45,929 nt of DNA from Saprospiraceae bacterium (GTDB lineage Bacteria > Bacteroidota > Bacteroidia > Chitinophagales > Saprospiraceae). Below, in pieces: positions 1 through 45,929 of this stretch (positions are counted from its first letter, which is position 1; every line of letters starts with the position of its first letter). The notes under the pieces are model-generated. The model saw only the letters and a program-made list of their open reading frames with translations. It was not told the DNA's origin and searched no databases. The DNA is taken from positions 1 to 45,929 of the forward strand of contig JAEUUV010000157.1 of the NCBI GenBank assembly GCA_016787285.1, given 5' to 3'. A program made the translations under genes and the position numbers.

Positions 1-1
1 C

Positions 2-1213
2 GCGGCCTTTCAACTGGCGCAGGAGGTGCTGCGGCAAGGCGAAAAAGCCGGTGATACGGCCTACCCGGAGGCGCGATACGATGGGGCAACGGCACATTTC
101 AGGATGGGCAGGGTGCTAAAAATGGCTGGCCATTCCGAGCAAGCCCTGCCTTTTTTGCAAGCGGCCGAGCGGCGTTTTGAAGTGCTGGCCAACGAGGGCA
201 ATGCCGATGCGGCCCGCATGGCTTCGGTTTGTTTGACGGAGATAGGCGATTGTTTTTCGGCTTTGGGGCAGTACAATGAAGCCGCCAAGAAGTATGAGGC
301 AGGTATTGAACTGGCGGATAAATTGGGCGATATGCGAGGCATTGCGGTGAAAAAAAACCAATTGGCTACGGTCCGCATGCAGCAAAAAAACTACTCCGAG
401 GCACTCCGGTTGTATGGCGAAGCCAAAACCATTTTTGAGGAGTATCGGGAGCCGGGCCAGGTCGCAGTAACCTGGCACCAAATCGGCATGGTACATCAGA
501 AAGCCCAAAACTACCCGGCAGCGGAAAAAGCCTATTTGGAATCGTTGACCATCAAGATTCGGGAAAAAAACAAGAGTGGGGAGGCTTCGACGCTTATTCA
601 GTTAGGCAACCTGTACAAACTCCTTGAGCGCCTGGAAGATGCCGTTCGGGTACATGAGCGGGCCACCGAGATTTATGTTGAGTTGAAGGACTTGCGCTAC
701 GAAGGCATTACCCGAAGCAACCTCGCCGATACCTTGTTCCAACTCCACCGCACCGCCGAAGCCAGAACCCAACTCCTGCGGGCCATTAAATGTAAATCGC
801 AGTTTGGCCATGTAGCCGAGCCGTGGAAAACCTGGGCCATCCTCTGCGACCTCGAAACCGCCGAGGGCAACCTGCCCGCCGCTGCCGCCGCCCGCCAACA
901 GGCCCTGCAGGCCTACGCCGCCTACCGGTTGGCCGGGGGCGAGAGCCAGAGTAATCAGTTCCGGCTCATCGTGGCGGCGGCGCAGGCCTTGCAGGTGGGG
1001 CAGCAGGCGCAAATGGTGGACTACCTGCAATCTACGCTCGAACCGGGTGATCCTACGGAGTACGTCGCGCTCGTCCGCCGGCTCACCGCGCTGCTGCGCG
1101 GCAGCCGGGATCCGGCGGTGGCGGATGACCCGGAGTTGGATTATATGAATGTGGTGGAGTTGCGGCTGGTGTTTTTTGGGGGTGGGGGGGCAGGGCAGAC
1201 GCATGAAAATTGA
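2..1213 (+). CDS. TPR-repeat protein, 5' end outside window
   Basis: The reading frame is open from the left edge (codons from base 2 read AAFQLAQEVL), so the true start lies upstream; a GTG at 26 is an internal codon rather than a convincing start. The protein is made of repeated 34- to 40-residue helix pairs with the TPR pattern of small residues and aromatic pairs, for example ALRLYGEAKTIFEEYREPG and AEKAYLESLTIKIREKNKSG. TPR solenoids act as protein-binding scaffolds; the partner cannot be read from this sequence. After about residue 330 the repeats stop and a tail of about 75 residues with no recognised domain follows. The tail ends in a glycine run encoded by a G-rich stretch. Large TPR proteins with CHAT protease domains exist elsewhere in this window (28058-31057), but no CHAT domain is visible in this C-terminal part. 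Confidence 0.8.
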   Translation, partial: AAFQLAQEVLRQGEKAGDTAYPEARYDGATAHFRMGRVLKMAGHSEQALPFLQAAERRFEVLANEGNADAARMASVCLTEIGDCFSALGQYNEAAKKYEAGIELADKLGDMRGIAVKKNQLATVRMQQKNYSEALRLYGEAKTIFEEYREPGQVAVTWHQIGMVHQKAQNYPAAEKAYLESLTIKIREKNKSGEASTLIQLGNLYKLLERLEDAVRVHERATEIYVELKDLRYEGITRSNLADTLFQLHRTAEARTQLLRAIKCKSQFGHVAEPWKTWAILCDLETAEGNLPAAAAARQQALQAYAAYRLAGGESQSNQFRLIVAAAQALQVGQQAQMVDYLQSTLEPGDPTEYVALVRRLTALLRGSRDPAVADDPELDYMNVVELRLVFFGGGGAGQTHEN

Positions 1214-1244
1214 GGCGTCAATATCTGCGAAGTCAAAATAAAAT

Positions 1245-1383
1245 GATTACATGATTGCAGATTACATGATTGTTGATTTTTGAAGTGCGTAGAGTTGACC
1301 GCGTTGCCCTTGGCCAAACTGATGCGGTGTACGCTACGAGTCCTTCAAAAATCAACAATCATGTAATCTGCAATCATGTAATC
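1245..1383. repeat. 139-bp MITE-like element with perfect 41-bp inverted repeats
   Basis: Left arm 1245-1285 and right arm 1343-1383 are exact reverse complements over 41 bases, beginning GATTACATGATTGCAG. The 57-base centre carries GTAGAGTTGACCGC. A second copy of the same total length lies at 35437-35575 in the opposite orientation, and a lone arm lies at 31166-31206. No ORF for a transposase is inside, so any movement would need proteins in trans. Confidence 0.85.
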
Positions 1384-1504
1384 CAATTGGTTATCAATGA
1401 CTTGAGCCTTTCATTTGGGCCATTCAACTTTCATGCGTTTGCCCTGGGGGAGGGGGGTGATTCCGCCCGAAGCGCCGGCCCGACCCCCAAGGGCGGGGCC
1501 GACG

Positions 1505-1548
1505 CGCCGGGCGTTGGCTGTGCAATAGTGCACAACCAACGCCCGGCG
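1505..1548. repeat. GC-rich 20-bp hairpin
   Basis: Bases 1505-1524 pair with 1529-1548 (19 of 20 matches, the remaining pair being G-U in RNA) around a 4-base loop ATAG. There is no T run after it, so it is not a typical intrinsic terminator. It lies in the 445-base gap between the TPR gene and the DUF4143 ATPase, next to another G/C-rich palindrome-like stretch at 1470-1500. Confidence 0.7.
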
Positions 1549-1658
1549 GTAATGAAAAAAATGGGTTGCTCCTGTACTAACGGCCAAATATGGCTAATTT
1601 TGGCCGTTTAAACCGCCGAACCTGGCCATATTCGGATGCTTGTCAAACACAAATTCAC

Positions 1659-2804
1659 ATGATAGACCGATTATTGACCGAACGAGTCAAGGCTCGACTT
1701 GGCAGTAAAAAGGCCATTCTGGTTTTAGGCCCCCGGCAGACCGGGAAGACGACGCTTGTAAAAAACATCATCGCCGGATACGAAGGCAAAGCGGTTTACC
1801 TGAACGCCGACGAGCCTTTTGACCGCCGGCGCCTGACCGATGCATCCTCCGCGCAGTTGCGGCAACTGGTCGGAACAAACGAACTGGTGGTCATAGACGA
1901 AGCCCAGCGGGTGCCCAATATCGGACTGACGCTCAAGTTGCTCGTGGACCAACTGCCTGAAAAACAGGTAATCGCCACCGGCTCCTCGTCGCTTGATCTT
2001 GCCAACACCATCAACGAACCGCTGACCGGCAGACTGTTCACGTTCCACCTCATGCCCATCAGTTGGCAGGAGTGGGCGGCGCACGTCGGGCGGATAGAAG
2101 CCAACCGGGGGCTTGAACAGCGCCTGCTCTACGGCTCCTACCCCGATGTGCTGAACAATCCCGGTGACGAGCCGGCCATGCTCAGGTCATTGGCCGGAGG
2201 CTACCTGTACAAAGACTTGCTCTCCTACGGCAATATCCGTCGCCCGGAAATACTCGAAAAACTGCTCCAGGCTGTTGCGTTGCAATTGGGCAACGAGGTG
2301 TCGTTCAACGAACTTGCAAACCTGCTCAAGGTGAACAAGGAGACCGTCGCCAGTTACCTCGACCTGCTCGAAAAATCGTTCATTATCTTCCGTTTGCCGT
2401 CGTTCAGTCGCAACCTGCGTAGGGAAATCGCCACGTCCCGTAAGGTTTATTTTTACGACACCGGAATTCGCAACATGCTCATCAACAACTTCAATCCCCT
2501 CGACCTCCGCCAGGACCGGGGGGCGCTTTGGGAAAACTTCCTCGTCAGCGAGCGCCGAAAACGCAACGAATACGCCGCCTACTTGCACAACGCCTACTTT
2601 TGGCGCACCAGCGAAGGACAGGAAATTGACTACGTGGAGGATGCCGGGGGCAAATTGTCCGCCTTCGAGTTCAAATGGAGTGCAGCCAGAAGTGCCCGGA
2701 TGCCGCGTGCCTTTGCCGAGGCTTATCCCGGTACGGATTGGTCGGTCGTACACCCGGAGAATTTCGAGGTATTTGTGGCAGGCTCCGACACAGACTTGTT
2801 CTGA
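1659..2804 (+). CDS. AAA ATPase with DUF4143 C-terminal domain
   Basis: This 381-residue protein has an N-terminal P-loop ATPase domain (Walker A GPRQTGKTT at residues 24-32, Walker B ELVVIDEAQ at 75-83, sensor-like ATGSSSLDL near 110) followed by the DUF4143 region with a winged-helix segment (EVSFNELANLLKVNKETVASYLDLLEKSFIIFRLPSF) and a restriction-endonuclease-like end (GQEIDYVEDAGGKLSAFEFKW). Proteins of this family are very common in Bacteroidota and are usually multicopy; their cellular role is not established. I chose the ATG at 1659 because the family normally begins a few residues before the helix leading to Walker A; the frame is open from 1590. The gene is separated from its upstream neighbour by repeats and converges with the MarR gene, whose stop lies 9 bases away. 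Confidence 0.9.
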   Translation: MIDRLLTERVKARLGSKKAILVLGPRQTGKTTLVKNIIAGYEGKAVYLNADEPFDRRRLTDASSAQLRQLVGTNELVVIDEAQRVPNIGLTLKLLVDQLPEKQVIATGSSSLDLANTINEPLTGRLFTFHLMPISWQEWAAHVGRIEANRGLEQRLLYGSYPDVLNNPGDEPAMLRSLAGGYLYKDLLSYGNIRRPEILEKLLQAVALQLGNEVSFNELANLLKVNKETVASYLDLLEKSFIIFRLPSFSRNLRREIATSRKVYFYDTGIRNMLINNFNPLDLRQDRGALWENFLVSERRKRNEYAAYLHNAYFWRTSEGQEIDYVEDAGGKLSAFEFKWSAARSARMPRAFAEAYPGTDWSVVHPENFEVFVAGSDTDLF

Positions 2805-2813
2805 CGCCCCTCC

Positions 2814-3470
2814 TCACGCCGGCTGCTCCCGTGCTCCCACCACCTGCTCATACACCTCGTCCAGCGGCTTGTCCCGCATTTCCACCATCAGCGCCGAGGT
2901 GCGCGCTTCGGCACCCCGCAGCAACTGGATGCACAGCCGGACATCGTCGTCGGTCATTTCACTGAGCACGATGCTGTTCACTTTTTGGGCCACGGTATAG
3001 CAGCGTTCGAGCACTTCGCGGCCTTTGGGCGTGGCCTGGATGAGGCGCGCGCGTTTGTCGGTGGGGTCGGTGCGCTCGCTGATGAGGTCGTTGGCCAGCA
3101 GGCGGGTCAGGGTATCCATGCCGGTGGACAGGCCAAGCAGTTGCTGGTTGATCACGTCGGTTTTGCGGCATTCGCCGCAGTTGGAGATGATGTTCAGAAT
3201 GAAAAAATCTTCTTTCTGGCGGATTTCCGAGATGCGCTCGAAGGACTTTTCCATGTAAGTATGCGCAGCGCGGCTGAGGAAAGCCATGAGTTTCATCAGG
3301 TGCGAGCGGGGGTTGGGCGGCACGGCTCCGCCGCCGAAACTGGGGTTGGCGACCTCGCGTTTCGAACGCTGCGCGGTCAGGTAGTACCGGCAAAATTCTT
3401 CGATACTTGCGTCGGGATGGCTTTCCTCGTACGCGGCCCACGCGTTTACTAATTCCACCGTTTTATTCAT
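2814..3470 (-). CDS. MarR-family transcriptional regulator
   Basis: The 218-residue protein carries a MarR-type winged helix: the recognition region VINQQLLGLSTGMDTLTRLL and the wing DPTDKRARLIQATPKG match the usual DxxDxR wing followed by LTxxG. The N-terminal 75 residues are an extension beyond the compact MarR fold and hold a short segment rich in Pro and Gly. Such proteins bind palindromic operators as dimers and often control an adjacent efflux pump. It is divergent from the small protein and MFS transporter at 3608-5133, so control of those genes is a reasonable inference, with the operator expected in 3471-3607. No clear operator palindrome was recognised there. Confidence 0.85.
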   Translation of the reverse strand: MNKTVELVNAWAAYEESHPDASIEEFCRYYLTAQRSKREVANPSFGGGAVPPNPRSHLMKLMAFLSRAAHTYMEKSFERISEIRQKEDFFILNIISNCGECRKTDVINQQLLGLSTGMDTLTRLLANDLISERTDPTDKRARLIQATPKGREVLERCYTVAQKVNSIVLSEMTDDDVRLCIQLLRGAEARTSALMVEMRDKPLDEVYEQVVGAREQPA

Positions 3471-3607
3471 GGGACAAAAGTATCGGATTCGGAATAAAAA
3501 ACATTTTTTTACTCCGGTTTTGTTTGTTTTTTATTTCGGGTTCGGTGTATGTTTGTGCCCGTTATTTCAGATTCGAACTATTTTTTATCCAACTATCTCC
3601 TTCTGCA

Positions 3608-3853
3608 ATGCCTGCCTTTTCGTTCTTTTCCAATGAAAAACAGGTGCTTGTGTTCAGCACCGACCTGAATTCCCCCCAACAGGCTGAAGCCGTCCGCTAC
3701 CAATTGACGCACTCGGGGCTTGCCGAGCGGGTGGCCTTCGATCTGGACGACTGCGACCGGGTGCTCCGGGTGGAAACAGAAGCCGCATCTGCCGGGGAAA
3801 TTGCCCAAAGCGTCCGGGAACTGGGCGTTGCAATTTCAGAACTGGAAGATTGA
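3608..3853 (+). CDS. small protein with ferredoxin-like (HMA-like) pattern
   Basis: An 81-residue acidic protein. The order of predicted strands and helices (KQVLVFSTDL, helix QQAEAVRYQLTH, AERVAFDLDDCDRVLRVE, helix AGEIAQSVRELG, VAISELED) looks like the beta-alpha-beta-beta-alpha-beta fold of heavy-metal-associated domains, but the metal-binding CxxC is absent. Start chosen at the ATG at 3608; the frame is open further upstream but lacks coding character. It precedes the MFS gene by 50 bases and is divergent from the MarR gene. Function unknown; the fold assignment is by eye. Confidence 0.6.
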   Translation: MPAFSFFSNEKQVLVFSTDLNSPQQAEAVRYQLTHSGLAERVAFDLDDCDRVLRVETEAASAGEIAQSVRELGVAISELED

Positions 3854-3903
3854 CAACCGCTTTGCGTACCCGACCAACCAACTCATTTTCTAAACCTGCT
3901 TGC

Positions 3904-5133
3904 ATGTCCCGGGAAAGGCTGTTTTCCGCTTATCAGATTTTTATCGTTGCCGTTCTGGCTATCCTCCAGTTCACGATTATTCTCGATTTTATGGTGCTGT
4001 CGCCGCTGGGCGCGCAACTGATGCCGGCGCTGAACATCACCACCACACAATTCGGGTTGGTGGTGTCGGCCTACGCGCTCAGTGCGGGGGCTTCGGGCTT
4101 GCTGGCGGCAGGCTTCGCCGACCGGTTCGACCGCAAGCGCCTGCTGTTGTTTTTTTATGCGGGATTTATCCTCGGCACCTTTTTTTGCGGCATTGCACCC
4201 ACCTACGGCCTGCTGTTGGCAGCCCGCACGGTCACCGGCATTTTCGGCGGCGTGATCGGCTCGGTAATTTTTGCCATCACCACCGATCTTTTCGAGATCA
4301 ATGTCCGAGGCCGGGTGATGGGCTATGTGCAAATGGCCTTTGCGGCCAGCCAGGTGCTGGGCCTGCCGGCCGGGTTGTACGTCTCGAATGTATGGGACTG
4401 GCATGCGCCGTTTCGGCTCATTGTGGTGCTCAGCATACCGCTTTGGCTGCTGATTTATTGGAAAATGCGCCCTGTGGACGCCCACCTGATTCACCACAAA
4501 GGGCACACCGCGGCTCGGCACCTGTGGAATACCGTCTCCAATCCGCGCCATGTACGCGGATTCGCCGCCACGGCGCTGCTGGCTACGGGCGGTTTCATGC
4601 TCATGCCCTTTGGCAGCGCGTTCACGGTGAACAACTTAGGTATCAGCCTGGATGACCTGCCGGTGATCTATCTGGTTACCGGACTGTGTACGCTCGTGGT
4701 CGGGCCGGCTATCGGCAAACTGACGGACAGCACCGGCGCCTACCGGGTATTTATCTGGGGAACGGCGCTCGCTTTGGTGCTGGTGCTGGTGTATTGCCAC
4801 CTCGGAATCACACCCTTGTGGGCCATGTTGTTGCTGAATCCCATCCTGTTTGCCGGCATTACGGCCCGCATGATCTCGTCGTCGGCGCTTCTGAGTACGG
4901 TGCCGGCCATGCCCGAGCGCGGGGCATTCATGGGAGTAAACGCGTCGCTATCCCAGATTTCGGGCGGTATCGCTTCTGCCCTTGCAGGCATGATTGTGTA
5001 TCAAACACCGAGCGGGCACATCGAGCGGTATCCCATGCTGGGTTGGGTGGTGGCAACTACCATGATCATATCGGTGTGGCTCATGCTGTACATCCACCGG
5101 ATGCCGAAGGCGGAGCAGCACACCACAGGTTGA
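3904..5133 (+). CDS. MFS transporter (DHA1-like)
   Basis: A 409-residue inner-membrane protein with about 12 hydrophobic segments. The cytoplasmic loop after the second segment reads GFADRFDRKRLLL, the MFS signature GxxxDRxGRR/K in a variant form, and a second half-repeat is visible near VGPAIGKLTDSTGAYRVF. The length suits the drug:H+ antiporter-1 group of sugar or drug exporters. Start placed at ATG 3904 because the segment MSRERLFSAYQIFIVAVLAI gives the normal short cytoplasmic N terminus; the frame is open to 3850. Its divergent MarR neighbour and the small cotranscribed protein suggest a regulated efflux unit; the substrate is unknown. Confidence 0.88.
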   Translation: MSRERLFSAYQIFIVAVLAILQFTIILDFMVLSPLGAQLMPALNITTTQFGLVVSAYALSAGASGLLAAGFADRFDRKRLLLFFYAGFILGTFFCGIAPTYGLLLAARTVTGIFGGVIGSVIFAITTDLFEINVRGRVMGYVQMAFAASQVLGLPAGLYVSNVWDWHAPFRLIVVLSIPLWLLIYWKMRPVDAHLIHHKGHTAARHLWNTVSNPRHVRGFAATALLATGGFMLMPFGSAFTVNNLGISLDDLPVIYLVTGLCTLVVGPAIGKLTDSTGAYRVFIWGTALALVLVLVYCHLGITPLWAMLLLNPILFAGITARMISSSALLSTVPAMPERGAFMGVNASLSQISGGIASALAGMIVYQTPSGHIERYPMLGWVVATTMIISVWLMLYIHRMPKAEQHTTG

Positions 5134-5135
5134 GG

Positions 5136-5236
5136 TTCATCCGACGAATTTGTCGTCGGATGAATGCACAGCCGCAAGATGACAAACCATTTCCTGTCGG
5201 CTACGCACTCGTCCGACGACGAATTCGTCGGACGAG
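5136..5236. terminator. pair of similar hairpins between convergent genes
   Basis: Two 29-base palindromes, 5136-5164 and 5208-5236, each have 12-bp arms around a 5-base loop and share the core TCCGACGA / TCGTCGGA. They sit between the stop codons of the convergent MFS and TraB/GumN genes and could end transcription or protect 3' ends from both sides. Neither has a clear T run, so the terminator role is inferred. Confidence 0.5.
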
Positions 5237-5253
5237 GTTAGGTAATTCGTACT

Positions 5254-6165
5254 TTAATCCACGGCTTCCACCCGGTATCCGTCGGTGCGCAACAAGGCAA
5301 TGACGCCCTGTGCGCCGCCGAGGTGGCCGGCGCCTACGGCAAAAAGGGTGGGTTTTTCGCGCATCATGCGGGCCATAACCGGAATCCAGTTGCGGTTGCG
5401 GCGGTGCAGCAGCAGTTCCTGAAATTCGTTGATGCCGTTGCCTTCTTCGAGCATCATGGCCTCCATGGCGCTGATATCTTTTTGGCGGTACATTTCGATC
5501 ATTTGTTCGAAACTGCCGTCGGCTTCCTCCGAACTGCGCAGCGTTTCCACCAGCATACGCGCCTGCGCTTCGTAGGGAATGCTGTCGAAAATGGCCATCT
5601 GGTAGGCGGCGGTTTCCAGTCCGGCGGACTCAAGTTTGCGGCGTTTGACCTGGCGGTACAGTTCCATTTCCACGGAGGTCATGCTGGAATTACTGCCGAG
5701 CGAGGCATTTTCGTCGCTGCCGAACAGGGTGCTGAGGAACATGGGCTTCATGCGTTCCAACATGGTGGAGGGCAGCCCCTGGGCTTTCAGCCGTTCTTTC
5801 ACGAAAGTGTAATCCTCGGCAGGGAGCAGGTCGCGCAGGGTTTTGCCGCCCGACATGAACGCTTTGGTCAGCAGGCTGAACTGCGAGGCGATGTTGGTCA
5901 TTTCCTTCATGTCAATTTCGAAGGCGACCCGACCGGTACTCGCCAGCGCGTCGTAGGTACCCACCGATAATTTGAACTGATCTTTCGGAATCAGGTGGAT
6001 GGTGCCCAGCAAATACGAGGGCTTTTTCAGGCCGTTTCCGCTGATTTTCCACAGCAGGGCCTTATCGGTGGGAACAATCTGCTCGGGAGCGTAGGTGACT
6101 TTCTTCGACGATTGGCAACCCGCCAGCGCGATACCCAGCAAGAGCCAAAATCCTAGTTTTTGCAT
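5254..6165 (-). CDS. TraB/GumN-family lipoprotein
   Basis: A 303-residue protein beginning with a lipoprotein signal (hydrophobic MQKLGFWLLLGIALAGC, with Cys at 17), so it is probably anchored on the outside of the inner membrane or in the outer membrane. The family marks are the N-terminal YLLGTIHLIP (GxxH motif) and the C-terminal FAVGAGHLGG near the end, which together form the metal site proposed for the TraB/PrgY/Tiki proteins. Some members are metal-dependent peptidases; the bacterial GumN branch has no firmly assigned activity. The start is the ATG at 6165 that gives the lipobox; the frame is open to 6462 but that extension is not gene-like. Monocistronic and convergent with the MFS gene. 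Confidence 0.87.
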   Translation of the reverse strand: MQKLGFWLLLGIALAGCQSSKKVTYAPEQIVPTDKALLWKISGNGLKKPSYLLGTIHLIPKDQFKLSVGTYDALASTGRVAFEIDMKEMTNIASQFSLLTKAFMSGGKTLRDLLPAEDYTFVKERLKAQGLPSTMLERMKPMFLSTLFGSDENASLGSNSSMTSVEMELYRQVKRRKLESAGLETAAYQMAIFDSIPYEAQARMLVETLRSSEEADGSFEQMIEMYRQKDISAMEAMMLEEGNGINEFQELLLHRRNRNWIPVMARMMREKPTLFAVGAGHLGGAQGVIALLRTDGYRVEAVD

Positions 6166-6483
6166 AAAAAATTCATTTTCTGTACGTGCGGCAAAATCCT
6201 GCCGGCACAAAGGTAGTCCAATCGGCGGCCACGTAACCAAACGGGCCGCCCGGGAAACCCCGTGCAGCCGGTAAAGTTCAGAATGGCATGCCTGCCGTTT
6301 TGTCGGACACCCCGGCGAAATCCTGCCAAAACCCGAATAAATATTCAAGTGGCAAGCCGTTTGCCTGAGCCTGCCGGGTGCTAAAAAGGAAAATTTGCTG
6401 CCAGTGTGACACAAAATCCGTTTTGGCGTATACCGTTTCCGGAAAAATGCCAAAGTTTGCACGAAAATTAGGCTTAGGAGGTT
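6166..6483. other. intergenic, no gene seen
   Basis: About 318 bases between the TraB/GumN start and the 9-bp array. No ORF with coding character, RNA gene or convincing promoter was recognised. It should carry the promoter of the TraB/GumN gene and possibly that of lon; AAAGTTTG at 6452-6459 is one base off the TAnnTTTG type. Confidence 0.5.
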
Positions 6484-6777
6484 TAACGGGTTGAGCGGGT
6501 TTAACGGGTTGGGCGGGTTCGGCCCCAGCCCTTCCGATTATAGAACCCGTTAAACCCGCTCAACCCGTTAAACCCGCTCAACCCGTTAAACCCGCTCAAC
6601 CCGTTAAACCCGCTCAACCCGCTCAACCCGCTCAACCCGTTAAACCCGCTCAACCCGCTCAACCCGTTAAACCCGCCCAACCCGTTAAACCCGCTCAACC
6701 CGCTCAACCCGTTAAACCCGCTCAACCCGTTAAACCCGTTAAACCCGCTCAACCCGTTAAACCCGCTCAACCCGTTA
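6484..6777. repeat. 9-bp minisatellite with inverted arms upstream of lon
   Basis: The left arm 6484-6519 holds four units in the G-rich direction (TAACGGGTT, GAGCGGGTT, TAACGGGTT, GGGCGGGTT). After a 24-base spacer the right arm 6544-6777 holds 26 units of AACCCGTTA, AACCCGCTC or AACCCGCCC. The outer flanks CTTAGG and CCTAAG also match inversely. The right arm ends 38 bases before the lon start codon, so the array is likely part of the lon leader RNA. Apparent ORFs through it are products of the 9-base period. Confidence 0.95.
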
Positions 6778-6815
6778 ACCTAAGTTAATCAAATCCCCTC
6801 CCGCAGCGCTTGAAT

Positions 6816-9293
6816 ATGTTTGAAAATTGGTTGATGTCTGCCCAATCCGACGATGAGCCGGATTTTGTGCCGCTTTTTTCGCTGGAAGAAGACGAAGAAG
6901 CCAAGCAGGGCGAAGTATTTCCCGACTCTCTGCCCATACTGCCCCTCAAAAACACGGTGTTGTTTCCCGGCATTGTCACCCCGATCACTATAGGTCGCGA
7001 CAAGAGTATCCGCGCCGTGCAAAAGGCGTATGAGGACAACCGGTTCATCGGTGTCCTGTCGCAGCGCGATGTCAAAATCGAAAGTCCTTCCTCGCGCGAC
7101 CTGTATTCGATCGGCACCATTGCCCGCGTCTTGAAACTCCTGAAAATGCCCGATGGCTCCACCACCGCCATTTTGCAGGGTCGAAAAAGGTTCATTCTGG
7201 AAGAAATGGTGAGCGAAGACCCCTACATGGTGGGCCGTATCGCTACGCTGGAATACATCCAGCCCAAGCACAAACTGGAGTTTCGCGCGCTCATCAGCAG
7301 CATCCGCGATTCGGCCAAACAGATCATCGAACTGTCGCCGCAGATACCCTCCGAGGCTGTCGTGATGCTCAAAAACATCACCAACGACAACTTTCTGCTC
7401 AACTTCATCTCCTCCAACCTCAACATCAAAATCGAGGAGAAGCAGGCGATTCTCGAAATAAGCCACCTCAAGGAAAAAGCAAACCGCATCCTCACCTACA
7501 TGGACGCGGAGTTGCAATTGCTGGAGCTCAAAGACCAGATCGAAGCCAAGGTGCGCAACGACATCGAGAAGCAGCAGCGCGACTACTTCCTCAGCCAGCA
7601 ACTCAAAACCATTCAGGAAGAACTCGGTCAAAACCCGCAGGAGGACGAGATCAACGCGCTCGTGGAGCGTGCTTCCAAAAAGAAATGGCCCAAAAACGTG
7701 CTGGAAACGTTCCAGCGGGAAGTCAACAAACTGCGTCGGGTCAACCCCCAGATTGCCGAATACGCCATCGGCCTGACTTACCTCGAAACCCTGCTCGACC
7801 TGCCCTGGCAGGATTTTACCAAGGACAATTTCGACCTGCGCCGCGTGAAGGACGTGCTGGACAAAGACCACTACGGCCTCACGAAAGTGAAGGAACGCAT
7901 CCTCGAACACCTCGCCGTGCTTAAACTGAAGGGCGACATGAAGGCGCCCATTCTCTGCCTCGTCGGCCCGCCCGGCGTAGGCAAAACCTCCCTTGGCCAA
8001 AGCATCGGCAAGGCGCTCAAACGCAAGTACGTGCGCATGAGCCTCGGCGGCTTGCACGACGAAGCCGAGATTCGCGGCCACCGCAAAACCTACATCGGCG
8101 CCATGCCGGGCCGCATCATCCAGTCGCTGAAGAAATGCAAGACCGGAAACCCGGTTTTTATTCTCGACGAGATAGACAAAGTCGGCAAGGATTTCCGTGG
8201 CGACCCCTCTTCGGCCCTGCTCGAAGTGCTTGATCCGGAGCAGAATACCACATTCTACGACAACTACCTCGAACTGGAGTACGACTTGTCCAAGGTGCTG
8301 TTTATCGCCACAGCCAACTCGCTTTCCACCATACAACCGGCCTTGCTCGACCGTATGGAGGTGATCGAAATCGCCGGCTACTCTTTGGAGGAAAAAATAG
8401 AAATTGCCAAACGCCACCTCATCCCCGAACAGCGCAAGGAACACGGCCTGAAACCGCCACAGGTAAAAATCACCGAAAAAGCGCTCATCAACATCATCCG
8501 GCACTACACCGCCGAAAGCGGGGTGCGCAACCTGAACCGCGAAATCGGCTCCGTCATGCGTTCGGTAGCCAAAAAAGTGGCGATGGAAGAGGCCTACGAA
8601 GTGACCGTCAAGCCCGAACACCTGCACGGCATTCTCGGCCCTACCAAATTCGACGCCGAAGTGTATCAGGAGCAGCAGTCGCCCGGTGTGGCGATTGGCT
8701 TGGCCTGGACGAGTGTGGGCGGCGAAATTCTGTTCATTGAGTCCAGCCTGAACAAAGGCAACGGTCGCTTGCAACTCACGGGCAACCTTGGCGATGTGAT
8801 GAAAGAAAGCGCCAGTACCGCCCTGAGTTACATCAAGGCGCACGCCGACGAACTGGCCATTGACCCGGAAATGTTCGACAAAAACGACATCCACGTGCAC
8901 GTACCCGAAGGCGCCATTCCCAAGGACGGCCCCTCGGCAGGCGTGACCATGCTGACCGCCATCACGTCGGCCTATACCAAACGCCCGGTAAAACCCTTCC
9001 TCGCCATGACCGGCGAAATCACCCTGCGCGGCAAGGTGCTACCCGTGGGGGGCATCAAGGAAAAAATTCTTGCCGCCAAACGCGCCGGCCTCAAGGAGGT
9101 TTTGCTTTGCAAGGACAACGAAAAACACGTGGCCGAAATCGAAGCCGAATACATCAAGGGCCTGAATTTCAACTACGTGGACACGATGGGCGATGTGCTG
9201 GAGTTTGCGCTCGGCATTCAGAAGCCGGTTGTTAAAAAGGCTTCGAACGGTTTGATGAAAGGCAAAAAAGAGCGAAAAGCGGTCGTTGTCTGA
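6816..9293 (+). CDS. lon: ATP-dependent protease Lon
   Basis: An 825-residue LonA protease that unfolds and degrades misfolded and regulatory proteins in the cytoplasm as a hexamer. The N-terminal substrate-recognition domain starts at [16 protein letters not shown]; the AAA+ module has Walker A GPPGVGKT at about 384-391, Walker [13 protein letters not shown] and the Lon signature [18 protein letters not shown]; the C-terminal peptidase has the catalytic serine in [11 protein letters not shown] and the lysine in the following [20 protein letters not shown] block. Length is normal for the family. I prefer the ATG at 6816; a TTG two codons earlier is also in frame. The gene stands alone behind the 9-bp array, which may affect its expression. 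Confidence 0.98.
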
Positions 9294-9310
9294 CAACGGA
9301 AGTGTTTTTT

Positions 9311-9913
9311 ATGAAACAATCAGGACGCTTGTGGCGGCATACGACTGTTCTCGTTTGCTGCGCTTTGCAAATTGTTCAGGCACAGTCGGGCGCCGACTCC
9401 CTGACCCGCCGCCTCATCGGCCGCTGGGAAGTCGTGGCTTACTCCGAACAAGGCGTTCAGGTGGACAAAAAAGCGCCGGCTTTGCTGCAAGCGATGAAGG
9501 TCTACGAGCACAATCGCTGGAGCCGAGCGGGAACGTGGTATGGCTATGACCCCTACGAAGACCTGAGCCGTCGCGAGAACCGCGCCTTTGAGCACTGGCA
9601 ACAACGCGACAGCAGCATCGAAGTACAACGGGTCGCCGACGCCATCGCCTTGCCGTACTACGCCGTTTTTTTTGCCGACAGCACGCTCGCGCTGTACAAC
9701 AAGCACGCTCAAACCAACCTGGTGACCTTTCCCGAATCGAGGCAATACATCTTTTCACCTGCTACGAAAAGCATAAAAATCTCTATGCCGGGCCGTTTTT
9801 CACTCCAGTGGTACGCGCAGGTATTGCTCCTGACGGATGAGCGGATGACGCTTTTTCTGCCCGAGGAAGGCGAAATTGTGGAATTGGTCAAAACGCCGTT
9901 TTCACTGCCCTGA
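9311..9913 (+). CDS. secreted protein of unknown function
   Basis: A 200-residue protein with a signal peptide: positively charged MKQSGRLWRH, a hydrophobic core and likely cleavage after IVQAQ. The mature part begins DSLTRRLIGRWEVVAYSEQG, which resembles the opening strand of lipocalin-like beta barrels (LxGxW), and continues with alternating beta-type segments; no catalytic motif is recognised. Start chosen at the ATG at 9311; a GTG at 9302 is in frame but would only add MFF. It lies 17 bases after lon on the same strand and converges on the glucokinase gene. The barrel assignment rests on one motif and is weak. Confidence 0.72.
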   Translation: MKQSGRLWRHTTVLVCCALQIVQAQSGADSLTRRLIGRWEVVAYSEQGVQVDKKAPALLQAMKVYEHNRWSRAGTWYGYDPYEDLSRRENRAFEHWQQRDSSIEVQRVADAIALPYYAVFFADSTLALYNKHAQTNLVTFPESRQYIFSPATKSIKISMPGRFSLQWYAQVLLLTDERMTLFLPEEGEIVELVKTPFSLP

Positions 9914-9922
9914 TTTACGATT

Positions 9923-10675
9923 TCACAAAGCGGAGGCATTCTCTGCAGCAAACGCAGCAGCCCCAATAATACCGGCATTGTTCAGCAATTGTGCGGGCAC
10001 TACCCGTGCCTGCGGGGTGAGCAAGGTTTTGTACGAATCAAAATACTTGCTTTCTCCGCCACCGAGGATAAACAGGTCGGGCGAGAACAAACGCTCCAGG
10101 TGCAGCAGGTAGGCGTTGAACCGTTTGGCCCAGTCCGTCCGGCTGATCTTGAGTCGTTCGCGGGCGCCGGAGGAACAGTGCGCCTCGGCGGGCTTGTTGT
10201 TTTTCCAGATCAGGTGGCCGAGTTCGGTGTTCGGCACCAGCATGCCTTTGTAAAAAAGAGCCGTACCAAGGCCGGTGCCGATGGTAATGAGAAACACCAG
10301 GCCCTGCTCGCCTTTGCCGGCTCCGAAACGCATTTCGGCGATACCGGCAGCGTCGGCGTCGTTGGTGGCGCATACCCGCACACCGCAGGCATGCCCAAAT
10401 GTCTCCTCAATATTGGTCCCGATCCACTGCTTGTCAATGTTGGCTGCCGATTGCGCCACACCGTTTTTGACAATTGCCGGAAACCCGCATCCAACTACGT
10501 TTTTGTAGTTGAAAAACGCGACAACCTCGGCAAAAGCACTTGAAAGTGCTGCCGGCGTAGCCGGTTGCGGAGTAGGCACGCGAAAACGCTCGCCGTGCAA
10601 TTTTCCGTGCTGGAGGTCTACCAGGGCGCCTTTTACGCCCGAAGCGCCTACGTCTATTCCTAAAATGGTTTGCAT
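9923..10675 (-). CDS. ppgK: polyphosphate glucokinase-like ROK kinase
   Basis: A 250-residue ROK-family sugar kinase. The phosphate loop [17 protein letters not shown] is at the N terminus, the catalytic-type region reads [13 protein letters not shown], the second phosphate motif is [13 protein letters not shown], and [10 protein letters not shown] provides the glucose-binding Glu-Leu-Gly-His. It lacks the zinc-binding CxCGxxGC of repressor-type ROK proteins, and its compact length fits the polyphosphate/ATP glucokinases, which phosphorylate glucose to glucose 6-phosphate. Use of polyphosphate is inferred from family resemblance. Start set at ATG 10675 because the phosphate loop follows at once; the frame is open much further upstream, in frame with the 9-bp array read as Asn-Pro-Leu repeats, and that array ends only 6 bases before the start codon. 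Confidence 0.88.
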
Positions 10676-10681
10676 ACTTTT

Positions 10682-10850
10682 GAGCGGGTTTAACGGGTTT
10701 AACGGGTTGAGCGGGTTTAACGGGTTGAGCGGGTTGAGCGGGTTTAACGGGTTGAGCGGGTTTAACGGGTTTAACGGGTTGAGCGGGTTGAGCGGGTTTA
10801 ACGGGTTTAACGGGTTGAGCGGGTTGAGCGGGTTTAACGGGTTGAGCGGG
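10682..10850. repeat. 9-bp minisatellite, G-rich arm (left flank of four-helix gene)
   Basis: Eighteen full units plus a partial one of GAGCGGGTT and TAACGGGTT on the plus strand, with the two variants mixed. It starts 6 bases upstream of the ppgK start codon and ends one base before the stop codon of the four-helix gene. It is the inverted partner of the array at 11330-11410. GGG tracts spaced by 6 bases also fit a G-quadruplex pattern on this strand. Confidence 0.95.
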
Positions 10851-10851
10851 T

Positions 10852-11301
10852 CTACAGAAACGGAGGTGGTTCTGTTGGAAAATTTGGGTTGGAAGTTGAT
10901 ATATTTTTCCCAGGTTTGGCGAATCGTTGGCCGCCTTTTGGAGTAGCGTTCAGGTATTCGATCAGTTTTTGGAGGGCTGCGCCTGTACGCCATGCCATTT
11001 TGTCGAGTGTCACCCGCTCATCTTCGGTAATGTAGCCTGAGTCGAGTGCCCGATAGCCTTGAGAGCGAACCTCACCGCATGAGCCTTTGGAGATGCCGAG
11101 GAAGTAGACAAACTCATTTTTATTGCCGCGCTCATATCCTTCCGCAATACAATCCATTGCTGATCCCGCTGCGGCCTTGATCTGCTTTTTCAATTCCCAA
11201 TCCTGACTAAATCCTTCCTTATCGGTCAACCGCTTGACCAACCTGCACGTCTCGCGCGCCAATTGCCAAGCCTCGATTTCTTCAAATTTTGAAAATTTCA
11301 T
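10852..11301 (-). CDS. four-helix-bundle protein (23S rRNA intervening-sequence type)
   Basis: A 149-residue protein that matches the four-helix-bundle family known from 23S rRNA intervening sequences and related to the diversity-generating-retroelement accessory Avd. Visible hallmarks are the opening [19 protein letters not shown], the second helix [30 protein letters not shown], the third [21 protein letters not shown] and the fourth [25 protein letters not shown], followed by a basic, Pro-rich tail of about 30 residues. Family members are small, basic and often bind nucleic acid; the molecular role here is unknown. The gene is tightly boxed in: its stop codon is one base from one array and its ATG is 28 bases from the opposite array. 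No reverse transcriptase or rRNA is nearby. Confidence 0.88.
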
Positions 11302-11329
11302 GTTGTCCTATTTTTCGTATTTTTTCATC

Positions 11330-11410
11330 AACCCGTTAAACCCGCTCAACCCGCTCAACCCGCTCAACCCGCTCAACCCGCTCAACCCGCTCAACCCGTT
11401 AAACCCGCTC
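11330..11410. repeat. 9-bp minisatellite, C-rich arm (right flank of four-helix gene)
   Basis: Nine units: one AACCCGTTA, six AACCCGCTC, one AACCCGTTA and one AACCCGCTC, followed by AACCT. It lies between the four-helix start codon and the stop codon of the S41-like gene, which is three bases further on. It is inverted relative to 10682-10850, so an RNA spanning both could fold into a long stem with the gene in the loop. Confidence 0.95.
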
Positions 11411-11413
11411 AAC

Positions 11414-12685
11414 CTATTTTCCCCGAACATAATCCAGCACCGGATCGCGGCCCTCTCGGAAGGCTTCGAAGGGCAGTTCGATGGGAATATCGGGCTGGAG
11501 CGTATCCGGATCGCCGGGCAGCACTTGCACCGGACGTGTGCTGTGAAATACTTGCAGGTGGCTGTTGGGGAGGAGCAGGAACGACGGGTCGCCGGAATGG
11601 TTGGGGCGTTGGGCCGGCGGCTCTCCGAGCAGTATGGCGTTGGTTTCGGCGCGGAAGGTGGCGGCTATTTCCACGGCGGCGGCGGCGGTGTAGCGGTTGG
11701 TGGCCACGTAGATTCGGTTGGGCAGGTTGATAAAAGGCGAAGCAGCCAGACGTTTGGCCAGCGCGATTCCGTCGGCGGGGTTGCCACCGTTGTTGAACCG
11801 GAGGTCGAAGAAAAAACGCGCATCGGGGCGGCGCTCCAGCAGCGCGAAGAGGGTATCCACGTATTGCTGAAACGGCGGCAACTGCGATGCGCTCGCGCTG
11901 TCGCCCATCGCAAGCGCCATTTCCCGGCTGTAGCAGCCGTTGTATTGCAGGTAAACAATACGGTCCGACTCCAGCCAGTTCAGGCTGAACACCTGTTTCA
12001 TCGGATCCCAGCGCAGGTCGGGGTTTTTGGGCACAAACTGGGCCTGCTGCAAGGCTGATTTGTCCTTCCGAAAATCGAGCGGATAGGTTTTGACGAAATA
12101 GCGCTGCTTTTTTTCGTCTTCCAGCAGAAGCGCCATCGTGTCGTCTTTGGCTACACCCGCAAGTCGCATGGCCTCGGGGAAACGCAGCCAGGTGGGACCG
12201 TCCTTGCGAGCCGACTCGTTGTTTTCGTTGGCAAAAAGCCGGGCCATTCGGGACAGGGCTTCCGTGGTCTCGATTCCGTTGATCTCCAACACTTTTTTAC
12301 CGAGCGTCGGTTCGAAACGTTTCACCGTGCCGCTTACGTACAGGCCGTCGGCATACCAGCCCAGCCCCACCGGGATCACTTTGCCGGACTGCTGGAGCAG
12401 GGGCGTCAGTTCGACGCGGGTTTGCGCGTCGCGCACCCGGGCGACGATGCTTTGCAATTCAAGGGCAATGTGCAGGTCGCTTTTCCCGCCAAGGTTCTCG
12501 GACAGGTTGGCCAGATCGGTTTCGAACGCCTGCCGGGGATAGTATTTGTGCAGGTTGGGGTGGCGCTTGGGCAGTTCGCGTTGCAGCACGGCGATGTCGG
12601 CGCGCCATTGTTCGACCCCGATTTGTGCCGACACGGAGCCATGGCCCAGGATAATCAGAAGCAGCGTAGCAAGTATCAGTCGCAT
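11414..12685 (-). CDS. S41-peptidase-like secreted protein, nucleophile apparently lost
   Basis: A 423-residue protein with a signal peptide (RLILATLLLIILGHGSVSAQ). The region DARFFFDLRFNNGGNPADG is the substrate-binding part of the S41 (C-terminal processing/tricorn) protease domain, and a PDZ-like part with KKVLEINGIET precedes it. Where S41 enzymes carry the nucleophilic Ser (for example TFSSA), this one reads NRYTAAAAVE, encoded by four GCC codons at 11675-11686. It may therefore be a non-catalytic relative, or my alignment of this loop may be off by a few residues. Start chosen at ATG 12685; ATG 12694 is three codons earlier and equally possible. The gene lies 102 bases after the HerA-like gene on the same strand. 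Confidence 0.78.
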   Translation of the reverse strand: MRLILATLLLIILGHGSVSAQIGVEQWRADIAVLQRELPKRHPNLHKYYPRQAFETDLANLSENLGGKSDLHIALELQSIVARVRDAQTRVELTPLLQQSGKVIPVGLGWYADGLYVSGTVKRFEPTLGKKVLEINGIETTEALSRMARLFANENNESARKDGPTWLRFPEAMRLAGVAKDDTMALLLEDEKKQRYFVKTYPLDFRKDKSALQQAQFVPKNPDLRWDPMKQVFSLNWLESDRIVYLQYNGCYSREMALAMGDSASASQLPPFQQYVDTLFALLERRPDARFFFDLRFNNGGNPADGIALAKRLAASPFINLPNRIYVATNRYTAAAAVEIAATFRAETNAILLGEPPAQRPNHSGDPSFLLLPNSHLQVFHSTRPVQVLPGDPDTLQPDIPIELPFEAFREGRDPVLDYVRGK

Positions 12686-12787
12686 GTGTTGCATTTGTTC
12701 CCACAGTTGGAGCCGCGGGCGGAAAATGGAGTGATTTCGGGACGAACCCGGGAGTAGAAATCGAATCAATCGGTTTAATCGAATCAA

Positions 12788-14359
12788 TCAAAACCATCCC
12801 GTTTTTTTCCGCCGGCTGCTGCTGCTGCCACCGATACCGAGCACACCGAGTAGCCCGCGGGTGAGTTCGCGGGCGATGGTGCTCCCGATCTGGCGGGTAG
12901 TCGGGTTTGAAATGACTTTTTCGAAGGTGCTTTTTTCCTGCCGGGTAGTGGTTCGGGCAGCAGGTCGGGCCGGTTGGGCTTCTTCCTGTGCGGCTCGCCC
13001 GAGGGCTTCCTGAATTTTTTCGTTCAGAATTTCATACGCGCTTTCGCGATCCACTTCCTGGTTGTACTTCCGCACCAGAGCGGAACGGCTGATGATTTGG
13101 TCAATTTCGCCCGGTGTGAGCACGTCCATGCGGGTTTCCGGCGCACGTACGAGGGTGTGAGCCAGCGGCGTGGGAATACCTTTTTCATTGAGCACGCTCA
13201 CAAACGCTTCGCCGGTACCGAGGTTGGTCAGCACATCTTCGGTCACGTACCACTTCGTGATCGGGTAGTTTTCGGCGGCGAGTTTGATCGCCTTGCGGTC
13301 TTTGGCGGTGAATGCGCGCAAGGCGTGTTGCACTTTCAGACCCAATTGCGCGAGAATGCTGTCGGGGATGTCCACCGGGTTTTGGGTAATGAAAAAAATG
13401 CCTACGCCCTTGGAGCGGATGAGTTTGATAATGGCTTCCAATTGCTGCATGAGTGCCGGCGTAGCCTCCTGAAAAACGAGGTGTGCCTCGTCCACGAAAA
13501 TGCAGAGTTTGGGCTGCTCCATGTCGCCCTCTTCCGGGAAGGAGGCATAGATTTCGGCGAGCATCTGAAGCATGAACGTGCTGAACAACTTGGGTCGGTC
13601 CTGGATATCGGTCAGGCGCACGATGCTGATGACACCGCGTCCGTTTTCGTCCATGCGGCACAAGTCCTGCACATCGAACGAGAGTTCGCCGAAAAACAGT
13701 TCGGCGCCCTGTTGCTCCAGTTCGACTACCTTGCGCAGGATGGTGGCAGCGGTAGCGGCGCTGAACTGGCCGTATTCGGCTTCGATGTCGGCTTTCCCCT
13801 CGTTGCCAAGAAACTGAAGCACTTTTTTAAAATCCTTGAGGTCGAGCAGGGGCAGGCTGCGGTCGTCGCAGTATTTGAACACCACGGCCACCACGCCGCC
13901 CTGCGTATCGTTGAGGCCGAGGATGCGACTGAACAGCACCGGGCCGAACTCGCTCACTGTGGCGCGCAGGCGGGCGCCTTTTTCCTCGGAAAGGGAGAGG
14001 AATTCGACGCTGTTTTTCGTCGGGTGCCAGGTGATGCCGATTTTGGCGGCGCGGTCCACGATTTTGGGGTTGTCGGTGCCGGGCATGGCCACGCCGGAGA
14101 GGTCGCCCTTGATGTCCATGAGCAGGGTCGGCACCCCGTTGGCGGCCAACTGCTCGGCGATGACCTGCAGGGTTTTGGTTTTGCCGGTACCGGTAGCGCC
14201 GGCGATGAGGCCGTGGCGGTTCATGGTGCGCAGGGGCACTTTTACCTGGAGGCCCTGTACGGCTTCAGCGTCGAGCATGGCGCCGCCAAGTACAAATGCC
14301 GGGCCTGAAAAGCCGTAACCTTTTTCCAGTTCGGCAATGAATTCTTCTTTTTTGGACAT
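12788..14359 (-). CDS. HerA-like ATPase, DUF853 family
   Basis: A 523-residue member of the DUF853 (YjgR-like) branch of the HerA/FtsK ATPases. Walker A is GATGTGKT at 54-61, followed by LLMDIKGDLSGVAMPG, typical for this family; Walker B is LCIFVDEAHLVF and the sensor region is GIFFITQNPVDIPD. The C-terminal 70 residues are low-complexity (Ala, Gln, Arg, Ser) and end in basic SRRKKTGWF. HerA relatives are hexameric DNA translocases; DUF853 proteins have no settled role. The start at 14359 matches the conserved opening SKKEEFIAELEKGYGF. It may be cotranscribed with the S41-like gene. Confidence 0.9.
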   Translation of the reverse strand: MSKKEEFIAELEKGYGFSGPAFVLGGAMLDAEAVQGLQVKVPLRTMNRHGLIAGATGTGKTKTLQVIAEQLAANGVPTLLMDIKGDLSGVAMPGTDNPKIVDRAAKIGITWHPTKNSVEFLSLSEEKGARLRATVSEFGPVLFSRILGLNDTQGGVVAVVFKYCDDRSLPLLDLKDFKKVLQFLGNEGKADIEAEYGQFSAATAATILRKVVELEQQGAELFFGELSFDVQDLCRMDENGRGVISIVRLTDIQDRPKLFSTFMLQMLAEIYASFPEEGDMEQPKLCIFVDEAHLVFQEATPALMQQLEAIIKLIRSKGVGIFFITQNPVDIPDSILAQLGLKVQHALRAFTAKDRKAIKLAAENYPITKWYVTEDVLTNLGTGEAFVSVLNEKGIPTPLAHTLVRAPETRMDVLTPGEIDQIISRSALVRKYNQEVDRESAYEILNEKIQEALGRAAQEEAQPARPAARTTTRQEKSTFEKVISNPTTRQIGSTIARELTRGLLGVLGIGGSSSSRRKKTGWF

Positions 14360-14413
14360 GGTGCGTGTGAATTGAGGCGCAAAAGTAGTGCGTCGGGCAG
14401 GAAAGATGTAGGC

Positions 14414-15085
14414 TCAGGCTTCTTCGATGTTTTTGTAAATATCGGCCAGCCGCAGTTTTTTCCGTTCGATGGTGACGTAGCCGTCGCGCGAGTCGTCCAC
14501 GTCCACATTGAGCCATTGGTTGGGCCGGTTGGTGCGGGAGTACAGCGAAACCGATTTGGTATGCTGGCTCACCACGAGAATATGCTGCACGCTCGGAATA
14601 GTTTTGTAACGCGGCAATTTTATCCCAAGGTCGAAGCGCGCGGTAGTCGTGGACAAGACTTCCACGATCAGGAACGGGTTGAGCAGCGTCTGGATTTTTC
14701 GTTTTTTCCCCTGGTGGACGTAGTGCTGCGGCTTGCCGTGCAACACCACCACATCGGGGTTGTGTACCGCCCGCGCGTCAGGAATGAAAGTGCTGACATT
14801 GCTGCCCAACACGTGGTATGGGCCGTCAATACCGAAAAGGCCGGACAACAGGTAAATAAGGCGCCCAACAAGGGCTTCGTGTGTAATGGAGGCATATCCC
14901 ATGGTTATGATTTTTCCGTCGGAGTAATCTATGCGGTATTCGCAGTCGGGCAGCAGGTCGAAGTATTCGTCCAGCGTGGCGGGCACTTCGAGGACTTCGT
15001 CCAGAAGGGCGCGATCCTGCAAGGACTTGGGCAACAGAGGCGTTTTCTTTTTCGCGGCAGCGGGCGCTGCGGAGGTGGCTGTCAT
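14414..15085 (-). CDS. Uma2-family (DUF820) nuclease-fold protein
   Basis: A 223-residue protein of the Uma2 family, which has a PD-(D/E)xK restriction-endonuclease fold. Visible parts are the opening EYFDLLPDCEYRIDYSDGKII, the helix SITHEALVGRLIYLL, the strand pair HNPDVVVLHG and the catalytic-type strand NPFLIVEVLSTTTARFDLGIKLPRYK, then VQHILVVSQHTKSVSLYSR. The N-terminal 25 residues are an Ala/Lys-rich extension. Uma2 genes are abundant in Cyanobacteria and Bacteroidota and their function is not known. It lies 54 bases upstream of the HerA-like gene on the same strand. A second, damaged Uma2 gene is at 24163-24726. Confidence 0.85.
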   Translation of the reverse strand: MTATSAAPAAAKKKTPLLPKSLQDRALLDEVLEVPATLDEYFDLLPDCEYRIDYSDGKIITMGYASITHEALVGRLIYLLSGLFGIDGPYHVLGSNVSTFIPDARAVHNPDVVVLHGKPQHYVHQGKKRKIQTLLNPFLIVEVLSTTTARFDLGIKLPRYKTIPSVQHILVVSQHTKSVSLYSRTNRPNQWLNVDVDDSRDGYVTIERKKLRLADIYKNIEEA

Positions 15086-15222
15086 GTCTTTCCTTTTTTG
15101 GCAAAAATACGGGATGGGCGGCTTTTTCGGAGGGGGAATTTTTGCCGATACGTGTCTGGGTGGTCGCTGTAAAAAACCTTCGTCGCGCTACTGCGTTATT
15201 ACGGCTCGTCCGCACGCGTCAC

Positions 15223-15255
15223 AGACCTTCCAGGTTTGTCAAACCTGGAAGGTCT
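15223..15255. repeat. 15-bp perfect hairpin upstream of crtZ-like gene
   Basis: AGACCTTCCAGGTTT at 15223-15237 is followed by GTC and by its exact reverse complement to 15255. There is no T run. It lies 42 bases before the hydroxylase start and could be a dispersed palindrome or a leader structure. Confidence 0.75.
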
Positions 15256-15297
15256 CGTCCCGTCCACCACAATTTTTCAACATAAATTACAGCAAAC

Positions 15298-15792
15298 ATG
15301 ACCTGGATCGGTTACCTGCTCATCACACTCGCCGCTTATGCCGGCATGGAGTTTATGGCCTGGTTTACGCACAAATACCTGATGCACGGCTGGCTGTGGA
15401 GCTGGCACGAAGATCACCACAAGCCCAAGCACGAGAAGGAAGGTTTTTTTGAAAAAAACGACCGCTTTTTCCTGGTGTTCGCCATCCCCAGCATGCTTTG
15501 CTACATGATCGGCGGGCTGACTACGCACTTCTGGGTACTGTTCATCGGAGTCGGTATTTCGCTGTACGGCCTGACATATTTCCTGATTCACGACGTGTAC
15601 ATCCACCAGCGTTTCAGGTGGTTCCGTCAACTTGACAGCACCTACTCGCGTGGTATCCTGCGCGCACACGGCGCCCACCACGCCAAAACCACCAAGGAAG
15701 ACGGCGAGTCGTTTGGCCTGCTTATCGTATCGCCGAAATATTTCAAAAAACGGCGCACGCAACAGGAGGACAAGTCCGCCGGGCAAGCCTGA
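15298..15792 (+). CDS. crtZ: beta-carotene hydroxylase (CrtZ-like)
   Basis: A 164-residue membrane-bound di-iron hydroxylase of the fatty-acid hydroxylase superfamily. The four histidine clusters are all present: HKYLMH (25-30), HEDHH (37-41), HDVYIHQRF and RAHGAHH, set between hydrophobic segments starting WIGYLLITLAAYAGMEFMAW. The length and cluster spacing match CrtZ, which adds hydroxyl groups to the beta-ionone rings of beta-carotene to make zeaxanthin. No other carotenoid gene is visible in the window, so substrate assignment relies on family resemblance; sterol-desaturase relatives are longer. Its stop is 14 bases from that of the convergent alkyltransferase-like gene. Confidence 0.88.
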   Translation: MTWIGYLLITLAAYAGMEFMAWFTHKYLMHGWLWSWHEDHHKPKHEKEGFFEKNDRFFLVFAIPSMLCYMIGGLTTHFWVLFIGVGISLYGLTYFLIHDVYIHQRFRWFRQLDSTYSRGILRAHGAHHAKTTKEDGESFGLLIVSPKYFKKRRTQQEDKSAGQA

Positions 15793-15806
15793 GAGGCTTT
15801 TGAATT

Positions 15807-16163
15807 TCAGTCAAACGGCTCCCAGTCCTCCCCCAATCCTTCGCTCGGGTGCCAAAAATGTTTGTCAAAATCAAGCACGCGGTTATCCTCCACCTGCACG
15901 TCTTCGGCCTCCAGCATTTCCTGCATGAGGGTTGGGGTGGGAAAGTGGTTTCGCCCGCTGAGTTCGCCTTTGCGGTTTACCACCCGGTGCGCCGGCACGC
16001 CGGTTTCCGAAGAAAAACTCTGATTCAGTGCCCAGCCGACCATCCGCGCAGCGCCCAGCGCCAGAAAATCGGCGATAGCGCCATAGGTCGTCACCCGGCC
16101 CGGCGGGATTTGCCGCGTCACGGCATACACGAGATCGAAGTAGGTAGGTATACGGGCCGTCAT
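15807..16163 (-). CDS. alkyltransferase-like protein (MGMT family, Cys replaced)
   Basis: A 118-residue protein equal to the DNA-binding domain of O6-alkylguanine-DNA alkyltransferases. The helix-turn-helix and arginine finger part GALNQ-like stretch reads ARMVGWALNQSF, and the active-site motif PCHR is PAHR here (Ala at 58), followed by VVNRKGELSG. Such alkyltransferase-like (ATL) proteins bind alkylated guanine without repairing it and hand the lesion to nucleotide excision repair. The sequence shows the cysteine loss; the repair role comes from studied ATL proteins. Start ATG 16163 gives the usual short N terminus. Confidence 0.88.
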   Translation of the reverse strand: MTARIPTYFDLVYAVTRQIPPGRVTTYGAIADFLALGAARMVGWALNQSFSSETGVPAHRVVNRKGELSGRNHFPTPTLMQEMLEAEDVQVEDNRVLDFDKHFWHPSEGLGEDWEPFD

Positions 16164-16310
16164 GTGCGTCCGATTTTGGGCTGCAAGTTAAAAGCAAAGG
16201 CAGGACAAACCCGGCACAGGAAAAACAAAAAGCAATAGATTTGCAGCCGCTCCCACAAAAGCCGTCGCCCCGCAAAGCCGCACCAACCATCCGTTTCACG
16301 TTCAACCCAC

Positions 16311-16403
16311 AACTGTTCCGTTTCGCCCCCTTGAAAAAGCCGCGAAATGCCCAAGCCCCTCCGAAAAAATCCGGCTTTTTCAAGGGGGCGAAACGGAACA
16401 GTT
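16311..16403. repeat. 93-bp element with perfect 31-bp inverted repeats
   Basis: Arm 16311-16341 (starting AACTGTTCCGTTTCGCCCCC) is the exact reverse complement of 16373-16403, around a 31-base centre. It ends 10 bases before the yqeY start codon, so it probably forms a strong stem in the yqeY-lptB leader. No second copy is seen in this window. Confidence 0.9.
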
Positions 16404-16413
16404 TACATTCCAC

Positions 16414-16860
16414 ATGCTCGAAGAAAAAATCAACAAAGACCTCGTTGTGGCCATGAAAGCCAAAGACGAGGTGGCCCTGCGGGGCATCCGCGCCATCAAG
16501 AGTGCCATTTTGTTAGCCAAAACCGACGGCTCCGGTCAGGCAATTGACGAGGCCCGCGAGGTGCAGATGCTGCAAAAACTGCTGAAAAGCCGGCAGGACT
16601 CACTCGACATTTTCACCAAAAACAACCGCCCCGAACTGGCGCAAAAAGAACTCGAAGAAATCGAGGTCATCAAACGCTACCTGCCTGCCATGCTCGAAGG
16701 CGCCGACTTGGAGGCTGCCCTTCGGGAAATCATCGCCGAGGTGGGCGCCGAATCGCCCAAAGACATGGGCAAAGTGATGGGCGCCGCCAGCAAAAAACTG
16801 GCGGGCAAGGCCGAAGGGCGCCTCATTTCGGAAGCCGTCAAAAAACTGCTCGGAGCATGA
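16414..16860 (+). CDS. GatB/YqeY-domain protein
   Basis: A 148-residue YqeY-type protein: helical N-terminal half ([31 protein letters not shown]) and the YqeY C-terminal half with [21 protein letters not shown] and [32 protein letters not shown]. The domain is shared with the tail of the GatB subunit of the tRNA amidotransferase, where it contacts tRNA; the free-standing protein has no settled function. The start at ATG 16414 fits family length. Its stop overlaps the lptB start by four bases (ATGA), indicating translational coupling. Confidence 0.92.
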
Positions 16861-17597
16861 TCCTGCGCGCCGAACACCTGCTGAAAATCTACGGGAAACG
16901 CACCGTGGTGCGCGACGTGTCGTTCGACGTGAAGCAGGGCGAAATCGTGGGCCTGCTCGGCCCCAACGGCGCCGGCAAAACCACCTCGTTCTACATGGTC
17001 GTCGGGTTTATCAAACCCACCGAGGGCAAGGTGTACCTCGACGATACCGAGATCACCGACCTGCCCATGTACCGCCGGGCCAAGGAGGGCATCGGTTACC
17101 TGCCGCAGGAGCCGAGCGTGTTCCGCAAACTGAGCGTGGAGGACAACATCCGCGCCGTGCTCGAAATGGGCCGCCTGAAACCGAAAGAGCAGCACGACAA
17201 ACTGGAAGAACTCATCGCCGAGTTCAACCTGCAAAAAGTGCGCAACAGCAACGGCGATACCCTCTCCGGCGGCGAGCGGCGCCGCACCGAGATCGCCCGC
17301 GCCCTCGCCAGCGACCCCAAGTTCATCCTGCTCGACGAACCCTTCGCCGGTATTGACCCCATCGCTGTGGAGGACATCCAGTACATCGTGGCCAAACTCA
17401 AAACCAAAAATATCGGCATCCTCATCACCGACCACAACGTGCAGGAAACGCTCAGCATCACCGACCGGGCTTACCTCATGTTCGAGGGCGCCATCCTGCG
17501 CGCCAGCACCGCCGAAGAACTCGCCGCCGACGAAATGGTGCGCAAGGTGTACCTCGGAAAGCATTTTGAGTTGCGGCGTAAGGTGATAGAGGTGTAG
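16857..17597 (+). CDS. lptB: LPS export ABC transporter ATPase LptB
   Basis: A 246-residue ABC ATPase that powers extraction of lipopolysaccharide from the inner membrane with LptFG. Walker A is GPNGAGKTT, the Q-loop region is [15 protein letters not shown], the signature is LSGGERRR, Walker B is [13 protein letters not shown] and the switch histidine is in ITDHNV. The characteristic LptB sequence around the Q-loop (EPSVFRKL) and the following [14 protein letters not shown] set it apart from amino-acid transporter ATPases. Start ATG 16857 overlaps the yqeY stop. LptFG and LptC are not in this window. Confidence 0.95.
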
Positions 17598-17684
17598 GTG
17601 GCGGGCGCCACCTGAAACCAAAGCGGGCCACAAGCCATAAAAACGACTTGCAGCCCGCTGTCGGGGTCACTTCAAAACAACCGG

Positions 17685-18248
17685 CTACGGCCAGTGCCGT
17701 GCGGTGAATGTGCCGTTTTGGAAACGAATCGTTCGTGGAAACTTGGTTCTCGTATCGTCCGGGTCTTTCAGCAAAGTCACATCGAAACGCCCGCTGATCG
17801 TGCCCGCAACAGTATCAATAGCGTCCACCCATACCCTGTTTGATTCCACGTTTGGATCCGGGCGGTACTCGGTTATGACCACATCGTCATGTTTTAGCAC
17901 ATATAAACACCTCAAACTATCATACCACGCAGGAGATAAAACCTCCGAGAGATGAATTTTGTAGGAGCCTACTGCTACAGGAACATTACTGAAACCAAAT
18001 GACTCTGCTACAACACTTAAAATACTATCCGGGTAAAATGCCGTAAAACTTATTGCGCAATGATGCGGATCGGATGTGCTAAAAAAGTGACCAGAGGCCG
18101 AGGCTTCCCAAATTTCACCGTTTCGTATGGCATGTACCTGCCCGTAGTTTTGGGGGCCTTTCCAGGTTTGAAAAAATGGCCAAACCTCTTCTTTTTCACA
18201 GCAGATGATGGACAGTGCAACAACTGCTAACAAAGCAATTTTTTTCAT
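17685..18248 (-). CDS. lipoprotein of unknown function
   Basis: A 187-residue protein with a lipoprotein signal, MKKIALLAVVALSIICC, acylated Cys probably at 16 or 17. The mature part is predicted to be mostly beta strand, with an opening region NGEIWEASASGHFFS that resembles small Bacteroidota lipoproteins which sample 'would-be' ligand domains of the DUF6252 kind, ending GTISGRFDVTLLKD...FTARHW. No active-site motif is visible. Its start overlaps the stop of the upstream metalloprotease gene by ATGA, so both are likely one operon. Confidence 0.7.
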   Translation of the reverse strand: MKKIALLAVVALSIICCEKEEVWPFFQTWKGPQNYGQVHAIRNGEIWEASASGHFFSTSDPHHCAISFTAFYPDSILSVVAESFGFSNVPVAVGSYKIHLSEVLSPAWYDSLRCLYVLKHDDVVITEYRPDPNVESNRVWVDAIDTVAGTISGRFDVTLLKDPDDTRTKFPRTIRFQNGTFTARHWP

Positions 18249-19549
18249 GGTTTACTTTTTTGAAGTGTGACGGGTGCGGTGAAATTCTGTCTGGCACCAA
18301 CAAAATGAACATTGTAAAGCCCATTTGGCAAGTCTTTCAAATCAAGTAAAATTCTATTCACTCCCTTAGAAATCAGGCGCCGGCCCAAATCATATCGTAT
18401 TTTTCCATCCATCGAACTAATGAAGATCAACGCATCGTCCGGTTCTCCTTCTGTATGGAACTCAACAGTGAATTCACCTGAGGTCGGATTAGGAAAGACT
18501 TTGATAGCCCGCACGCCTGACAAAAGGTCATCGGTTTTTACTACACGTTCTTCCTGACACTCTTCGCAGAGTCCTGTAAAAATTAATTTTGAAGCAGTAA
18601 AATATAGGCCATCATCGCTTCGTACCCGGATATGAAGGGTAAAATAATTGCAGGCAGGTACATCGGTTAGCGTAATCTGATTGCCGGTACCCAACAATTC
18701 ATCCGGAGCCTGATAGGTGAATACTCCGGTTTCGTTCCACCACCAGGAGACGGTGTAGGGCGGTTGTCCAGGAAAACCTTGAGCAGGCTGAAGAATATTG
18801 GCGTAGTAAATGGTTTCGGAGAAAGCCCCGTTTATCCCGCCACATAGTTTAGGCGGCCCACTAATCATTGCCTTTACTTCCGGACTGGCTACATAAGCAG
18901 AAACCGGACACCCTGTATTGCGAATGATCTGGGCATTGTAGGCAGGTTCATCGCCATACACTCCTGTAGGTTCTCCAAGAAAATCCACGTTCGGGTTGGA
19001 AAAATGCAAGATCCGAACAAGTCCATTACTGTTGATAATAGCATGTATCGTTTTCCGCTCTAACTCTCCTGCATCAAAACGATAGCCGTGGTTGCAATAA
19101 TTACGTTCATTGCAGGTCGGAGGAAAGCATGTATTACAGGGCACATTGTCACACCAATTGTGATCTGCTCCAAGCAAATGCGTGAGTTCATGGGCCAATG
19201 TCCAACGTGGAGCAAGCATGGCACGAAAAGAGACAACTGCATGACGATGCGAAGTGCCCGGGTCTTCAAATTGGCGTATGTCTGATATGCCATAAGCATT
19301 AGAGTAGGTTCTACCGCTGATAAATAGCCCCAAATCAGCGCGGTAGTCAGTATTTAACATCTCGTCTACGTTTTGATCTGATCTGAAATTAGCAAGTAGA
19401 GTTTCAATGGAGGAAGTCAAGGCGTATTCAGGGTTGTACACCACCCATCGAAACCGCACCCGCTTATTGGGAATGTCGCTATTCTCAAAAGCAAAGTTCA
19501 CAGAGTTTTCCAAAACCTTCACGAACCCGTCCATAGTCAAAGACTTCAT
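18245..19549 (-). CDS. secreted metalloprotease, catalytic part, with type IX sorting domain
   Basis: This reading frame carries the catalytic half of a reprolysin-like zinc metalloprotease. The zinc motif LAHELTHLLGADHNWC (HExxHxxGxxH) is near residue 118 and a Cys-rich loop follows (NVPCNTCFPPTCNERNYC). A middle Ig-like part leads to a C-terminal sorting domain, AIKVFPNPTSGEFTVEF...GLYNVHFVG, which directs export through the type IX system. The N-terminal secretion signal and prodomain are in the overlapping frame 19546-20175, so the two belong to one gene broken by a single-base frameshift near 19570. The ATG at 19549 overlaps the other frame's stop as ATGA, so restart is possible, but the product would have no signal peptide. 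Confidence 0.8.
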   Translation of the reverse strand: MKSLTMDGFVKVLENSVNFAFENSDIPNKRVRFRWVVYNPEYALTSSIETLLANFRSDQNVDEMLNTDYRADLGLFISGRTYSNAYGISDIRQFEDPGTSHRHAVVSFRAMLAPRWTLAHELTHLLGADHNWCDNVPCNTCFPPTCNERNYCNHGYRFDAGELERKTIHAIINSNGLVRILHFSNPNVDFLGEPTGVYGDEPAYNAQIIRNTGCPVSAYVASPEVKAMISGPPKLCGGINGAFSETIYYANILQPAQGFPGQPPYTVSWWWNETGVFTYQAPDELLGTGNQITLTDVPACNYFTLHIRVRSDDGLYFTASKLIFTGLCEECQEERVVKTDDLLSGVRAIKVFPNPTSGEFTVEFHTEGEPDDALIFISSMDGKIRYDLGRRLISKGVNRILLDLKDLPNGLYNVHFVGARQNFTAPVTLQKSKP

Positions 19550-20175
19550 GGTAGGTTCCGTGTACCGGGCACCATCGCCACGGCCTCATCGGTAAAAAAC
19601 AGCAGCACATCAATCACCGCCGGGCAGGTATTGTACGCCTCGCTGCAGTAGTCGGGTGGTTCGGCGGCGCTTTCGCCTTCTTCCATGACGCAGTCCACGG
19701 TATCAAGCGCCGCAGGGTTGTGTCGAAGCAAAAGGCTGTAGTGCTCCCGCAGCGGCAGGATTGTCCAGGCGCCACTGTCGGTCTGGATAAAACCCGAGTA
19801 CAGGTTTTCCAGGTTTGTGATCGAAAAAAAGCCGGATTCGTTGGCCGGGCCTGACCAGGTATAATGCACGGAATCCGTGGATTCTACCACTCGTGGCTCC
19901 ACGGTCAGGTTCGTATAAGTTCCCGGAATCTGAAAGGAAAGCAAGTGGCTGCTAATGTGGTCGCGGATGTCCTCGAAGTGAACAATAGTGGTCGTACTGT
20001 TGTAAACGGAAGTGGACTGGTACTGGTAGAGCGAATCCTCGGGTGCTGTAAGGGTAATTTCGTTCGGCACGGAAGCCCGGATAAATACAGGGGTTTGGGT
20101 GAAGGATACGTGAATTTGGGTGAGAAATGAGCAACACAAAAGTATTGCCCGGACGGTTTTGGACAACTGTCTCAT
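19546..20175 (-). CDS. secreted metalloprotease, signal peptide and prodomain part
   Basis: A 209-residue frame starting MRQLSKTVRAILLCC with a signal peptide ending near SFTQT. It contains a beta-rich prodomain (PNEITLTAPEDSLYQYQSTSV...) and then CPAVIDVLLFFTDEAVAM, the conserved first strand of the catalytic domain (IDVLVLFTPEA in relatives). It then leaves frame and stops after VPGTRNLP. Reading one frame over from there gives ARYTEPTMKSLTMDGFVKVL, which continues the catalytic fold. Adding one base in the GGTGCCCGG stretch (complement of 19565-19573) would join both parts. Start chosen at ATG 20175 because it gives the signal peptide; the frame is open to 20235. Confidence 0.75.
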   Translation of the reverse strand: MRQLSKTVRAILLCCSFLTQIHVSFTQTPVFIRASVPNEITLTAPEDSLYQYQSTSVYNSTTTIVHFEDIRDHISSHLLSFQIPGTYTNLTVEPRVVESTDSVHYTWSGPANESGFFSITNLENLYSGFIQTDSGAWTILPLREHYSLLLRHNPAALDTVDCVMEEGESAAEPPDYCSEAYNTCPAVIDVLLFFTDEAVAMVPGTRNLP

Positions 20176-20560
20176 TGGTGAAAAGTTTTGAAGGTGAATG
20201 ATACTTGTTTTGAAATTCCTTCTCCATGCACTCATGCGGTGAAAAAGGGAACGGGATTAAAATTGGCCAATCAGAAACATTTATTGTAATAGTGACAAAA
20301 TTACGAAAACAAAGGTTTGAATGGGGGGGGGTATTTCCAAATTTTTATATGACAAATTTTGACAAACATATACTTCTCCAGCCAAAAGCGGTTTTCGGAC
20401 ACATGCACACTTATGCCACCCCGCACAAATGCCCAAGCGCCAAAACTGCCATATCTGCTCCTTCCCAGCACCCGATTCTGCCATTTTGGCAAAACGCTCG
20501 CCCGTTTTCCCGCTTGGAATGAAATGTGCAGCCGGGCACCTTTCCCCTGTGTCAAAAGCC
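20176..20560. other. intergenic, no gene seen
   Basis: About 385 bases between divergent metalloprotease and secA. It contains a run of nine G at 20321-20330 and AT-rich segments, and should hold both promoters. No ORF with coding character and no RNA gene was recognised. Confidence 0.45.
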
Positions 20561-20568
20561 TACCTTTG
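20561..20568 (+). promoter_or_regulatory. probable secA promoter -7 box
   Basis: TACCTTTG fits the Bacteroidota -7 consensus TAnnTTTG. Transcription from it would begin about 20575, directly before the 9-bp array at 20584, so the array would form nearly all of the secA leader. A good -33 TTTG was not found. Confidence 0.55.
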
Positions 20569-20583
20569 CGGTTTCAAAAAGGT

Positions 20584-20684
20584 TTAACGGGTTGAGCGGG
20601 TTTAACAGGTTACGGGTTAAAAACCCGCTCAACCCGCTCAACCCGCTCAACCCGCTCAACCCGCTCAACCCGCTCAACCCGCTC
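20584..20684. repeat. 9-bp minisatellite with inverted arms upstream of secA
   Basis: The left arm 20584-20610 has three G-rich units (TAACGGGTT, GAGCGGGTT, TAACAGGTT), then a spacer, then the right arm 20622-20684 has seven identical AACCCGCTC units. Flanks AAAAAGG and CCTTTTTT also match inversely. The secA start codon is 23 bases after the right arm. Confidence 0.93.
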
Positions 20685-20707
20685 AACCTTCAAACCTTTT
20701 TTAGAAG

Positions 20708-23700
20708 ATGTTAAGCCTACTCAAAAAAATACTCGGAACCAAGCAAGACCGCGACATGGGCAAGTACCAGGGCACGGTGGATCAGATCAATGCCAATTTT
20801 GCTGCGTACCAGAACCTGTCGAACGACGACCTGCGCCGCAAAACGCTGGAGTTCCGCGACCGCATAGCCGAATACCTGAAGGACATTGACGCGGAAATTG
20901 CCGCCGTCAACCAGCAGGCCCTCGACGCCGAAGATTTCAACGACAAGGAATCGTTGTTTAAAGAGGTGGACGAACTGCGCAAGCAGCGCGACAAAGCCCT
21001 CGAAGAAATCCTGCTCGACATCTTGCCCGAAGGCTTTGCCGTGGTGAAAGAGGCCAGTCGGCGTTTTTCCCAAAACGAGGAAATCACGGTGACCGCCACC
21101 GACCACGACCGCAGCCTCGCCGCACAACCAGGCAAAACCTACGTGCGCATCGAAGGCGACCGGGCCATCTGGAAAAACCGCTGGACGGCTGCCGGCGGCG
21201 ACATCACCTGGAATATGGTGCACTACGACGTACAGCTCATCGGCGGTATGGTGCTGCACGACGGAAAGATCGCCGAGATGGCCACCGGCGAGGGCAAAAC
21301 CCTCGTGGCTACCCTGCCCGCCTACCTCAACGGCGTGGCCGGCGAAGGCGTACACATCGTGACCGTGAACGACTACCTCGCCCGGCGCGACTCGGAGTGG
21401 GTCGGCCCCATCTACGAGTTCCTGATGCTCACGGTGGACTGCATTGACAAGTACCGCCCCCACTCGCCCGAACGCATCCGCGCATATCGTTGCGACATTA
21501 CCTTCGGCACCAACGCCGAGTTCGGCTTCGATTACCTGCGCGACAACATGGTCGTCAGCCCCGACGAACTCGTGCAGCGCAAACACCACTACGCCATCGT
21601 GGACGAGGTGGACTCCGTGCTCATTGACGACGCGCGCACGCCGCTTATCATTTCCGGCCCCGTCACCCGCGGCGCCGAAGACCAGGAGTACGTGGACCTC
21701 AACCCCACCGTGCGCCGCCTGTTCGAGGAGCAAACGAAACTCGCCACCCGCTTTTTGGCGGATGCCCGCAAACTGTTTTCCGAAGGGAAATCCGGCCTTG
21801 AAGAAGGCCAGGCGGGCATGTCCCTGCTGCGCACGCACCGTGCCCTGCCCAAGTATCGCCCGCTCATCAAATTCCTCAGCGAGGAGGGCGTGAAAGTGAC
21901 CCTGCAAAAAGCCGACGATTTCTACATGCAGGAAAACAACAAGCGCATGCCCGAGGTGGACCGCGAGTTGTTGTTCACCATTGACGAAAAAAACCGCAAC
22001 GTGGAACTCACCGAAAAAGGCGTGGAGTTCCTCAGCAAATTCAGCAACGACCCCAACTTTTTTATCCTGCCCGACATCGGCATCGAGTTGGTCAACATTG
22101 ACCACAACCCCGAACTCAGCCCCGCCGAAAAAACTGAAGCCAAAGAGCGCCTGTCGCAAGATTACGGGGTGAAAAGCCGCCGCGTGCATGCCATCCAGCA
22201 ACTGCTCAAGGCGTATACCCTGTTTGAAAAAGACAATGAGTACATCGTGACCCCCGAAGGAGACGTCAAGATCGTGGACGAGCAGACGGGCCGCGTCATG
22301 GAAGGCCGCCGCTACTCCGACGGCCTGCACCAGGCCCTCGAAGCCAAGGAAAACGTGAAGGTGGGCGAAATCACCCAGACCTACGCCACCGTCACCCTGC
22401 AGAACTACTTCCGCATGTACCACAAACTGTCGGGCATGACCGGTACCGCCGAAACGGAAGCCAAGGAATTGTGGGACATCTACAAACTTGATGTGGTGGT
22501 GATCCCCACCAACCGAAAGATCGTGCGCGATGACCAGGAAGACCTCGTGTACAAAACCGCCCGCGAGAAGTACAATGCCGTCATTGACGAAATTGTCCGC
22601 CTGCGCGAAGCGGGCCGCCCTACACTCGTGGGTACCACTTCGGTAGAAATATCGGAATTGCTCTCGCGTATGTTGCGCCTGCGCGGCATTGACCACAACG
22701 TGCTGAACGCCAAGCAGCACCAGCGCGAAGCCGAAATCGTCGCCGAAGCCGGTCTGGCCGGCAAGGTCACCATCGCCACCAACATGGCCGGCCGGGGTAC
22801 CGACATCAAACTCGGCCCGGGCGTGAAAGACGCCGGCGGTTTGGCCATCATCGGTACCGAACGCCACGAAAGCCGCCGGGTGGACCGCCAGTTGCGCGGG
22901 CGCGCCGGCCGTCAGGGCGACCCCGGTTCCTCGCAGTTCTACGTGTCCCTCGAAGACAGCCTCATGCGCCTGTTCCAGAGCGACCGCATCGCCGGCCTTA
23001 TGGATAAAATGGGCCACAAGGAAGGCGACGTGATCCAGCACTCCATGGTCACCAAGTCCATCGAACGCGCTCAGAAAAAAGTGGAGGAAAACCACTTCGG
23101 CACGCGGAAACGCCTGCTCGAATACGACGACGTGATGAACATCCAGCGCGAGGCCATTTACAAAAAACGCCGCAACGCCCTGTTTGGCGACCGCCTCGCC
23201 GTGGACATCAACAACGCCTTCCTGTCCATCACCAACGAACTCGTGCATGTACACCGCCAGGACGGCGACTTCGAAACCTTCCGCCTCGACGCCATCCGCA
23301 CCATTGGCGTAGACCCGGAAATAGACCCCGTCTGGTTCAAAAGCGCCCCGCTCGAAACCGTGTTGCACACCTTTCAGGCGCAAGTGTTCGACCTGTACAG
23401 CCACAAGCGCCGGCAGGTGTCCGAGCGTCTGCTGCCGATCATCCGCGATGTACATACCCGCGAAGGCGATCGCTACAAACGTATCGTGGTGCCGTTCACC
23501 GACGGCGCACTCGGCCTGAACATCAGCGCCGACATGGAGGAAGCCATCCACACCAACGGCAAGAGCATCATGCACGACGTGGAAAAAGTGGCCACACTCG
23601 CCCTCATTGACGACGCCTGGAAGGAGCACCTCCGCAATGTGGACGACCTGAAAGAATCCGTGCAGGGCGCTTCATTCGAGCAAAAAGACCCGCTCGTGAT

Positions 23701-24058
23701 TTACAAAATGGAGGCCTACAACCTGTTTGAGAACCTGATCGGACACATCAATTCCAACGTGACTTCCTTCCTGCTCAAAGGCACGCTGGCCCTGCCCGAC
23801 GAGAATCAGATGCAGCAGCAACGCGCCGCCGAGGCTGCGCGTCGGGCGCAACAATCGTCGCAGCGCCCGCGGTTCACGGCCAACAACCAGCAACAGATGA
23901 CCGAGGCGCAACAAGCCGCCCAGCGCGCCGCCCAGTCCGCCGGACATAACGGCCCGCCGCAGCGCACCCAGCCCATCGTGCGCGAAAAAGTCGTGGGCCG
24001 AAACGATCCTTGCCCTTGCGGTAGCGGCAAGAAATACAAGCAGTGCCACGGGAAGTAG
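20708..24058 (+). CDS. secA: preprotein translocase ATPase SecA
   Basis: An 1116-residue SecA, the motor that pushes unfolded preproteins through SecYEG. Visible parts are Walker A MATGEGKTLVA near residue 193, the DEAD-type VDEVDSVLIDDART near 299, the preprotein-binding region, motif GMTGTAETEAKELWDIY, motif TNMAGRGTDIKL and GRAGRQGDPGSSQFYVSLED in nucleotide-binding domain 2, and the zinc-binding SEC-C tail CPCGSGKKYKQCHG. It is about 200 residues longer than E. coli SecA (901), as is usual in Bacteroidota; extra sequence lies around residues 345-500. Start ATG 20708 with MLSLLKKILGTKQDRDMGKY. The gene is alone and ends in a clear terminator. Confidence 0.98.
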   Translation: MLSLLKKILGTKQDRDMGKYQGTVDQINANFAAYQNLSNDDLRRKTLEFRDRIAEYLKDIDAEIAAVNQQALDAEDFNDKESLFKEVDELRKQRDKALEEILLDILPEGFAVVKEASRRFSQNEEITVTATDHDRSLAAQPGKTYVRIEGDRAIWKNRWTAAGGDITWNMVHYDVQLIGGMVLHDGKIAEMATGEGKTLVATLPAYLNGVAGEGVHIVTVNDYLARRDSEWVGPIYEFLMLTVDCIDKYRPHSPERIRAYRCDITFGTNAEFGFDYLRDNMVVSPDELVQRKHHYAIVDEVDSVLIDDARTPLIISGPVTRGAEDQEYVDLNPTVRRLFEEQTKLATRFLADARKLFSEGKSGLEEGQAGMSLLRTHRALPKYRPLIKFLSEEGVKVTLQKADDFYMQENNKRMPEVDRELLFTIDEKNRNVELTEKGVEFLSKFSNDPNFFILPDIGIELVNIDHNPELSPAEKTEAKERLSQDYGVKSRRVHAIQQLLKAYTLFEKDNEYIVTPEGDVKIVDEQTGRVMEGRRYSDGLHQALEAKENVKVGEITQTYATVTLQNYFRMYHKLSGMTGTAETEAKELWDIYKLDVVVIPTNRKIVRDDQEDLVYKTAREKYNAVIDEIVRLREAGRPTLVGTTSVEISELLSRMLRLRGIDHNVLNAKQHQREAEIVAEAGLAGKVTIATNMAGRGTDIKLGPGVKDAGGLAIIGTERHESRRVDRQLRGRAGRQGDPGSSQFYVSLEDSLMRLFQSDRIAGLMDKMGHKEGDVIQHSMVTKSIERAQKKVEENHFGTRKRLLEYDDVMNIQREAIYKKRRNALFGDRLAVDINNAFLSITNELVHVHRQDGDFETFRLDAIRTIGVDPEIDPVWFKSAPLETVLHTFQAQVFDLYSHKRRQVSERLLPIIRDVHTREGDRYKRIVVPFTDGALGLNISADMEEAIHTNGKSIMHDVEKVATLALIDDAWKEHLRNVDDLKESVQGASFEQKDPLVIYKMEAYNLFENLIGHINSNVTSFLLKGTLALPDENQMQQQRAAEAARRAQQSSQRPRFTANNQQQMTEAQQAAQRAAQSAGHNGPPQRTQPIVREKVVGRNDPCPCGSGKKYKQCHGK

Positions 24059-24080
24059 AGGGGCTGTAGGCCCGGATGAA

Positions 24081-24122
24081 ACGCGGGACGGGTGGGTGAT
24101 CCATCCGCTCCGCGTTTTTTTT
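24081..24122 (+). terminator. intrinsic terminator after secA
   Basis: ACGCGGGACGGGTGG pairs with CCATCCGCTCCGCGT with one bulge/mismatch and is followed by eight T (24115-24122). It starts 23 bases after the secA stop codon. Confidence 0.75.
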
Positions 24123-24216
24123 GTCCCGGAAAAACTAACTTGCAGCCCAAAATCAGAAACAGATGACAGGCCTCGCTGAAAAACGCATGACATGGCAGGA
24201 GTTTCGCAACCTTTAG

Positions 24217-24726
24217 GTGGCGGATAACGACCTGTCCATTTATGAACTGATCAACGGCCTCCTCATGAAACGATCCGCTCCAAGCCTGCGCCACCAGAAT
24301 GCGGTGAGCGCTCTTCTCTCGAAAATGCGCGCGTTCGCCGACGAGCACAAACTGGGTAAAGTATTCACCGCGCCCGTAGACGTCCTGCTCGACAACGGCA
24401 ACTGCTTTCAGCCCGACATCTGTTTCGTCTCGAACGAGCGCTCCTTTCTGCTCGACAACGGCGAATACATCAACGGCGCGCCCGACCTCGTGGTGGAAGT
24501 ACTCTCGCCCGGTACCTGGAAAAACGACCGCTCCTCCAAAAAAGACGTGTACGAAAAGTACGCGGTGAAAGGATACTGGATTCTTGATCCGGTGTACCAG
24601 ACGGTAGAAATCTTCGTCCACGAAAACAACACTTTCCGGTTACACGCGCTGGCCGAGGCGGAAGGGCGGCTGGCGTCCGTGGTGTTGCCGGGTTTTGAGG
24701 TGTCGGTGGAGGGGATTTATGCGTGA
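24217..24726 (+). CDS. Uma2-family protein, 5' end separated by in-frame TAG
   Basis: The 169-residue frame from GTG 24217 encodes a Uma2 protein: YELINGLLMKRSAPSLRHQNAV, DVLLDNGNCFQPDICFVSNE, and the catalytic strand DLVVEVLSPGTWKNDRSSKKDVYEKYAVKGYWILDP. Upstream in the same frame, ATG 24163 starts MTGLAEKRMTWQEFRNL, the normal N terminus of this family, and is cut by a TAG at 24214-24216; GTG follows immediately. The simplest reading is a point mutation to a stop codon in a full-length 187-codon gene, with possible restart at GTG. The conserved fold after the stop suggests the change is recent. Function of Uma2 proteins is unknown. Confidence 0.78.
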   Translation: MADNDLSIYELINGLLMKRSAPSLRHQNAVSALLSKMRAFADEHKLGKVFTAPVDVLLDNGNCFQPDICFVSNERSFLLDNGEYINGAPDLVVEVLSPGTWKNDRSSKKDVYEKYAVKGYWILDPVYQTVEIFVHENNTFRLHALAEAEGRLASVVLPGFEVSVEGIYA

Positions 24727-24746
24727 GGTAATGCCCCACCGCCCCA

Positions 24747-26141
24747 CTACATCCCCACCCCCCTGTCCTGAATCAGCCGCGCCACTTCCTCCGGCACCAT
24801 GTTTTCCCAGCCGGGGGCGCCGCTGCGGATCATACGCAGCACTTCCTTGTGGTAAATGTGCAGCACTGCGGGGTCGAAACCCTGCACATCCACCACATTG
24901 CGGTGGTCGAGCAGGTGCTGGTACAAGTAGTGGATATCGGAAGGCAGTTCGATCGTGCGTGACGTGAGCAGGCTGCCGTCGGCGTGGCGGGCGGGGTACA
25001 CATAAAAACGCACGTGGCGCAGGAACAACTCACCGAACGCCCCGAGCAGGTTGTCGGGGTTTTGCGCGTGGGTTTCGCGGATGATCGTCTGGAACTTGCG
25101 GGCGCCGAGCGCCAGTCCGATGCGCGGCACCCGGTAGTCGCGGAAGTAGGCGATCAGTTTTTTGTGCTGCAAACAGTTGGAAACGATGACCGTATGGCCG
25201 AGTGCGCACAGGATTTCGGCGCGGTTGAGGAAATCCCGTTCGTTTAGTTCGCCCTCTGAGCGCAGGTTGTCGAGGGTGATTTCGGTCAAAAAATACGCTT
25301 GCCGGGCATCCACATCCGGCTCGGCGCAGAACTGCGCGTAGGTGCAGCGCGCCATGTCCTGCTGCACCAGCGTAGGCGGCTTGTAACTGCCGCGTGCGAT
25401 GAGCACCGGCTTTTTGTAGAGCAGTTCGCCGGCATGTAGGGGCACGCTGTCGGGACCGAATATGGCCACGTCGGTAAGGCCGTTTTTTACCGCCCAAAGG
25501 CACACCAGGCGGTTGTCCACCCCGGCAAAATCGGGGCCGTGCAGACGGATGAGGTCGAGTGCTACGCGTCCGTGCAGGTTGTCGAGCAGCGACTGCACGA
25601 GGGTTTCCGAGTCGCGGTGGTAGCGGTAGCAGGCGTACACGAGGTTGACACCGAGGATGCCCACGGCCTGTTGCTGGAGGCGGTTGTCGTGGTCGAGCAG
25701 GCGGACGTGCAACACCACGTCGTTGGGCGCGGCGTCGGGGCGAAGTTGGAAGCGCAGGCCCAGCCAGCCATTGCCTTTGTTGGTTTTCTGGTAGTTGATG
25801 GCCGAAACCGTGTCGGCAAAGGCGAAAAAATTCTGATCGGGCCGGGAATCGCGCAGCCGCGCTTCCAGTAGCCCGAACTCGTGGTCGAGCATTTTGTACA
25901 GCCGGGATTCGCACACGTAGCGCCCGGAGGGTTCGGGGCCGTAAATTTCGTCGGACACCGTTTTGTCGTAGGCGCTCATGGTTTTAGCGATGGTGCCGGC
26001 GGCGGCGCCTACCTGAAAAAAGTAGCGGGCCACTTCCTGCCCGGCGCCGATTTCGGCAAAAGCCCCGTACACCTGCGGATCAAGGTTGATTTCGAGGGCT
26101 TTTTGCTCGGTTTCGAGCGTTCTGCGGGTAGTGTTTGACAT
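24747..26141 (-). CDS. conserved protein of unknown function (about 464 aa, widespread in Bacteroidota)
   Basis: A 464-residue cytoplasmic-looking protein with no signal peptide or membrane segment. It begins with a helical EQKALEINLDPQVYGAFAEIGAGQEVARYFFQVG and contains strongly patterned segments such as TIAKTMSAYDKTVSDEIYG, GRYVCESRLYKMLDHEF, WLGLRFQLRPDAAPNDVVLHVRLLDHDN and QQQAVGILGVNLVYACYRY. I recall very similar proteins in other Bacteroidota that carry conflicting database names (nicotinate-nucleotide adenylyltransferase, TonB-dependent receptor); nothing in the sequence supports either label, as the HxGH and beta-barrel features are missing. It is preceded by the secreted protein gene on the same strand, 58 bases away. 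Confidence 0.75.
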   Translation of the reverse strand: MSNTTRRTLETEQKALEINLDPQVYGAFAEIGAGQEVARYFFQVGAAAGTIAKTMSAYDKTVSDEIYGPEPSGRYVCESRLYKMLDHEFGLLEARLRDSRPDQNFFAFADTVSAINYQKTNKGNGWLGLRFQLRPDAAPNDVVLHVRLLDHDNRLQQQAVGILGVNLVYACYRYHRDSETLVQSLLDNLHGRVALDLIRLHGPDFAGVDNRLVCLWAVKNGLTDVAIFGPDSVPLHAGELLYKKPVLIARGSYKPPTLVQQDMARCTYAQFCAEPDVDARQAYFLTEITLDNLRSEGELNERDFLNRAEILCALGHTVIVSNCLQHKKLIAYFRDYRVPRIGLALGARKFQTIIRETHAQNPDNLLGAFGELFLRHVRFYVYPARHADGSLLTSRTIELPSDIHYLYQHLLDHRNVVDVQGFDPAVLHIYHKEVLRMIRSGAPGWENMVPEEVARLIQDRGVGM

Positions 26142-26199
26142 GGTGTTTTTTTGTTGGAAATACGGTGAGCAAAGGTATTTCCGGTATCCGGTAAATCAT

Positions 26200-27792
26200 T
26201 CACCGCGCCTCAAACTCCTGCCGCGCCACTCCGAACGGTGTGCTCAGAAACAGGTAGTGTTTGCCGGGATTCCGGAACACGCTGCGCGGGATTTCCACGC
26301 GGTGTTGCCCGGCGGCGTATTTTTCTTCCAGGGTCCAGGTGTTCCAGCCGTCAGGCTCGAATAAACTGAGGCGAACCATCGCCGGTTCTTTCAGTTCGAA
26401 TGAAACGGCATACGCTTTTTCGTTCAACTCCGGCGGGTGCAAGGCAATGCGAGCGCTGCTACCGGCTACGAGCAAGGACGACAACCGGTTGCGAACCAGC
26501 AGCAAATCGTTCGGAGGAAAAGTGAAAGTCAACACAAACGTCAGGGCGCTCAGGTCATAGCCCACGGCTTGGAGATTGTCGAGTTGCAGGGTGCTTTTTT
26601 CCGGGATACTTGCGCCAAGGCTGTCGGGCATAGGCGCGTATGCCGGCACCTGCACCAACCAACCGTCGCCCGACGACAGGCTGAACGCCAGATCGGGCAC
26701 CGACTCGCCGTCAATCCATACTTCGGGGCGCAGGGAAAGCATGGGGATGCGTTCGCCGAGGTTGAGGGTGTATCGCATCGTTTTCGGGTCGTCTACGCCG
26801 ATAAATGCGCCCGATGCGTCGCGCAAGTCGTTCTGGAGGTACAGGTTCGGTATCGTCTGATCCATGGCGCCCCATTTGACGCGCAGCCTGTGTGCATCGC
26901 GGTTGCGGCGCAGGGTGAGGCGCGGGTCGTTGTCGGCCACGATGTTCAGGGCCTTTTCATACAGCCGGTCGTGCTGATCCGTGAACAGGGTCAGGGTGAC
27001 AAGAGAGCCTGGGCGGACCAGATGCTTGTAGTTTTCCACATTGTCCACCATGCTGCGGTAGGCAGTTGATTCCAGTACGCACGAAAAGCCCTGTTCGGTC
27101 AGCGCGCGCGACGCGATGCGGATACCTGCCCGCACTTCCCGTTGCGGCACGTAGGGGTTCCACACCACGAAAGGTTCCAGGCGGATGATTTGCCGGAACT
27201 CGTTTTCGGTGAAAAAATCGCGATTCGAAATTTCCAGGATATCCTCCCGGCCCCATGCCACCTGCTCCAGCAGTTGGGTGTTGAGCATGCTGGTGGTGTT
27301 GCTTTGCCAAACGACTACGTCCTTCGAGGGTTGTTGCTCCGGCTCTTTCAGCCGGATGTCCACACTCCCGGTGGTGGCTTCGTCAAGGCGCAGGTCGGTG
27401 AGGCGCAGTACTTGTCCTTCAGTTGCCGGCCGGCCAAACGTTTCGTCGAGCCAGCCAAGTCGGGTCACATAGTCCTGTTCGGTACGGGTAGCCGTCAGGG
27501 GGTGTCCGTTGAGGCGAAAGGCTACCTGCGCAACCAGCACTTTGCCGTTCCAGAGTTTGGGTTGGTGCAGCAGCATTTGCCGGAAATCTTGCACGGTTAG
27601 TTCGGCGGTGGCGTGAAAATTATTGGCCCGGGTCAGGTCTGCCTGCAGGTTTCCCCAGTAAAAAATGTACTTGTCGGAAGTGTTCGGGGCCGGTCGGGCG
27701 CCGTCGGCCAGTTGAAAGCCGAAAAGCGTGGACTGGGAAACGAGCAGAAGCGATAGCAATGCCGGCAGGTGGAAGCGAGTAAAACGGAGCAT
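26200..27792 (-). CDS. secreted multi-domain protein of unknown function
   Basis: A 530-residue exported protein with a signal peptide (MLRFTRFHLPALLSLLLVSQSTLFGFQ). The body is rich in beta strands and mixed segments without a recognised active site; the middle has VPAYAPMPDSLGASIPEKSTLQLDNLQAVGYDLSALTFVLTF, which looks like an immunoglobulin-like domain. The final 75 residues (VSFELKEPAMVRLSLFEPDGWNTW...HRVEIPRSVFRNPGKHYLFL) resemble the FlgD-type Ig or sorting domains found at the C termini of exported Bacteroidota proteins. This similarity is by eye. The gene is followed on the same strand by the conserved gene at 24747. Confidence 0.68.
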   Translation of the reverse strand: MLRFTRFHLPALLSLLLVSQSTLFGFQLADGARPAPNTSDKYIFYWGNLQADLTRANNFHATAELTVQDFRQMLLHQPKLWNGKVLVAQVAFRLNGHPLTATRTEQDYVTRLGWLDETFGRPATEGQVLRLTDLRLDEATTGSVDIRLKEPEQQPSKDVVVWQSNTTSMLNTQLLEQVAWGREDILEISNRDFFTENEFRQIIRLEPFVVWNPYVPQREVRAGIRIASRALTEQGFSCVLESTAYRSMVDNVENYKHLVRPGSLVTLTLFTDQHDRLYEKALNIVADNDPRLTLRRNRDAHRLRVKWGAMDQTIPNLYLQNDLRDASGAFIGVDDPKTMRYTLNLGERIPMLSLRPEVWIDGESVPDLAFSLSSGDGWLVQVPAYAPMPDSLGASIPEKSTLQLDNLQAVGYDLSALTFVLTFTFPPNDLLLVRNRLSSLLVAGSSARIALHPPELNEKAYAVSFELKEPAMVRLSLFEPDGWNTWTLEEKYAAGQHRVEIPRSVFRNPGKHYLFLSTPFGVARQEFEAR

Positions 27793-27859
27793 GGCGGTGG
27801 TAGTGGTGAGCGATGAATGATTGGTTGCTTAAAAGAAGTGGCAAGACAGCAATTCTACA

Positions 27860-28007
27860 TTTGACAACAATGGCAACGCAGATAACCCGGATCAATGCGG
27901 ATATCCGCAGATTTTTTTTAAATCCACGAAGTTGTCCTTGTTGCTACAAGGGAAATCCGTGAAAATCTGTCTAAATCCGCGTCATCTGCGTTGCCATTGT
28001 TGTCAAA
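27860..28007. repeat. 148-bp inverted-repeat element
   Basis: Arms 27860-27892 and 27975-28007 (33 bases, 31 matching) begin TTTGACAACAATGGCAACGC. The centre contains a further inverse pair of ATCCGC / AAATCC-type words. It occupies most of the 265-base gap between the secreted-protein gene and the CHAT gene. A single copy is seen here. Confidence 0.8.
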
Positions 28008-28057
28008 TGAGGAATTACTGGTGACTCGATGACAAACATGGCGCAGGCGAATGGTTT

Positions 28058-31057
28058 TCAGCGCCGCCGCCAAATCATCCAGCCGGTCAACGCTACCCCC
28101 GCCGCCATCAGCACCCACACCCAGCCCTGCCGCCACCACGGCCCGGGCAATTGCACCGGTTCGGCATTTCCGGTGAGCACAAAACCCGCCCAGTGGTACG
28201 GAAATGCGTCGAAGGCGTTTTTTTCGAGCCAGGTTCGTTTGGCATTGGCAAGCGCCTCGTCCTTGTCCTGTCCGGCGCGGATGTTGGCCAGAAAATATCC
28301 CATAAGGGCGGCGGCTCCCTTGTCGCCCACTTTCCACAGGCTCATCACGGTGGCCGGGCAGCCGGCAGCCTGGAACGCACGCGACAAACTCAGGGTGCCC
28401 TCGCCGGGTGCAATTTTTCCCAAACCCGTCTGACAGGCACTGAGCAGCACCAGGTCGGCGTCGAAATGGGCGTGGTAAATCCGGTGCGCAAAAAGGCAAC
28501 TGTCCAGTTCGGCATCCGGCAGTCGTCCGGGTCGGGGCGCAAGGCCCGGGTTGGCGGGTTGGCGGGTTGACGGATTGACGGGTCGGCCGGCGGTGAATGC
28601 CATCCAGGACAGGTCGGGAAACGAGTCGGAGGCTTCGGCATGGCCGTGGAAATGCAGGATGGCATGGTTGCCGGCGTGATCCAGAAACGTCGTCAACCGA
28701 GCCTGATCGCCGATGTACGCTTTCCCACCAAACATTTTTTCGGCCTCCTGCACCACCGCTGCTCCCGATACCACCTGCCCCAGCACGCTTTGCGAGTAGT
28801 CGGGCGCAAACCCCACGTACGCACCTGTGTGTGCAGCGCGCGGCAGCCCGGCATAAAACAACTCCAGCGATGCCGAAGGCACAAATCGCGTTTGGCACTC
28901 CCGGGCGAGGTATGGCAGTGCGGCATAATCGGCAGCAGCATCGGGCGAAAACTGCCGACAGAGCAGCACATCAAACGGAAGCAGCGCCAGCGCACCGTCG
29001 GGCGAGAGGGCGAGCCGGCGGGGCGGGGCATTTTCGGAGAAAGCAGGCAGCAGAAGGGTTTCGTACAGGTGCCGGCTTTGGCGGATAAACTCGGTACGGA
29101 GGGTCGGGTCGCCCGAGCGGTTTTCCGCTACACCGGCATTGTTGAAGTTTTTCAAAAAATCCGGGACATACTCGTCCCGATACGGTTTGCGGGTCAGCCG
29201 TACGGCATCCGGTGCAATGGCGACGAGGTACAGTTGGCTGCTGTCCCGGTCGCTGAAGTAACTTATCCAGATTTCGTCGTCGCGGAGCAGCCGGCGCTGC
29301 ACCTCGGCGGCGGAGGCTGTTTTGGCGTTACGCCCGTCGGGCGGGAGTTTGTACCGGTTGGCGATGTCGCGGCGTAGGTTCTGCTGCTGCACCTCTATCT
29401 GATAAAGTTGGCGGTTCAATACGACGTCGGATGAGTCGTTTTCGGCGCCTCCGCTCAGCCGGTACCGGTAAATCCGGTTGCGCAACTCAGCCCATTGCTC
29501 TTTCAGGTCGAGACTTTTCCGGATCAGTGAGTCCTGTACGCCGGCAGCCCGGAGTGCTGCATCGGCGCTCACTTTCTGATGCAGCAACACGGCCTTGTTT
29601 TTTTCAGAAAATACAAATGCCCGCTCGGCGGCGGCTGTGTTCCCGGCGGCTTGCTGCGCGTACAGGATTCGAAACATCCGGCTAAACAACGTGCGGCTTT
29701 GCCGGGCGGAGCCTAATTTGGACGATTCGTACACGGCGGCATTGCGCAGGTTTTCCATCATCAGAATAGCCAGCGCCGTCGTGCTGTCGGCCAATCGCAG
29801 ATACTCCGAATCGCGGTCGCTTTGGTATAATTGCCACTGGGCTTCGCCTTTCAGGTCGAGCGCCTCCGCTATAGTATTTTCGGGATCGGGGTCGAAATTG
29901 GCCGGGTTCGGGTTTTGAAGCGGGTTGTCGGGCGACAAGTCGGGGTACAACAGATTCAGGGCCTGCTGGGCGAACCGGACTGCCTCCCGGTAGTGTTTTT
30001 GGCTATAGGCCGACCAGCCTCTTGTGACAACCAGTTTGGCTACTTCGCGGGTTTCTATGTCGTCCCTGCGCGCACGTGCAAAGTTCCATGCCGATGCACG
30101 CGCTGCGTCGGCTTCAGCCGTCCGGCCGATTTTTTCTTCGATTTCGGCATGCACGCACATCGCGCTGAACCGGTACTTGGTGTGCCGGGGTGTAATGGTG
30201 GCCAGAGCTGTATGCACATGCAGTTCGGCTTCAGGCAGCCGGCCGAGAAGCGCGAGAGCGCCGGCTTTGTTCGACAGGAGCATGCCGCGGGTGTCGGACA
30301 GCCGGGCTGTCATTTCCGGGTCGTCCGATGGCGCTGCCGATACAGGCGGCAGTGCTGCCAGCCCGGCCTCGTATTCCCGGAGGGCTTTTTCGGTCAATCC
30401 GGCGTTTTGGTGGGCAATGCCGAGGTCGCTGTGGATATTGGCCCGGGTGAGGGCGTTGGACAGTGCATTTTCGGGCAGGGTATCGGTCCGCAGCAGGTCG
30501 AGGGCTACGGTCAGCAGTTTTTCGGCTTCCTCGTTTTCACCGAGGCGGGTTTTGATGTTGGCGAGGGTTTTGTAAATCGGTCCGGCGGGGTTTTCGTCCA
30601 CCACAACATTGCCATAGCGGTCGGACAGTGTTTTGGCTTGTTCGTACAGCCGTGCGGCAGCGTAGTTGCGGCCCAGTTGGCGCAGCACGAATCCCTGCCA
30701 GTAGTACAACCGCCCCTTGCGACCGTCTTCGCCCCACCAGGCTTTTTGAATGGCCGATTCCAGCAGATCATATGCCGCCTGATAATCGGTTTGTTCTATG
30801 AAATAGCCGCAGTACAACTCCAGGGCATCCAGCCACTTTTCCGGTTTTCGCAACGTTTGGGCACAACTCAGCGCCGAATCCAGCAGGGCCGGTGTGTTTT
30901 CCGGGTATTCATCGGCTTCGCATTGTTCCAGAATGGCGTCGAGTTGGCTGGTCAACCAGGCAGTGGTTTCTGCAGACAGGGCCTCCGGCGCCGGATCGGG
31001 TGAGGGGCGGGTGCAGGCAAAAAGAGCAAGCAGGAGAAGAGCGTACTTGATTTTCAT
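28058..31057 (-). CDS. TPR-CHAT protein, lipoprotein with C-terminal membrane segment
   Basis: A 999-residue protein with a lipobox (YALLLLALFAC, Cys at 15). Residues about 40-480 are TPR-like helix pairs, 480-650 a coiled-coil-like link, and the C-terminal 300 residues a CHAT protease domain of the caspase-like fold with His806 (LHFHGHA) and Cys875 (LLSACQTG) as the expected dyad, plus the late motif AFPYHWAGFVLTG. A hydrophobic segment WVWVLMAAGVALTGWMIW followed by RRR ends the protein. A 40-base run of 8-bp repeats (28548-28587) lies in frame between the His and Cys and encodes a Pro-rich insert. Such proteins are common in Bacteroidota and cut unknown targets. The nearest relatives to the left-edge TPR gene may be similar. 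Confidence 0.9.
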   Translation of the reverse strand: MKIKYALLLLALFACTRPSPDPAPEALSAETTAWLTSQLDAILEQCEADEYPENTPALLDSALSCAQTLRKPEKWLDALELYCGYFIEQTDYQAAYDLLESAIQKAWWGEDGRKGRLYYWQGFVLRQLGRNYAAARLYEQAKTLSDRYGNVVVDENPAGPIYKTLANIKTRLGENEEAEKLLTVALDLLRTDTLPENALSNALTRANIHSDLGIAHQNAGLTEKALREYEAGLAALPPVSAAPSDDPEMTARLSDTRGMLLSNKAGALALLGRLPEAELHVHTALATITPRHTKYRFSAMCVHAEIEEKIGRTAEADAARASAWNFARARRDDIETREVAKLVVTRGWSAYSQKHYREAVRFAQQALNLLYPDLSPDNPLQNPNPANFDPDPENTIAEALDLKGEAQWQLYQSDRDSEYLRLADSTTALAILMMENLRNAAVYESSKLGSARQSRTLFSRMFRILYAQQAAGNTAAAERAFVFSEKNKAVLLHQKVSADAALRAAGVQDSLIRKSLDLKEQWAELRNRIYRYRLSGGAENDSSDVVLNRQLYQIEVQQQNLRRDIANRYKLPPDGRNAKTASAAEVQRRLLRDDEIWISYFSDRDSSQLYLVAIAPDAVRLTRKPYRDEYVPDFLKNFNNAGVAENRSGDPTLRTEFIRQSRHLYETLLLPAFSENAPPRRLALSPDGALALLPFDVLLCRQFSPDAAADYAALPYLARECQTRFVPSASLELFYAGLPRAAHTGAYVGFAPDYSQSVLGQVVSGAAVVQEAEKMFGGKAYIGDQARLTTFLDHAGNHAILHFHGHAEASDSFPDLSWMAFTAGRPVNPSTRQPANPGLAPRPGRLPDAELDSCLFAHRIYHAHFDADLVLLSACQTGLGKIAPGEGTLSLSRAFQAAGCPATVMSLWKVGDKGAAALMGYFLANIRAGQDKDEALANAKRTWLEKNAFDAFPYHWAGFVLTGNAEPVQLPGPWWRQGWVWVLMAAGVALTGWMIWRRR
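28548..28587. repeat. 8-bp tandem repeat inside CHAT domain
   Basis: Five 8-base units: GGGTTGGC twice, GGGTTGAC, GGATTGAC and GGGTCGGC. Read on the coding strand it produces a Pro/Asn/Arg insert (RPVNPSTRQPANPG) between the His and Cys of the CHAT domain. It recalls the GGGTT words of the 9-bp arrays. Confidence 0.8.
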
Positions 31058-31165
31058 TCCGGTAGCAGTAAAAGCAACATGGCCGGGGTTGTGGCCGGAA
31101 AACGCCGAATTCCGTGCAAATAGTGTCTAACGTGTCTTGTGGAGTCTCCGGCGTCCTCGAAAGGT

Positions 31166-31206
31166 TGATTACATAAGTGCTGAATCCATGATTGTTGATT
31201 TTGGAA
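31166..31206. repeat. solo 41-bp arm of the 139-bp element
   Basis: The 41 bases match the arm of the elements at 1245 and 35437 in length and in both ends (GATTACAT and ATGATTGTTGATTTT...GAAG), with several changes in the middle. No partner arm follows, so it is a remnant. It lies upstream of the rimP promoter. Confidence 0.65.
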
Positions 31207-31254
31207 GTGGACACCGCATCATGCATCGTACATCACTCATCACTAAAAAAACTA

Positions 31255-31285
31255 TTTGTCGGTACAGAATATAGCCCTACATTTG
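31255..31285 (+). promoter_or_regulatory. rimP-nusA promoter
   Basis: TTTG at 31255-31258, a 19-base spacer and TACATTTG at 31278-31285 match the Bacteroidota -33/-7 promoter (TTTG, N19, TAnnTTTG) exactly. The start of transcription should be near 31292, before the hairpin at 31313. Confidence 0.8.
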
Positions 31286-31312
31286 CGGCACAAATCTGAT
31301 CACAGTAATGCG

Positions 31313-31337
31313 AAAGGGAACCGGTGGTTCCCTTTTT
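31313..31337 (+). terminator. terminator-like hairpin in the rimP leader (possible attenuator)
   Basis: AAAGGGAACC (31313-31322) pairs perfectly with GGTTCCCTTT (31326-31335) around a 3-base loop, followed by a T run to 31337. It sits between the promoter and the rimP start codon at 31353, so it would stop the operon unless it is bypassed. The regulatory role is inferred. Confidence 0.65.
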
Positions 31338-31352
31338 GTTTGCCCCTGTAGC

Positions 31353-31832
31353 ATGGAACTGACCGAACGCATCGCACAACTTCTGGAAGAACAGTACGCA
31401 ACCGACGAAAACCTCTCGGATTGTTTCACCGTGGACATCGAACTCCGGCCCGGGAACAAACTCTACGTATTTGTGGACAGCGACTCCGGGATCAACTTCG
31501 ACAAGTGTAAAAAAATAAGCCGCCACCTCGAAAGCCACCTCGACACCAACGGCTGGCTCGGCGCCAAATACGTGCTGGAAGTCAGCAGCCCCGGCCTCGG
31601 TCGTCCCCTGCGTTTCTTGCGCCAGTACCAGAACAACCTGGGCCGCACCGTGGTCGTCACCCGGCTGGACGACACCCGCGAGCGGGGTATCCTCAAAGCC
31701 GCCGATGAGTCGCAGGTCGTCATCGAACAGGCCGTCGTGGAAAAGGACGGCAAAAAGAAAAAGGACGTGCTTGTGGACCTGTCCATTCCGTTTGATCAAA
31801 TCAAATCAACCGTAATCAAAGCCGCATTCTAA
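31353..31832 (+). CDS. rimP: ribosome maturation factor RimP
   Basis: A 159-residue RimP, needed for 30S ribosomal subunit maturation. The N-terminal domain ends with NKLYVFVDSDSGINFDKCKKISRHLESHLD and the family signature YVLEVSSPGLGRPLR follows; the C-terminal SH3-like domain has RTVVVTRLDDTRERGILKAADESQVVIE. The length is typical. ATG 31353 is chosen; an upstream in-frame ATG at 31308 lies inside the hairpin and would add 15 unlikely residues. It is the first gene of a rimP-nusA operon, the usual order in bacteria. Confidence 0.95.
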   Translation: MELTERIAQLLEEQYATDENLSDCFTVDIELRPGNKLYVFVDSDSGINFDKCKKISRHLESHLDTNGWLGAKYVLEVSSPGLGRPLRFLRQYQNNLGRTVVVTRLDDTRERGILKAADESQVVIEQAVVEKDGKKKKDVLVDLSIPFDQIKSTVIKAAF

Positions 31833-31885
31833 CTCAAATACCCACTCAAAACCCCACTCAAAACTCAAAACTCAACACTCAAAAC
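31833..31885 (+). repeat. A/C-rich tandem repeat between rimP and nusA
   Basis: Imperfect copies of ACTCAAA / ACTCAAAAC fill the 61-base gap before nusA. The stretch has no G and cannot form strong structure, so it may act as an open ribosome loading region. Its role is unknown. Confidence 0.7.
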
Positions 31886-31893
31886 TGTACAAC

Positions 31894-33138
31894 ATGGTCA
31901 ACTTAGTAGATGTATTCTCCGAGTTTAAAACCGGAAAAAACATAGACCGCCCAACGATGGTGCGCGTGCTGGAAGATGTGTTCCGCACCCTCATCAAGAA
32001 AAAATATATCACCGACGAGAACTTCGACGTGATCGTGAATACCACCACGGGCGACCTTGAAATATGGCGCGTGCGTGAGGTGGTGCCCGATGGCGAAGTC
32101 ACCGACGAAAACGCCCAGATCAGCGAATCCGAAGCCCGCCTCGTGGACGAAAGCCTCGACGTGGGTGAGGAATGCTACGAGCAGTTGGACATCGAAGACT
32201 TCGGTCGCCGCGCCATCATGGCCGCCCGCCAGACGCTCGTGTCGCGGATCATGGAACTCGAAAAAGACGAGATTTACCGCAAATACACCGAAACGGTGGG
32301 CGATGTGGTAACCGGCGAGGTCAACCAGATCATGAAAAAGGAAATGCTCGTGCTGGACGACGCCACCGGCAACGAACTCGTGCTGCCGCGCACCGAAATG
32401 ATCAAGGGCGACTACTACCGCAAAGGCGACATGGTCCGCGCCATCATCAAAAAGGTGGAAATGCGCAACAACACACCGTACATCATGATCAGCCGCACCG
32501 ACCCGAGTTTCCTGCAAAAACTGATGGAAGCCGAGGTGCCGGAAATCGAGGACGGCATCATTGAAATTAAAAACATCGTGCGCCTGCCCGGCGAACGCGC
32601 CAAAGTAGCCGTGGAAAGCCACGACGACCGCGTGGACCCCGTGGGCGCCTGCGTAGGGATGAAAGGCAGCCGTATCCATGGCATCGTGCGCGAACTGCGC
32701 AACGAGAATATTGACATCATCAACTACACCAACAACGTGTCGCTGTACATCCAGCGCAGCCTGACACCTGCCAAAATCACCACCATCGAACTCGACCACG
32801 AGCGCAAACGCGCCGCCGTGTACCTCGACGCCGACCAGGTGAGCCTTGCCATCGGCAAAAGCGGTTCCAACATAAAACTGGCCACCAAACTCACCGGCTA
32901 CGAAATTGACGTGTACCGCAACAACCAGCAGGAACTCGAAATTGACGACGTAGACCTGGAGGAATTCAGCGACGAGATCGAACCCTGGGTGATCGAAGCC
33001 TTCAAAAATATCGGCTGCGACACTGCCCGTCAGGTACTCGAACTAAGTGCCGAAGAACTCCTGCGCCGTACCGACCTGGAGGAAGAGACGATCAAGGAGG
33101 TACTGAACATACTTTCCCGGGAGTTCGAAGGCGAATAA
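31894..33138 (+). CDS. nusA: transcription termination/antitermination factor NusA
   Basis: A 414-residue NusA that binds RNA polymerase and nascent RNA and affects pausing, termination and antitermination. The N-terminal polymerase-binding domain (VFSEFKTGKNIDRPTMVRVLEDVF), the S1 domain (GDVVTGEVNQIMKKEMLVLDDATGNELVLPRTE) and the two KH domains with the signatures PVGACVGMKGSRIHGIVREL and LAIGKSGSNIKLATKLTGYEIDV are all visible. The acidic C-terminal part (DDVDLEEFSDEIEPWVIEAF...) includes a helix-hairpin-helix-like AR segment. Length is normal for Bacteroidota. NusA may act on the hairpin in front of its own operon. Confidence 0.97.
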   Translation: MVNLVDVFSEFKTGKNIDRPTMVRVLEDVFRTLIKKKYITDENFDVIVNTTTGDLEIWRVREVVPDGEVTDENAQISESEARLVDESLDVGEECYEQLDIEDFGRRAIMAARQTLVSRIMELEKDEIYRKYTETVGDVVTGEVNQIMKKEMLVLDDATGNELVLPRTEMIKGDYYRKGDMVRAIIKKVEMRNNTPYIMISRTDPSFLQKLMEAEVPEIEDGIIEIKNIVRLPGERAKVAVESHDDRVDPVGACVGMKGSRIHGIVRELRNENIDIINYTNNVSLYIQRSLTPAKITTIELDHERKRAAVYLDADQVSLAIGKSGSNIKLATKLTGYEIDVYRNNQQELEIDDVDLEEFSDEIEPWVIEAFKNIGCDTARQVLELSAEELLRRTDLEEETIKEVLNILSREFEGE

Positions 33139-33147
33139 TACGCCGCC

Positions 33148-33705
33148 ATGTCCGACAAAAAACACGCCCACTATACCCGCCTGCTGGAGTTGCTCCGGCA
33201 GGAAAAAGAGGAGGATTACCGCTCCTTTTTGCAAACGGTGCGCGAAAAACCCCTGTCCGACCGCGTCGAGCAGGGCTATACCTGGTATCCGCTGAACGTG
33301 CTGCAAACCGGTTTCGCCCTCGGCGAAAAAGCCTTTGTCATCGTGGAGCGCACCACCCGCCTGAACGAGCCGCACCAGTTGCGCGCCGGCCAGTCGGTAA
33401 GCCTGTTTACCCAGTCGCCGCATATTGAGCAGCCCGAAAAACAGGGGGTCATCAACTACGTGGAGCGCAACCGGATGAAAATCATCCTCAACGCCCGCGA
33501 TGTACCCGACTGGATCAACGCAGGCCAACTCGGTGTGGACATGCTCTTCGACGACCGCAGTTACCGCGAAATGGAACGCGCCCTCGAAAAAGTACTGGCT
33601 GCCAAAGGCGACCGGTTGGCGGAACTGCGGGACCTTGCAACCCCACCCCCATCCCCTCCCCCGGGGGGAGGGGGGCCACATCGCGCTCAGCCGTTTATGC
33701 CGTAA
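33148..33705 (+). CDS. IGHMBP2-like helicase, N-terminal part before a frameshift
   Basis: The frame encodes 185 residues of the N-terminal beta-barrel/stalk part of an IGHMBP2/SMUBP-2-type SF1 helicase (KKHAHYTRLLELLRQEKEEDYRSFL...NYVERNRMKIILNARDVPDW). At 33641 it runs into a 157-base C/G-rich element and stops at TAA in its centre. If one G is added to the G run at 33664-33669, the frame continues open through the element (ATSRSAVYAVSWETQ...) into LNPSQQAAVQ, so 33148-35429 would be one gene. It starts 9 bases after nusA and appears cotranscribed. Confidence 0.8.
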   Translation: MSDKKHAHYTRLLELLRQEKEEDYRSFLQTVREKPLSDRVEQGYTWYPLNVLQTGFALGEKAFVIVERTTRLNEPHQLRAGQSVSLFTQSPHIEQPEKQGVINYVERNRMKIILNARDVPDWINAGQLGVDMLFDDRSYREMERALEKVLAAKGDRLAELRDLATPPPSPPPGGGGPHRAQPFMP

Positions 33706-33797
33706 GTTGGGAAACACAAAAATCTGCTTTACCGGAATATCCTACCCAAAGCGGAATCAAGCCCCCCTCCCCCCTGGGGGAGGGGATGGGGGTGGGG
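33641..33797. repeat. 157-bp C/G-rich inverted-repeat element in helicase gene (copy 1)
   Basis: Left arm 33641-33675 and right arm 33762-33797 are near-perfect reverse complements, beginning CCCCACCCCCATCCCCTCC. Each arm is also a palindrome of its own. The 86-base centre is homologous, in the opposite orientation, to the 86-base centre of copy 2. The left arm has one base less than copy 2, which causes the helicase frameshift. Confidence 0.9.
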
Positions 33798-35429
33798 TTG
33801 AACCCCTCCCAGCAAGCCGCCGTCCAGGCCGTCATCGAAAACCGTGACATTGCCGTGATCCACGGTCCACCGGGAACAGGCAAAACCACTACGTTGGTGG
33901 CAGCCATTCGCCTGCTTTGTCAACGGGAAAACACCGTGCTGGTGACTGCCCCGAGCAACACCGCCGCCGACCTGCTCACCGAACGCCTTGCCGACAGCGG
34001 CCTGAACGTGGTGCGCGTAGGCAACATCAGCCGGGTGGACGACAAGGTGCTCGAACACACGCTCGACGCCATTCTCGCCAATCATCCGGAGAGCAAAAAC
34101 ATCAAAAAGGTAAAAATTCAGGCTGCCGAATACCGCCGTCAGGCCCGGCGCTACAAGCGCAGTTTCGGCCACGAAGAGCGCCGCGAACGCGAACACCTGA
34201 AATCCCAGGCCCGCGAACTGGAAGCCTGGGCCAACGACCTCGAAGACCGGCTCGTGGATCAGGTGCTGACCTCTGCCAATGCCATCACCTGTACCCTCGT
34301 GGGCGCCGCCCACCCGCTGTTGGACAAGCGCAAATTCCGAACCTGCATCATTGACGAAGCCGCCCAGGCACTCGAACCCGCCTGCTGGATTCCTATTGCC
34401 AAATGCAGCCGCGTGGTGCTGGCCGGTGACCCGTTTCAGTTGCCACCGACCGTCAAAAGTCTCGACGCCGCCCGCGCAGGCTTGTCCGTCACGCTCATCG
34501 AACGCTGCATCGAACTGCTCTCCGACCGGGTCAACCTGCTCACCGTACAGTACCGCATGCACCAGGCCATCATGGATTTTTCGAACCGGTATTTTTACGG
34601 CGGCGCGCTGGTGGCGCACGAGAGTGTGGCGGGGCGGGTGCTCCACCCCACCCCCAACCCCTCCCCCGGGGGGGAGGGGGGCTTGCCCTCTGTTCCCGCT
34701 GATTATTCCGGTACGGTCAACTTTCAAACATCCCAACTTGAAGAATTACCGGCAACGCGCGATGTTACCCCCCTCCCCCCCGGGGGAGGGGTTGGGGGTG
34801 GGGTTGTCACCTTCATTGACACCGCCGGCTGTGGCTTCGACGAGCGTTTGCAGGAAAGCAGCGGCAGCCTGCACCGCGCCCTGAGCCGGTACAACCCCGA
34901 GGAAGCCCTGCTCGTGCGCGAGCACCTGCTCCAGTTGCTGCACCAACTTTCGGGCGAGCAGGCCATGGCCCCGCACAACGAGGGCAGCAGCCCGCACGAA
35001 ATTGCGCTGCCGAGCATCGGCATCCTCTCGCCCTACCGCGAGCAGGTGACCTACCTGGAACAAATTTTTCAGGAAGACCCCCACTTCGCCCACCTGCTCA
35101 AAACCCGAAACCAAAAACCCGCCTTTGCCAAGGCTTCGGCGGATAAACCTTCCAACCCGGAACCTGTCCTGACCATCAACACGATTGACGGCTTCCAGGG
35201 TCAGGAACGCGACGTGATCTACATCAGCCTCGTGCGCTCGAACACCAAACATGAGATTGGTTTCCTGCAGGACTACCGCCGCATGAACGTGGCCATGACC
35301 CGCGCGCGCATGGCGCTGATCGTGGTCGGCGACTCGGCTACCATCGGTAGCAACAAATTTTACCAGGCGTTTTTAGACTACTGCGCGGAGCGCGGGGAGT
35401 ACAAGACGGGGTGGGAGTTTATGCAGTAA
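33786..35429 (+). CDS. IGHMBP2-like SF1 helicase, catalytic part
   Basis: A 547-residue frame containing all catalytic motifs: Q-motif and Walker A LNPSQQAAVQ...HGPPGTGKTTT, motif II CIIDEAAQALEP, motif III VVLAGDPFQLPPTV, VQYRMHQAIMDFSNRYFY, and motifs V/VI TINTIDGFQGQERDVIYISLVRSN and DYRRMNVAMTRARMALIVVG. Relatives (IGHMBP2/SMUBP-2, DNA2-like) unwind RNA or DNA 5' to 3'. Its proper beginning is in 33148-33705. Around residues 287-340 it contains a second 158-base element in frame (HPTPNPSPGGEGG ... TPLPPGGGVGGGV), and near 444-455 a short KPAFAKASADKP insert. Both lie between conserved motifs in loops. Confidence 0.9.
   Translation: MGVGLNPSQQAAVQAVIENRDIAVIHGPPGTGKTTTLVAAIRLLCQRENTVLVTAPSNTAADLLTERLADSGLNVVRVGNISRVDDKVLEHTLDAILANHPESKNIKKVKIQAAEYRRQARRYKRSFGHEERREREHLKSQARELEAWANDLEDRLVDQVLTSANAITCTLVGAAHPLLDKRKFRTCIIDEAAQALEPACWIPIAKCSRVVLAGDPFQLPPTVKSLDAARAGLSVTLIERCIELLSDRVNLLTVQYRMHQAIMDFSNRYFYGGALVAHESVAGRVLHPTPNPSPGGEGGLPSVPADYSGTVNFQTSQLEELPATRDVTPLPPGGGVGGGVVTFIDTAGCGFDERLQESSGSLHRALSRYNPEEALLVREHLLQLLHQLSGEQAMAPHNEGSSPHEIALPSIGILSPYREQVTYLEQIFQEDPHFAHLLKTRNQKPAFAKASADKPSNPEPVLTINTIDGFQGQERDVIYISLVRSNTKHEIGFLQDYRRMNVAMTRARMALIVVGDSATIGSNKFYQAFLDYCAERGEYKTGWEFMQ
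34645..34802. repeat. 158-bp C/G-rich inverted-repeat element in helicase gene (copy 2)
   Basis: Arms 34645-34680 and 34767-34802 are exact reverse complements over 36 bases. With the A before it the unit is 159 bases, a multiple of three, and it adds about 53 residues without breaking the frame. It lies between YGGALVAHESVAGRVL and VTFIDTAGCGFDE. Confidence 0.92.
35115..35150 (+). repeat. short palindromic insert KPAFAKASADKP in helicase gene
   Basis: Thirty-six bases in frame, including the palindrome GCCTTTGCCAAGGC, encode KPAFAKASADKP just before the conserved TINTIDGFQGQERD motif. Similar peptides appear inserted in unrelated proteins of other bacteria as I recall, which suggests a protein-tolerated repeat. 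Confidence 0.65.
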
Positions 35430-35436
35430 ATTGATT

Positions 35437-35575
35437 GATTACATGATTGCAGATTACATGATTGTTGATTTTAGAAGTATTCGTAGCACACACAACCATA
35501 GTTTGACCAAAAGCAATGCGGTCAACTCTACGCACTTCTAAAATCAACAATCATGTAATCTGCAATCATTTAATC
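35437..35575. repeat. 139-bp MITE-like element, second copy
   Basis: Arms 35437-35477 and 35535-35575 (41 bases, one mismatch). The centre, read on the minus strand, matches the centre of the element at 1245-1383 (GTAGAGTTGACCGCATTGC...). Thus the two copies have opposite orientation. It fills the gap between helicase and purC, which converge. Confidence 0.88.
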
Positions 35576-35591
35576 ACTTTTTATACCCGCT

Positions 35592-36524
35592 TCACAGCGC
35601 CCTCAAAATTTGCCGCTCAATCCGCGCCAGCGGCTCCTCCGACGCATCCTTTTCAAACTTCCGCCCCGTCACGCGCTCGAACAGTTCGATGTAGCGCGCG
35701 GTGATTTCTTCCACGAACGCGTCGGGCATGTCGGGCATTTGCTGGCCGTCCTTGCCCTGAAACCCGTGTGCGATGAGCCATTCGCGCACAAACTCCTTGC
35801 TCAACTGGCGCTGTTTTTCGCCGTGCGCCTGGCGCTCGGCGTAGCCCTCGGCGTAAAAATAGCGGGAACTGTCGGGCGTGTGAATCTCGTCCATGAGCAA
35901 CACCCGGCCATCTTTTTTTCCGAACTCGTACTTGGTGTCCACCAAAATCAGCCCCTGCCGGGCGGCCATCTCGGTGCCCCGGCGGAAGAGGGCGCGGGTG
36001 TACGCCTCCATCTGTGCGTAGTCGTCGGCAGACACGATGCCCTGCCGGAGGATTTCCTCCCGGGAAATATCCTCGTCGTGGCCGGCATCGGCCTTGGTCG
36101 TGGGCGTGATGATCGGCTCGGGAAACGCATCGTTTTCGCGCATGCCTTCGGGCAGCGTCACGCCGCAGAGCGTACGCAGTCCCGACGCATAGGTGCGGGC
36201 GGCGTGGCCCGCTAAGTACCCCCGGATGACCATCTCGACGCGCAGCGGTTCGCACCGGTGGCCGATGGCCACGTTCGGGTCGGGCGCCGCGATGAGCCAG
36301 TTCGGGCAGATGTCGCGCGTGGCTTCGAGGAAGTGTGCGGCGATCTGGTTCAGCACCGCGCCTTTGTACGGAATGGCGCGCGGCAACACGTGGTCGAAGG
36401 CCGAGATACGGTCGGAGGCGACCATCACGAGGCGTTCGCCCACCGTGTACACGTCGCGGACCTTGCCGCGGTAAAAAGCCGTTTGGCCGGGCAGGTGGAA
36501 GTTTGTTTCGCGAATAGCGGGCAT
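35592..36524 (-). CDS. purC: SAICAR synthase
   Basis: A 310-residue phosphoribosylaminoimidazole-succinocarboxamide synthase, which joins aspartate to CAIR in purine synthesis using ATP. Visible motifs are [27 protein letters not shown] at the N terminus, [36 protein letters not shown] (family signature) and [11 protein letters not shown] ... [15 protein letters not shown]. The length agrees with the longer, yeast-type form found in Bacteroidota. Start ATG 36524 gives [14 protein letters not shown]; the open frame beyond it to 36608 is Arg-rich and not gene-like. The gene is divergent from mqnD. Confidence 0.96.
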
Positions 36525-36693
36525 GGGTCGGGTCGGGTTGGTTGTTGCGGGGCGAAAGTACGACGGGATTTCAAAACCAGATCGCCGGCGCCGTCGTCGG
36601 CACGGCATTGTTCCGGGTGGGAGTCAGCATCCACTGGAAATTCAAGTCAGGTTTTGTATCCATTTTCGCCTATTTTTGTGAAAAATTTTTGTC

Positions 36694-37521
36694 TTGCTCA
36701 CCCTCGGCTACTCTCCCTGCCCCAACGACACCTTCATCTTCGACGCCCTTGTTCACGGAAAAGTGGATACCGAAGGGCTGGAGTTTCAGGTAGTGCTCGA
36801 CGACGTGGAGGCGCTCAACCGCCGCGCGTTTGCGGGCGATATCGCCGTCACCAAACTGAGTTACCACGCCTTCGCACACCTGACCGACCGGTACCAACTA
36901 CTCGACGCCGGCAGCGCCTTAGGCAACAACTGCGGCCCCTTGCTGGTAGCCCGCGAGTCGCTGACAGAGGCGCAAATCGAAGCCGGCCCTATCGCCATTC
37001 CGGGCCGCATGACCACCGCCAATTTCCTGCTCGGCATGGCTTACCCCGAGGCGCAGAACAAACGCGAAACGCTGTTTTCCGATATCGAAGACGCCGTGCT
37101 GCGCGGCGATGCAACGGCAGGGCTGATCATCCACGAAAACCGGTTCACGTACCAGCAAAAAGGTCTCGTCAAACTGATGGACCTCGGCGAACATTGGGAG
37201 ACGAGTACCGGGCTGCCCATTCCGCTTGGTGGCATCGTCATCTGTCGCGACCTTCCCGAGGAGGTCCGGCGCCGCGTCAACCGCGCCCTGCGCCGCAGCG
37301 TGGAGTACGCTTTTGCACACACCGACGACGTGATGCCCTACGTGCGGGCGCACGCGCAGGCAATGGACGACGCCGTCATGCGGGCGCATATTGACCTGTA
37401 TGTCACACAGTTCACGGTGGATTTGGGGGCTACCGGGCGCTCGGCGGTGCAGCAAATGTTCCGTATCGCTCAGGACAAGGGGATCGTTCCGAACCTGAGG
37501 GAAGATTTTTTCATGGATTAA
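36694..37521 (+). CDS. mqnD: 1,4-dihydroxy-6-naphthoate synthase MqnD
   Basis: A 275-residue enzyme of the futalosine pathway for menaquinone; it converts cyclic dehypoxanthine futalosine to 1,4-dihydroxy-6-naphthoate. The N terminus LTLGYSPCPNDTFIFDALVHGK and the segment GNNCGPLLVARESL, then TANFLLGMAYPEA and GLIIHENRFTYQQKGL are typical of MqnD and set it apart from MqnA. The only standard start that gives the normal N terminus is the TTG at 36694; a stop codon lies five codons upstream. A TAnnTTTG-type box (TATTTTTG, 36671-36678) is close by, which would leave a very short leader. A terminator follows at 37602. Confidence 0.93.
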   Translation: MLTLGYSPCPNDTFIFDALVHGKVDTEGLEFQVVLDDVEALNRRAFAGDIAVTKLSYHAFAHLTDRYQLLDAGSALGNNCGPLLVARESLTEAQIEAGPIAIPGRMTTANFLLGMAYPEAQNKRETLFSDIEDAVLRGDATAGLIIHENRFTYQQKGLVKLMDLGEHWETSTGLPIPLGGIVICRDLPEEVRRRVNRALRRSVEYAFAHTDDVMPYVRAHAQAMDDAVMRAHIDLYVTQFTVDLGATGRSAVQQMFRIAQDKGIVPNLREDFFMD

Positions 37522-37601
37522 GAAAAAAACGCATCTTTTGGCACAGTTTTGGAAAATACTGCAACCGTGTGTAAGTATTGTTTCAGAATTGAAAAATTCG
37601 G

Positions 37602-37631
37602 AGCGCGTGAAACGTCACGCGCTTTTTTTTT
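37602..37631 (+). terminator. intrinsic terminator after mqnD
   Basis: AGCGCGTGA and TCACGCGCT form a perfect 9-bp stem around AACG, followed by nine T (37623-37631). It ends about 110 bases after the mqnD stop. Confidence 0.85.
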
Positions 37632-37665
37632 GCGGGGTGTCACAGAGTTATTCCCCGCTAAGAGT

Positions 37666-37795
37666 AAAGTGTCACAGAGGCTCACAGAGTTTGAGAGGAC
37701 ACAGAGTTTTTTTGTCATTCCGTAAGGAATCTGTCCACGCTTAGTCGGTAAAAACTCTGTGTCCTCTCAAACTCTGTGAGCCTCTGTGACACTTT
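37666..37795. repeat. 130-bp element with perfect 46-bp inverted repeats
   Basis: Arms 37666-37711 and 37750-37795 are exact reverse complements over 46 bases and contain tandem words of the form CACAGAG. The centre is 38 bases. A shorter related palindrome (GGGGTGTCACAGAGTTATTCCCC) lies at 37634-37656. It sits between the mqnD terminator and the ald promoter. Confidence 0.9.
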
Positions 37796-37829
37796 TTTAT
37801 TTCGGAAACTCCAACTGCCAACTCCTGCC

Positions 37830-37837
37830 TATCTTTG
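37830..37837 (+). promoter_or_regulatory. probable ald promoter -7 box
   Basis: TATCTTTG matches TAnnTTTG and would give a transcript start near 37844, about 57 bases before the ald start codon. No clear -33 element was seen. Confidence 0.5.
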
Positions 37838-37900
37838 TCGCGTTGAATGCTGAAAGCCCAAGCGATTGGGCCATTTTTTCATCAAAACAAAACCATAGAC

Positions 37901-39013
37901 ATGATTATTGGCGTACCAAAAGAGATCAAGACGAATGAAAACCGCGTGGCGCTCACCCCTGCCGGCGCACTGGAATTCACCAAACGCGGGCACACTGTTT
38001 ACGTAGAAACTACTGCCGGTGTGGGAAGCGGTTTTGAGGATCAGGATTATATCGAGGCCGGTGCAAAAATTTTGCGCACCGCCGATGAAGTCTGGGCTAT
38101 TGCCGAGATGATCATGAAAGTGAAAGAACCGATCGCCGAAGAATACGGTCGCTGCCGCAAGGATCAACTGATCTTCACCTATTTCCACTTTGCTTCCAGC
38201 CAGGAACTGACGCACGCCATGATCAAAAGCGGCGCCGTGTGCTTAGCCTACGAGACGGTGGAAACCAAAGATCGCCAGTTGCCCCTGCTCGTGCCGATGT
38301 CGGAAGTAGCCGGACGAATGGCAATTCAGGAAGGCGCCAAATACCTGGAAAAACCCGTGAAAGGCCGCGGCGTGTTGCTTGGCGGCGTGCCGGGCGTAGA
38401 GCCGGGCAAAGTACTGGTGCTCGGTGGCGGTGTCGTGGGTACGCAAGCCGCAAAAATGGCTGCCGGTCTTGGCGCTCAAGTCACTCTCCTCGACGTAAGT
38501 CTGGCGCGCCTGCGCTACCTGAGCGACATCATGCCCGCCAACGTAACTACGCTGTTTTCCAGCGAATACAACATCCGCCGCTTGGTACAAACGCACGACC
38601 TGATCGTGGGTGCCGTGCTGATCCCGGGCGCCATGGCCCCGAAACTGATCACGCGCGACATGCTGAAACTCATGCGCCCCGGCACCGTTGTCGTGGACGT
38701 GGCCGTGGATCAGGGCGGCTGTTTCGAGACGACCAAACCCACCACCCACGACCACCCGACCTACATCATCGAAGACGTGGTGCACTACTGCGTAGCCAAT
38801 ATGCCGGGCGCCGTGCCGTTCACCTCCACGGTCGCACTCACAAATGCCACCCTGCCGTATGCTCTGCAGTTGGCCAACAAAGGCTGGGAACGCGCCTGCC
38901 TCGAAAATCAGGAACTGTTCCTCGGCCTGAACGTGGTGAAAGGCAAGGTGGTGTACAAAGGTGTAGCCGACGCGTTCGGACTGCCGTTCAACCGCCTGGA
39001 AGATATTAGCTAA
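37901..39013 (+). CDS. ald: alanine dehydrogenase
   Basis: A 370-residue enzyme that interconverts L-alanine and pyruvate plus ammonia with NAD. The opening MIIGVPKEIKTNENRVALTPAGA is diagnostic, followed by EMIMKVKEPIAEEYGRC, the substrate-site FTYFHFASSQELTHAM, the NAD-binding GGGVVGTQAAKMAAGLGAQVTLLDV and the C-terminal VDVAVDQGGCFETTKPTTHDHPTY. The length is normal (about 370). Start at ATG 37901; the open frame to 37847 is not conserved. The gene is flanked by two inverted-repeat elements and seems to be transcribed alone. Confidence 0.96.
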   Translation: MIIGVPKEIKTNENRVALTPAGALEFTKRGHTVYVETTAGVGSGFEDQDYIEAGAKILRTADEVWAIAEMIMKVKEPIAEEYGRCRKDQLIFTYFHFASSQELTHAMIKSGAVCLAYETVETKDRQLPLLVPMSEVAGRMAIQEGAKYLEKPVKGRGVLLGGVPGVEPGKVLVLGGGVVGTQAAKMAAGLGAQVTLLDVSLARLRYLSDIMPANVTTLFSSEYNIRRLVQTHDLIVGAVLIPGAMAPKLITRDMLKLMRPGTVVVDVAVDQGGCFETTKPTTHDHPTYIIEDVVHYCVANMPGAVPFTSTVALTNATLPYALQLANKGWERACLENQELFLGLNVVKGKVVYKGVADAFGLPFNRLEDIS

Positions 39014-39026
39014 GTCCGAGGCAAAA

Positions 39027-39119
39027 CTTTAGCCCCGGGCGCATTTAAAAACACCGAACCGGCACGAACAGAAATTCCGTGGCGGAGTTCTCTACAGTTA
39101 AATGCTCCCGGGGTAAAAG
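39027..39119. repeat. 93-bp inverted-repeat element between ald and mscS-like gene
   Basis: Arms 39027-39048 and 39098-39119 (22 bases, three mismatches) centre on GCCCCGGG / CCCGGGGT and TTTAA. No T run follows directly. Probably a dispersed palindrome acting in the ald 3' end. Confidence 0.65.
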
Positions 39120-39154
39120 GTTTGTTTCCTGTTTACCCCCAAAAACTCCGGCTC

Positions 39155-40066
39155 ATGAAATACTTCATTCTTGCCTTCAAGGCGCTGCTGCTGGTTTTAT
39201 TGATATTGCTGTACATCGGCGAGGTTGACATCGCGCCGCTGCTCGCCATGCTGAAAAGCCGGTACCGCCAGCCGATGGCGTATTACGTGGACGTACTCTC
39301 CGGAATAGCCATCTTTTTGCTTGTGCTCGACTTTGTGCAATACACCGTCGTGTGGTTTTACCGCCGCCGGACCAAGTTGCGCGCCGAAGACAACTTCATT
39401 GTCGGCATCGGCCAATTGTATTCGATCATCCTGGTCATCGGCCTGACAATAGGTCTGCTGTCGCTGTTCCGCATCCAGATCAAGGAAGTGCTGACTTCGA
39501 TCTCGATCATTTTTGCCGGCCTGGTTTTGCTCACCAAGGAGTACGTGTCCAACGTGATCAACGGCATGATCATGACCTTTTCAGGCGAACTAAGCATCGG
39601 AGACAACATCAGGATCGGACAGCATCGGGGTAAAATTGTGGACATCACGCTGCAGAACATCCACCTCATCAACGACGACGACGACGTAATTTACGTACCC
39701 AACAACGTGGCGTTGATGACCGACATCGTGAACTACACCAAACGATCGGTCAAACGCACCAGCATTGATTTTGAAATTGACTTGAAATACCTCGTCACGG
39801 TAGAGGAACTGGAACGCAACCTCGTGGAAACACTCAAGCCGTTCCAGGATTTGATCAAGGAAAACAGCTACTACCTGCGTGTGGCCGAAGTGAACCGGGG
39901 CAGCGTGACTATGAAATTCCAGTACATCCTCAATGAGCCGAACAAGGAACTGGAACGCGCCATCCGCCGGAAAGTCGTGCGCCGCTTGGTCGAGATCATC
40001 AGCGGACGCGAGAAATTTGTGGACAACATTCCCGAACTGCCGGAGGATTTCCCCGGGCACGCGTGA
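39155..40066 (+). CDS. mechanosensitive channel of the MscS family
   Basis: A 303-residue inner-membrane protein. Four hydrophobic segments are seen (KALLLVLLILLYIGEV, VLSGIAIFLLVLDFVQYTVVW, LYSIILVIGLTIGLLSLF and the pore helix LTSISIIFAGLVLLTKEYVSNVINGMIM). Then comes the MscS beta domain (IGDNIRIGQHRGKIVDITLQNIHLINDDDDVIYVPNN) and the C-terminal alpha/beta part. The pore helix has few glycines compared with E. coli MscS, so gating properties may differ. MscS-type channels release solutes under osmotic downshock. Start ATG 39155; an in-frame TTG at 39122 would add PVYPQKLRL. Confidence 0.9.
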   Translation: MKYFILAFKALLLVLLILLYIGEVDIAPLLAMLKSRYRQPMAYYVDVLSGIAIFLLVLDFVQYTVVWFYRRRTKLRAEDNFIVGIGQLYSIILVIGLTIGLLSLFRIQIKEVLTSISIIFAGLVLLTKEYVSNVINGMIMTFSGELSIGDNIRIGQHRGKIVDITLQNIHLINDDDDVIYVPNNVALMTDIVNYTKRSVKRTSIDFEIDLKYLVTVEELERNLVETLKPFQDLIKENSYYLRVAEVNRGSVTMKFQYILNEPNKELERAIRRKVVRRLVEIISGREKFVDNIPELPEDFPGHA

Positions 40067-40069
40067 AAA

Positions 40070-40150
40070 GGTTGGAGGGTTTCGGGTTGGAAGGTTTCGG
40101 GTTACTCCGGTACTCCAACCAGAAACCTTCCAACCCGAAACCCTCTAACC
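40070..40150. repeat. inverted GGGTT/AACCC repeat in leader of DUF255 gene
   Basis: Arms 40070-40103 and 40117-40150 (34 bases, two mismatches) contain tandem GGTTTCGGGTTGGAA-type units. The plan, GGGTT arm then AACCC arm just upstream of a start codon with flanks AAAAGG and CCTTTT, is that of the 9-bp arrays upstream of secA, though the unit sequence differs. Confidence 0.85.
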
Positions 40151-40163
40151 CGAAACCTTTTTT

Positions 40164-42242
40164 ATGAATCGCCTTCAGTACGAAACATCGCCGTACCTGT
40201 TGCAGCATGCAGCCAATCCCGTGGACTGGTACCCCTGGGCGCCCGAGGCATTCGAACGTGCGCGTGCGGAAAACAAACCCATTTTAGTCAGCATCGGGTA
40301 TTCGGCCTGTCATTGGTGCCACGTCATGGAGCATGAGTCGTTCGAAAATCCCGACGTGGCGGCCTACATGAACGAGCGCTACATCAACATCAAAGTGGAT
40401 CGCGAGGAGCGCCCCGATGTAGACGCCATTTACATGGAAGCCTGTCAGATTTTAACCGGCAGCGGGGGCTGGCCGCTCAACTGTTTTCTGACCCCGGAGG
40501 GCAAACCCTTTTTTGCCGGCACGTATTACCCGCCTCGTCCGGCCTACAACCGCCCCTCGTGGTTGCAGGTCTTGCAACACTTGGCGGGTATCTGGGAGAC
40601 GCAGCGCAGTACCGTCTACGAGCAGGCGGAAAAACTGATGGGGCATATTCAACGCAACGACAACGTATTTCTGGAAAAAACTGCTCCAGGCCTGGCGCCG
40701 GTGCCTGCCGAATCTCCCTTTACTCCCGCCTTGCTGGAGAATATTTTTTACCAGATGCGGGAGCGTTTCGACCGGGCGGAGGGTGGTTTCGGAGGCGCAC
40801 CAAAGTTCCCGTCGAGCATGGCCATTCAGTATTTGCTGAATTACCACTGGTTTACCGGTAGTACCGAAGCACTTGAGCACGCCCTGTTTTCGTTGGACAA
40901 GATGGTCATGGGCGGCATTTATGATCAAATCGGCGGCGGGTTTGCCCGATACGCCACCGACCGGGAGTGGCTGGTACCGCATTTTGAAAAAATGCTGTAC
41001 GACAATGCCCTGCTGGTGTCGGTACTGGCCGATGCGTACCAGTTGCTCCAAAATCGAAGCGACGAATCCGACCGGGCGGCGCTGTACCGGGAGACCATAG
41101 AAGAAACACTTGCTTTCGTACACCGGGAGTTGACGCACCAGAAGGGCGGCTTTTATTCGGCTCTGGATGCCGACTCGGAAGGGCAGGAGGGCAAGTTTTA
41201 CGTGTGGTCAAAAACCGAAATCGAGCAGGTACTTGGCAATGATGCCGCAGATTTTTGCGCCTGCTACGGCGTCACCGATGAAGGCAACTGGGAGCATACA
41301 AATATCCTGTGGCGCCCGGCCACGCCAGGGGCGTATGCACAAAAAAACGACCTGGACGCCCAAGCATTCGCGCAAAAAATGGCAGAATGTCGGGAGAAAT
41401 TGTTCCGTGAGCGCGCCAAACGCGTGCGCCCGGGTCTCGACGACAAAGTGCTTTCCGGCTGGAACGCCCTGATGGCTACGGCGTACGCCCGGGCATATTC
41501 CGCACTTGGACATGAACCTTACCGCGAGGCGGCCGTACGCAACATCGAATTTATCCTGGAGAATATGACCGGCGCGGAGGGGCGTTTGTACCACAGTTGG
41601 AAAAACGACCGGCCCCGGATCATGGCGGTGCTGGAAGACTATGCTTTTCTAATCGCCGCTTTGTTGGACGTTTGGCAAATTTCGTTCAATTTCAGGTATT
41701 TAACATACGCCAAAACATTTGCGGAACAAGTATTTGCCTACTTTCACGACGCGGAAACGGGCTTGTTTTTTTTCACTGCAGCCGATCAGACCGACCTTGT
41801 TTTACGGCGGAAAGACCTCTACGACAACGCCACGCCCTCGGGCAACAGTACCATGGCACACAACCTACAGCGGTTAGGCATTTTGTTCGACCGGACGGAC
41901 TGGCGTGAACACGCCACCCGGATGCTCAACAATATGAACGCAACCGTGGAGCGTTATCCCTTGTCATTCGAGCGCTGGGCTTTGGCAATTGCGTACGAAA
42001 CGTATCCGTACAAGGAAATAGCCGTCGTGGGCGCAAACGCCTTTGAAAAAGCCCGGGCCATTCGGGAGCGGTTTTTGCCAGGCAGCGTACTGGCGGCAAG
42101 CGTCGAAGGAAATCCCACCCTTCCGTTGCTCGCCGGTAAAACGGCTGAACCAGATGCTTTGATTTATGTTTGCCGCAATTACACCTGCCAAAAACCTGTA
42201 CAAACCCTGGATGAATTTGACAAAACCATTCAAGACATGTAA
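40164..42242 (+). CDS. thioredoxin-fold protein of the YyaL/DUF255 (SPATA20) family
   Basis: A 692-residue cytoplasmic protein. The N-terminal DUF255 thioredoxin-like domain shows [22 protein letters not shown], the CxxC motif [15 protein letters not shown], and [24 protein letters not shown]. The rest is an (alpha/alpha)6-type barrel resembling glycoside hydrolase or N-acylglucosamine epimerase folds (DLAT-like [35 protein letters not shown]). The family is widespread from bacteria to humans; activity not known. Start ATG 40164 sits 13 bases after the leader repeat. It lies 20 bases upstream of the porP-like gene. Confidence 0.93.
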
Positions 42243-42262
42243 AACACAGACTTCAGGACGAC

Positions 42263-43258
42263 ATGCCGAGACTTTGTACACCTATATTATTAGTATCGTT
42301 GTTTGCATTAGGCGGTCAGTTCCGGATGCAGGGCCAGCAAGCCTCCCAGTACAGCACGTACATGCTGAACCCGTACGCCTACAACCCGGCATGTGCCGGC
42401 CTGGAAAACACTCTTGTGGCTACAGGCGTATACCGAAAACAGTGGTCCAGTCTTGCAGGCGCGCCGGAAACGCAGCATATTAATGTACACATGCCGCTTG
42501 CCATGCTGAACAGTGGCGTGGGTTTGAGAGCCGAAAACGACGCTATCGGTGCGCACCGCACCACGCAGGTTCTGCTGAGCTATAGTTATCAGCGGGAATT
42601 GGGGCGCGGTGCCCTCTTGTCCATCGGCGCAAGTGGGGGGTACCTGCAATACACACTGGATGGTGCCAAACTGCGCGCACCGGAGGGCACGTACAACGAA
42701 CCCGCCGGCATTTTTTTACACAATGACCCGTTTTTGCCGGATGGCAATGTGAGCGTCGGGACGTTCGTTGCCGAGATCGGCCTGCATCTTCAATGGGATA
42801 AACTGGCCGTTGGATTTGCAACACAGCCGGTTTTTGCACCAGTGTTGGAAGCGGGGAGCGGCGGAAATTTTTCCATCCGGCCGGAGCGGCATTACCTGGT
42901 TACGGCCTCCTATCAGATCCCCCTCGGTCGAGAGACTCTTGTAATTCCTTCATTTTTGCTCAAATCCGACATAATTGAAACTCAAACAGAAATTTCCGCC
43001 GCCATTCGGTGGAGGGAAAATATTTTTGCCGGCGCTTCGTACAGGGGGGCGGTATCATCCGACCGGGACGCGGTGGTTTTCATGGGAGGCTTGCGTTTGA
43101 ATGACCGGACACTGCTGGCGTATTCGTTTGATGTTCCGCTGTCCGATCTGGCCTCCACCAACAGGGGCAGCCACGAGATTTTGTTGCGGTACGAGTTGGG
43201 CAAACCCATCGGCACCCCCAGATATCCTCCGATTATCTACAACCCCAGGTTTCTGTAA
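42263..43258 (+). CDS. type IX secretion system membrane protein PorP/SprF
   Basis: A 331-residue outer-membrane protein with signal peptide (MPRLCTPILLVSLFALGGQF) and the family opening QQASQYSTYMLNPYAYNPACAGLENTLVATGVYRKQWSSLAGAPETQ. The remainder is a run of amphipathic strands for a beta barrel ending LLRYELGK. PorP/SprF proteins are needed for type IX secretion of adhesins or proteases and are often paired with a gldKLMN operon, as here. Several paralogues per genome are usual, so the exact cargo partner is not known. Start ATG 42263. Confidence 0.92.
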   Translation: MPRLCTPILLVSLFALGGQFRMQGQQASQYSTYMLNPYAYNPACAGLENTLVATGVYRKQWSSLAGAPETQHINVHMPLAMLNSGVGLRAENDAIGAHRTTQVLLSYSYQRELGRGALLSIGASGGYLQYTLDGAKLRAPEGTYNEPAGIFLHNDPFLPDGNVSVGTFVAEIGLHLQWDKLAVGFATQPVFAPVLEAGSGGNFSIRPERHYLVTASYQIPLGRETLVIPSFLLKSDIIETQTEISAAIRWRENIFAGASYRGAVSSDRDAVVFMGGLRLNDRTLLAYSFDVPLSDLASTNRGSHEILLRYELGKPIGTPRYPPIIYNPRFL

Positions 43259-43447
43259 TTCCCCATCGTAACGCTTACCCGGGAAGTTACCACCCGGAGA
43301 TGCCATGTTTGGGGTGCCATTCTGCCAATATCTCTGATTGGAAAAAAAATTTGGTTAACTATACCACTAAAAGTTAAAAGACCGTTTGGTTGCTGCTTGT
43401 TTGGAAATCGGGAAAGTGCAAAAGACCAATTTTGTTTGGGATTCTTT

Positions 43448-43476
43448 TTTGCATCAATTTTAATCCACTACCTTTA
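43448..43476 (+). promoter_or_regulatory. possible gldK promoter
   Basis: TTTG at 43448-43451 and TACCTTTA at 43469-43476, 17 bases apart, resemble the Bacteroidota -33/-7 pair with one mismatch in the -7 box. The gldK start codon is 53 bases further on. It lies in a 262-base AT-rich gap. Confidence 0.45.
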
Positions 43477-43529
43477 CGTCCACTTTTTCCAAACAAACAT
43501 TTATTAGTAGGAAAACACGGGTGTCACAC

Positions 43530-44798
43530 ATGAAAAAACTACGGAATTCGCTTCTGCTTTTACTCTTTTTTGCGGCCTTTGCCGCATCCTGCGGCCGGAA
43601 AGAAACCGGCGACTTGGTCGGCGTTCTTGACCGTCCGAAATGGAAGGGCGTCAACCCTTACGGTATGCTGTACATTCCTTCCGGTACGCTGCATGTAGGT
43701 GTCGGCGACGAGGACGTCAGCAAACAACTCATTGCTCGCCCCAAATCTATCTCGATTCAGGGCTTTTTTATGGACGAGACGGAAATCACCAACAACGAAT
43801 ACCGCCAGTTTGTGCAGTGGGTTGTTGACTCGCTTGCCCACGACAAATTGGCCCACCACCTCGAAGATGATGCCGGCGATTTCGAGCAACCCCGGATTGA
43901 CTGGGAGCAGGAAATTGACTGGGAAGGCGCCGAAGGCGAAGAGGGCGGCGACGGCAGCCTTGACGAGCTGTACTACCCGGCCAACGAGCGTTTCGCCGGA
44001 CGCAAAGAACTGGATGCCAGCAAAGTGGTCTTCGAATTCCAGTGGTACGACTGGCAGCGCGCTGCGCACGACCGCACCAGCAACCGCACCAGCCACATCC
44101 ACAAGGAAAAAATTTCCATCTACCCGGATACACTCTGCTGGATTCGCGATTACGCGTACTCCTACAACGAGCCGATGACCCGGAACTACTTCTGGCACCC
44201 GGCATTCGACGACTACCCCGTGGTAGGCGTCAACTGGAAAATGGCCAAGGCCTTCTGTTACTGGCGCGCCAAACTGTGGGATATGTACACGTCCGACGCC
44301 ATCAATACGGAAGACTTCCGCCTCCCAACCGAGCATGAATGGGAATACGCCGCCCGCGGCGGCCGCGAAGGTGCCCCGTATCCCTGGGGTGCTTACTACA
44401 CCCGTAACGCAAAAGGTTGCCTTTTGGCAAACTTTAAACCGGGTCGTGGCAACTATCCGGAAGACGGCGGCCTTTACACCGTTAAAGCCGACGGATACTA
44501 CCCGAACGACTACGGTTTGTACTGCATGGCCGGCAACGTGGCTGAATGGACGGAAACGGCATTCTTTGAAAACGCCTACGCCTTCATGCACGACCTGAAC
44601 CCGGATGTGCGTTACGATGCCAAACCGGAAGATCCGATGACTGCCAAGCGCAAAATTATTCGCGGCGGCTCCTGGAAAGATGTGGCACACTTCCTGCAAA
44701 CAGGTACACGGTCCTGGGAATACCAGGATACCACCAAGTGCTATGTAGGCTTCCGTTGCGTACTTACGTTCCTCGGACGTTCCATCAACGACTTCTAA
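43530..44798 (+). CDS. gldK: gliding/type IX secretion lipoprotein GldK (PorK)
   Basis: A 422-residue lipoprotein (MKKLRNSLLLLLFFAAFAASC) which with GldN/PorN forms the outer-membrane ring of the type IX secretion system. It has the formylglycine-generating-enzyme-like fold: FFMDETEITNNEYRQF, VVGVNWKMAKAFCYWRAKLWDMY, FRLPTEHEWEYAARGG, GLYCMAGNVAEWTE and GGSWKDVAHFLQTGTR, with the C-terminal end FRCVLTFLG. The acidic loop EWEGAEGEEGGDG is specific to this copy. Start at ATG 43530, preceded in frame by a GTG at 43521. The order gldK-gldL-gldM is that of other gliding Bacteroidota. Confidence 0.96.
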   Translation: MKKLRNSLLLLLFFAAFAASCGRKETGDLVGVLDRPKWKGVNPYGMLYIPSGTLHVGVGDEDVSKQLIARPKSISIQGFFMDETEITNNEYRQFVQWVVDSLAHDKLAHHLEDDAGDFEQPRIDWEQEIDWEGAEGEEGGDGSLDELYYPANERFAGRKELDASKVVFEFQWYDWQRAAHDRTSNRTSHIHKEKISIYPDTLCWIRDYAYSYNEPMTRNYFWHPAFDDYPVVGVNWKMAKAFCYWRAKLWDMYTSDAINTEDFRLPTEHEWEYAARGGREGAPYPWGAYYTRNAKGCLLANFKPGRGNYPEDGGLYTVKADGYYPNDYGLYCMAGNVAEWTETAFFENAYAFMHDLNPDVRYDAKPEDPMTAKRKIIRGGSWKDVAHFLQTGTRSWEYQDTTKCYVGFRCVLTFLGRSINDF

Positions 44799-44831
44799 GT
44801 CATCAGATATTCAATATAATTCGTACAAAAT

Positions 44832-44920
44832 TGCCAAAGGGTGACGTGGCTTTTCAGCAGGTTGCATGACAAAAATTTTGTTCTGCATCCATGCTGTTCA
44901 CCCAACCCTTTGGCACTTTT
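44832..44920 (+). other. structured intergenic stem between gldK and gldL
   Basis: TGCCAAAGGGT (44832-44842) pairs with ACCCTTTGGCA (44905-44915), followed by CTTTTTCTT. The enclosed 62 bases contain a smaller stem near GCATGACAAAAATTTTGTTCTGC. It may be a terminator or processing site that lets gldK be expressed apart from gldL. The remaining gap to 45160 has a -7 box at 45063. Confidence 0.55.
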
Positions 44921-45062
44921 TCTTCACAATCCTTGCCCCGGACTCCTGATTACCCAAGCAAGGCAACGTGCTGTGCCACTCTTTTTGGCATTATCCGGAC
45001 AAATGACTTGCTAACAATCCGCAGGATCGAAATTTTCTTCGGATATAATTTTTTCACGTTGT

Positions 45063-45070
45063 TACCTTTG
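45063..45070 (+). promoter_or_regulatory. probable gldL promoter -7 box
   Basis: TACCTTTG matches TAnnTTTG. It would start a transcript near 45077, about 84 bases ahead of gldL, which fits the stem upstream that may end the gldK transcript. Confidence 0.5.
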
Positions 45071-45160
45071 CCGCTTCAATTCGCATCAAATCAATCAGTA
45101 CCCTTTTAACAAATTCAAGTATTGTCAACCTTTTTGTCAACTGCTAAAAAGTTTTAAACA

Positions 45161-45754
45161 ATGAGTGTCTTCAAGACTAAGTCTTTCAAGTACTTTAAGA
45201 ACCTGATTATCGGTGTAGGCGCTGCCGTCGTATTGATGGGTGCTCTGTTCAAACTCGAAAGCTGGGAGTTCGCTTCCGAAATGCTTATCATCGGTCTAAC
45301 CACGGAAGCCATCATCTTCCTCATGCTGGGTCTTCTCGGACCCGAGCCGGATTACTACTGGCACAAATTGTACCCCGGCCTCGAAGATTACAATTCGCGC
45401 ATCGCACCCCTCACTGCCGGCCCCGCCGCCAATATGCCCGACGTAGCTCCGCTGCACGGTGACGTGGTGGAACGCCAGTTGGGCGGCATGTTGACCGAAC
45501 TGCAGTCCATGTCTAAAAGCCTGGGCGCCCTCAAAGCCCTTCAGGAAGTGGACTTCTCCGGTACGCAGGAACAGGTCAAGTCCATGAGCAACTTCTACAC
45601 CAAGATGAACGAAGCCATGTCCGACATGGCCAAGTCCGCAGAAGATGTGCGCGCATACAAAGACCAACTGTCCGCTCTGAACAAAAACCTCGGTTCGCTC
45701 AACACGGTGTACGGCAATATGCTGACCGCCATGTCCAACATCGGTCGCCAGTAA
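45161..45754 (+). CDS. gldL: gliding motor/type IX secretion protein GldL (PorL)
   Basis: A 197-residue inner-membrane protein with two transmembrane helices, KNLIIGVGAAVVLMGALFKL and MLIIGLTTEAIIFLMLGLLG, and then a cytoplasmic part with coiled-coil character (LGGMLTELQSMSKSLGALKAL...). The conserved glutamate in the second helix (TTEAI) is implicated in proton flow in the GldLM motor. The length is slightly short compared with about 215 in Flavobacterium. GldL and GldM form the proton-driven rotary motor that powers type IX secretion and gliding. Start ATG 45161. Confidence 0.97.
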   Translation: MSVFKTKSFKYFKNLIIGVGAAVVLMGALFKLESWEFASEMLIIGLTTEAIIFLMLGLLGPEPDYYWHKLYPGLEDYNSRIAPLTAGPAANMPDVAPLHGDVVERQLGGMLTELQSMSKSLGALKALQEVDFSGTQEQVKSMSNFYTKMNEAMSDMAKSAEDVRAYKDQLSALNKNLGSLNTVYGNMLTAMSNIGRQ

Positions 45755-45822
45755 TTCGGCCCGAATTGAACAATGTTTGAGTAACAGCACTCCTTTTTCA
45801 TTCATTCTAAAGACAAATCAAT

Positions 45823-45929
45823 ATGTCAATACCAAAGGAGCCGCGACAGCTAATGATCAACCTGATGTATCTGGTGTTGACCGCGCTGCTCGCGCTGAAC
45901 GTATCTGCCGAGGTGATGAATGCTTTTTT
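45823..45929 (+). CDS. gldM: GldM (PorM), N-terminal end only
   Basis: The last 107 bases of the window start a frame reading MSIPKEPRQLMINLMYLVLTALLALNVSAEVMNAF, the N-terminal cytoplasmic anchor and single membrane helix of GldM, which pairs with GldL. The family's first residues have this form (PRQKMINLMYLVLTAMLALNVS). The gene continues outside the window and begins 68 bases after the gldL stop. Confidence 0.94.
   Translation, partial: MSIPKEPRQLMINLMYLVLTALLALNVSAEVMNAF

Follow-up and report, generated by a model that had tools for sequence, protein, structure and literature searches.

We lean towards reading positions 10680 to 11414 (minus strand) of the window, the 45,929-nt stretch of DNA analysed here, as one copy of a dispersed, mobile-like element. 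In this element a gene for an IVP/Avd-like four-helix-bundle (4HB) protein lies in the loop of a split hairpin, the arms of the hairpin are inverted arrays of short repeats, and the unit would be copied with the help of its protein. Arms and gene form one unit, and related proteins show a strong tendency to have related arm repeats. The same genomes also have scattered hairpins that lack a gene, and an orthologous site may contain the full unit, only a hairpin or neither of them. From these observations we infer that the 4HB protein recognises the hairpin and takes part in copying it. In related bacteria such 4HB genes are numerous and mostly boxed in this way, and the scattered gene-less hairpins accompany them, apparently as a kind of spreading element that has been undescribed so far. 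Within the part of the open-licence literature that was covered, no report was found in which PF05635/4HB genes outside rRNA are linked with inverted short repeats at their flanks.

The element in the window

The gene at the centre of the element (10852–11301, minus strand) codes for a protein of 149 aa and was identified from the list of open reading frames and its profile matches. It is enclosed by two arrays of 9-bp units detected with TRF: a G-rich inverted array of GGGTTTAAC/GGGTTGAGC units on its 3' side (10680–10851, plus strand; 19.1 copies) and a C-rich inverted array of AACCCGCTC/AACCCGTTA units on its 5' side (11328–11414, plus strand; 9.7 copies). The remaining ORFs listed between 10680 and 11414 are overlapping mechanical frames; the unit has a single gene, that for the 4HB protein. 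A first-pass annotation, made from the letters of the sequence, had described exactly this layout of inverted 9-bp arrays around a single gene, and the layout held up. Its statement that the stop codon lies beside the G-rich array was likewise correct, the two adjoining directly, whereas the distance from the ATG (11301) to the C-rich array is 26 bp and not 28 bp. The left neighbour had been named ppgK, and it is indeed a gene for a polyphosphate--glucose phosphotransferase (NF045942, 297.8 bits versus a cut-off of 250). The right neighbour (11414–12730, with its stop at 11414) had been called S41-like, a label that we do not retain, as profile searches against Pfam and NCBIfam returned nothing at E 0.001. 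The element sits between protein-coding ORFs and not inside a helix of an rRNA gene, as judged from the neighbour profiles and from an Rfam scan, in which no family was matched in the window. A pattern of three repeat units occurs 54 times in the window and not once in 200 dinucleotide-block shuffles of it; a related pattern gave 226 overlapping matches in the whole genome versus none for the reversed control.

The protein matches PF05635 (E 1.3e-22, 80.4 bits versus a cut-off of 33.8) and TIGR02436 (E 5.1e-21), which confirms that it belongs to the family first known from the intervening sequences (IVS) of 23S rRNA. In two papers, PF05635 is described as functionally uncharacterised. No Pfam family besides PF05635 was found in the window protein, and neither a catalytic domain nor a transposase was recognised. 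Its AlphaFold model, computed from four sequences (pLDDT 79.7), has four main helices and a disordered, proline-rich C-terminal tail. The closest fold to this model is 2GSC, then 2RLD, with Avd (4DWL) next (TM(target) 0.85, E 0.18); at the level of sequence, 2GSC was the only structure matched (E 5.1e-7).

Further 4HB genes and hairpins in the same genome

The window is contig C233 of a genome of 5.56 Mb in 345 contigs (G000), in which a profile search of the contigs gave six PF05635 matches. One of these, on contig C106 (L006), has the sole reverse transcriptase match of the genome directly downstream and is probably part of a diversity-generating retroelement with an Avd-like gene. The other five all lie between inverted repeats, and the units differ as judged by eye: GGGTTNNNC in the window and on C88, a GGTTTGAAGG-like unit on C294, TTTTGAG on C258 and TGATTACATGATTG on C176. 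In the arm test described below, C88, C176 and the window scored above 40 and C294 scored 39, while C258 was outside the scored set.

All four of these families are represented in the window itself, by hairpins without a gene or by single arms. To the family of the window element belong a hairpin at 6480–6778 before the lon ORF, made of a G-arm (6480–6519), a 24-bp loop and a C-arm (6544–6778), and a second one at about 20580–20690 with a short G-arm and a C-arm at 20622–20688, which stops approximately 18 bp short of the start codon of an ORF of 1116 aa at 20708, the putative secA of the first-pass annotation. Both were recovered with TRF, so that the array-only copies of the two-armed plan, proposed in the first-pass annotation, are real. 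Assigned by eye, a single arm of (ACTCAAA)n type (31832–31886) belongs to the family of the C258 arms, a TGATTACATGATTG hairpin (35436–35576) to that of the C176 arms, and a GGTTTCGGGTTGGAAGG hairpin (40070–40159) is related to the C294 arms; a second TGATTACATGATTG hairpin lies at 1191–1446. In addition there is a hairpin of CACAGAGGCTCACAGAG-type units at 37666–37795; inspection by eye showed no partner for it among the five 4HB genes with arms in G000. A motif near GTAGAGTACACC/GGTGTACTCTACG recurs in the loops of hairpins whose arms belong to different families (L119, L128, L137, L117 and the window hairpins at 1191–1446 and 35436–35576), and it may be a palindromic element in its own right or a core that has been conserved.

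Inverted arms around the 4HB genes of the genus

PF05635 was found in 39 out of 42 genomes of the genus, with 210 matches in all and at most 14 per genome. The sequences of 103 of them (100 regions) were fetched, these being the higher-scoring ones among the matches listed, with those near contig starts skipped. Together with the window gene this gave 104 genes, from which four were dropped as broken or short-flanked; 15 further 4HB loci stand outside this count. The arm test asked for matching inverted arms within the 400-bp flanks at a score of at least 40. Such arms were present in 82 of the 100 usable genes, versus 10 of 478 other ORFs of the same regions and 10 of 482 combinations of upstream and downstream flanks from different genomes; these genomes are related, and the statistics here and below are uncorrected for kinship. 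The remaining 18 genes scored under 40, some of them without visible arms.

The most ordinary explanation would be a small orphan gene with terminators or other intergenic hairpins around it by chance, and the location of the elements in gaps between genes, rarely between divergent pairs (5 of 93 loci), would suit it. It is contradicted by the excess of armed 4HB genes over control ORFs, and it conflicts also with the findings that the arms follow the protein and that paralogues match from arm to arm (see below), which makes it extremely unlikely. A chance juxtaposition of gene and arrays, already denied in the first-pass annotation for the window gene, is rejected by the arm survey and by the correlation between arms and proteins.

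The median size of the element in the genus is 620 bp. In 53 of the 82 cases the gene lies in the loop of a single split hairpin; a complete hairpin is additionally present on one side in 23 and on both sides in six. The polarity is constant: the GT content of the left arm exceeds 0.55 in 70 of the 82, is intermediate in 12 and falls below 0.45 in none. Among the units, assigned to families by eye from the flanks of 80 out of the 104 genes, are GGTGGACGGTAGAC, GCAGTGGCAGTA, GTCCTGAGTCCTAA and GATGAAT. Hence the expectation that related genomes would have 4HB genes boxed by inverted arrays was borne out, whereas the 9-bp GGGTT unit was not found to be a general feature. It is abundant in only three of the 42 genomes and without a match in 36, and was therefore rejected as a hallmark. 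What is general are inverted short repeats, mostly GT-rich to AC-rich, the unit of which differs between 4HB subfamilies.

Coupling of arms and protein

Comparison of paralogues shows that arms and gene behave as a unit, since the DNA they share runs from the outer edge of one arm to that of the other. The window element is 85% identical over 735 bp to its paralogue on contig C88, exactly from 10680, the outer edge of the G-rich array where the alignment ends, to 11414, the outer edge of the C-rich array where it starts, and there is no alignment beyond the arms. Two copies on contig C12 of genome G012 are 96.4% identical over 499 bp from arm to arm, and those on C13 and C66 of G032 are 90% identical over 496 bp.

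The similarity of the arms is correlated with the identity of the proteins. For 4040 pairs of different sites among 91 loci the correlation was r = 0.457, a value reached in 0 of 2000 permutations. An arm similarity of at least 0.6 was found in 40 of 207 pairs with at least 50% protein identity versus six of 3833 pairs below 50%. A 4HB gene of a Prevotellaceae MAG, whose product shares only 30% identity with the window protein, has GCAGT arms, and so have three of its best four relatives within the genus (52–56% identity), the fourth (49%) having another unit. At one site held by two 4HB lineages, with 34–37% identity to each other, the arms differ. Furthermore, in 46 of 52 same-site pairs, which share members and are thus non-independent, the match between the arms within a locus was closer than the match with the arms of the orthologue (five opposite, one tie). 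Therefore, both arms change together. The correlation between arms and protein could stem from co-inheritance alone, without a need for recognition.

Hairpins without a gene

In 754 kb around the 4HB loci we counted 81 other hairpins, including one artefact from a run of N and some of other types. Solo hairpins match the 4HB arms of their own genome in 29 of 401 pairs versus 132 of 6241 for arms of other genomes (0 of 1000 permutations). In 200 kb from six 4HB-bearing genomes of the genus 14 such hairpins were found, seven of them with tandem arms, and none in 200 kb from the three 4HB-less genomes (G002, G013 and G035).

Two repeat families were followed through all 42 genomes. Matches to the GGGTTNNNC array numbered 326 in G062, 249 in G000 and 18 in G022, one to three in three others, and the remaining 36 genomes had none. 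G000, G062 and G022 each have a GGGTT-armed 4HB gene; in G062 the contig begins inside the gene and the right arm alone is visible. GATGAAT matches occur in 23 of the 42 genomes, 12 of which have 58 or more. A GATGAAT-armed 4HB gene was identified in six of these 12 (G006, G008, G022, G026, G030 and G032). In the other six, with 79–152 array matches each, none was found among the loci read, which were one in G015, its only match, and part of the 4HB matches in G034 (eight), G016, G005 and G027 (four each) and G031 (three). Either the partner lies in unread or unassembled loci, or the arrays outlive the gene, or another 4HB protein serves them. A strict rule of one repeat and one gene is thus half borne out, holding for three of three array-rich genomes with GGGTTNNNC and for six of 12 with GATGAAT.

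The neighbours of ppgK are not conserved: in none of the other 29 ppgK loci was an S41-like or a 4HB gene found within 1.5-kb flanks. For this reason, the ftsA region was taken for a comparison with empty sites. It was obtained for 30 of the 42 genomes, and 29 gaps between ftsA and ftsZ were readable. Classed by eye, seven of them hold a 4HB gene, five only an array hairpin, three another palindrome and five other DNA, while nine measure at most 76 bp. The three states foreseen in the first-pass annotation (gene plus array, array only and empty) hence occur at one orthologous site. Between ftsQ and ftsA, a 4HB gene is present in seven of 25 genomes, in one of them degenerate, and the filled site of G032 and the empty site of G024 have flanking sequence in common.

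The abundance of the hairpins, at tens per Mb (81 in 754 kb, 14 in 200 kb) versus at most 14 PF05635 matches per genome, raises the question of which came first. The arrays may be born by the host or be separate entities, growing by slippage and by template switching at quasi-palindromes, and the 4HB gene would then be a passenger homing into the loops of those arrays that its protein recognises. Such homing would also yield the correlation between arms and protein, and it accords with the single site that holds 4HB lineages with differing arms and with the six GATGAAT-rich genomes in which no GATGAAT-armed gene was among the loci read. It is at odds with the lack of hairpins in 200 kb of the three 4HB-less genomes and with the abundance of the GGGTTNNNC family only where a GGGTT-armed 4HB gene is present. 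The common outer boundary of arms and gene in paralogues speaks against it as well, although insertion into arrays of the same family could mimic this. On balance, we judge this sequence of events rather unlikely. Because of the GATGAAT result, our confidence in a mobile-like unit was lowered slightly and the weight given to a prior origin of the hairpins was raised by a similarly small amount.

Transcription and orientation

In 22 of 98 genes of the genus a promoter-like TAnnTTTG box, which we take to be the -7 element of Bacteroidota, lies no more than 75 bp ahead of the ATG; it occurs in 0 of 95 stretches further upstream and in three of 101 downstream. Some 4HB messages therefore need not include the left arm, which weakens a reading of the element purely as an RNA stem. 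The window gene has no such box in the 26 bp between arm and ATG, and thus its promoter may lie in the arm or upstream of it.

Among 93 genus loci the 4HB gene runs in the direction of both neighbours 45 times and opposite to both 20 times, while 23 loci have convergent and five have divergent neighbours. The preference for sense over antisense within tandem gene pairs (45 versus 20; two-sided binomial p 0.0026) is one of the points in favour of an element that acts as RNA in the manner of an IVS. The arms would pair in the transcript, RNase III would excise the 4HB loop, and the protein would bind or stabilise the RNA, with spread by a retro-route. Protein family and stem-plus-ORF layout are as in the 23S rRNA IVS (PMC4990558, in the sections available), and Avd, a distant fold relative, works with a reverse transcriptase (PMC10053308, in the sections available). 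The window unit also folds strongly as RNA (-310 kcal/mol, z -14.9 versus 20 shuffles), which is not specific since any such inverted array would fold so. Against spread at the RNA level stand, besides the boxes near the ATG, the 20 loci antisense to both neighbours, the 23 between convergent genes and the distribution of reverse transcriptases, so that we consider it quite unlikely.

Candidate partner enzymes

The number of 4HB genes per genome does not track the presence of a reverse transcriptase (on average 4.75 without and 5.15 with one, p 0.70), and G006 has 11 PF05635 matches without a match to this enzyme. A reverse transcriptase acting in trans is therefore not supported.

A Y1 transposase (IS200/RAYT-type) might mobilise the unit in trans, as in a REPIN-like system. 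The number of 4HB genes is correlated with that of Y1 genes (Spearman 0.40, p 0.008, uncorrected for phylogeny and genome size), and the three 4HB-less genomes are all without Y1 (Fisher p 0.005). It would fit, too, that no target-site duplication was seen at the arm ends, the edges of which are blurred by the repeats. However, six of 20 Y1 loci have matching inverted flanks (score of at least 40), and their palindromes are by eye of another type, for example CCGACCTCGTCGAGGTC with GTTGGTAG (130 bp on each side). The GGGTTNNNC and GATGAAT arm patterns occur in none of the 20 Y1 stretches fetched, and G061 and G031 have five 4HB matches each and no Y1 match. As a direct partner Y1 is accordingly not supported, and mobilisation by it appears very unlikely. 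The palindromes at Y1 loci (L361, L362, L367, L368) look like a second, REP-resembling hairpin system in these genomes.

Possible mode of spread and relation to known systems

Under the reading that we favour, a mobile-like unit copied with the help of its protein, the 4HB protein, which like its relatives is probably a pentamer, would recognise its own arm repeat in the form of a folded hairpin, be it single-stranded or cruciform DNA during replication, or RNA. It would then assist in placing new copies, of the whole unit or of derivatives that lack the gene, in intergenic gaps by way of host polymerases or recombination, with no transposase of its own. Some pressure on arm pairing, through template switching between the arms or selection for binding, may keep the arms matched while the sequence of the unit drifts fast. 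Against such mobility it has to be said that transposition itself was not observed and that repeat family and gene do not always coincide, as in the case of GATGAAT. Neither a target-site duplication nor a fixed target motif was seen among the words counted at 162 arm ends, where the repeat arms blur the edges. The lack of a recognised catalytic domain and of an identifiable partner enzyme also counts against it, as do the 18 genus genes below the arm threshold and the weaker arms in other genera.

The nearest relative in layout is the 23S rRNA IVS with its S23p/IVP ORF, known from Coxiella and Leptospira, in which a PF05635 4HB ORF is likewise enclosed by inverted arms; its terminal inverted repeats are cut by RNase III and its mobility has long been suspected, according to the part of the source at hand (PMC4990558). 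The element described here differs in its place in a gap between protein genes, in arms that consist of tandem short repeats varying with the protein subfamily, and in its occurrence in several copies per genome along with gene-less hairpins. REPINs and their RAYT genes resemble it in that hairpins dispersed between genes are accompanied by a gene which has their repeat on its flanks (PMC3116915, as far as its text was available), apart from the GATGAAT exceptions. Here, however, the partner is a 4HB protein (PF05635) instead of a Y1 transposase, the arms are tandem arrays of many unrelated units, and a single genome (G000, G032) may contain two genes with arms of one family. It also differs from insertion sequences and MITEs, as no transposase is encoded and the 4HB gene is the only gene of the unit. 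Avd of the diversity-generating retroelements, for which homology to PF05635 has been suggested (PMC10053308, in the portion available), is a fold relative well below 2GSC; the window element has no adjoining reverse transcriptase, the sole match in its genome being on C106 and not on C233. Since neither the rRNA site nor the Y1 partner is found here, we call the element IVS-like with respect to protein and layout, and REPIN-like with respect to its behaviour and its organisation in the genome, with a wholly new class as a live possibility.

Such a class would be present in at least Bacteroidota and Cyanobacteriota. In it, a lone oligomeric 4HB protein would recognise its own fast-changing repeat hairpin and drive the copying of it, with or without the gene and without a transposase, recombinase or reverse transcriptase of its own. 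In this full form the idea is tentative, and we would sooner expect it to fail than to hold. If true, it would include as special cases the IVSs of rRNA, the IVP genes of cas loci, many of the Bacteroidota hairpins made of short repeats and perhaps the cyanobacterial STRRs. The link between arm repeats and PF05635 subfamily suggests for this family a role that can be tested, namely to bind repeat hairpins and spread them, and could explain a large class of intergenic short-repeat hairpins, the origin of rRNA IVSs and the IVP genes within cas operons. It also raises a puzzle, as two arms change together and yet stay complementary, and DNA would be moved without a known transposase.

Occurrence beyond the genus

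Of the 247 Bacteroidota genomes sampled, 193 contain PF05635. In 70 loci from other genera of this phylum, high-scoring among the matches listed and not a random draw, the arms are weaker. A score of at least 40 was reached by 12 of the 70 versus six of 4830 mismatched pairs, at least 30 by 30 versus 66, and at least 25 by 43 versus 191. One contig titled as a Thermoanaerobaculia MAG (L229/L270) equals contig C725 of a genome placed in the genus in size and start, so the title or the binning is probably wrong.

No match to PF05635 was found in phage records. Among plasmid records there were 21 with a match, 20 of them cyanobacterial, and eight of the 14 loci read from these had arms with a score of at least 25 versus 18 of 182 mismatched pairs. 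A 4HB gene of Nostoc edaphicum, for instance, has TAGGGAGTAGGGAG/CTCCCTACTCCC arms.

Heptamer repeats of the STRR type occur in heterocystous cyanobacteria, and their presence in the RNase P RNA gene was reportedly the subject of a study from 1997. Some of the cyanobacterial 4HB genes are similarly framed by short tandem units, GGGAGTA being one example; our searches, made outside the classical STRR loci, revealed no link between STRRs and 4HB genes.

Genes annotated as 23S_rRNA_IVP have been reported in cas loci as an associated function, with no mention of flanking inverted repeats in the portion of the report available (PMC3936711). Similarly, we found some 4HB genes within cyanobacterial cas operons, located in the cas10–cmr3 and cas6–cas4 intervals (L306, L303, L349), and inverted short repeats adjoin them. 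Insertion of the element is a plain alternative to an associated function for the IVP genes at these loci.
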